Origin: Mycobacterium sp.
Lineage (GTDB): Bacteria > Actinomycetota > Actinomycetes > Mycobacteriales > Mycobacteriaceae
Direction of reading: 5' to 3'
NCBI GenBank assembly: GCA_020438845.1
Contig: JAGQTV010000041.1
Span: 1 to 36,354, forward strand
Length of the DNA stretch: 36,354 bases
Notes under the pieces: model-generated
Database searches by the model: none
What the model was told of the DNA's origin: nothing
Seen by the model: the letters and a program-made list of their open reading frames with translations, nothing else
Shown: positions 1-36,354 of the stretch, one piece after another
Layout of the letters: each line of letters opens with the position of its first letter
Numbering within the stretch: position 1 is the first letter of the stretch
Made by a program: the position numbers and the translations under genes

Positions 1-540
1 GTCCAGCTCGGCGGTGCGCATCAGGAAGCGCGGGCCGGCGAAGGCCTTCTTGTTCTCCTCGTGGTCACGCACCACGTGGCAGACGTTCTGGCACAGGAAG
101 CACTCGATGCACTTGCGGAACTCCTGGCTGCGCTCGACGTCCTCCTGGGCCATCCGATAGTCGCCGGGGGCAAGGTCCTTCGGCGGCGTGAAAGACGGGA
201 TCTGCCGGGCCTTCTCGTAGTTGAACGACACATCGGTGACCAGGTCGCGGATCACCGGGAAGGTACGCAACGGGGTGATGGTGACCGTCTCGGCCGGGTC
301 GAAAGTGGACATCCGGGTCATGCACAACAGCCGCGGACGGCCGTTGATCTCCGCCGAACAGGAACCGCACTTGCCGGCCTTGCAGTTCCACCGGACCGCG
401 AGATCGGGGGCCTGCTCGGCCTGGAGTCGATGGATGATGTCGAGGACGACCTCGCCCTCGTTGACCTGCACCTGGAAGTCGTGCAACTCACCAGTCGTGT
501 CGTCGCCGCGCCACACCTTCAGGTTCGCCTGGTAGCTCAT
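1..540 (-). CDS. sdhB: Succinate dehydrogenase iron-sulfur subunit, C-terminus off window
   Basis: This subunit carries electrons from the flavoprotein to the membrane quinone site. The first 180 codons are present; the gene runs off the left edge. Reading from ATG at 540, the protein begins MSYQANLKVWRG. It has a plant-type [2Fe-2S] cysteine cluster (NCKAGKCGSCSAE, about residues 62-74, with a further Cys in RPRLLC) and a [4Fe-4S] motif CIECFLCQNVC near residue 150. The start lies 1 nt after the flavoprotein stop (TGA-C-ATG), so the two genes are translationally coupled. The family is that of M. tuberculosis Rv0247c, the Sdh1 complex (recalled). The remaining iron-sulfur ligands lie outside the window. 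Confidence 0.93.
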   Translation of the reverse strand, partial: MSYQANLKVWRGDDTTGELHDFQVQVNEGEVVLDIIHRLQAEQAPDLAVRWNCKAGKCGSCSAEINGRPRLLCMTRMSTFDPAETVTITPLRTFPVIRDLVTDVSFNYEKARQIPSFTPPKDLAPGDYRMAQEDVERSQEFRKCIECFLCQNVCHVVRDHEENKKAFAGPRFLMRTAELD

Positions 541-541
541 G

Positions 542-2470
542 TCAGCTTCTCCGTCCCGGATGTTGCGCCAGTTCTTGGTCGGTGAAGTACTTGTCGAGTT
601 CGTCGATCTCGAACAACTCGAGCAGATCCTCGCGCATGGCGGGCTGCTCCTCCGTACTGACGCGGACTTCCGGCATCACCGGGTCGTTGCCCTCGGTCTT
701 GCACACCACCAGGTGGCGGCGCCAATAAGAGTCCATCTTCGGGAAGTCGTCGCGGGTGTGACCGCCGCGGCTCTCGGTGCGGGCCAGTCCGGAACGGGCC
801 ACGCATTCGCTGACCAGCAGCATGTTGCGCATGTCCATCGCCAGGTGCCAGCCCGGGTTGAATTCGCGCTTCCCGTCGGACTCGATGTTGCGGTAGCGGA
901 CCTTGAATTCCTCGATCTTGTTGAGGGCACGCTGCATCTCGTCACCGGTCCGGATGATGCCGACCAGGTCGTTCATCGTCTGCTGCAGCTCGGCGTGCAG
1001 GGTGTAGGGATTCTCCGGCTTGGCCTGTCCCTGTGGTCCGTTGAACGGCTGCAGGGCAATCGCGGCGGCCTCCGCCACGGCCGCATCGGAGACGACCGGC
1101 CGGCTGGACAGTCCGCGCACGTAGTCAGCGGCGCCCAGACCGGCCCGTCGGCCGAACACCAACAGGTCGGACAGCGAGTTGCCGCCCAATCGGTTGGAAC
1201 CGTGCATCCCGCCGGAGCACTCACCGGCGGCGAACAGGCCCGCAGTGGCGGCCGCCCCGGTGTCGGGATGGACCTCGATACCGCCCATCACGTAGTGACA
1301 GGTCGGCCCGACCTCCATCTCGTCCTTAGTGATGTCGACCTCAGCCAACTCCATGAACTGGTGGTACATCGACGGCAGGCGCTTTTTGATCTCCTCCGGT
1401 GTCATGCGTGAGGCGATGTCGAGGTAGACGCCGCCGTGCGGGGTTCCGCGCCCGGCTTTCACCTCCGTGTTGATGGCGCGGGCCACCTCGTCGCGCGGCA
1501 GCAGGTCAGGGGTGCGACGGGCCGAATCGTTGTCCTTGAGCCACTGGTCGGCCTCTTCCTCGGTTTCGGCGTACTGGCCCTTGAACACCGAGGGGATGTA
1601 GTCGAACATGAAGCGCTTGCCCTCGGAGTTCTTCAGAACCCCGCCGTCGCCGCGCACACCCTCGGTGACCAGGATGCCCTTCACCGACAGCGGCCAGACC
1701 ATGCCGGTCGGGTGGAACTGGATAAACTCCATGTTGATCAGGCCCGCGCCTGCCCGCATCGCGAGCGCGTGCCCGTCGCCGGTGTACTCCCAGGAGTTCG
1801 ACGACACCTTGAACGACTTGCCGATGCCGCCGGTGGCCAGCACTATCGCCGGCGCCTCGAACAGGATGAACTTGCCGGTCTCGCGCCAGTAGCCGAAGGC
1901 CCCGGCTATTTTCGCGTCGCCGCCCGTCTTATCCAGGATGAGCTCGGTGATCGCGCACTCGTGGAAGATCTTGATGCGGGCCTCGTAGTCGCCGAACTCG
2001 GCCTTGTCCTCCTGCTGTAGCGAGACGATCTTCTGCTGCAGGGTGCGGATGATCTCCAGGCCGGTGCGGTCACCGACGTGCGCCAGGCGCGGGTAGGTGT
2101 GGCCGCCGAAGTTGCGCTGGCTGATCCGGCCGTCCTTGGTCCGGTCGAACAGGGCGCCGTAGGTCTCCAACTCCCAGACCCGGTCGGCGGACTCCTGCGC
2201 GTGCAACTCGGCCATCCGCCAGTTGTTCAGGAACTTGCCGCCGCGCATGGTGTCGGCGAAGTGGACCTGCCAGCTGTCCTTGGAGTTCACATTGCCCATC
2301 GCCGCTGCGCAGCCACCCTCGGCCATCACCGTGTGCGCTTTGCCGAACAGCGACTTGCACACCACAGCAACTCGCAGCCCGGCTTCCCGGGCTTCGATCA
2401 CCGCGCGCAGGCCGGAACCACCGGCACCGATCACGATGACGTCGTAGGAATGCCGTTCGACCTCAACCAT
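542..2470 (-). CDS. sdhA: Succinate dehydrogenase flavoprotein subunit
   Basis: Oxidises succinate to fumarate in the TCA cycle and respiratory chain at the inner face of the membrane. The 642 residues match full length for the family. The N-terminal Rossmann motif is GAGGSG (15-20). The segment KAHTVMAEGG places a His at residue 46, where SdhA/FrdA proteins attach FAD covalently. Further conserved blocks are NFGGHTYPR and HPTGMVWP, and HGSNRLGGNSLSDLLVFG in the C-terminal half. An AGGG-type ribosome site precedes ATG at 2470. The gene lies between the membrane anchor (67 nt upstream) and the iron-sulfur subunit (1 nt downstream). It corresponds to the Rv0248c type (recalled). Fumarate reductase is the alternative, but this gene set is the Sdh1 type. 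Confidence 0.94.
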   Translation of the reverse strand: MVEVERHSYDVIVIGAGGSGLRAVIEAREAGLRVAVVCKSLFGKAHTVMAEGGCAAAMGNVNSKDSWQVHFADTMRGGKFLNNWRMAELHAQESADRVWELETYGALFDRTKDGRISQRNFGGHTYPRLAHVGDRTGLEIIRTLQQKIVSLQQEDKAEFGDYEARIKIFHECAITELILDKTGGDAKIAGAFGYWRETGKFILFEAPAIVLATGGIGKSFKVSSNSWEYTGDGHALAMRAGAGLINMEFIQFHPTGMVWPLSVKGILVTEGVRGDGGVLKNSEGKRFMFDYIPSVFKGQYAETEEEADQWLKDNDSARRTPDLLPRDEVARAINTEVKAGRGTPHGGVYLDIASRMTPEEIKKRLPSMYHQFMELAEVDITKDEMEVGPTCHYVMGGIEVHPDTGAAATAGLFAAGECSGGMHGSNRLGGNSLSDLLVFGRRAGLGAADYVRGLSSRPVVSDAAVAEAAAIALQPFNGPQGQAKPENPYTLHAELQQTMNDLVGIIRTGDEMQRALNKIEEFKVRYRNIESDGKREFNPGWHLAMDMRNMLLVSECVARSGLARTESRGGHTRDDFPKMDSYWRRHLVVCKTEGNDPVMPEVRVSTEEQPAMREDLLELFEIDELDKYFTDQELAQHPGRRS

Positions 2471-2537
2471 GTATTGCCCTCACTAGAAATTTGGTAAAGA
2501 AAGCGTGTCAGCCAGCCCTGTCAGTCCTGTGCACCTG

Positions 2538-3374
2538 TCAGCCGATGAACCGCAGGTCGGAGATGGTCCCGCTGGCCACGAGCATGACGTAGAAGTCGGT
2601 GAGCATCAGCATGCCCAGGGTGATCCAGGCGTACAGCTTGTGGTGGACGTTCAGCTTGCTGACCTGAGTCCAGATCCAGTAGCGCACCGGGTGCTTGGAG
2701 AAGTGCTTGAGCCGTCCGCCGGTGACGTGCCGGCAGGAGTGGCAGGACACGGTGTAGATCCACAGCAGGACGACGTTGACCACGAGGACCACGTTGCCGA
2801 GCCCGAAACCGAAGCCGCCGGGCCCTTTGTCCGAGTGGAAGGCGACGATCGCGTCGTAGGTGTTGATCACCGAGATGATGGCCGCGACGTAGAAGAAGTA
2901 GCGGTGGGTGTTCTGGATGATCAGCGGAAGACGCGTCTCGCCGGTATAGGTGGCGTGCGGTTCGGCAACCGCGCAGGCCGTCGGGGCCTGCCAGACCGAG
3001 CGGTAGTAGGCGCCGCGGTAGTAGTAGCACGTCAACCGGAACAGCAGCAGGAACGGCAGCGACAGCAGCGCGTAGGGCAACAATGACAACGGCCCGGAAG
3101 TCGGCAGGATCTGTGGCCAGAAGTCACTGGCCGGGCCGCAGGCCTTGCTCAGACACGGCGAGTAGAAGGGCGTGAGGTAGTGGTACTGCGGGACGAAGAA
3201 GTTGTCCCGCTGGAACGCCCGCACGGTCGCGTAGATGACGAACGCCGCGAAACCGAGGTCGGTCAGGATGGGCGACTTGAGCCAGTTGTCGGTCCGCAGG
3301 GTCTTCTGCGGAATCTTCGCCCGCCCGGGCGAGAACACGCCGGTGGCAGGCCGATTGGCTGTGGGTGCGCTCAT
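2538..3374 (-). CDS. sdhC: Succinate dehydrogenase membrane anchor subunit (Sdh1 type)
   Basis: Membrane subunit that anchors the SdhAB dimer and contributes the quinone site. The protein is about 278 residues with several hydrophobic helices, for example around PLSLLPYALLSLPFLLLF, YFFYVAAIISVINTY and VVLVVNVVLLWIYTV. The segment CHSCRHVTGG holds two Cys and a His near a membrane boundary. I chose ATG at 3374 (protein MSAPTANRPATG) over the upstream ATG at 3398, because an AAGGGGA ribosome site lies about 10 nt before it. It is the first gene of the operon and corresponds to the Rv0249c family (recalled). It is longer than a classical SdhC or SdhD, as expected for a single-polypeptide anchor. 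Confidence 0.88.
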   Translation of the reverse strand: MSAPTANRPATGVFSPGRAKIPQKTLRTDNWLKSPILTDLGFAAFVIYATVRAFQRDNFFVPQYHYLTPFYSPCLSKACGPASDFWPQILPTSGPLSLLPYALLSLPFLLLFRLTCYYYRGAYYRSVWQAPTACAVAEPHATYTGETRLPLIIQNTHRYFFYVAAIISVINTYDAIVAFHSDKGPGGFGFGLGNVVLVVNVVLLWIYTVSCHSCRHVTGGRLKHFSKHPVRYWIWTQVSKLNVHHKLYAWITLGMLMLTDFYVMLVASGTISDLRFIG

Positions 3375-3486
3375 CTGCAGTGATCCCCTTCGAGTCAACT
3401 GCCCGGAAGACTACTCAGGTGATCGCCCAGAGCGAAACCGACGTAAGGGCCGGCTCAGGGCTAGCTCTGGCTTGCTCAGGTTGGGT

Positions 3487-3795
3487 TCAGCGCCGGAAAT
3501 GGCCGCCCACGCCCTCGTCGTCGACGTCGCGCCAGAACTCGCGGTCGTACGGGGTGTCGGGAACTTGGATCTTCTCGCCGGAGTGGGCCGATGGCTGGGT
3601 CGCCAACTCCAAATCTGCTGCGTCCATGTCGAGAAGTTCAAGGTCGTGCAGGATTCGCTCGGTGTCGATGACGAGGCGACGCATGGCCTGCGCGTCGCCG
3701 AGACGTGTCTTCAGCGACGTCACACACAAGCGCAGACTGCCGATCAGGTGGTGCAATTCGGCGAGTTCGTTGTCTTTGGAACTGGGGACGGACAT
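3487..3795 (-). CDS. Small conserved hypothetical protein (Rv0250c-like)
   Basis: This 102-residue soluble protein has a predicted helical N-terminal half (NELAELHHLIGSLRLCVTSL, then TRLGDAQAMRRLVIDTERILHDLELLD), which could form a helical hairpin. A short acidic, proline-containing tail ends in PYDREFWRDVDDEG. There is no signal peptide or membrane helix. The start at 3795 (MSVPSSKDNELA) is set by an AAGGAGG site 5 nt upstream; a longer frame from 3843 lacks such a site. It sits 112 nt upstream of sdhC on the same strand, and the same neighbour order is known from M. tuberculosis (recalled). Its function is unknown; a link to the dehydrogenase operon is suggested only by position. Confidence 0.75.
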   Translation of the reverse strand: MSVPSSKDNELAELHHLIGSLRLCVTSLKTRLGDAQAMRRLVIDTERILHDLELLDMDAADLELATQPSAHSGEKIQVPDTPYDREFWRDVDDEGVGGHFRR

Positions 3796-3894
3796 CGGGA
3801 CCTCCTTGAGGCCGAGGGTGTTTGCGAAGGTGTTGGGAATCACACCTTCCTGTTTGCGATGTTAGCCACATTCGGCGACTGTCGGTGACAGTCA

Positions 3895-5395
<1,501 letters not shown>

Positions 5396-5399
<4 letters not shown>

Positions 5400-6028
5400 G
5401 GCAGCTCCACCGCCCGGAACCGTACCCACATGCCGGGGGTCAGCAGCGCCGGCCGGGGGCGGTCGGCGTCCCACAGGACAGCATCGGTACGGCCGATCAG
5501 CTGCCACCCGCCAGGCGACTCTCGTGGGTAGACGCCGCTGTATCCGCCGGCCAGCGCCACCGATCCGGCCGGAACCCGGAGCCGCGGTTCGGCTCGTCGG
5601 GGCACGTGCAGCCGAGGGTCCCCCCCGAGCAGGTAGGCGAAGCCCGGTGCGAAGCCGACGAATCCGACGCGCCACGCAGTGGCGGTGTGGGCTTCTATGA
5701 CGGCCCGGGGCTCCATATCGAGCAGGGCGCAGACTTCATCGAGGTCGGAACCGCCGTAGGCGACGTCGATCACGGCATCGGTTTGGCCGGAGGGTGGTCC
5801 GGCGGGTTTTCCTACCGCTATCGAGGACAGCCGGGCCCGGACCTGCGTCAGCCATTCGGAATCGGTCAGACTCACCAAGACGGTGCGCGCGCCCGGGACG
5901 ATATCGGCGACGCCCGGCAGTTCGGCGGCGCGTAGTTCGGCTGCCAGCGCCAGGACGTCGTCGATCGACCCGCACTCCAGCAACAGCGCCCGGTCGCCGT
6001 AGTTGCGAATGACGGGCGCAGTCATCAC
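5396..6028 (-). CDS. pxpB: 5-oxoprolinase subunit B (PxpB; allophanate hydrolase subunit 1 family)
   Basis: Partner of PxpC in the oxoprolinase complex, a cyclophilin-like fold. The 210 residues (209 from ATG) include the N-terminal [12 protein letters not shown] block and the family hallmark [19 protein letters not shown], followed by [21 protein letters not shown] and [10 protein letters not shown]. Two starts are possible: GTG at 6028, overlapping the upstream stop as GTGA, or ATG at 6025, as TGATG. Both imply re-initiation after the transporter gene. It corresponds to Rv0264c (recalled). The gene pair is intact and unambiguous by family. Confidence 0.88.
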
Positions 6029-6765
6029 ACCATCGCGGTGTAGGTGGGCTCGTGCCGCTTGGTGTAGGCGATCAGCCGATAGGTGATCGGCAGCATGACC
6101 ACTTCGACGGCGGTCTTGTAGAACCAGCCCAGCGCGGTATAGACGGCGAAGTCATGGAAGCTGGTGATGCCGATCGCCCCGGCGGCGATGCTGCAGAACA
6201 CCAGCGTGTCGCCGAGCTGGCCGGCGAAGGTGGAACCGACCAACCGCGCCCAGAGGTGCCTCTCCTTGGTGCGTTCCTTGATCTTCACCACCGTCCAGGC
6301 ATTGATGGTCTGCCCGACGAGGAACCCGGCCAGCCCTGCGACGATCAGTTGGGTATAGGCGCCCACGACGTTCGCGAAGTGCTCCTGGTTGGGGTAGAAG
6401 TCGGCGGCGGGTAGATACACCGTCGCCCAGAATGCAAGTGCGGCAATCCCGTTCATCACAAAGCCGAGCAGGATCGCCCGCCTGGCCGCGGGGAACCCGT
6501 AGACCTCCGCCAGGATGTCGCCGATGATGTAGGTCAGCGGGAAGACGATGAAACCGCCGTCGGTGATGATCGGCCCGAACGCCACCCCCTTGGTCCCGGC
6601 GACGTTGGAGATGATGACCAGCGAGGTGAAGACCGCGACCAGGATCGGGTAGTAACGGCTGCCCACTCGGGCGAAACCAGGTGTGGGCGCGTCCCACGTC
6701 GAGGTGTCCGCAGTCTTGCCGAGGCCGGCGCTGCTGAGGTCCCCGCTGCTGAGATCACTGGGCAC
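6025..6765 (-). CDS. Queuosine-precursor-transporter-family membrane protein (YhhQ/COG1738 type)
   Basis: An integral membrane protein of 246 residues with about six hydrophobic helices. The family pattern is visible: [68 protein letters not shown] and [15 protein letters not shown]. The family imports 7-deazaguanine precursors such as preQ0/preQ1 for tRNA queuosine. I cannot tell whether this organism makes queuosine, so the substrate is inferred only from family. The start is GTG at 6765, 15 nt after the stop of the binding-protein gene, and the first 30 residues form a hydrophilic N-terminal tail. It is coupled to pxpB downstream. A transporter between an iron-type binding protein and oxoprolinase genes is odd. 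Confidence 0.8.
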
Positions 6766-6780
6766 GGGTCAATCCAAGCA

Positions 6781-7782
6781 TCAGACCAGGGCGCGGGCGA
6801 GCAGTGGCGGTAATTGGTCGGCCACCACCGGATACGACAGCGGCGAAGCGAAGGCGATCGCGCCTGCCAAGTCTGGGGTGGTGAAGACGTCCCGCTTGGC
6901 GGGGGTTCCGGGCAGTTCGACCACTGCCGGATCGGCCTGTAATGCGGCTTGCTCGGCCTCGTTCTCGGTGGTCCAGATCAGTACATCGGCGCCACGCAGC
7001 GTGGCGGCCAGATCGGCGCGGGGAATCTCAGCCCGACCGTCCCGGTCGGCGATCGCCTTGACGCTGTCCGGGATCTGGAAACCCATCGCGGTCAGGAAGT
7101 CGGTGCGCCAGCCACCGGCTGTGGCCGCGATGGTGTCGCCGGCGAACCGCCCCGCCAGCAGTACCGCAGTCCTGTTCTTGAACTGCGGGTTTGCTTGGGC
7201 TGCGGCGCTGAATTTCTCGTCGACGTCCCTGATGGATCGAGCCATCTGGTCGGAGTGGAACGTGGCCGCGCCGACGGCGGCTGCCTGCTCTTTCCACGGC
7301 TCGAAGAAGGCGTCCCCGTCCGCCTGGGCAATGGTGGGGGCTATCGCGGTCAGCTTCTCGTAGATGGCGGAGTCCAGCCCGGCGTTGATGGCGACGATCA
7401 GGTCGGGTTTGAGCTGTGCGATCCGGTCCACCTGAATCCCGTTGTCCAGATTCAGGACAACGGGGTGGGCCGATCCCAGCTGGGGCTGCGCCCACGGCCA
7501 AACGCCGAACGGCTGGTCGCCGAACCAGTTCGTCACGGCGATCGGTAGGACCCCGAGGGCCAGGAGGTCGTCCTGCTCGGTGAGTCCGGCGCTGACCACA
7601 CGGGTGGGCGGTGCTGGAATTCGGGTCTCGCCGAAGACGTGCTTGACGGTCACCCCCGCCCCGTCCGTCTGCCCACCGGCCCCGGTCCGACCGCACGCGG
7701 CCGTGGCTGCCAACCCGGCCGCACTCAGAACCCCGGCACCCATAACCCCGAGGAACTCGCGCCTGCTGCGGTGCTTGCCCAC
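6781..7782 (-). CDS. Iron-siderophore ABC-type substrate-binding lipoprotein (FecB-like)
   Basis: An extracytoplasmic binding protein of the FecB/FepB (Peripla_BP_2) class, 333 residues. The N-terminus carries a twin-arginine motif (SRREFLGVMG), a hydrophobic stretch and a lipobox-like ATAAC, so Tat export followed by lipid attachment is likely. After the linker come TRVVSAGLTEQDDLLALGVLPIA (two segments of the family's first lobe), LKPDLIVAINAGL and YEKLTAIAPTI, typical of siderophore binders. The start is GTG at 7782, with a TAGGAT hexamer 6 nt upstream that suggests a leaderless transcript. It corresponds to Rv0265c (recalled). No permease or ATPase gene is adjacent, so it must use components encoded elsewhere. 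Confidence 0.85.
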   Translation of the reverse strand: MGKHRSRREFLGVMGAGVLSAAGLAATAACGRTGAGGQTDGAGVTVKHVFGETRIPAPPTRVVSAGLTEQDDLLALGVLPIAVTNWFGDQPFGVWPWAQPQLGSAHPVVLNLDNGIQVDRIAQLKPDLIVAINAGLDSAIYEKLTAIAPTIAQADGDAFFEPWKEQAAAVGAATFHSDQMARSIRDVDEKFSAAAQANPQFKNRTAVLLAGRFAGDTIAATAGGWRTDFLTAMGFQIPDSVKAIADRDGRAEIPRADLAATLRGADVLIWTTENEAEQAALQADPAVVELPGTPAKRDVFTTPDLAGAIAFASPLSYPVVADQLPPLLARALV

Positions 7783-7788
7783 CGCGCG

Positions 7789-7794
7789 ATCCTA
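7789..7794 (-). promoter_or_regulatory. Leaderless -10 hexamer TAGGAT for the FecB-like operon
   Basis: On the minus strand TAGGAT is followed by 6 nt and then GTG at 7782. This is the mycobacterial TANNNT -10 geometry for a transcript beginning at the start codon. No clear -35 is seen. It would drive the lipoprotein, transporter, pxpB, pxpC and perhaps the acetyltransferase. Confidence 0.5.
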
Positions 7795-7871
7795 TGTCGC
7801 CTTCAGACCAGGAACGACTGCCCGGCGGATGAGTCTGTTTTCGGCCCGCGCCGGTGCGTTGAAGTGGCAGG

Positions 7872-9350
7872 GTGAGCAGGGTGACTGATCTCACCGGGCC
7901 CAAGACAGGCGCCGCCGGCAACCGAACCTGGTTCGGCCATCCGCTGGGTCTGGTCAACCTCTTCGGTGTCGAACTCTGGGAACGCTTCTCGTTCTACGGG
8001 ATGCTCACCATCCTGGGCTACTACCTCTACTACTCGGTTGGCGACGGCGGCCTCGGCCTACCGAAGGCCACGGCCACCGGCATCGTGGGGGCTTACGGCG
8101 GCTTCGTCTATCTCTCGACGGTCCTTGGCGGCTGGGTGGCGGACCGGGTGCTGGGAATGGAGCGCACGGTCCTCTACGGCGGCGTGGTGGTGATGTGCGG
8201 CCACATCTCGCTGGCGATCCTGCCGGGTCTGGTGGGCGTTGCCGTGGGCCTGGTCCTCATCGCGTTGGGCGCCGGCGCGCTCAAGGCCAATGCCTCCTCG
8301 CTGCTGGGCACGCTGTATGACCATGGCGACCCGCGCCGCGACGGCGGCTTCACCTTGTTCTACCTGGGAATCAACGTCGGTGCCTTTGCCGGCCCGCTGA
8401 TCACCGGACTGCTGCAGACCCACGTGGGCTTCCACTACGGCTTCGGTGCGGCCGCGGTCGGCATGGCCCTGGGGCTGAGCCAGTACGTGGTGTTCCGACG
8501 CAACCTCGGTGCCCACGGTCGCAGCGTGCCCCACCCGCTGTCCCACGACGCGTTCTGGCGGGCAGCCGCCCTCGCCGCGCTGGTGATCGGCGCGATCGTG
8601 GTGGGTTTCGTCACCGGCGTGGTGAAGCTGGCCAATCTGTCCCAATTCACCACGGGTCTGATTCTGGTGGCCTCGATCGCCTATTTCGTCACCATGCTGA
8701 CCAGCTCCCGGGTCAACGCGGTGGAACGCACCCGAGTGCGGGCCTTCATCCCGCTGTTCATCGCCAATGCGGTGTTCTGGTCGCTGTTCCAGCAGATCTT
8801 CACCGTGCTCGCCGTCTACTCCGACGAGCGGATGAACTGGTCTATATTCGGCTGGACGGCACCGTCGAGCTGGATCGGTTCGATCGAGCCCATCTGGATC
8901 ATCCTGCTCTCGCCGGTGTTCGCGGTGCTGTGGACCAAACTCGGCCGCCGCGCCCCCACCACCCCGCGGAAGTTCGCCTACGGGGTTATCGGCATGGGGC
9001 TGGCTTTCCTGCTCTTCCTCACATTGGCAGGTACGGAGGGGCGGTCGGTCCCGGCTTTGGCGGTGGTGGCGATCATGGGCGCCTTCGCGGTGTCGGAGCT
9101 GTTGCTCTCGCCGATCGGCCTATCGGTCACCACGCAGCTGGCACCCAACGCTTACCGCGCTCAGATGATGGCCTTGTACTTCTTCTCGGTGGGCCTGGGA
9201 ACCGCGATGTCCGGGGTGCTGGCCCGCTACTACGACCAAGCTCACGAGTTTGCCTATTTCGGGATCATCGGGGGCGCCGCAGTGCTGGTCGGGCTGATCG
9301 TATGGGTGTTGGCTCCGCGGATCAGCCGCCTCATGGAGGGTGTGCACTGA
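7872..9350 (+). CDS. POT/PTR2-family proton-coupled oligopeptide transporter
   Basis: A major-facilitator peptide symporter of 492 residues with about 14 hydrophobic segments. The POT signature ELWERFSFYGM lies at residues 34-44 in helix 1, giving the ExxER proton-coupling residues (E34, E37, R38). Further family segments are GGWVADRVLGMERTVLYG and the PTR2-type block GGFTLFYLGINVGAFAGPL. It probably imports di- and tripeptides with H+. The start at GTG 7872 is supported by frame; GTG at 7881 is also possible, and no strong ribosome site decides. It is divergent from the FecB-like gene across 89 bp and monocistronic. In M. tuberculosis, oplA is recalled at this position instead. Confidence 0.9.
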   Translation: MSRVTDLTGPKTGAAGNRTWFGHPLGLVNLFGVELWERFSFYGMLTILGYYLYYSVGDGGLGLPKATATGIVGAYGGFVYLSTVLGGWVADRVLGMERTVLYGGVVVMCGHISLAILPGLVGVAVGLVLIALGAGALKANASSLLGTLYDHGDPRRDGGFTLFYLGINVGAFAGPLITGLLQTHVGFHYGFGAAAVGMALGLSQYVVFRRNLGAHGRSVPHPLSHDAFWRAAALAALVIGAIVVGFVTGVVKLANLSQFTTGLILVASIAYFVTMLTSSRVNAVERTRVRAFIPLFIANAVFWSLFQQIFTVLAVYSDERMNWSIFGWTAPSSWIGSIEPIWIILLSPVFAVLWTKLGRRAPTTPRKFAYGVIGMGLAFLLFLTLAGTEGRSVPALAVVAIMGAFAVSELLLSPIGLSVTTQLAPNAYRAQMMALYFFSVGLGTAMSGVLARYYDQAHEFAYFGIIGGAAVLVGLIVWVLAPRISRLMEGVH

Positions 9351-9500
9351 CCCAAAAGCATAAATTCCCTTTGCCAACCTCTCGAAACTGATTCGGATCG
9401 GTGACCTCCGGCAGGCGGGTGACGTTAACAAGTAAAAATCCGGGGTCCTTGTGTATTCTCCTCGCCGTGTGCAACGAAGCCAAATTCGGGGGACTCTTTC
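9351..9500. other. Intergenic junction before the low-GC glycosyltransferase gene
   Basis: This 150-bp stretch marks where base composition shifts from GC-rich to AT-richer. It holds AT runs (near 9360 and 9425-9440) and a GGGGGA ribosome site about 7-8 nt before ATG 9501. A TATTCT at 9454-9459 might be a -10, but I see no matching -35. No tRNA end, inverted repeat or transposase remnant was found. Confidence 0.4.
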
Positions 9501-12305
9501 ATGTTTGAGTCGCTCGGGCTATCGATGGTGAAAAACGAGGCCGACATAATTGAGGCTTCAGTGCGCCACAATCTTCATTATCTGGATGTGCTGGCGATTA
9601 TCGACAACGACTCGATTGATGGCACCCGTGAAATAATCGTGGAACTCCAAAAGGAAGGACTTCCAGTAATACTGTTCGACGATCCGACGGTTGCGCACTT
9701 TCAATCCGAAAAAATGACAGCCCTCTATCGTAGATTAGTACCCAATTTCAACCCTCGTTTCGTCTTTCTGCTCGATGCCGATGAATTCATAACCGCACCG
9801 TCACGCGAAGCTCTGTACCAAGAACTGCGTGAATTACGGCCAGGCACGTTGGCTGGGTATTTCTGGCAGACCTATATCCCGTCCCCCGACGGTGCCGAAG
9901 CCAGTGGGTGTGATCCATTGCGCAATATCACTCATCGGCAGGCTGTCGAACGCCATTACTTACCGAAGATGATCATTGCAACCGACCCGGCGATCAATAT
10001 GGAGTTGCGCGTAGCGCAGGGCAACCACGATGTCACAGTAAATGATCGCTCACTGCCCTGTGTGATCTTGCGGGATGCTGCGCTGGCTCATTTCCCGATC
10101 AGGAGTGTTGATCAGTTGGCGGGGAAAGTCCTGGCGGGCTGGATTGCAAATATGGAACGGAATTTGCATGATAAGGATCGTGGATTCGGAGCGCATTGGA
10201 AGAAACTCTTCGATAAGATCGTCGACGGACCTGGTCTCAGCGGCTCGGATTTAACCAACCTAGCATTTGGCTATGGCCAGTTCAGCAGTGCCACCTACGA
10301 ATGGCCGCGTGATGTCGTCTACGAGCCAATTCAGCCAAAGTATGAAAAACTGTCTGGGCCGCCAAAAGTATCCTGCTCACCACTGCGGAAAGTCATGAAA
10401 ACCATCGACAAGATCTACCGTCAGCGGTCGGACGGTAATCTTGGGGGCGCACAGATTGGTGAAATTTTCGACGACTCGAAGCCGTTGCGTCAATCGATTG
10501 ATATTCCCCCGTTTAGGTTCCTGGCCGAGCGCCACGAAATCCAAACGGTACTGGAAATTGGCAACAGTCCCGGAGCGTACATGCACTATTTCGCTTCCAT
10601 GGGGGCCAAGGGTGCCAGTAAAATATGGCATCCCGAAGGGGATTCCGGGGCCTTCGCCGAGGTTATCGGCGCTGACGATAGTCAAACGTTTGAAAGGTCA
10701 CGCACATTCGAACTGGTCATTTGTGTTAACGCAACAGAAGTATTGCCGCATGCTGCGGACCGAGGGCTTGTCGACGAACTGGTCCGATATGCCGCGAACC
10801 GCATCGTTTTCTGTGACACCCGGCAGAAAGGCGCCGAAACGGGCTCGGATACGGCGTCCAGTTCAACTTGGATCAAATTGTTCGAAGCGATTGGATGGTA
10901 CCCTCAGCTATTTGAATCGCTAGCGATGCGCGCCCTCTCCACATCATCGTGGCTCGCCGCTAATCTGATCGTATTTTCCCGGGATGAAAGTCAAACCGGA
11001 ATTGATTGGCGCCCGCTCATCGCGCCAAAGCAGAGTATCCGACCGGGTGATGTGGAGCCTATGTCTTTAAGGCGTGCACCGTTGGATGTATCGACTAACC
11101 GATCAGAAGCGCCAGCAAAGCCGGATCATCTGGGCAAGGCGAACCACTATTTTGAGATAGGGGAATTCGCAAAGGCATGCGAACATTATACTGCTTATCT
11201 GAATACGGGGGGTGGGCCGGCGCATAAGAATTATCTGGCCCAGTATGGGATTGCGGAGTCTCTGACAAATATCGAGGCTTCTGCGCTCGAGGTTGAGCTG
11301 GCATTTAATCGGGCTGCGAGAATCCGGCCCGATCGCGCGGAACCTTTATATGACTCTGCCTATCAGCACCGTGTCGAAAAGCGATACCGTCTCGGCTATT
11401 TGTTCGCTAAGAGTGCCGCGGAGATACCACTACCGGTCGCGGCTGAATTGCCTGTTCGTCATGACGTCTACGCATTTCGCGCCCTTGATGAGTGGGCCGT
11501 ATGTGCATCGTGGATCGGAAAGCATCCTGAAGCCTTCGCGCTCTGGCGGCGTCTCTTGACGAGATCGGACCTACCGCAGGCCGACCGGCAGCGAATTGCA
11601 GCGAACAGGGACATCTGTGTACCAGCCATGATCGCGCGCACGACAACATACCCGGACCAAATCGTGCGGAGCCTGCCGACCCTAAAGAGTGAAAGCGACG
11701 TAACCGTAAGTCTTGTGGCGGACTCGAATCGCTCACGCACGGAGGCCTCAATCAATTCGTTTATCCACTGCTGTACAGATATTGCCTCCGCAGGTCGCGT
11801 TGTGGTTCTCGACACTGGCCTTTCTCCCGAGTATCGGAATCTGATAGCGGACCGCTATGGATTTCTGGAAATCAGCGAGCCACTGACCGACTCTCCGCCC
11901 TCAAATCTCGCGCAGTTCCGTAGCCGGATTCATACGCGGTTCTGGTTACATGTGGACGGCTATCAGTTCTTTGCGCCCGAAGCATTGATTACACGATTGC
12001 GTGAAGTCTTTCGATGTGAGCCCACTCTGCACCAGGTTGGAATCAATTTGGGCGACTCGTCGACGCTGACAGGAATTAGTTCCGCAGAAGAGGTCACTCA
12101 CCGGACAATGAGCGGCTATCGCTATGTATTGACCGACCGACTGGCCCTCGGGCCATCAATGTTCGATCTTGCGATGCTCGACCGAAATGGAGGCCTGAGT
12201 CGCAATCACGTCGAGTCGCATATCGAGGTTGGCAGAAACGTGAGTCGAATCGGGGCGCGTGCAGCGAGTCTTGATGAGGTGCTGTGCATCGCTCACGACA
12301 TGTGA
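9501..12305 (+). CDS. Large multidomain glycosyltransferase: GT2, methyltransferase-like, TPR-like and second GT-A-like domains
   Basis: A 934-residue soluble protein. Residues 1-270 form a GT2-type domain (MVKNEADIIEASVRHN, DNDSIDGT 36-43, acidic motif LLDADEF with D92 and D94, HFPIRS near 197). Residues 335-500 resemble a SAM-methyltransferase fold (VLEIGNSPGAYMHYF 350-364, FELVICVNATEVLPH 403-417). Residues 545-700 are helical and TPR-like (KANHYFEIGEFAKACEHY). Residues 733-900 look like another GT-A-type domain (VSLVADSNRSRTEASINSF; RFWLHVDGYQFF), with a degenerate metal motif. It probably modifies surface glycans or glycolipids; donor and acceptor are unknown. Codons end in A or T far more often than in neighbours, which suggests transfer. 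The start is backed by GGGGGA upstream. It stands alone, without other sugar genes. Confidence 0.8.
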   Translation: MFESLGLSMVKNEADIIEASVRHNLHYLDVLAIIDNDSIDGTREIIVELQKEGLPVILFDDPTVAHFQSEKMTALYRRLVPNFNPRFVFLLDADEFITAPSREALYQELRELRPGTLAGYFWQTYIPSPDGAEASGCDPLRNITHRQAVERHYLPKMIIATDPAINMELRVAQGNHDVTVNDRSLPCVILRDAALAHFPIRSVDQLAGKVLAGWIANMERNLHDKDRGFGAHWKKLFDKIVDGPGLSGSDLTNLAFGYGQFSSATYEWPRDVVYEPIQPKYEKLSGPPKVSCSPLRKVMKTIDKIYRQRSDGNLGGAQIGEIFDDSKPLRQSIDIPPFRFLAERHEIQTVLEIGNSPGAYMHYFASMGAKGASKIWHPEGDSGAFAEVIGADDSQTFERSRTFELVICVNATEVLPHAADRGLVDELVRYAANRIVFCDTRQKGAETGSDTASSSTWIKLFEAIGWYPQLFESLAMRALSTSSWLAANLIVFSRDESQTGIDWRPLIAPKQSIRPGDVEPMSLRRAPLDVSTNRSEAPAKPDHLGKANHYFEIGEFAKACEHYTAYLNTGGGPAHKNYLAQYGIAESLTNIEASALEVELAFNRAARIRPDRAEPLYDSAYQHRVEKRYRLGYLFAKSAAEIPLPVAAELPVRHDVYAFRALDEWAVCASWIGKHPEAFALWRRLLTRSDLPQADRQRIAANRDICVPAMIARTTTYPDQIVRSLPTLKSESDVTVSLVADSNRSRTEASINSFIHCCTDIASAGRVVVLDTGLSPEYRNLIADRYGFLEISEPLTDSPPSNLAQFRSRIHTRFWLHVDGYQFFAPEALITRLREVFRCEPTLHQVGINLGDSSTLTGISSAEEVTHRTMSGYRYVLTDRLALGPSMFDLAMLDRNGGLSRNHVESHIEVGRNVSRIGARAASLDEVLCIAHDM

Positions 12306-12448
12306 AGTCGGAACTGATCGCGATTCGTTACGAGTGCAGACGCCGCGTTTCGAATTAGGTAACAAACACGGCCGGACAACGCCCTGACGTGACGTGTGTT
12401 GCCGACAAAGGGCGTGAACCAACAACGGACACGAGTGGAACCGCAGGT
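12306..12448. other. Convergent intergenic region
   Basis: These 143 bp separate the stops of the glycosyltransferase and the aldehyde dehydrogenase. They contain one inverted repeat (listed separately) and otherwise no recognisable site. Composition returns to GC-rich toward the right. Confidence 0.4.
12379..12415. terminator. Possible bidirectional terminator hairpin
   Basis: ACGCCCT at 12379-12385 pairs perfectly with AGGGCGT at 12409-12415 around a 23-nt loop, inside the gap between two convergent genes. There is no U-tract and the loop is long, so this is a weak candidate supported mainly by position. Confidence 0.3.
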
Positions 12449-13921
12449 TCATGGCAGCGGCACTCCGCCGCGCAGGTACACCGTGGTCGTATGGGTGAAG
12501 AACTCCCGGGCCGCACCGCCCTGTTCCTTGGGACCCAGCCCACTCTTTTTGGCGCCGCCGAACGGTACGTGCGGGTCGGCGCCGGCGGATTCGGAGTTGA
12601 CGTGCAGCACCCCGACGTCGATGTGCTCGACGGCCTGCAGCGCGCGGGTCAAGTCCTGGGTGAACACGGCTGCGGACAGCCCGAACTCGCTGTCGTTGGC
12701 CAACGCGAACGCCTCCTCGGCGTCGGCGGCTCGACGTACCGCCAGCACCGGTCCGAACAGTTCCTGACCCCAGATGTCGAACTCGGTGAGAGGTGTGCCG
12801 CCGTTCAGTTCCGCGATGGTCGGGGCGATGAAATAACCCTGCGCCAGCGGGCCGTCGCTGTAGCGGCCCCCGCCCGCCAGCACGGTGGCTCCCTGGGCTT
12901 TCGCGACGTCGATGCCGTCGGCGATGTACTGCTGGGCCGAGGCGCTGACCACCGGGCCCATCTGGGTGGATTCATGGGCGGGGTCGCCCACCGCCAGGGC
13001 GTCCGCCTGGCGGGTGAGAGCCTCCAGGAACCTCTCCGCGATGCCCTCGGTGAGCACCAATCGTGAAGTAGCCGTGCACTTTTGGCCGGTGCTGCGGAAT
13101 GCGCCCAGCATCACCTGCTCGACGGCCAGGTCGAAGTCGGCATCGTCGAGCACCACGGCGGCGTTCTTGCCCCCCATCTCCGCCTGCATCGGAACTCCGT
13201 GCGCGGCGGCCGTGGCGGCGATCTTTCTGCCCACTCCGGTGGAGCCAGTGAAGGTGATCGCGTCGATTCCGTCGTGGGAAACCAGGGCGTCGCCGACCAC
13301 GGGGTCGCCCATCACCAGGTTCAGCACCCCGGGAGGAAGGCCCGCTTCGGTGAGTGCCTCGGCGAGGCGGACTGCGAGTAACGGCACCGCGCTCGCCGGT
13401 TTCCACACCACCGTGTTTCCGAAAACCAAGGCCGGGGCGATCTTCCACGCCGGGATGGCGATCGGGAAGTTGAACGGGGTGATCACCGCGACGACACCGA
13501 GGGGCTTGCGGGTCACCAGGATCTGTTCCCCGGCGCGCGGGGAGGCATAGATCTCGCCGGCCGGCCGGTCCCCCTCGGCAGCGTAGTAGCGCAGGATCTG
13601 GGCGGCGCGGCGTACCTCGCCGATGCCTTCGGCTTTGGTCTTGCCCTCCTCGAGGGTCAGCTCAAGCCCCCAGGCCTCGGCATGCCGGTCGACGACGGCC
13701 GCCGCTGCGGCCAGGATCGCCCCACGGGCGTGGATCGGGGTGCCCGCCCACCCGCTCAATGCGCTGCGGGCCGCATCCACGGCGTTCTCGACGTCCGCGG
13801 CAGCAGCCGAGTAGCCCTCGGCGACAGTCTGATTCGGATGCGCCGGATTGGAACTCAGCAGTGCCGGCCCGCCGCCGGCCTGCCACCGGCCGGCGATCAG
13901 TTGCCGCAGCGTCTCAGTCAT
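12449..13921 (-). CDS. NAD(P)+-dependent aldehyde dehydrogenase (semialdehyde-dehydrogenase-like)
   Basis: Oxidises an aldehyde to a carboxylic acid. The 490 residues contain the ALDH-superfamily elements: PFNFP with N151, AEMGGKN with general-base E248, and STGQKC with catalytic C282; the coenzyme loop is FTGSTGVGRK and the C-terminal block PFGGAKKSGLG. Sequence character is close to alpha-ketoglutaric-semialdehyde or benzaldehyde/vanillin dehydrogenases, but the substrate cannot be fixed. The start ATG at 13921 comes 1 nt after the stop of the upstream glutaryl-CoA-dehydrogenase-like gene (TGA-G-ATG on the coding strand order), so the two are co-translated. Pairing with acyl-CoA dehydrogenases suggests degradation of a dicarboxylate or aromatic intermediate. 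Confidence 0.88.
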   Translation of the reverse strand: MTETLRQLIAGRWQAGGGPALLSSNPAHPNQTVAEGYSAAAADVENAVDAARSALSGWAGTPIHARGAILAAAAAVVDRHAEAWGLELTLEEGKTKAEGIGEVRRAAQILRYYAAEGDRPAGEIYASPRAGEQILVTRKPLGVVAVITPFNFPIAIPAWKIAPALVFGNTVVWKPASAVPLLAVRLAEALTEAGLPPGVLNLVMGDPVVGDALVSHDGIDAITFTGSTGVGRKIAATAAAHGVPMQAEMGGKNAAVVLDDADFDLAVEQVMLGAFRSTGQKCTATSRLVLTEGIAERFLEALTRQADALAVGDPAHESTQMGPVVSASAQQYIADGIDVAKAQGATVLAGGGRYSDGPLAQGYFIAPTIAELNGGTPLTEFDIWGQELFGPVLAVRRAADAEEAFALANDSEFGLSAAVFTQDLTRALQAVEHIDVGVLHVNSESAGADPHVPFGGAKKSGLGPKEQGGAAREFFTHTTTVYLRGGVPLP

Positions 13922-13922
13922 G

Positions 13923-15089
13923 TCAGCGGAACGCGGCGTGCCCGGTGAGAGCGCGGCCGATGGACAGCAGGTGCATCTCGGAGGTGCCCTCGTAGGTGAG
14001 CACCGACTCCAGATTGTTTGCGTGTCGCAATGGGGAATACTCCAACGTGATTCCGCTGCCGCCCAGCAGGGTTCGGCATTCGCGGGCGATCGCGATCGCC
14101 TCGCGCACGTTGTTTAGTTTGCCCAGGCTCACCTGCTCGGGGCGTACCCCCTGAGCATCCTTGATACGGCCGAGGTGGATGGCCAGCAGCATGCCCTTGC
14201 CCAGTTCGAGGGTCATGTTCGCCAGCTTCTCCTGGGAAAGCTGGAAACTCGACAGCGGCCGGTCGAACACCTCACGGTCTTGGGTGTAGGCGATGGTGGC
14301 CTCCAAGGCGTCCCGGGCCGCGCCCATGGCGCCGAACACGATGCCGAACCGCGCTTCGTTGAGGCAAGACAGCGGCGCACCCAGCCCGGCGGCCTCAGGC
14401 AGTTGCGCCGAGGCGGGCACCCGGACGTTGTCCAGCACCAGTTCGGAGGTCACCGAGGCTCGTAGTGAAAGCTTGCGGGTGATCTTGTTGGCGCTGAATC
14501 CCGGTGTGTCGGTGGGTACCAGGAAGCCACGGATACCGTCGTCGGTCTGCGCCCAGATGGTTGCGACGTCGGCGAGGTTACCGTTGGTGATCCACATCTT
14601 GGTGCCGTTGATCACCCAGTCGCTTCCATCGCGGCGGGCGCGGGTGCGCATACCGGCCGGGTTGGAGCCGAAGTCGGCCTCGGTCAGGCCGAAGCAACCG
14701 ATGGCGTCCCCAGTGGCCAGCCGTGGCAGCCACTCCTGTTTCTGCTCCTCGGAGCCCCATCGGTAGATGGAGAACATCGACAGCGAGCCCTGCACCGATA
14801 CGAAGCTGCGGAAGCCGCTGTCTCCGGCCTCCAACTCCATGCAGGCCAGGCCGTAGCTGACGGCGTTGGTGCCCGCGCAGCCGTACCCCTCCAGGTGCAT
14901 GCCCATGACGCCGAGTCCGCCGAACTCCTTGGCGAGTTCCTTCGGAAGGGTGCCCGATTCGAACCAGCCCTCGATGTTGGGGCGCAGCTTGGCGTCGACG
15001 AACTTGCGGACGGTGGCGGCGATGTCGCGTTCGTCATCGTCGAGGAGTCGGTCGACGTCGAAGAGTTCGAGGGGGGAGTAGGTGGTCAT
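13923..15089 (-). CDS. gcdH: Glutaryl-CoA-dehydrogenase-like acyl-CoA dehydrogenase
   Basis: A flavin acyl-CoA dehydrogenase of 388 residues. Glutaryl-CoA dehydrogenase oxidises and decarboxylates glutaryl-CoA to crotonyl-CoA and uses a conserved Arg near residue 94 to hold the distal carboxylate. Here FRSFVSVQGSL places R94 at that site, and LTYEGTSEMH gives catalytic E367. FGLTEADFGSNP and MWITNG are standard FAD-domain segments. This supports the GcdH assignment over generic FadE. The start is ATG at 15089 (MTTYSPLELFDV), 67 nt after the upstream dehydrogenase stop. It is similar to M. tuberculosis FadE7 (recalled). Likely part of lysine, tryptophan or aromatic catabolism. Confidence 0.86.
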   Translation of the reverse strand: MTTYSPLELFDVDRLLDDDERDIAATVRKFVDAKLRPNIEGWFESGTLPKELAKEFGGLGVMGMHLEGYGCAGTNAVSYGLACMELEAGDSGFRSFVSVQGSLSMFSIYRWGSEEQKQEWLPRLATGDAIGCFGLTEADFGSNPAGMRTRARRDGSDWVINGTKMWITNGNLADVATIWAQTDDGIRGFLVPTDTPGFSANKITRKLSLRASVTSELVLDNVRVPASAQLPEAAGLGAPLSCLNEARFGIVFGAMGAARDALEATIAYTQDREVFDRPLSSFQLSQEKLANMTLELGKGMLLAIHLGRIKDAQGVRPEQVSLGKLNNVREAIAIARECRTLLGGSGITLEYSPLRHANNLESVLTYEGTSEMHLLSIGRALTGHAAFR

Positions 15090-15156
15090 GGCGTCCCGAT
15101 CGTGGAGCGTTGTGGTCAGAAGAGCGGTGAGAAAAGTTTAGTCCGGTTTCCGGCCG

Positions 15157-16947
15157 TCAGAACCAGGAGTTCCGCATCTCCAGGGTGGTCCGGTCCAGGC
15201 TCTCCAGCAGGTCCAGTTGCGGCCAGACGCGCGGGAGTTCGTATCGGTAGAAATACCGGGCGGCAGCCCGTTTACCCTCGTAGAAGTCGCCTCTGCGACC
15301 TTCGGAGGCAAGTACCTGCTCCAGCCAGATCCAGGCGATGACGGTATGGCCGAACGCCTCGAGGTAAATCGCGCTGTTGGCCAGTGCGGCTTCGACATCT
15401 CCGGTTGCGAACATCGAGGAGGTGACCGCAACCAGCCGCTGCCAGCTTGTTTCCAGGTCGGTGGCCAGCTCCTTGGCCTCTGTCGAATTCGCCGCCTGGA
15501 CGGTTGCGGAAACGGCCTTGTCCAGAGCGGCCAGGTTCGCCCCGCCATCGTGAACGACCTTGCGTCCCAGCAGATCCAGGCTCTGGATACCGTGGGTCCC
15601 TTCGTGGATGGGATTGAGCCGGTTGTCCCGATAATGCTGCTCGACGTCATACTCGCGGGTGTAGCCGTAGCCGCCATGAACCTGGATGGCCAGGTTGTTG
15701 GCTTCCAGGCACCACTGGGATGGCCAACTCTTGGCCACCGGGGTGAGGATGTCCAGCAGTCGGCGTGCCGACTCGGCTTCTTCGGCCGATTCCGGGCTGG
15801 CCTGGACGTCGACCAGTCGACCGCAGTACAGCGCCAGACCGAGGGCGCCTTCGACATAGGACTTCTGCGCCAGCAGCATCCGCTTCACGTCTGGGTGTTC
15901 GACGATCCGTACTTGCGGCGCGGTCGGATCCTTCCCGCCAACAGGTCGGCCCTGTGGGCGTTCCGTCGCGTATCGAACCGACTTCAGGTAACCGGTGTAG
16001 CCCAGCGCGATCGCCCCCAAGCCGACGCCGAGTCGCGCCTCGTTCATCATGTGGAACATGTAGGCCAGGCCGCGGTGCGGTTCGCCGACGAGGTAGCCGA
16101 TGGCACCGGGCCGGCCCAGCGGCTGGAAGCGGCCTTCGCCGAAATTCAATGCGGTGTTGACGGTTCCGCGATATCCCATCTTGTGGTTGAGGCCGGCCAG
16201 GGTGACGTCGTTGCGGTCGCCCAGCGAGCCATCGGCCTCGACGAGGAACTTCGGGACGATGAACAGCGAAATACCGCGGGTCCCGGCCGGTGCGCCGGCG
16301 ATCTTCGCCAGCACCAGGTGCACGATGTTCTCGGCGAGTTCGTGATCTCCGCCGGAGATCCACATCTTCGACCCCGTTAGTCGGTAGGTGCCGTCATCCT
16401 GGGGTTCGGCGCGGGCCGTGATGTCGGCCAGCGAGGAGCCGGCCTGCGGCTCCGACAGGCACATCGTGCCGGTGAAGCGACCGGCGAGGATGGGCTTGAC
16501 GAACGTATCGATCTGCTGGGGCGTGCCGTGCGCGGCCAGCAGGTTGGCGTTGGCGACGCTGAGCAGGCCGTAGGCGGCGGTGCCGACGTTGGCGGCGTGG
16601 AACCAGGCCAGGCCGGCGCCGGAGACGGTGGCCGGAAGTTGCCAGCCACCCAGAGACTGATCCATGCCCATCGCCAGCAGGTCGGCCTTGGCGAATGCGT
16701 CCACCGCCTGCTTGACCTCGGGGTTGAGGGTCACCCGCTCGCCGTCGAAAGTGGGCTCGTGCGCGTCGTTCTTCTTGTTGTGCGGGGCGAAGTAGCGGGT
16801 GGCGAGGTCTTGGCACAAGTCGAGCAGGCCATCGAAGGTCTCTCGGGAATGCTCGCTGAACCTCTCACGGCGGGTGAGGTTCTCGACGTCGAGCCACTCG
16901 TAGAGCAGAAAGTCGATGTCGCGGCGGGAAAGCAGAGTGGAATCCAT
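15157..16947 (-). CDS. Acyl-CoA dehydrogenase of the long DmdC-like class
   Basis: A flavin acyl-CoA dehydrogenase of 596 residues, longer than the usual 380-400 because of an extra C-terminal domain, as in the DmdC (3-methylmercaptopropionyl-CoA dehydrogenase) class. The FAD segment is CLSEPQAGSSLADI and the catalytic Glu is E449 in NPIHEGTHGIQSLDLLG, followed by about 140 helical residues. ATG at 16947 (MDSTLLSRRDID) is selected by GGGAGGAGG about 7 nt upstream; the open frame to 17091 lacks support. Mycobacteria have several such FadE proteins and most lack known substrates, so a dimethylsulfoniopropionate role should not be assumed. It leads the unit containing the gcdH-like and aldehyde dehydrogenase genes. 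Confidence 0.85.
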   Translation of the reverse strand: MDSTLLSRRDIDFLLYEWLDVENLTRRERFSEHSRETFDGLLDLCQDLATRYFAPHNKKNDAHEPTFDGERVTLNPEVKQAVDAFAKADLLAMGMDQSLGGWQLPATVSGAGLAWFHAANVGTAAYGLLSVANANLLAAHGTPQQIDTFVKPILAGRFTGTMCLSEPQAGSSLADITARAEPQDDGTYRLTGSKMWISGGDHELAENIVHLVLAKIAGAPAGTRGISLFIVPKFLVEADGSLGDRNDVTLAGLNHKMGYRGTVNTALNFGEGRFQPLGRPGAIGYLVGEPHRGLAYMFHMMNEARLGVGLGAIALGYTGYLKSVRYATERPQGRPVGGKDPTAPQVRIVEHPDVKRMLLAQKSYVEGALGLALYCGRLVDVQASPESAEEAESARRLLDILTPVAKSWPSQWCLEANNLAIQVHGGYGYTREYDVEQHYRDNRLNPIHEGTHGIQSLDLLGRKVVHDGGANLAALDKAVSATVQAANSTEAKELATDLETSWQRLVAVTSSMFATGDVEAALANSAIYLEAFGHTVIAWIWLEQVLASEGRRGDFYEGKRAAARYFYRYELPRVWPQLDLLESLDRTTLEMRNSWF

Positions 16948-17261
16948 ATCAGTCCTCCTCCCTGTCCACCCTCTCATGACCGCCTTGCTGTCGGGTGCGG
17001 TCACGTCCGCTCGGCGTCCGGAGGTAATCGGTGGTGCCTTCCCCGAGTGTCCTCCATTTGGCGGACACGGCGTCGGCAAGATCGGTACCACCGGAGCTTC
17101 GATGTCCGTGGTTCACACCCAGGACGATGACCGCGGTATCGCCGGCGCACATGTTGACAAGAGTGGCTTCCAGACCAACGACACCGCTGCGAAAAGCTAA
17201 CAGATGCCGAGCGGTGAGCCCGGACAGCTGAGTAAATCGGCTCGCTTCGGAGGGCGGGCGG
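16948..17261. other. 314-bp intergenic region without a convincing gene
   Basis: The stretch between the monooxygenase stop and the DmdC-like start holds the ribosome site for the latter (about 16952-16962, minus strand). A minus-strand frame stays open across the whole gap, and reading LTARHLLAFRSG then LEATLVNMCAGDTAVIVLGV looks mildly protein-like, but its only ATG (17152) has no ribosome site. It could be a gene remnant or chance in GC-rich DNA. Confidence 0.35.
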
Positions 17262-18821
17262 TCAATCCAGTGGCCCGAATCGGACGCCGCCGTCCCGGGT
17301 CGTGGTTTTCACGTCTGAGTCGAATGACGGCAACGCCCTGCACAGTTGCCGCAGGTCACGACCCATCTGCATCACCGTGAAGTCCGGTCGGACGATCGCC
17401 GCCGTAGCACTTCCACGTGCCAACCACCGGGCCAGCGGAGTCGACGGCGCCGCATAGTGGACGACGGCGTGGCGCCGTTCGATCAGAGCGAGCTGCGATT
17501 GCGCAGGATGCACGGATGTGACCACCGAAAAGCCTTTTCCGCAAATGGAATCGAACCGTTCGCCTGAGGTTGTGAGGGCGTTGGGGCAGAGGCTTCCGGC
17601 CAGGTCTTTGCGCCCACGGCGGCGTTCGACGAGCCGTGACCGGGTAAGACGGGGCGTGGCCGAGTCGACTACCTTGGCGGCCAGGCCGGGAATCAGCGGT
17701 GCGCGCGGAACGACGAGGCGGCGTATCGCATCGCCGAGCCGGCCACCTGCGGTCATCGAATAGCCGATCGCCAGGGCGAGGGCGATCATGGCTACAGCGT
17801 GCGGCTTGCGTTCCCGTTGGTAGGTATCCAGGACGTCGGTGGGCAGGCTGCCGTTGAGAACTCCGGCGAGTTTCCAACTGAGGTTCATCGCGTCCCGCAT
17901 CCCGGCGCACAGCCCCTGGCCGATGAAGGGCGGGGTCAGATGCGCCGCGTCACCGAGCAGGAAAGTTCCGCCGCGGCGCCAGTGGTCGGCGACCTGAGCG
18001 CGGAAGGTGTATTCCGCCACGCGCCTCATGCGCAGTTCCTCGTTCGTGGTCGATCCCAACCACGGGTCGATCAGCGGCCGCAGTGCCTCGACGGTTCCGA
18101 AATCGGCTGCGGTCTCGCCGGGCAGTAGCCGGAATTCCCAGCGGTAGTGGGAACCAGCGCACTGCATGAAGGTGCCTGCCCGGTGCGGATTGCAGACCTG
18201 ATGTACCCCTGGCCACTGGTCGAGTTCGACGGCCGAGTCGATGTCGATCACCAGCCAGCGCTGCGCGAACCTCAGGTCCCGCATTCTGGCTCCGATGTAC
18301 CTGCGTACCAGGCTGTTTGCGCCGTCACAGCCCAGCAGGTAATCGCACACGACGGTGTGCTCGGTATCGTCGGTGCGGTCGCTGAAGGCGATCCGCGTCC
18401 GGCCACCGCCGATATCGGTCAGGCCGGTTACCTCGGCGCCCACCTGCAGGGTGGCCTCCGGATACCGCTGCAGATTTGCTCGCAGCAGGGCCTCGAATGT
18501 CGGCTGGTGAAACATGTTGGCCGCAGGATGGCCGTGGCGGGTATTGGTGGGATCACGATGAAACTCGGCCAGCACGGTGAAGTCGGGAGCCAGTAGACGC
18601 AGGCCGAGGGCCGGTCGCGAGATCGCGGCGAACTCTGCGCCGATTCCCAGCCGTTCGATGATCCGGTACACCTCGTCGTCGAGGTGCACGGCCCGGGGCT
18701 GTGGATACACGCCCTTCCAGCGTTCCAGGATCACGCTGTGGATTCCGTACTGTGCGAGCAGGGTGGCCGTCGTGACGCCGACCGGCCCCGCGCCGATTAT
18801 CGCCACCAAAGGTTCGGTCAT
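17262..18821 (-). CDS. FAD-dependent aromatic monooxygenase (MhpA/PHBH class)
   Basis: A class A flavoprotein monooxygenase of 519 residues that probably hydroxylates an aromatic ring using NAD(P)H and O2. Three hallmarks are present: GAGPVG at residues 10-15 (FAD ADP binding), CDGANSLVRR at 165-174 (DG motif) and GDAAHLTPPFIGQG at 290-303 (GD motif). The RAVHLDDEVYRI segment is typical of MhpA, which hydroxylates 3-(3-hydroxyphenyl)propionate. The C-terminal thioredoxin-like domain is present. The start codon at 18821 touches a 14-bp palindrome that I take for a TetR operator, and the gene is divergent from the regulator. Exact substrate unknown; a meta-cleavage dioxygenase lies nearby. Confidence 0.88.
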   Translation of the reverse strand: MTEPLVAIIGAGPVGVTTATLLAQYGIHSVILERWKGVYPQPRAVHLDDEVYRIIERLGIGAEFAAISRPALGLRLLAPDFTVLAEFHRDPTNTRHGHPAANMFHQPTFEALLRANLQRYPEATLQVGAEVTGLTDIGGGRTRIAFSDRTDDTEHTVVCDYLLGCDGANSLVRRYIGARMRDLRFAQRWLVIDIDSAVELDQWPGVHQVCNPHRAGTFMQCAGSHYRWEFRLLPGETAADFGTVEALRPLIDPWLGSTTNEELRMRRVAEYTFRAQVADHWRRGGTFLLGDAAHLTPPFIGQGLCAGMRDAMNLSWKLAGVLNGSLPTDVLDTYQRERKPHAVAMIALALAIGYSMTAGGRLGDAIRRLVVPRAPLIPGLAAKVVDSATPRLTRSRLVERRRGRKDLAGSLCPNALTTSGERFDSICGKGFSVVTSVHPAQSQLALIERRHAVVHYAAPSTPLARWLARGSATAAIVRPDFTVMQMGRDLRQLCRALPSFDSDVKTTTRDGGVRFGPLD

Positions 18822-18834
18822 GACGAATTCGTCA
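18821..18834. promoter_or_regulatory. TetR-type operator 1, TGACGAATTCGTCA
   Basis: A perfect 14-bp palindrome between the divergent monooxygenase and TetR genes. It begins at the monooxygenase start codon and covers the position where the -35 of the regulator's promoter should lie (17 bp before TAGGCT). One base distinguishes it from the site at 21578. Binding here would repress the monooxygenase and the regulator itself. Confidence 0.75.
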
Positions 18835-18843
18835 CTCGGGATC

Positions 18844-18849
18844 TAGGCT
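18844..18849 (+). promoter_or_regulatory. Leaderless -10 hexamer TAGGCT for the TetR gene
   Basis: TAGGCT is followed by 7 nt and then GTG at 18857. The TGACGA half-site of the operator lies 17 bp upstream and could serve as a weak -35, which fits autoregulation. Confidence 0.5.
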
Positions 18850-18856
18850 GCTGAAC

Positions 18857-19489
18857 GTGACTGAGGCGACCAACAGGCTGGAGCGTCGGAAACAGCGGAC
18901 CCGGTCGGCCTTGATCAAAGCGGCACAGGAATTGATCGCCGAAGGCCGGGTGAACGTCCCGGTCCTGGAGATCACTCAGCGTGCCGACGTCGGAATGGGC
19001 TCGTTCTACAACCACTTCGACACCAAGGAGCAGTTGTTCGAAGCTGCGGTCTCCGAGGTGCTCGATGCCTATGGAGCACTTCTCGACGCTCTCACCGCGG
19101 ACATGGCCGACCCGGCTGAGATCTTTGCGGCCAGTTTTCGTCTGACCGGCCGGTTCTTCCGGCTCCATCCCGCGGAAAGTCGCATTCTGCTGGCGAATTG
19201 GAGTGCACTGGTTGGCTCTGACCACGGCTTGGCGCCCCGTGCGCTGCGTGACATCAAGGCGGCCACGGCGGCCGGCCGGTTCGATGTGCAGGACCCCGAG
19301 TTGGCGGTAGCGGTCACCGCCGGTGTCCTGCTGGGTATGGGAACGCTGTTGCAGCGCAATCCGGAACGCGACAGCGGGGCGACGGCCGATGCCGTGACCG
19401 AGGATCTGCTCCGAATGTTCGGTATGACGCCTAAAGGGGCTCGTGCGGTGTGCAGCCGCCAGCTTCCCGAGGTTGATTTTCACGAGTAG
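18857..19489 (+). CDS. TetR-family transcriptional regulator
   Basis: A 210-residue repressor. Residues 10-57 form the TetR DNA-binding domain (RRKQRTRSALIKAAQELIAEG, read in two parts, then ITQRADVGMGSFYNHFDTKEQLF with the helix-turn-helix). The remaining helical domain should bind an effector and dimerise. The start is GTG at 18857 with a leaderless -10. The gene is divergent from the monooxygenase and convergent, with a 10-nt overlap, with the FAH-family hydrolase gene. Two matching palindromes in this locus are its likely operators, so the probable ligand is an aromatic pathway substrate or its CoA/ring-cleavage product. Confidence 0.9.
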   Translation: MTEATNRLERRKQRTRSALIKAAQELIAEGRVNVPVLEITQRADVGMGSFYNHFDTKEQLFEAAVSEVLDAYGALLDALTADMADPAEIFAASFRLTGRFFRLHPAESRILLANWSALVGSDHGLAPRALRDIKAATAAGRFDVQDPELAVAVTAGVLLGMGTLLQRNPERDSGATADAVTEDLLRMFGMTPKGARAVCSRQLPEVDFHE

Positions 19490-20412
19490 CGCACCCGCAT
19501 GCGTTGGGTGCCCAGGTCGATCGCGCCGTCGTCGGTCCTTATCGACGCTTCGACTTCATCACCGTCGTGCAGGTATTTCGGGTTCGCGGCTTGGCTGGCG
19601 AAGAACGCCTTCCACTTGACCGCCGTCGGCAGGAGGCGCGAGATCATCTCCACCGGTTTCGGCGGGGCGCTCAGCGCGGTCCCGACGGGGGTGCCGGTGA
19701 GGATGAGGTCTCCGGCGGCCAGGTCCTGAAACCGGCTCAGCGACTGCAGCGCTTTCAATGGCTGGTAGAGCATGTCGCCTTCGACGACGGCGTTCTGCCG
19801 TTCCTCGCCGTTCACGCTCAACCGCAGGCGCAGTTCGCCGAAGCGCGCGAGTTCCTCGTCGTCGAGCAGAACCAGATCCGGCCCGACCGGGGTGAACGTC
19901 GGATAGGACTTCGCTTCGTAGAACTGCGTCTGCGGGAGCTGAATGTCGCGTGCGGAGACATCGTTGGTGACCACCAACCCGGCGATGTAGCCGTTCACTT
20001 CGGAAACCATTGTGCCGACGGCAATGTCGCGACCGACCACCAGACCGATCTCCACTTCGTAGTCGAGGAATCGGACGTGGGGGGGTTTGACGATCGAGTG
20101 CGACGGCCCGCTGATCGAGGCCGAGGATTTCCGGAAGAACGTCAGCGGAACGGACTTCGGGTCCATGCCCGCGTCCTTGACGTGCGAGGCGAAGTTGGTC
20201 ATCTGCGCAACCACGCGGCACGGTGTTGTAACAGGGGAGAGCAGTTCCAGGCCGTCGATTGCGACGACGTTCGCTGAACCGCGCGCCGCCTCGACGGCGG
20301 ACCGATCGGCCAGCAACTCGGCGGTTGTTCGAGCCGTCGTGTCGATCTGCGTGGCACCCGCGGGTGTGCGCACCCACCAGTTTTCGGCGGTCCGGAGGAC
20401 GGAGACACTCAT
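19480..20412 (-). CDS. Fumarylacetoacetate-hydrolase-family protein
   Basis: A metal-dependent FAH-fold enzyme of 310 residues, cytosolic. The family acts on beta-diketo or enol acids, as hydrolase, hydratase or decarboxylase. Seen here are NFASHVKDAG with H77, the metal ligands E119 and E121 in FLDYEVEIGLVVG, and D151 in VTNDVSARD, followed by GDLILTGTPVG. The N-terminal 60 residues form a small preceding domain. Start ATG 20412 overlaps the stop of the dioxygenase gene by 4 nt (ATGA); the open frame to 20589 is only overlap. With an extradiol dioxygenase next to it, a hydratase or hydrolase step on a ring-cleavage product is likely. Its stop overlaps the TetR gene end. Confidence 0.86.
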   Translation of the reverse strand: MSVSVLRTAENWWVRTPAGATQIDTTARTTAELLADRSAVEAARGSANVVAIDGLELLSPVTTPCRVVAQMTNFASHVKDAGMDPKSVPLTFFRKSSASISGPSHSIVKPPHVRFLDYEVEIGLVVGRDIAVGTMVSEVNGYIAGLVVTNDVSARDIQLPQTQFYEAKSYPTFTPVGPDLVLLDDEELARFGELRLRLSVNGEERQNAVVEGDMLYQPLKALQSLSRFQDLAAGDLILTGTPVGTALSAPPKPVEMISRLLPTAVKWKAFFASQAANPKYLHDGDEVEASIRTDDGAIDLGTQRMRVRYS

Positions 20413-21563
20413 GTGGCGGCAACTTTCAGCAGGCCGATCATGCGGCGGATATCGAACTCGTTGTCCTGCCGCAACGCAGTGAGCATGGCGGCAAGTTCGT
20501 GGCGGGCGGTGCGGGCGGTGACTCCGAGGAAGTCTTTGGTGACCGGTGGACCCCACTGGGCCAGCCCCGAGGCGGTGAACGGGGCCCATCCGGGCTCCAG
20601 CGTGTTGTCGAACATGTCCCCGTCGGCGAAGTGTTCGACCAGGAAGCCATCAGGATCACGCCAATAGTCGAAGATCTGGCTGCCCTGAATGTGGCGTCCG
20701 ACGCCCCAGGATCGGATATAGCCTCGTGTCCTGAGGTATTCGCCGCCGGCGGCCAGTGCGTCCAGGTCGCAGACCTGGTATGCGGAGTGGACGTAGCGAT
20801 TGGCCGGCCCCAGTGTCAGGGCCAGGGTGTGATGGTCGGACGGGGTTGACCCGCGGTCGCAGCGGATGAAGCTCATGGTCGGCCCGCGATCCCGTTGGCC
20901 CGCGAAGTAGAGGAAGTCGCTGACGATCAGGCCGAGGTGCTCGAGATACCAGTTCAGCGTCCGGATGTAGGAGGTGGACTGGATCACCACATGGCCGAGG
21001 CGCTGGACAAGGGCAGGGGCGCGCAGCGGCCGTTGGGTGGCATTGGACCGACGCAGAGTGTGGCCGAAGTTGTAGACGTGCGGTTCCTGGCTGGGGAGAG
21101 TGGGCAATTCATGGTTTCCCGCAACGACTTTCACCAGGATGCCGCTGGGATCCCTCAGTTGGACCGCCATGCCGCCGATCGACTCCGGCAGCGGTCTGGC
21201 GGTAGCGCGCGTCCTGTCGGCCAAGCGCAGCAGGTCGATCTCGTCGGCCGCTGCGAACGCCATCCCCTGGAACCGGCTTTGGCAACCCCGGCGGATCACC
21301 ACACACGGAGTCCCGGCATCGGTACCACGTAGCAGCAGTTCGCTGGGAGTCCGAGACGCCGTGTGCAGTCCGAAGGCCTCCGCGAAGGCCGCCGCCTTCT
21401 CAAGGTCGGGCTTCTCGAACTCCAGCCAGGCGAGGTCATGGACCTTGATCATCGGGTCCCGCGACCGGCCGGGATGTTCACCGGGCCGGGCACCGTGTTC
21501 GCTGTGCAGATCCAGGTGCGGGTCCCTGTTCAGGCCCCTCTGCAAACCGGATTTTCCGCTCAT
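20409..21563 (-). CDS. Type I extradiol ring-cleavage dioxygenase (VOC fold)
   Basis: Probably opens a catecholic ring meta to the hydroxyls with Fe(II) and O2. The 384-residue protein has two VOC modules: residues 39-150 (HDLAWLEFEKPDLEKAAAF) and 185-325. Likely metal ligands are H191 (RLGHVVIQS), H259 (RYVHSAYQV) and E310 (DGFLVEHFADGD), in the catalytic second module. ATG at 21563 is fixed by AGGAG about 7 nt upstream, so a polar, His-rich 37-residue extension precedes the usual start MIKVHDLAW (ATG at 21452). It overlaps the hydrolase gene by 4 nt. A second copy of the TetR operator lies 14 bp upstream of the start. Substrate unknown. Confidence 0.87.
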   Translation of the reverse strand: MSGKSGLQRGLNRDPHLDLHSEHGARPGEHPGRSRDPMIKVHDLAWLEFEKPDLEKAAAFAEAFGLHTASRTPSELLLRGTDAGTPCVVIRRGCQSRFQGMAFAAADEIDLLRLADRTRATARPLPESIGGMAVQLRDPSGILVKVVAGNHELPTLPSQEPHVYNFGHTLRRSNATQRPLRAPALVQRLGHVVIQSTSYIRTLNWYLEHLGLIVSDFLYFAGQRDRGPTMSFIRCDRGSTPSDHHTLALTLGPANRYVHSAYQVCDLDALAAGGEYLRTRGYIRSWGVGRHIQGSQIFDYWRDPDGFLVEHFADGDMFDNTLEPGWAPFTASGLAQWGPPVTKDFLGVTARTARHELAAMLTALRQDNEFDIRRMIGLLKVAAT

Positions 21564-21709
21564 GTCAATCTCCTAACTGACGAAATCGTCACATACGATG
21601 GATCCCTCAGTCAAGTGACAGTTTTGACGCGCGGCATTCGGCACCGATCGTCGGTGACGGGCAGTAACGTCTCCCGGAACCGGCGAACTTGCGAGGCGGG
21701 AGCAGAAGC
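21564..21709. other. Divergent regulatory region between dioxygenase and binding-protein genes
   Basis: This 146-bp gap contains the AGGAG ribosome site for the dioxygenase, operator 2, a minus-strand TTGACT at 21609-21614 that may be a -35, and a GGGAG ribosome site before GTG 21710. A TTGACG at 21624-21629 on the plus strand lacks a well-spaced -10. Confidence 0.5.
21578..21591. promoter_or_regulatory. TetR-type operator 2, TGACGAAATCGTCA
   Basis: A 6-bp inverted repeat (TGACGA/TCGTCA) with an AA centre, 14 bp upstream of the dioxygenase start. It differs by one central base from operator 1 at 18821. Placed downstream of a candidate -35 it would block transcription of the dioxygenase-hydrolase pair and possibly the binding-protein gene. 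Confidence 0.72.
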
Positions 21710-22933
21710 GTGGCAGAGCATCCGAAGACGCGGCAAACGAGGCGAATCGCAGTCGCGGCGGCGGTTCTGATGGTCACGGCCGGCGCCGGTTGTGCGCGGC
21801 AGGACAATTCCGCGTCGGACGCCGAACCGAACGGGCTCAAGATCGTTGCCCAAATGCCGATCGGCCAGGACGGAAAGGAGGTCAAACTCGACGCTGTCGG
21901 GACGCCGGCCACCGCGGCTGGGGACGGAACGGCCAGCTGCCCTCAGGTCGCCATCGCGATGGCCGGACCATTGACCGGTCCGGATGCGCCGTTCGGCCAC
22001 AACGTCGAGAATGGGGCACAACTGGCCGTCGAACAGCACAACGCCGCCAACCCGGGCTGCGACGTCAAATTGGTGACCTTCGACACCGAGGGCGATCCCC
22101 AGAAAGCGACGCAAGTCGCCCCCGAGATCATCAATAACCCGATGATCATCGGCCTGGTCGGCCCGACGTGGTCGGGAGAGACGAAGGCGACGGGTGCGAT
22201 TTTCGATCAGGCCGGGCTGGTGGCGATAACACCGTCGGCCACCAATGTCGCTCTTTCGGAACGGGGGTGGAAGACCTTCTTCCGCGGGCTCTCCAGTGAT
22301 GGGGTACAGGGACCGTCGCTGGGCAATTACCTGAAGAACACGCTGGGCGTGAAGAAAGTATGCGTCGTGGACTACAGCACCGATGCCGGTGCAGGTCAAG
22401 CGAAGATGGTTGCCTCTGCTCTGGGCCCGCTGGTCGAAAACGGGTGCACCATCTCGATCAAGCAGGGGGACAAGGACTTCTCCGCCGTCGTCACCCAGAT
22501 CATGGACAAGTCTCCCGACGCGGTGGTGTACGCGGCCTACTACACAGAGGGAGCGTTGCTCCTGGACCAACTCCGCCAAGCTGGCTTCACCGGTGTCTTC
22601 GCCGGCCCCGACGGCCTGAAGGATCCGCAGTTCGTCAAAGCCGCCGGGCAGGCCGCCAAGGACGCGGTGCTGTCCTGCCCCTGCGGCCCGGCGACCGGAA
22701 GGTTCGTCGAGGAGTACACCGGAAGGTTCGGACAGCCGCCCGGAACGTACAGCGTCGAGGCCTACGACGCGGCGACCATCCTGCTGAAGGGCATCGATTC
22801 GGGGGCGGACAGTCGGACGGCCCTCCTGGAGTTCGTCCGGGGCTACGACGGTCAGGGGCTTGCACGCAACTACCACTGGACCGATACCGGCGAACTGACC
22901 TCAAACCAGATCTGGATCTACAAGGTTCAATAG
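21710..22933 (+). CDS. Liv-type (Peripla_BP_6) ABC substrate-binding lipoprotein
   Basis: An extracytoplasmic solute-binding protein of 407 residues. The N-terminus TRRIAVAAAVLMVTAGAGC is a lipoprotein signal with lipobox Cys at residue 28. Family segments are AIAMAGPLTGPDAPFGHN, GAQLAVEQHNAANPG, DTEGDPQKATQVAPEIINN and VGPTWSGETKA. The family binds branched-chain amino acids, amides or aromatic acids. GTG at 21710 is preferred because GGGAG lies about 8 nt before it; the open frame starts at 21689. No permease or ATPase genes accompany it. Its position beside the aromatic genes, sharing the operator-containing gap, suggests uptake or sensing of the pathway substrate. Confidence 0.87.
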   Translation: MAEHPKTRQTRRIAVAAAVLMVTAGAGCARQDNSASDAEPNGLKIVAQMPIGQDGKEVKLDAVGTPATAAGDGTASCPQVAIAMAGPLTGPDAPFGHNVENGAQLAVEQHNAANPGCDVKLVTFDTEGDPQKATQVAPEIINNPMIIGLVGPTWSGETKATGAIFDQAGLVAITPSATNVALSERGWKTFFRGLSSDGVQGPSLGNYLKNTLGVKKVCVVDYSTDAGAGQAKMVASALGPLVENGCTISIKQGDKDFSAVVTQIMDKSPDAVVYAAYYTEGALLLDQLRQAGFTGVFAGPDGLKDPQFVKAAGQAAKDAVLSCPCGPATGRFVEEYTGRFGQPPGTYSVEAYDAATILLKGIDSGADSRTALLEFVRGYDGQGLARNYHWTDTGELTSNQIWIYKVQ

Positions 22934-22947
22934 CGGGCGGCCGCAGG

Positions 22948-24705
22948 TCAGCCCGGATGGTGCCCGGACCGCCGCGAGGCGTACGGCCACGGCTTGTTGC
23001 GCTCCGGTACCGAGGCAGTGCGGACCTCCTTCAGGAGCATCCGCAGGCGCTGGCGCAGTTCGTGCAGCGCCGGATCCGTCCAGCGATTGTCGACCTCGAT
23101 CGGGTCGTCGGTGAGGTCGTAGAGCTCCCACTGGTCATCCAGTGGGCTGGTCCGGTAAACGTCGCCACCGAGGCCGTTGGCCGCTAGGTGGCGCACCCCG
23201 GGTTCGGTCCACGTCGAGGGGTCATCGAAGCTGCGCACCAATTTCCACAGGTGGCCGTCGATCGCGACCACCAGACCCTCGAAGTTCGCCGCGGTGTGTG
23301 CCGGGATTTGGATGCGCAGCGGTGCAGGGGGACTGGTGGTCTGCTTGAGCATGCGCCCCAGACCAGAAGCCCCGGAGTCACCCTCGAGCATGTTGTCCCG
23401 GGTCAGCAGGTAGACCGGCCGGTCCTCGTCGGCGGGGGCTCCGTCGACCACGGGCATCAGGTTGCGCCCGGGCAACGGGTGGACCTCGCTGAACGATCGG
23501 CGCAACGTCGCGGCAGCGGCGTCGACGTCGACCCCCGCTGCCCCGAGCAGGGTGGGCACCAGATCGACGTGCGACGTCGGGGCGGTGACGGTTCGGGTTT
23601 GGTTGGCCTGCTTGCCGATCCGGGCGATGGTGAACGGCACCCGCGTGGCCTCGTCGTAGAGGTTGAACCACTTCTGGTGCAGCCCGCCGTGCGCGCCGAG
23701 CAAGTCGCCGTGGTCGGCGGTGCGCACCAACACCGCATTCTCCGAGCCGCCGTCGGTGACCGCCCGGCGTACCCGGTCGATCGGAGCGTCGACCTCGGCG
23801 TGCAGTCGGTAGTACAGATCGCGATAGCGCTGGGCGAAGCGGTCGTAGACCGTTTGGATCGCGGGGGCGGGCCCGTAACCGGAGTAGTAGGCCTCGCGGA
23901 AGGCGATCTGCGCGGCAGGCTTGTCGCGCAGATCCTCATCGGCGGTGGGAGCTGCCGGCACGTGTGGTGGATCGAGGTGTGACGGCTTGAGTGGGCTGCG
24001 CAGCGCCCACGTCGGAAAGAGCACGATGTCGTGCGGGTTGACGAAGCTGGCCACCAAAAGGAAGGGCCGCAACGCATCCGCATCCCCGGCGCGGCGACGG
24101 GCGTAGCGGTCCTCCAGCCAGGCCAGAACCCGGTCGGCGATCAGCGGATCGCGGCGAAGACCGCAGTTGGCCATTCCCGCCCCGTGCGGCTCGGGGCCCA
24201 CCCACCCGGAGAAGCCGTACGGCGCCAGCGGGTCGGCATCGAGATAGCGCTGGACCGCGGCCGCGTCGACGACACCGTGGTCGTCGTTGGTGGCCAGAGT
24301 GTGCCCGGAGGCATCGTGAAGATCGGCGTGCGAGATGTGCCACTTGCCGTCGTAGTGCGTGTCGTAACCGGCGGCACGGAACCAGTTGCCCAGCGTCGGC
24401 ACCTCGCCCGGCCGCAGCCAGCGCATCCGGGAGTCGTCGGCGACCTTGCCGATACCGTCGGTCTGGGTGACCCCGTGCAGGTCGGGGTACTGACCGGTGA
24501 ACATCGTCGGCCGGCTCGGCACGCAGGCCAGCGAGCCGGTGTAGTGCCGGGTGAACGTCACTCCGTGTTCGTCGAACCAGCGTTGACCGGGCAAAACCCT
24601 TCTACGCCAGGCGAGTACATCGTCAGCCTCGTAGGGCGGGATGGCACGCTCCTCGTCGGTCATCAGGATGACGATGTCGGGGCGCCCGGAAGTCTGTTCG
24701 ATCAC
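22948..24705 (-). CDS. Type I sulfatase (formylglycine-dependent, CxPSR)
   Basis: Hydrolyses a sulfate ester. The 585-residue protein starts VIEQTSGRPDIVILMTDEE, with D17 and E18 in the usual metal site (most sulfatases have D-D). The maturation motif CVPSRPTMFTG gives C61 as the residue converted to formylglycine. GKWHISH and RTADHGDLLGAHG contain further catalytic and metal residues, and the C-terminus has the typical WELYDLTDDPIE. There is no signal peptide, so it is probably cytosolic. GTG at 24705 overlaps the SRPBCC stop by 4 nt (GTGA) and follows GGAGGG; the frame is open further to 24876. Convergent with the binding-protein gene. Substrate unknown; an aryl or alkyl sulfate is plausible. 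Confidence 0.88.
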   Translation of the reverse strand: MIEQTSGRPDIVILMTDEERAIPPYEADDVLAWRRRVLPGQRWFDEHGVTFTRHYTGSLACVPSRPTMFTGQYPDLHGVTQTDGIGKVADDSRMRWLRPGEVPTLGNWFRAAGYDTHYDGKWHISHADLHDASGHTLATNDDHGVVDAAAVQRYLDADPLAPYGFSGWVGPEPHGAGMANCGLRRDPLIADRVLAWLEDRYARRRAGDADALRPFLLVASFVNPHDIVLFPTWALRSPLKPSHLDPPHVPAAPTADEDLRDKPAAQIAFREAYYSGYGPAPAIQTVYDRFAQRYRDLYYRLHAEVDAPIDRVRRAVTDGGSENAVLVRTADHGDLLGAHGGLHQKWFNLYDEATRVPFTIARIGKQANQTRTVTAPTSHVDLVPTLLGAAGVDVDAAAATLRRSFSEVHPLPGRNLMPVVDGAPADEDRPVYLLTRDNMLEGDSGASGLGRMLKQTTSPPAPLRIQIPAHTAANFEGLVVAIDGHLWKLVRSFDDPSTWTEPGVRHLAANGLGGDVYRTSPLDDQWELYDLTDDPIEVDNRWTDPALHELRQRLRMLLKEVRTASVPERNKPWPYASRRSGHHPG

Positions 24706-25157
24706 AGCTGTCCCTCCACTTGTGCTTTCAATCCGTCGAGCATCACGTCGGACTGCCTGGCCAGCATCCGGCACACCGCACGTTCGGCCAGGTGCGCCAA
24801 CGGATTGGTGCCTATCTCGACAACGCTGGTCAGCGTTACGGTGGTAAGGCCGCTGGCCGAAGGGCTCAGCGTCCAACGGTTGGACACCCGCCGCAGCCGA
24901 CGGGGCAGGCCTTCGATGTCGTAGGCCAAAGCCGTCAGCGGGGAGAACTCGGTGATGCGCTCGACCAGGGTGTCGCGTCCGACCTGCACCCGCCGCGTCG
25001 CGCCGACCGGTCCGTCGCCGTGCTCAAGAAGGCAGGAATGGTCAACGTTCGGCGCCCAGGTCGCGAGCGATCCGAAGTCGGCCAGCTGGGCCCAGACTGT
25101 CTGCGGTTCGCCAGCTATGCTGCACGTCCGGCTGATGGCGGCCACGTCTGCATTCAA
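24702..25157 (-). CDS. SRPBCC-family (polyketide cyclase/START-like) protein
   Basis: A small hydrophobic-ligand-binding fold of 151 residues. The SRPBCC pattern is visible: SRTCSIAGEPQTVWAQLADFG and LATWAPNVDHSCLL (N-terminal strand, two helices), GDGPVGATRRVQVG, then a long C-terminal helix PLAHLAERAVCRMLARQSD. The start is TTG at 25157, 2 nt after the polymerase stop and preceded by GGGGAAG; GTG at 25145 is a possible alternative. It overlaps the sulfatase gene by 4 nt. Such proteins bind or alter lipids and aromatics, but no specific activity can be assigned. Its tight link to a sulfatase suggests that both act on the same kind of compound. Confidence 0.8.
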   Translation of the reverse strand: MNADVAAISRTCSIAGEPQTVWAQLADFGSLATWAPNVDHSCLLEHGDGPVGATRRVQVGRDTLVERITEFSPLTALAYDIEGLPRRLRRVSNRWTLSPSASGLTTVTLTSVVEIGTNPLAHLAERAVCRMLARQSDVMLDGLKAQVEGQL

Positions 25158-25159
25158 CC

Positions 25160-26383
25160 CTATTTCTTCCCCTGGCGACTGTTCTGCCAGGGGCTGTAGT
25201 CCGCGATCAGTTTCTCCTGAGGTGGTCGCTGGGCGGCGGGCACATGCTCAAGGTTGATCCGGATCCGGTACCAGACCGAACTCGGCCCGCGCATCGCGTC
25301 GATGAGGACGTCCGCAGGTTCGAGAGCCGTGGCCGCATCAGGGTGGCGGGAACGCCACACCTCCAGTGCGGCCAACGCCTCGCCGCGCGTCTTGGTGCGC
25401 GCGACTTCGATCAGCGGCTTGCTCGTGGCGGCTCGCTCAGCCGGGCCGAGGTTCTCGGCGAGCGCCAGCAGCCCGTCCAATGACCCGACCGACTCATCCA
25501 TGGCGGCCCACGGGTCGCCCCGCTGTGCGAACCGGGCCCCAACGGTGTCGACCGTGAACCAGTCCGGACGACACCCCGCGACCTCCTCCCAGTCCAGCGG
25601 CGTAGACACCCTGGCGTCGGGAACGGCGCGCACCGAATACGCCGAAGCGACGGTGCGGTCCTTGGCGTTCTGGTTGAAGTCGACGAAGACCCCGTGGCGT
25701 TCTTCCTTCCACCACCGGCTGGTCGCCAGTTCTGGGGCGCGGCGTTCGACCTCCCTGGCCACCGCCTGCGCGGCCGTGCGTACCGCGGCGAACGGCCACT
25801 GAGGCGCGATGCGGGCATAGACGTGAAAACCCTTGGAGCCGGAAGTCTTCGGCCAGGGCGTCAGCCCATGGTCGACGAGCACCTCTCGAACCACGGCCGC
25901 CACGTCGAGAATCTGCTCCCAAGGAACCCCGGGGAGCGGATCGAGGTCGATGCGCAACTCGTCGGGATGCTCGAGATCGTCGGCCCGCACGGCGTGCGGG
26001 TTGAAGTCGACGCAGCCCAGATTGACTGCCCAGGCCAGCCCCGCGGCATCGTGGATGACCGCCTCCCGGGCCGAAGTTCCTGATGCGTAACGCAATTCGG
26101 CGACGTCGACCCAGTCCGGGCGCTTCTCCGGTGCTCGTTTCTGGAAGACGGCTTCTTCCGGCTGTTCGCTGGTGCCGATGCCCTTGACGAAACGCTTGAG
26201 AATCATCGGGCGGTCAGCGGCACCGCGCAGCGCCCCGTCGGAAACCGAAAGGTAGTAGTTGACAAGGTCGATTTTGGTGATGGCCGACCGAGCGCTGGTG
26301 GCGGGAAACACCACCTTGTCCGGGTGGGTGATGGTGACCGGGCGGCCGGCAACTTCCAGCATCCCGGCGGCCGATCGCACCAT
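25160..26383 (-). CDS. LigD-type primase-polymerase (archaeo-eukaryotic primase fold), PolD2/Rv0269c-like
   Basis: A stand-alone homologue of the polymerase domain of LigD; such enzymes add nucleotides, often ribonucleotides, in repair. The 407 residues include PVTITHPDKVVFP, LGCVDFNPHAVRADD, the metal-binding ELRIDLDPLPG with its DxD, SGSKGFHVYARI, and the third acidic site in FVDFNQNAKDRTVASAYSVR. A further 100 or so residues follow the catalytic core. No ligase or phosphoesterase domain is present. ATG at 26383 is picked by a TACGCT hexamer 7 nt upstream (leaderless). It corresponds to M. tuberculosis Rv0269c (recalled as PolD2). Downstream SRPBCC and sulfatase genes begin within 2 nt, an odd companion set. 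Confidence 0.87.
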   Translation of the reverse strand: MVRSAAGMLEVAGRPVTITHPDKVVFPATSARSAITKIDLVNYYLSVSDGALRGAADRPMILKRFVKGIGTSEQPEEAVFQKRAPEKRPDWVDVAELRYASGTSAREAVIHDAAGLAWAVNLGCVDFNPHAVRADDLEHPDELRIDLDPLPGVPWEQILDVAAVVREVLVDHGLTPWPKTSGSKGFHVYARIAPQWPFAAVRTAAQAVAREVERRAPELATSRWWKEERHGVFVDFNQNAKDRTVASAYSVRAVPDARVSTPLDWEEVAGCRPDWFTVDTVGARFAQRGDPWAAMDESVGSLDGLLALAENLGPAERAATSKPLIEVARTKTRGEALAALEVWRSRHPDAATALEPADVLIDAMRGPSSVWYRIRINLEHVPAAQRPPQEKLIADYSPWQNSRQGKK

Positions 26384-26390
26384 ATTCGCC

Positions 26391-26396
26391 AGCGTA
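26391..26396 (-). promoter_or_regulatory. Leaderless -10 TACGCT for the LigD-type polymerase gene
   Basis: On the minus strand TACGCT is followed by exactly 7 nt and ATG at 26383. Its mirror copy lies at 26411-26416 facing the opposite way, so each -35 must overlap the other promoter. Confidence 0.6.
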
Positions 26397-26410
26397 ACCA
26401 GCAGTCGTCC

Positions 26411-26416
26411 TACGCT
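26411..26416 (+). promoter_or_regulatory. Leaderless -10 TACGCT for fadD2
   Basis: TACGCT is followed by exactly 7 nt (GGACTTC) and ATG at 26424, the same hexamer and spacing as the divergent polymerase promoter 14 nt away. Confidence 0.6.
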
Positions 26417-26423
26417 GGACTTC

Positions 26424-28103
26424 ATGCCGAATCTCACCGACCTAGCCAGCAAGGCGATCAAACAGGCGATCAAGTACGCCGAACGCGGCTCAGCGGAGTT
26501 GCACTATCTGCAGAAGATGATCACCTCCGGGGCCTTCGGGATCGAACCACCGCAGAATTACGCCGCACTGGTCGCCGACATCAAGCGCTGGGGTGAGGTC
26601 GGCATGATCCCCTCGCTCAACGCCCGGCGCTGCCCCAATCGGTTGGCGCTGATCGACGACGAGGGTTCGATGACGTTCGCCGAACTCAACGACGCCTGCA
26701 ACGCGGCAGCCAACGCACTGCTGGCGATGGGCGTGAAGGGTGGCGACGGTGTGGGGATCCTGGCGCGCAACCACCGCTGGTTTCTCATCGCCAACTATGC
26801 CGCAGCCCGGGTGGGGGCTCGCATCATCCTGCTCAACACCGAATTCTCCGGCCCGCAGATCCGTGACGTGTCCGCACGTGAGGGCGCCAAGGTCATCATC
26901 TACGACGACGAGTACACCGAAGCCGTGCGGATGGCCGAGACACCCCTGGGCAACCTGCGGGCACTGGGCGCCAACCCGGACAGCGACGTCCCCTCCGGAA
27001 GCCATGACGAGACGCTGGCCGAGGTGATCGCCCGCAACAGCACGGACCCCGCCCCCAAGGCGACCAAGCATTCGTCGATCATCATCCTGACCAGTGGCAC
27101 AACCGGAACCCCGAAGGGGGCGAACCGTAAGGCACCGCCGACACTGGCGCCGATCGGCGGGGTGCTGTCGCACGTTCCGTTCAAGTCCGGCGAGGTGACG
27201 GCACTTCCGTCGCCGATGTTCCACGCCCTGGGCTATCTGCACGCGACCATCGCCATGACGCTTGGCTCCACACTGGTGCTGCACCGCCGGTTCAAGCCCG
27301 CCGTGGTGCTCGAGGATGTGCCAAAGCACAAGGTCACGGCGATCGTCGTGGTCCCGGTCATGCTCTCCCGGATGCTCGACGCCCTGGAGAAGATGGAGAC
27401 CAAGCCGAACCTGTCCTCACTGCGGATCATCTTCGTGTCCGGGTCACAACTGGGCGCCGAGCTCGCGACCCGGACCATGAAGGACATCGGCCCGGTGGTC
27501 TACAACCTCTACGGCTCCACCGAGGTTGCGTTCGTCTCCATCGCACGTCCGCAGGACTTGAAGAAGAACCCGGCGACGGTCGGCCCGATCGTCAAGGGTG
27601 TCCGGGTCAAGATTCTCGACGAGCACGGAAAAGAGTTGCCGCAGGGGAAGGTCGGGCGGATCTTCGTCGGCAATTTCTTCCCGTTCGAGGGCTACACCGG
27701 CGGTGGCGGTAAGGAGATCATCGACGGACTGATGTCCTCGGGCGACGTCGGCTACTTCGACAAGGATGGACTGCTCTACGTCAGTGGGCGTGACGACGAG
27801 ATGATCGTCTCCGGCGGGGAGAACGTCTTCCCGGCGGAGGTCGAGGATCTCATCAGCGGCCATCCCGACGTCATCGAGGCCACCGCTCTCGGCGTGGACG
27901 ACAAGGAGTTCGGGCAGCGGCTCCGCGCGTTCGTCGTGGCGAAAGAAGGCGTCGAAGTCACCGAAGAGGCGATCAAGGACTACGTCCGGGAGCACCTGGC
28001 GCGCTACAAAGTTCCCCGTGAGGTCATCTTCCTGACCGAACTGCCGCGCAACCCGACCGGGAAGATCCTCAAGCGCGAGCTGCGTCAGATCGAGGTGAAG
28101 TAG
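26424..28103 (+). CDS. fadD2: Fatty-acyl-CoA/AMP ligase FadD2
   Basis: Activates a carboxylic acid with ATP and CoA to an acyl-CoA via an acyl-adenylate. The 559-residue protein carries the AMP-binding P-loop ILTSGTTGTPKG, the acid-activating YGSTEV, the hinge GRDDEMIVSGGENVFP and a C-terminal PTGKILKREL whose Lys completes the second half-reaction. The start MPNLTDLASKA at 26424 is supported by a leaderless promoter; the open frame back to 26259 is antisense to the polymerase gene. Gene order polymerase-fadD2-fadE6 matches Rv0269c-Rv0271c (recalled). It is convergent with fadE6, 10 nt apart. Acyl chain preference unknown. Confidence 0.9.
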   Translation: MPNLTDLASKAIKQAIKYAERGSAELHYLQKMITSGAFGIEPPQNYAALVADIKRWGEVGMIPSLNARRCPNRLALIDDEGSMTFAELNDACNAAANALLAMGVKGGDGVGILARNHRWFLIANYAAARVGARIILLNTEFSGPQIRDVSAREGAKVIIYDDEYTEAVRMAETPLGNLRALGANPDSDVPSGSHDETLAEVIARNSTDPAPKATKHSSIIILTSGTTGTPKGANRKAPPTLAPIGGVLSHVPFKSGEVTALPSPMFHALGYLHATIAMTLGSTLVLHRRFKPAVVLEDVPKHKVTAIVVVPVMLSRMLDALEKMETKPNLSSLRIIFVSGSQLGAELATRTMKDIGPVVYNLYGSTEVAFVSIARPQDLKKNPATVGPIVKGVRVKILDEHGKELPQGKVGRIFVGNFFPFEGYTGGGGKEIIDGLMSSGDVGYFDKDGLLYVSGRDDEMIVSGGENVFPAEVEDLISGHPDVIEATALGVDDKEFGQRLRAFVVAKEGVEVTEEAIKDYVREHLARYKVPREVIFLTELPRNPTGKILKRELRQIEVK

Positions 28104-28113
28104 CGGCGCCCCT

Positions 28114-30312
28114 TTACGGGTCGCGGGGCAGGCCGAGCAGTCGCTCGGCGATGATGTTGAGCTGTACCTCGGAGGTGCCGCCGTAGATCGTGGTGGCGCG
28201 GCTGGCCAGAAGGAACTCGGCCCATTTGCCCTGCGGTGTGTCCTCTTCCCAGATCGCGCCGTCGACACCGAACGAGGCGACGACGAACTCGGCGTACCCC
28301 TGCCCGGTCTTCATGGACAGCAGCTTTGAGATCGCCGCTGCCGGCATCGCGTCCCCGCCGGCGAGGGTCAGCAGGGTCGAGCGCATGTTCAGCAGCTTGG
28401 CCGCATGCCCCTCGGCGATCAGTTCCCCGGCCCGGTGGTGGCCGGTCTGGTCCAGATGCGCCCCGCTGACGAACTCGACGAAGCGGTCCAGGTTGGGCAG
28501 GAACCAGGGCTCGCTGCTCCCGATCGAAACCCGTTCGGCGGTAAGGGTATTGCGACTGACGTCCCAGCCCCGGTTCACTTCGCCCAGAACCATGTCGTCG
28601 GGTACGAACACGTCGTCGATGAAAACCGTGTTGAACAGCGCGTTGCCGGTCAGTTCCCGCAGTGGCTTGACTTCAACCCCGGGAGCCTTCATGTCCAGCA
28701 GGAAGTAGGTGATGCCATTGTGCTTCGGGGCGCTGGGGTCGGTGCGTGCCAGTAGCGCACCCCACTCGGAGAACTGAGCACCGGTGGTCCAGATCTTCTG
28801 TCCGGTGATCCGCCAACCACCGTCGACCTTGGTGGCCTTCGTGGTCAGGCTGGCCAGGTCCGAACCGGCACCGGGCTCGGAAAACAGTTGGCACCAGATC
28901 ATTTCGCCGCGGAAGGTGGGGGGCAGGAAACGCTGCTTCTGCTCGTCGGTCCCGTAAGCCGCGATCGAGGGGATAAGCCAGGCGGCGATACCCATGTTGG
29001 GACGTTTGACCCGACCTGTGCCGAACTCCTGGGCGATGATGATCTGCTCGACTGGCGAGGCGGCCCGACCCCAGGGCTTGGGCAAGTGGGGCTGCACCCA
29101 GCCACCCTCGGCGATCGCTGCCTTCCGCTCCTCGCGCGGGATTGCTTTCAGGGCTGCCACTTCGGAGCGGATCTCTTCGCGCAGTTTCTCAGTCTCCGGG
29201 TCGAGATCCACTTCGACGGCCCGCATTCCGGTGCTGGTGGCGGTGTCGAGCACCCGCTGCGGATACTCACCGGACCGACCGAATGCCGCGACCAGACCCA
29301 GTGTGCGCCGGTAGTAGATATTCGTGTCGTGCTCCCAGGTGAAGCCGATGCCACCGTGAACCTGAATGCAGTCCTGCGCACACTGCTGGGCGGCGACTGG
29401 GGCCAGCGTCGCGGCGACGGCAGCGGCGAATTCGTAGGCGGTTTCCTTGTTGTCCCAGTTGCATTCGGCCGCTTCGTCCAGCGCACGGGCGGCGTCCCAT
29501 ACCGCCGCTGTAGCCCGCTCGGTAGTGGCGATCATTCCGGCGCACTTGTGCTTGATGGCCTGGAACTGACCGATCGGCCGGCCGAACTGCTCGCGGATCT
29601 TCGCGTAGGCGGATGCGCTATCGGTGGCCCATCGGGCGATGCCAACGGCCTCGGCGGACAGCAACGTGATGATGATCGCCCGGGCCGCCGACTCGGGCAG
29701 GTTTGAGAGGAGCGCCCCGGTGGCCACTTCGACGGCATTGGCCCGCACGTGGGCGATCGGGCGCAGGGGGTCCACCGATCGCAGCGGTTCGATCTCCAGT
29801 TGCGTGGCGTCGAGAACCGCCCACTCCACGCCGCTCTCGATGGCGACTGGCAGCACCAGCACGGAAGCCTGCGGGGCGCAGGGAACCGATCGCGCCTCGC
29901 CACGGATCACCACTGTGTCGCCGTGTCGGGTTGCGGTGAGGTCGGACTCAAGGGCGAAGGCTGCGATGGCTGCACCGCAGGCCAGGGAAGACAAGATTTC
30001 GGTGCGGCGGTCGTTCGCCGAGATCAGCGCGCTGGCGATCGCTGACGGTACGAATGGACCCGGTGCTGCCGCGTAACCGAACTGCGCGATCACGATCGCC
30101 AGTTCAAGCAGGCCGGCGCCCTGCCCGTCCACTTCTTCGGCCAGGTGCAGGGCCTGCAGGCCTTGGTCGGCAGCCGCCTTCCAGTAGCGCGGCGGGTTCT
30201 CAGGCGGTGCCTCCAGCGCGGCGTGCAGGACCTCCGACGGTACCGACCGCTCCAGCAGGGACTTGACCGACTTGGCCAAGTCGATGTGTTCGGGATTGAT
30301 CGCGATGGGCAC
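28114..30312 (-). CDS. fadE6: Two-domain acyl-CoA dehydrogenase FadE6
   Basis: A 732-residue protein with two fused acyl-CoA dehydrogenase domains (about 1-365 and 370-732), like Rv0271c (recalled). The N-terminal domain ends in VHGGIGFTWEHDTNIYYRR, a form lacking catalytic Glu. The C-terminal domain has the FAD block QLFSEPGAGSDLASL and IWTTGAQ, but the usual YEGTSE is YGGTSE (Y710, G711), so the base is not at that position; E593 in TLTAERVSIG is the likely substitute. This resembles one chain holding the beta and alpha halves of mycobacterial heterotetrameric FadE enzymes. GTG at 30312 follows GGGAAGGCGG. 18 nt separate it from the MFS gene upstream. Confidence 0.88.
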   Translation of the reverse strand: MPIAINPEHIDLAKSVKSLLERSVPSEVLHAALEAPPENPPRYWKAAADQGLQALHLAEEVDGQGAGLLELAIVIAQFGYAAAPGPFVPSAIASALISANDRRTEILSSLACGAAIAAFALESDLTATRHGDTVVIRGEARSVPCAPQASVLVLPVAIESGVEWAVLDATQLEIEPLRSVDPLRPIAHVRANAVEVATGALLSNLPESAARAIIITLLSAEAVGIARWATDSASAYAKIREQFGRPIGQFQAIKHKCAGMIATTERATAAVWDAARALDEAAECNWDNKETAYEFAAAVAATLAPVAAQQCAQDCIQVHGGIGFTWEHDTNIYYRRTLGLVAAFGRSGEYPQRVLDTATSTGMRAVEVDLDPETEKLREEIRSEVAALKAIPREERKAAIAEGGWVQPHLPKPWGRAASPVEQIIIAQEFGTGRVKRPNMGIAAWLIPSIAAYGTDEQKQRFLPPTFRGEMIWCQLFSEPGAGSDLASLTTKATKVDGGWRITGQKIWTTGAQFSEWGALLARTDPSAPKHNGITYFLLDMKAPGVEVKPLRELTGNALFNTVFIDDVFVPDDMVLGEVNRGWDVSRNTLTAERVSIGSSEPWFLPNLDRFVEFVSGAHLDQTGHHRAGELIAEGHAAKLLNMRSTLLTLAGGDAMPAAAISKLLSMKTGQGYAEFVVASFGVDGAIWEEDTPQGKWAEFLLASRATTIYGGTSEVQLNIIAERLLGLPRDP

Positions 30313-30330
30313 GAAGACCGCCTTCCCTAA

Positions 30331-31680
30331 CTAACCGGTGGGTTGGGACAGAGGGTACTCGTCCTTGCCCGGCTTACCATCGGGCCTCGGCGTGGCGCGC
30401 AGAACGACGACGAGGCCGGCGCCGATCACCATGACCACACCGACGGCCCACATGCCGGCCCGGTTGCTGCCGGTCAGGTCCGCCAGTGCGCCGGTCGCGT
30501 AGGGAGCCGCGAATCCGCCCAGGTTGCCCACCGAGTTGATCAGTCCGATTCCCCCTGCGGCCGCTGCGCCGGTGAGAAACCGCGACGGGAGCGCCCAGAA
30601 GACCGGCAGGGCGCTGAAGACGCCGATGGCCGCCAGAGTCACCGGAACCATCACGGCGATCGGATGGCCCAGGTACAGCGCCACCGGAATGGCCAGGCCG
30701 CCCAGCAGCAGTGGGATCGCGACGTGCCAGACGTGTTCACGAGTGCGGTCGGCATGCCGGGACCACAGGAACATCGCTGCTGCACCAAATGCGTACGGGA
30801 TCGCGGTGATCAGGCCGACCTCGATCAGCGAGAGTTGCAGCCCGAAAGTCTTCTTGAATCCCGCGATGATCGACGGCAGGAAGAACGCCAGCGCGTAGAG
30901 GCCGTAGGCGATGCCGAAGTAGACCAGGGCCAGTGCCCAGACCCGCGGGCTGCTCAGGGTGCGCCGCAACGGGAACTGAAAGGTGCTGCTCACGTGATCT
31001 TGTTCGGCTGCAAGGGTGTCCATCAGCCAGCGCCGTTCATCGGCCGGCAGCCAGTGGGCATCGGCCGGACGGTCGGTCAGGTAGAACCAGCAGACCACTC
31101 CGAGGATCACCGCGGGAAGGCCCACGCAGATCATCATGAATCGCCAGCCGTCCAGGCCGAAGGCCCCGTGTCCGGCCTGAATCAGCCAGGCCGCCAGAGG
31201 CGTTCCGATGGCCGAGGCAACCGGAACGGCCAGCATGAACACCCCGACGATGCGGGCACGGTAGGCCGCCGGAAACCACTGGGTCAGGAAGAACACGACG
31301 CCGGGAAACAGTCCGGCCTCGGCCACCCCGAGCAGGAACCGCAGCACCAGCAGTGTGGTGGCGTTCGGCGCGAACCCGATCGCGACGGCGACGACCCCCC
31401 AGGAAACGGCGATCCGGGCCAGCCAGCGGCGGGCTCCGAACCGCGCCAACGCCAGATTCGAGGGCACTTCGACCAGCACGTAGCCGATGAAGAAGATGCC
31501 CGACGCCAGGCCGAACATGGTGGCCGACAGCGCAAGATCGGCACTGACCTCCGCTTTGGCGATCCCGAGGTTGGTGCGGTCGAGGTAGTTGACGAAGTAC
31601 AACGCCATCAGCAGCGGCACTAAGCGGGTGGCGACCCGCCGCAGCACTCGTGCCTCCAGCGCCTCAGGCGAGTCGGACAT
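30331..31680 (-). CDS. MFS transporter, anion:cation symporter (ACS) class
   Basis: A 449-residue membrane protein with about 12 hydrophobic helices. The N-terminal NYLDRTNLGIAKAE and FFIGYVLVEVPSNLALARFG, and the RFLLGVAEAGLFPGVVFFL segment, are typical of ACS-family carriers, which import organic anions such as phthalate, hydroxyphenylacetate or sugar acids with H+. Start ATG at 31680 follows GGGAGG (spacing 4) inside the end of the dehydrogenase gene, giving a 17-nt overlap. The two are almost certainly co-expressed, and the substrate may be a hydroxy acid or a compound related to it. Distal helices are GFAAPYATGALADLTG and VVMVIGAGLVVVL. Confidence 0.88.
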   Translation of the reverse strand: MSDSPEALEARVLRRVATRLVPLLMALYFVNYLDRTNLGIAKAEVSADLALSATMFGLASGIFFIGYVLVEVPSNLALARFGARRWLARIAVSWGVVAVAIGFAPNATTLLVLRFLLGVAEAGLFPGVVFFLTQWFPAAYRARIVGVFMLAVPVASAIGTPLAAWLIQAGHGAFGLDGWRFMMICVGLPAVILGVVCWFYLTDRPADAHWLPADERRWLMDTLAAEQDHVSSTFQFPLRRTLSSPRVWALALVYFGIAYGLYALAFFLPSIIAGFKKTFGLQLSLIEVGLITAIPYAFGAAAMFLWSRHADRTREHVWHVAIPLLLGGLAIPVALYLGHPIAVMVPVTLAAIGVFSALPVFWALPSRFLTGAAAAGGIGLINSVGNLGGFAAPYATGALADLTGSNRAGMWAVGVVMVIGAGLVVVLRATPRPDGKPGKDEYPLSQPTG

Positions 31681-32629
31681 CTTGCCTCCCGTTAACCACG
31701 TTGACCAGATCCCGCCCGTCGCGCAGGCGCCGGCAGTTGTTTACCGCCATGGACAGGTAGCGGTGCATGGTGTCTTTCGTGTACCACACCACGTGTGGGG
31801 TAACGACGACGTTGTCTAGTCTGAGCAGGGGATTGTCCGGGCGGACGGGTTCCACGGCGAAGACGTCCAGACCCGCGGCGGCCAGCTGTCCCGCGCGCAG
31901 GGCGTCGACGAGGGCGGCCTCATCGACAACCCCGCCTCGGGAAGTGTTGACCAGCACGGCTGTCGACTTCATGGATGCGAGTGCCGCCCGGTCAAGCAGG
32001 CCCTCGGTCAACGGCGTCAAGGGCAGATGAAGGCTGACGATGTCACTGGTTGTCAATAGCTCGGGCAGCGTCCGCCAGGCCGGTGATCCGTCGTCGGTGG
32101 TGCTGGTGTGCAGCACTCGCGCACCCATAGCGGCCACGATCGTCTCCACCCGTTGGGCGATGTTCCCGTAGCCGACCAGGCCAACGGTGCAGGAGCCGAT
32201 ATCGCGCACGGTCTCGCCCAAGCTGGTGTCGGTGGGCCAGCCGCGGCCGGCTCGGGTGTTCCGGTCCAGTTCGAGCAGCCTGCGCATTGCGGCAAGCATC
32301 AGCAGGACGGTGCCCTCGGCGGCCGACGGAGCATTGGCGCCAGGAGTGTTGGCGACCGCGATGCCCAGTTCGGTGGCGGTGCCGACGTCGATGGTGTTGA
32401 CCCCGGCACCCAATTTCTGCACCAGCCGAAGCCGGGGACCGCGGCGAAGGTCGTCTCCGGACAGCGGCCGCAGCATGTGCCACAGCACATCGGCCGCGGG
32501 CATTTCGCGGTGCAGAGTGGTGACGTCGTCCTCGTGGCACCATCGAATATCTAACCAGTCCGATTCGGGCGCAAGGACTTCCAGAACGGTATCGGTGGGC
32601 AGGAAGTGCGCCAGTACTCTTACGGCCAC
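31664..32629 (-). CDS. D-isomer-specific 2-hydroxyacid dehydrogenase
   Basis: NAD(P)H-dependent oxidoreductase interconverting 2-oxo and D-2-hydroxy acids. Starting at GTG 32629 (VAVRVLAHFLPTD) gives 321 residues, the normal family size. The Rossmann motif is VGLVGYGNIA at about 149-158; the catalytic triad is R231 (NTSRGG), E260 (DVFAVEPVRPDNPL) and H279 (VTPHVVW). The frame is open to 32809 and starts at 32674 or 32740 are possible, but they approach or overlap the divergent sortase promoter. It overlaps the downstream MFS gene by 17 nt. The substrate is undefined; family members reduce glyoxylate, hydroxypyruvate, phosphoglycerate or aromatic 2-oxoacids. Confidence 0.82.
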   Translation of the reverse strand: MAVRVLAHFLPTDTVLEVLAPESDWLDIRWCHEDDVTTLHREMPAADVLWHMLRPLSGDDLRRGPRLRLVQKLGAGVNTIDVGTATELGIAVANTPGANAPSAAEGTVLLMLAAMRRLLELDRNTRAGRGWPTDTSLGETVRDIGSCTVGLVGYGNIAQRVETIVAAMGARVLHTSTTDDGSPAWRTLPELLTTSDIVSLHLPLTPLTEGLLDRAALASMKSTAVLVNTSRGGVVDEAALVDALRAGQLAAAGLDVFAVEPVRPDNPLLRLDNVVVTPHVVWYTKDTMHRYLSMAVNNCRRLRDGRDLVNVVNGRQDVRLA

Positions 32630-32759
32630 AGCATCATCTGACCCGCACCATCGCACCGCCTCGCGCCATGCCACTAGACGATATTCGCGGCCTGGTCCCG
32701 GCAAGTTCCGGCCCCGATTTGGCTTGCGGTGCAGCGTCATCGTTTCTGGCCGACTGGCA

Positions 32760-32765
32760 TACTCT
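32760..32765 (+). promoter_or_regulatory. -10 hexamer TACTCT upstream of the sortase operon
   Basis: TACTCT lies 5 nt before ATG 32771, so transcription would begin at or next to that ATG. It fits the TANNNT rule but no -35 is evident. Confidence 0.45.
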
Positions 32766-32770
32766 GAGCT

Positions 32771-32803
32771 ATGACGCCTGCCGTGGCTTTCGAGCGAAGG
32801 TGA
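32771..32803 (+). CDS. Possible 10-codon leader peptide (MTPAVAFERR) before the sortase
   Basis: An ATG just after a -10 hexamer opens a reading frame of 10 codons whose TGA (32801-32803) overlaps the sortase GTG (32800-32802) as GTGA. Leaderless short upstream frames are common in mycobacteria (recalled). It would couple sortase translation to the leader. No conservation can be tested here and a chance frame is possible. Confidence 0.35.
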   Translation: MTPAVAFERR

Positions 32804-33474
32804 CTCCAAGTCGAGCAGCGTCGCGTCGTGCGCTGCAGTGGACCGGCGAGATCGTCATCACTCTCGGGGTGATTTTGGCGCTGTTCGTGGTCTATTTGCT
32901 GTGGTGGACCGGCGTGCAGACCGCCGGCGCGCAACGCGATCTGGGCGCTGAACTTGATCGCGCAGCCCAGAGTGCGGTAATTGCGCCCAGTGGAACGCAG
33001 GCGGGCGTCCCGTTGGTGGATCCAGCGCCTGCCGTCCCTGCAGTCGGCAAACCGTATGTGCGCATCCAGATTCCGACCCTGGGTGCCGACTGGAGTTGGA
33101 TCGTCGTGGAGGGCGTTGATTTGCCGCAGTTGGCGCTGGGCCCCGGGCACTATCCCGGCACCGCTGGTCCTGGTGAAGTCGGTAACTTCGCTGTCGCCGG
33201 GCACCGCGCGGGCCATGCTGCACCGTTCGAGAATCTCGATCGGCTCAAGCCCGGCGACGTCGTGAACTTCTCAGTCGGTGACGAGCACTGGTCTTACCGC
33301 GTCGAACGGTCCTTTCTGACCGAGCCCACCGATATCGGGGTCATTGATCCCGTGCCGGAACAACCGAATGCCGTCCCGACCAAACGACTGATGACGCTGA
33401 CGACATGTGATCCGAAGTACGGGGTTCGGTTTAAACGATTGATCGTGGTCGGCACTTTGATTGAGGAGCGCTGA
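32800..33474 (+). CDS. Class E sortase
   Basis: A membrane-anchored transpeptidase that cleaves an LPXTG-like signal (LAXTG for class E) and joins the protein to the cell wall. From GTG 32800 there are 224 residues: a short basic N-terminus, one transmembrane helix (about 17-36: EIVITLGVILALFVVYLLWW), then the sortase barrel. Catalytic residues are H135 in VAGHRAGHAAPF, C203 in TLTTCDP and R213 in RFKRLIV. The frame is open from 32668, but residues before GTG 32800 look non-coding and precede the -10. The stop overlaps the next gene by 1 nt. As I recall M. tuberculosis lacks a sortase of this kind, so its presence is notable. Confidence 0.88.
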   Translation: MTPSRAASRRALQWTGEIVITLGVILALFVVYLLWWTGVQTAGAQRDLGAELDRAAQSAVIAPSGTQAGVPLVDPAPAVPAVGKPYVRIQIPTLGADWSWIVVEGVDLPQLALGPGHYPGTAGPGEVGNFAVAGHRAGHAAPFENLDRLKPGDVVNFSVGDEHWSYRVERSFLTEPTDIGVIDPVPEQPNAVPTKRLMTLTTCDPKYGVRFKRLIVVGTLIEER

Positions 33475-33629
33475 TGTATGCCGCTTTGTGGGCGCTGTTG
33501 CCTGGGCCGACCCCGGTTCGCGCGTTGATCGCAGTGGTCCTGGTCGTGGCCGTGCTCGTCTTGTTGTTCACGGTGGTCTTTCCATGGGCGAGCCAGTTCG
33601 TGCCGGGCCAAGACGTCTCCGTTGGCTAG
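33474..33629 (+). CDS. 51-residue single-helix membrane protein, LPGP-type sortase-associated
   Basis: A small protein that standard calling would easily miss. Its ATG overlaps the sortase TGA by one base (TGATG), implying coupled translation. The sequence starts MYAALWALLPGPTPVR, has one hydrophobic helix (about 17-37) and ends FVPGQDVSVG, with the FPW turn in between. From memory, short proteins with the same W..LPGP...FPW...V.VG layout sit beside the class E sortase in the crgA-trpG region of other Actinobacteria; that family match should be tested by profile search. Possibly a sortase partner or membrane scaffold. Its end overlaps the next gene start (TTG at 33622) by 8 nt. Confidence 0.75.
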   Translation: MYAALWALLPGPTPVRALIAVVLVVAVLVLLFTVVFPWASQFVPGQDVSVG

Positions 33630-34485
33630 TTCCTCGCCAGGGCGTTCGCCCGCGCTTTGGGCGATGGTCGGCCTGATCGTCGGGTCAGCGGTGTGGCTCG
33701 GGTTTCGGTTGTTCGGGCCCGCCACGGTCCTGGTGGTACCGGTCGGCGTGGCGTTGCTGTGCTGGGGCGGCTACGCCGCATTGCTGACGGCGATCATGGT
33801 GAAACTGGCTCGCAGCGTTCGGCTGCCGATGTGGGCTGTGGCGTTGGCCGTGCTGTGGGGCGGATTGCCGGCGGCGGCCTTCGCCCAGATGATCGCCTTT
33901 GCGACACGTGACCGGATCGCCAACGCATTAGGTTCGTCGGGCCAGGCGTGGACCTCGGCGTTGGCGGCACCGATTCCCGAGGAGGTCGTCAAAGCAGCCG
34001 GTGTTGTGCTGCTGATGGTGGTGACCACGCCGGTCTTACGGAATCCGCTTTGTGGAATGGTGCTCGGGGCTCTGGTGGGAATCGGTTTCAACGCGGCCGA
34101 GGGGTTGGTGTTCAGCGTCTCGGAAATGGCGCGGTCGGGCTCGTGGGAGCCGCTGTGGTCCGATCTATTCGTTCGAGGCGTCCTCACTGGTCTAGTGACT
34201 CATTCAGGGCTGAGCGCCATCGTCGGTGCTGGTGTCGGATATCTGTGTGGCGCGGTGGACGTTCCTTGGGCGCGACGGGTCAATGTGCTCGGCGGACTGC
34301 TCGTCGCGGCCATCGTCCTGCACGCTCTCATCGACACGCCGCTCTTGGATGACTGGGGCGTCGGGGGCGTCATCGTCAAGCAGATACCGGTGGTCGTCGC
34401 GGTTTGGGTTGTGAGGGGGCGGGCCCGGTCAGAGGAGGTCCATCGCCAACGTTTGCGACGAATTCCAACAGCGCATACGGAGTAG
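33622..34485 (+). CDS. PrsW-family intramembrane metalloprotease
   Basis: A 287-residue polytopic protein with roughly 8 hydrophobic helices. PrsW-type signature residues are visible: E120-E121 in APIPEEVVKA, FNAAEGLVF with E160, H194 in GLVTHSGLSA and H234 in VLHALIDTPLL. PrsW proteases cut membrane-spanning substrates; the best known removes the anti-sigma factor RsiW in Bacillus. The TTG start at 33622 overlaps the stop of the microprotein by 8 nt; ATG at 33664 in frame is a possible alternative. The tail is basic and cytosolic. Its neighbours suggest that the repeat protein, with one transmembrane segment, is the substrate; this is inferred from position only. Confidence 0.84.
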   Translation: MASSSPGRSPALWAMVGLIVGSAVWLGFRLFGPATVLVVPVGVALLCWGGYAALLTAIMVKLARSVRLPMWAVALAVLWGGLPAAAFAQMIAFATRDRIANALGSSGQAWTSALAAPIPEEVVKAAGVVLLMVVTTPVLRNPLCGMVLGALVGIGFNAAEGLVFSVSEMARSGSWEPLWSDLFVRGVLTGLVTHSGLSAIVGAGVGYLCGAVDVPWARRVNVLGGLLVAAIVLHALIDTPLLDDWGVGGVIVKQIPVVVAVWVVRGRARSEEVHRQRLRRIPTAHTE

Positions 34486-34488
34486 AAT
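34483..34488 (+). promoter_or_regulatory. Possible internal -10, TAGAAT
   Basis: TAGAAT overlaps the PrsW stop codon and would start a transcript with about a 70-nt leader before ATG 34565. No convincing -35 is present at 17 bp. It may let the repeat protein be expressed more than its upstream genes. Confidence 0.3.
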
Positions 34489-34564
34489 CGTGACTTCGAA
34501 CTCGGCACATTCGGTGGTGCCCTGAGTGCAGCATCCGCTGATTTCGACCAAGTCAGGAGTTTCT

Positions 34565-36354
34565 ATGACCGCCGCGAATCGAATCAAGGTCGTTCTGCTC
34601 GACGCAGGGACCATTACTGACGGCGGGCTCGCTCGTTTGGCCCAATTCGCCTCCGAGGTCATCGTGGTCGGGGAACGCCGGCGAGGCCATGTCGTCGAGG
34701 GACTGCAGGCCAATGGCGTGAAAGTCAGTGTTGAAGAAGGCAAAGCCGACATCGAATCGGCCATACTCACCGCCGCGCGGTCCGGATCGGTCGTCGTCGT
34801 CACAGGACAACCTGCGAAGGCCGAGGCATTTGTGCGCAAGGCAGCGCACGGCGCCGCGAACGCAGTCGATCACGGTCTTCCTGCAGTCGGGGTGTACGTA
34901 ATTGGCGAGCACGAGACCGGGCCTGGAAAAGTGTTCACCGTCAGCGAGACGGGCGAGATTTCCGGCTATGAGTCGTTGTTTGCCGCTGGACTCGCCGAGC
35001 AGCTCGGCCAGGAAGTCGTCGCCGTCTCCCCACCGGGACGTATTCGCGCCGCTCGCACCGTTTCGGAGCATCCGTGGCTCGGCGGTGCCGAGAACGTCAG
35101 TGAACGGGCTCACGAAATCGCAGCGCTCGCAGGGGTGAAGTGGACGGAGCGGTCTGACCCGAGTCCGGTCAACTCCGTGATCGAGGAGTCGGGACTCGCC
35201 GCCGCAATCGTTGTCGGAGTGCTGGATGTGCCTTCCGGGCCCAAGTGGCTTGGCTCGCGACCGAAGGTGGACGGAGGTAGTCCGAGAGCCGCTGTCTCCC
35301 TGATCGACGACGCGCCATGCGACGTCATGGTGGTATTCGACGGCGTGCGCCTGACACACGAGAAGTTGTCTAAAGAGCAGGCTGCGGCAATTTTCGGGCT
35401 CGGGCTGGTCGCTACGGGCACGGCAGCTGCGGTCGCAACCCCGGCCAGCGCCATGCTCGGTCACGTCACCAAGTCGATCACGCAGCAGGCTCGTACCTAC
35501 CGCGCCGATATCGGTAACTCTGACAAAGATGATTCGTCGAGTTCTGCCGACACGAAGGACTCCAAGTCCAAGGACGGCGAACACAATTCGCGCGACACGA
35601 AGGGCTCGCAGAGCTCAGCCCATGGTGGCGCGACCAAGGCCAACAAGACGACCAAGACGACACTGTCCGCATCGGCGGGGTACGCCTCAACGCACTCAGC
35701 TCCCACTACCCGAAGCGCCCACACCGCACCACCACCGCCACCGCCACCGCCATCGCACAACAGCGGCGATGGGCTGCGTGACGGGATCGGTGGCCATGAC
35801 CCGTGGGGGCATTCGTGTGACCGTGGGCACTCAAGCCATTGCGATGACCCATCGCATTCCACCCCGACTTCTACCGGCACCGGCACATCTACGCATACTC
35901 AGCAGCCCACGGGCACCACCAACATCCAGCAGCCCACCGGCACCACCAACACCCAGCAGCCCACCGGCACCACCAACACCCATCTCACCCAGCCGCCAAC
36001 TCCGCATCCGGTGCCGGTAGCGACGCCGCATCAGGTGCCGCATCAGGTGCCGCATCAGGTGCCGCAGGCGACTCCGCAGGCCACGCCGAGCCCGATCGCG
36101 ACGCCGGTGCCGGGTGGGTTGACGCCGCATCAGGTGCCGCATCAGGTGCCGCATCAGGTGCCGCAGGCGACTCCGCAGGCGACGCCGACGCCGATCGCGA
36201 CGCCGGGTGGGTTGACGCCGCATCAGGTGCCGGACAAGACGCCGCCGTTGTTGCCGAACGAGACTCCGTATCTGGTGCCGACCGATCACGTGCCGACTCA
36301 GACCGGGCAGATCCCGGACAAGACGCCGCCGTTGTTGCCGAACGAGACTCCGTA
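34565..36354 (+). CDS. Repeat-tailed putative surface protein with internal transmembrane segment, C-terminus off window
   Basis: ATG at 34565 follows AGGAG by 5 nt; 596 codons are open to the window edge. Residues 1-270 look cytosolic and alpha/beta (KVVLLDAGTITDGG, SGSVVVVTGQPAKAEAF, AAIVVGVLDVPSG, DAPCDVMVVFDG), vaguely like two universal-stress-type folds, but I do not recognise them. Residues 273-297 form one hydrophobic segment ending in a signal-peptidase-like ASA. A Ser/Asp/Lys-rich linker follows, a run of eight prolines, and Cys-containing GHSCDRGHSSHCDD. Then come tandem repeats (QQPTGTTNT, PHQVP, DKTPPLLPNETP). This layout fits a wall-spanning stalk; the sortase signal, if any, is beyond the edge. 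N-terminal function is unknown. Confidence 0.8.
   Translation, partial: MTAANRIKVVLLDAGTITDGGLARLAQFASEVIVVGERRRGHVVEGLQANGVKVSVEEGKADIESAILTAARSGSVVVVTGQPAKAEAFVRKAAHGAANAVDHGLPAVGVYVIGEHETGPGKVFTVSETGEISGYESLFAAGLAEQLGQEVVAVSPPGRIRAARTVSEHPWLGGAENVSERAHEIAALAGVKWTERSDPSPVNSVIEESGLAAAIVVGVLDVPSGPKWLGSRPKVDGGSPRAAVSLIDDAPCDVMVVFDGVRLTHEKLSKEQAAAIFGLGLVATGTAAAVATPASAMLGHVTKSITQQARTYRADIGNSDKDDSSSSADTKDSKSKDGEHNSRDTKGSQSSAHGGATKANKTTKTTLSASAGYASTHSAPTTRSAHTAPPPPPPPPSHNSGDGLRDGIGGHDPWGHSCDRGHSSHCDDPSHSTPTSTGTGTSTHTQQPTGTTNIQQPTGTTNTQQPTGTTNTHLTQPPTPHPVPVATPHQVPHQVPHQVPQATPQATPSPIATPVPGGLTPHQVPHQVPHQVPQATPQATPTPIATPGGLTPHQVPDKTPPLLPNETPYLVPTDHVPTQTGQIPDKTPPLLPNETP
35900..35980 (+). repeat. Three tandem 27-bp repeats (QQPTGTTNT)
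   Basis: Three consecutive in-frame 27-bp units, each coding QQPTGTTN plus I or T. Copies two and three are identical and copy one differs by two bases, so the expansion looks recent. Confidence 0.9.
36023..36232 (+). repeat. Nested repeats: 12-bp PHQV units inside about 99-bp units
   Basis: A unit starting ACGCCGCATCAGGTG begins at 36023, 36122 and 36215, giving periods of 99 and 93 bp (the second lacks two codons). Each of the first two has the 12-bp CCGCATCAGGTG unit three times in tandem; the third is truncated after one. The near-identity of DNA suggests slippage or recombination. Confidence 0.9.
36231..36354 (+). repeat. 84-bp-period repeat (DKTPPLLPNETP), continuing past the edge
   Basis: A 40-bp segment from about 36231 recurs without visible change 84 bp later at the window's end, coding PDKTPPLLPNETP. 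Between the copies lies YLVPTDHVPTQTGQI. The array probably goes on beyond the window. Confidence 0.85.

Follow-up and report, generated by a model that had tools for sequence, protein, structure and literature searches.

PrsW of Bacillus subtilis cleaves an anti-sigma factor by regulated intramembrane proteolysis, and PrsW proteases share conserved Glu/His motifs within the membrane. A microprotein encoded beside srtE is a widespread feature of ordinary class E sortase loci. For the class E enzymes themselves, the available text of a study on Streptomyces SrtE1 names His251, Cys320, Arg329, and Tyr229 as key residues (PMC5148588). In the accessible parts of two reports on the streptococcal surface protein GspB, the protein is directed to the accessory Sec path by glycines in the signal core and by the residues that immediately follow the signal peptide (PMC5578698, PMC3297441). 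As regards mycobacteria, the available sections of a 2022 adhesion paper state that these bacteria seem to be devoid of sortase genes, with no reported activity known to its authors, who had tested for sortases using S. aureus SrtA as the search query (PMC8875947).

The window analyzed here is the entire contig C18 (36,354 nt) of a Mycobacterium genome (G000), and the end of the contig falls inside the last gene of interest, hereafter gene 4. A sequence-only reading of this DNA had proposed a four-gene module consisting of a class E sortase, an LPGP microprotein, a PrsW-type protease, and a transmembrane repeat protein. All four genes proved to be real, at the claimed places and with the claimed overlaps and spacing (Table 1), but the module was incomplete, since a fifth gene coding for a SecA ATPase is also present. 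The four genes follow one another in the same way in G233, G282, and G308, which together with the low pN/pS values given below indicated that the set is more than chance. The GTG start of the sortase gene was fixed by alignment to ATG-started orthologues, and gene 4 starts at an ATG preceded by CAGGAG with a frame open to the contig end. Another contig of the same genome, C69, overlaps C18 by a repeat (131 columns at 97.7%, or 58 bases with 1 mismatch), and this inexact repeat overlap does not fix the number of gene 4 repeats in this genome. Judging from the homologous loci of G233 and G308, where the five-gene order lies on a single contig instead of two as in G000, C69 very probably carries the remainder of gene 4 and the SecA gene.

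Table 1. Coordinates of the module genes and of the gene 4 regions within the window
Feature	Position	Strand	Remarks
Predicted class E sortase (srtE)	32800..33474	+	GTG start
LPGP microprotein, 51 aa	33474..33629	+	1 nt overlap with sortase
PrsW-like gene	33622..34485	+	TTG start; 8 nt overlap with microprotein
Gene 4, putative sortase substrate, 5' part	34565..36354	+	79 nt past PrsW-like gene; very probably continues on C69
Gene 4, N-terminal domain, ~272 aa	34565..35380	+	no known family
Gene 4, internal signal-like membrane segment, ending TPASA (AxA)	35381..35452	+	hydropathy peak at residues 273-292
Gene 4, MLGH(V/L)TKSITQQARTYRADIG	35453..35515	+	21 residues directly after membrane segment
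Gene 4, Pro/Thr-rich repeat stalk, first part	35516..36354	+	remainder very probably on C69

The sortase scored 210.7 bits against the class E profile NF033747 (cut-off 160), its counterparts in the three other module genomes scored 204-215, and it was the sole match to PF04203 in its own genome (E 5e-28). It has a single N-terminal transmembrane helix, and an alignment to S. coelicolor SrtE1 (5cuw) placed its His, Cys, Arg, and Tyr on the four key residues of the reference, the beta3/beta4 loop containing the class E tyrosine. By profile and aligned catalytic residues, the protein is a class E sortase. The adjoining microprotein, which begins with MYAALWALLPGP and has a single helix, is 88-96% identical across the three other module genomes with a pN/pS of 0.06-0.17, and it showed no Pfam or NCBIfam match above cut-off. 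It is not peculiar to the module, as an ordinary srtE locus (G354) encodes a 48% identical microprotein, flanked there by srtE and a trpG-like gene.

Gene 4 matched nothing in Pfam or NCBIfam even with E values up to 1 admitted, and its orthologues were recovered as a 5' part (L018), as a whole gene (L062), and as a whole gene except for 175 N (L063). The internal membrane segment has glycines in its core and is followed by a strongly conserved stretch, in which TPASAML is invariant in all four orthologues and MLGH(V/L)TKSITQQARTYRADIG is the same in all four save one V/L exchange. The stalk contains 18% Pro and 18% Thr. From this arrangement we infer a topology with the N-terminal domain inside and the stalk outside the cell; the charges flanking the membrane segment do not favor stalk-out by the positive-inside rule. 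The earlier reading had made a sortase signal at the true C-terminus a deciding point, and such a signal was indeed found. The coding end on C69 reads ELAHTGADGVGVLAGMAASLIAAGSGLVLAGRRKK, in which ELAHTG is followed by a hydrophobic helix and then by GRRKK. All three gene 4 C-termini exhibit LAHTG, a helix, and GRRKK or GRRRE, with GAPPEGELAHTGADGVGVLAG being invariant. Scores against TIGR01167 (LPXTG_anchor, cut-off 15.9) were 19.0 for G000, 16.9 for G233, and 14.5 for G308, thus above it in two of three, and PF00746 (cut-off 20) gave 14.9 in G000 and no match in G233 or G308. When the gene 4 C-terminus was used as query in the three genomes having it, each yielded one strong match, the next best being at E 0.11-0.19. 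The sortase presumably acts on this LAHTG motif, both partners being encoded in the same operon.

The PrsW-like protein scored 90 bits against PF13367 (PrsW-protease, gathering score 23.5) and 22 bits against the B. subtilis-type equivalog NF033739, under its cut-off of 225. It is polytopic, having hydrophobic segments and the motifs EEVVK (120), NAAEG (157), THSGL (193), and LHALID (233), which we take to be the catalytic motifs. Its gene is the least constrained of the module (pN/pS 0.39-0.45), and PrsW-family relatives outside the module were matched in 11 of 61 genomes, with a second copy in its own genome. Its target would be the internal membrane segment of gene 4, and most likely the protease cuts either this segment or the remnant left by signal peptidase.

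The fifth gene encodes a SecA distinct from both SecA1 and SecA2, and it was found in each of the three loci long enough to show it (G000, G233, and G308), the contig of the fourth module ending early. These three genomes have three SecA proteins each, and the controls that we picked ourselves (G001, G004, G009, and G016) have two each, with one SecY per genome in all of them and hence no second SecY. The module SecA proteins exceeded the cut-off of TIGR00963 (959.5, 954.6, and 942.8; cut-off 800) and stayed under those of TIGR04221 for mycobacterial SecA2 (577, 576, and 556; cut-off 725) and TIGR03714 for accessory secA2 (712, 717, and 685; cut-off 930). In the tree they formed one clade (support 100/100) on a long stem of 1.66, far from SecA2 and separate from the clade that unites the SecA1 proteins of Nocardia, Tsukamurella, and Mycobacterium; a recent duplication of mycobacterial SecA1 as their origin received no support from it. 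Asp proteins and glycosyltransferases were absent among the five module genes. The private SecA presumably serves gene 4, adjacency alone being no proof of dedication.

The identification of the fifth gene as SecA shifts the weight from a wall sensor, as first envisaged, to dedicated export and anchoring. On the computed basis of gene order, families, sorting signal, aligned catalytic residues, extra SecA, and co-occurrence, we consider it fairly probable that the locus is a five-gene surface-display module for the dedicated export and anchoring of one Pro/Thr-rich stalk protein. The gene 4 product would comprise the cytosolic N-terminal domain, the internal signal-like segment, the long stalk, and the LAHTG signal. 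Driven by the private SecA, the stalk would pass through the SecYEG channel used for ordinary export, without a second SecY, and the class E sortase would cut LAHT|G and join the stalk to peptidoglycan. Signal peptidase may cut at TPASA|M beforehand, and a PrsW-like cut of the membrane segment or its remnant would then free the N-terminal domain from the membrane. As a more specific and tentative proposal, the third SecA may recognize the N-terminal domain, the glycine-containing signal, and the near-invariant segment, and pass the one stalk to the shared SecYEG channel, the sortase may fix the stalk to peptidoglycan, and the PrsW cut, by releasing the N-terminal domain into the cytoplasm, may report each anchored stalk inside the cell.

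Two alternatives turn on the N-terminal domain. Its overall role may be narrower than in the surface-display reading, which this alternative partly overlaps: the domain may act only as a handle that steers the protein to the private SecA, comparable to the 90-residue signal peptide of GspB but larger, with PrsW as a clean-up protease for the leftover segment. The core glycines and the near-invariant segment after TPASA, features that direct GspB to the accessory path, and the constant presence of SecA wherever the locus is long enough are consistent with such a handle. We regard it as doubtful. In G785 the domain has a distant relative that comes with a membrane segment and without a stalk, and in whose surrounding 19 kb no sortase, PrsW-like, or SecA gene was found, which argues that the domain has a use of its own. 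Rather unlikely in our estimate is the wall sensor, in which the anchored stalk would feel the state of the wall and a signal-dependent PrsW cut would free the domain for cytoplasmic action. The LAHTG anchor, the internal membrane segment, and the PrsW-like protease do share one operon, and the domain is conserved, being 65-86% identical to the window copy in the orthologues. Against this, family, PDB-sequence, and fold searches revealed no output feature, whether DNA-binding, enzymatic, or of sigma/anti-sigma type; the AxA signal-peptidase-like site ending the internal segment means that a tension link may not persist; and the SecA would be left unexplained. Searches of Pfam, NCBIfam, and PDB sequences with the domain produced nothing convincing, and hhalign showed no internal duplication in it. 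Its AlphaFold model, built from two alignment rows, had a mean pLDDT of 43.6 with blocks within residues 31-110 at 59-79, and since this model was too weak and found no PDB match with E < 0.001 (best 5e-3, a helicase domain), we claim no fold. A USP-type fold was rejected, being without Pfam, NCBIfam, or PDB-sequence support.

Gene 4 was detected in 4 of 396 sampled Mycobacterium genomes and, in line with the co-occurrence anticipated by the sequence-only reading, never without the class E sortase, which in all four was adjoined by the microprotein and PrsW-like gene. With a pN/pS of at most about 0.45 in every gene pair tested, purifying selection is indicated for all module genes. That an acquired sortase and its substrate merely lie beside an unrelated spare SecA appeared improbable. 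Adjacency by itself proves no function, and tnsB/tniB/tniQ-like transposition genes upstream of the module in G308 suggest that the region may be mobile there; however, the five-gene order is kept in G233, G308, and G000 despite ortholog identities down to 58-65% (PrsW and gene 4) and 78% (SecA) and different flanking genes, and the module SecA has no near relative in 266 genomes of the phylum (1851 bits, next 1009). The G308 module lies on a 1.96 Mb contig also bearing the SecA1 and SecY of that genome. No convincing end repeats of a transposon cargo were found in G308, no tRNA in the four stretches scanned, and no transposition genes among the ORFs of at least 250 aa listed around the G233 module; an origin as transposon cargo was considered and then dropped, though it may still apply. 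A plasmid or phage origin was also dropped, as gene 4 had no match in plasmids, phages, or viral contigs (the last searched by two peptide patterns) and the sortases and SecAs of the plasmid collection were all < 60% identical to those of the module. It is hardly credible that C69 is not the continuation of gene 4 and the whole is an assembly artefact, since, for all the repetitive and inexact overlap, the reading frame runs on from C18 into C69 and gene 4, LAHTG, and SecA occur in the same order within one contig in G233 and G308.

Weak gene 4 matches arose in G157, G595, G768, G920, and G924. Read by eye, those of G157, G768, and G924 were rejected as an antisense-looking ORF, MurC-like, and histidine-kinase-like, respectively; G924 was also matched by tblastn in the five-locus search (E 1.5e-5), which was tentatively taken as chance, and the G595 match was absent when its stretch was searched. 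Sortases above cut-off also occurred in G354, in the ordinary order DUF881/srtE/microprotein/trpG-like, and in G358, in a phosphate-transport neighborhood (genes named by eye); both contigs are probably foreign to those bins. The sortase matches of G094, G191, G292, and G390 were under cut-off, and tblastn of the G094, G191, and G390 stretches gave no microprotein or PrsW-like match, a search that also missed the G354 microprotein, which weakens its negative for the microprotein.

Contrary to the 2022 view, a mycobacterial class E sortase and a fitting LAXTG substrate appear to be encoded in the same operon. If the display module is real, it would give the genus its first described sortase system, to judge by the literature searched, and would bring a private SecA, a sortase, and intramembrane proteolysis together on a single substrate in a new combination. 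The extra SecA raises the question of how a SecA1-type ATPase that has no SecY of its own could attain one-substrate specificity, and the module that of PrsW-type protease roles beyond anti-sigma signaling.

Among the known systems, B. subtilis PrsW shares the family PF13367 with the module protein, which differs in failing the equivalog and in having no sigma/anti-sigma gene in view within the module. Mycobacterial SecA2 is likewise an extra SecA in a mycobacterium, but it is only 34-38% identical to the module SecA, and the module genomes carry a canonical SecA2 as well. Streptomyces SrtE1/SrtE2 with the chaplins, as far as described in the available text, have in common the sortase class, catalytic residues, tyrosine, and LAXTG signal (PMC5148588), and one ordinary srtE locus, that of G354, has the similar microprotein; unlike the Streptomyces systems, the module resides in Mycobacterium and has an operon-encoded stalk substrate, a private SecA, and a PrsW-like gene. 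As proposed for the module, the streptococcal accessory Sec system (SecA2/SecY2) devotes an extra SecA to a long low-complexity repeat surface protein, here a serine-rich repeat adhesin such as GspB, and the accessible parts of the GspB reports describe signal-core glycines and a needed segment just after the signal (PMC3297441, PMC5578698), to which the gene 4 features are a possible parallel. It differs in that the module SecA is not SecA2 by profile, no SecY2 is present, a class E sortase and a PrsW-like gene lie inside the operon, and the 90-residue signal peptide of GspB is replaced by a far longer N-terminal domain. In our best reading, the module resembles an accessory Sec/sortase pair, but one whose ATPase is of SecA1 type, which lacks a second SecY, and whose substrate has an N-terminal domain outside the known families.

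The sequence-only reading had placed the four same-strand genes at the end of the window correctly; the first three overlap by 1 and 8 nt, and 79 nt separate the third from the fourth. The first encodes a class E sortase (NF033747, 210.7 bits; cut-off 160), the second a microprotein of 51 aa with one helix and the third a PrsW family protein (PF13367), and gene 4 had no match up to E 1 in searches of Pfam and NCBIfam. Since the window is the complete contig C18 of the source genome (G000; 4.53 Mb, 118 contigs), it is the assembly, rather than a stop codon, that truncates gene 4. The final stretch of the window overlaps the end of C69, another contig of this genome, over 131 bases at 98%; the overlap is inexact (either 58 bases with a single mismatch or 131 columns at 97.7%), and on the opposite strand of C69 the gene-4 repeat continues in frame and ends ...PPEGELAHTGADGVGVLAGMAASLIAAGSGLVLAGRRKKDNEDEEPDAAG. 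Gene 4 is complete in the related genome G233 (740 aa from ATG, LAHTG at residue 696) and, except for a 175-base run of N, in G308, and these homologous loci free the C18-C69 link from most doubt. The LAXTG-type C-terminal signal that the sequence-only reading expected past the window end was thus found, as LAHTG, in the C69 continuation, G233 and G308. Among the three C-termini GAPPEGELAHTGADGVGVLAG is invariant; TIGR01167 exceeded its cut-off in two of them, and PF00746 in none.

Coordinates of features discussed in the text (positions without a prefix are those of the window)
Feature	Position	Strand	Remark
Acyl-CoA dehydrogenase-like protein	28114-30312	-	732 aa
srtE	32800-33474	+	
Cysteine-containing stretch of gene-4 stalk	35765-35857		
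Second PrsW-family protein of G000	G000:C107:40005-40841		
tnsB-like, TniB and TniQ genes of G308 (PF09299, PF05621, PF06527)	L063:656-6092		upstream of module, bestrophin-like gene between
Distant gene-4 relative of G785	L127:9987-11012		
Second SecA1-type SecA of G931	G931:C46:18013-20502		open frame 1604 aa

The sorting signal terminates a stalk composed of 17-20% Pro and 12-18% Thr, whose length and repeat unit differ among the genomes. Residues 273-292 of gene 4 are hydrophobic, starting with AAAIFGLGLVATGTAAAVA, and TPASA comes next; TPASAMLGH(V/L)TKSITQQARTYRADIG was identical in all four orthologues apart from the one V/L, and identity over the whole 319-residue stretch went down to 65% in G308. 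The core of this internal segment contains glycines, two of them invariant, and is followed by a near-invariant 21-residue segment. For residues 1-272, a model from two rows was poor (mean pLDDT 43.6), with blocks at pLDDT 59-79 in residues 31-110 where strands and helices alternate, and Foldseek returned no match of E below 0.001 for this N-terminal domain. In the stalk, GDGLRDGIGGHD(P/A)WGHSCDRGHSSHCDDPSH differs little between G000 and G233 and holds the only two cysteines of their stalks, as far as sequenced; it was not seen in the G308 stalk, the sequenced part of which contains no cysteine.

A fifth gene, encoding a SecA of about 836-844 aa, lies directly 3' of gene 4, at a distance, by ORF ends, of 56 nt in G000, 57 nt in G233 and 48 nt in G308. 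Its product passed the general SecA cut-offs and fell below those for mycobacterial and streptococcal-type SecA2. Counts with TIGR00963 gave SecA1, SecA2 and the module SecA in each of these three genomes, the SecA pieces of the fragmented G282 being left out, and SecA1 and SecA2 only in four hand-picked controls (G001, G004, G009 and G016). A tree of 22 rows put the module SecAs of the three genomes in a single clade (100/100) with a long stem (1.66). This clade fell outside the one that unites SecA1 of Nocardia, Tsukamurella and Mycobacterium (100/99; 49-53% identity to the module SecAs), and SecA2 was distant (34-38% identity). No near relative was found in 266 phylum genomes with at most the best three candidates per genome scored (module copy 1851 bits, next 1009). 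One same-class genome, G931, carries a second SecA1-type SecA with 887 bits to the module profile. The seven genomes tested for SecY, the three with the module SecA and the four controls, have one each, and therefore no SecY2.

Among 396 genomes of the genus, a class E sortase exceeded the cut-off in six, with weaker matches in four more, and the gene-4 domain was found in four, all within the six (here, as in the order and phylum searches, at most the best 5 to 7 candidates per genome were scored). The co-occurrence anticipated in the sequence-only reading was borne out, as all four gene-4 genomes have a class E sortase with the microprotein and PrsW-like genes adjoining it (4/4); SecA stands beside gene 4 in all three whose sequence extends far enough. 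The other two of the six, both labelled as the same genus, hold their class E sortase elsewhere, G354 in an ordinary srtE locus beside a trpG-like gene (L061) and G358 in a phosphate-transport neighbourhood (L064), the genes being named by eye; these loci, ordinary actinobacterial in look, are probably foreign contigs. The order sample (n = 397), evidently without G233, G282 and G308, gave a full gene-4 match only in the source genome, plus two weak partial ones, and the phylum sample (n = 396) gave one real distant relative and three weak ones. The real one, from G785 in another class of the phylum, has a gene-4-like domain and membrane segment without a stalk; it had no Pfam match, and the 19 kb around it showed neither a sortase nor a PrsW-like nor a SecA gene. 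With peptides of the gene-4 protein of the window alone, only L018 was matched in genome_contigs, a Mycobacterium MAG contig from which the genus of the source genome is inferred. It is the reverse complement of the contig of G282, which is listed in the same genus, and the two were counted once as one record. The PrsW family is not confined to the module: matches occurred in 11 of 61 genomes, with a second copy in the source genome, all at most 33% identical. The second copy of G000 is 31% identical to that of the module.

On its flanks the module has, in G000, a dehydrogenase gene and a TetR-like one (the latter on C69); in G233, enoyl-CoA hydratase-like and P450-like genes; and in G308, genes for transposition and a bestrophin-like gene (all named by eye unless family-matched). 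With flanking genes so unlike among genomes, the module seems to move or be lost as a block; no clear element ends were found for the G308 transposition genes. In G308 the module, SecA1 and SecY share one 1.96 Mb contig, which argues against contamination. The acyl-CoA dehydrogenase-like protein of the window seems, by eye, to join two such domains in one chain.

By Nei-Gojobori counts over four genomes, pN/pS ran from 0.06 to 0.17 in the microprotein, from 0.11 to 0.27 in srtE, from 0.11 to 0.39 in the N-terminal domain of gene 4 and from 0.39 to 0.45 in the PrsW-like gene, the least constrained. Over three genomes it was 0.13-0.24 in SecA and 0.26-0.43 in the final 60 codons of gene 4. The module genes all behave as real genes.

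Aligned to SrtE1, the module sortase matches it at all the catalytic residues (His, Cys, Arg) and at the tyrosine that PMC5148588, the source for these roles, proposes to select alanine in LAXTG. Judged by this comparison, there is little doubt that the enzyme is of the class E kind. A search with the gene-4 C-terminus gave one strong match per genome (three genomes), the rest being no better than E 0.11, so that, LAXTG proteins with other flanks aside, a single substrate of this type seems to be available to the sortase. For the private SecA, the best explanation is that it drives export of gene 4. In the proposed mechanism, cleavage of the internal membrane segment would fall to the PrsW-like protease, whether this precedes or follows signal peptidase action between TPASA and M. 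The N-terminal domain so freed might conceivably have the signalling role put forward in the earlier reading. In streptococcal GspB, export is reported to move from the accessory to the general Sec route when the signal-peptide core glycines G75, G79 and G80 are changed (PMC5578698), and SecA2/SecY2 export to depend on the 20 residues that come first after the signal peptide (PMC3297441). Gene 4 resembles GspB, in sequence alone, by its core glycines and the near-invariant 21-residue segment in the same place.

The available parts of the literature on mycobacterial and actinobacterial sortases, extra SecA and PrsW yielded nothing joining these parts; PMC8875947 describes sortase genes as seemingly absent from mycobacteria, with no sortase activity reported there to its authors' knowledge. 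The ordinary srtE locus of G354 includes a microprotein 48% identical to that of the module, and the module sortase is a member of class E. Judged by its genes, the module is not a member of the accessory Sec systems: its SecA is not SecA2 by profile, and the module genomes have no SecY2. By analogy, however, it would work like a pair of an accessory Sec system and a sortase.
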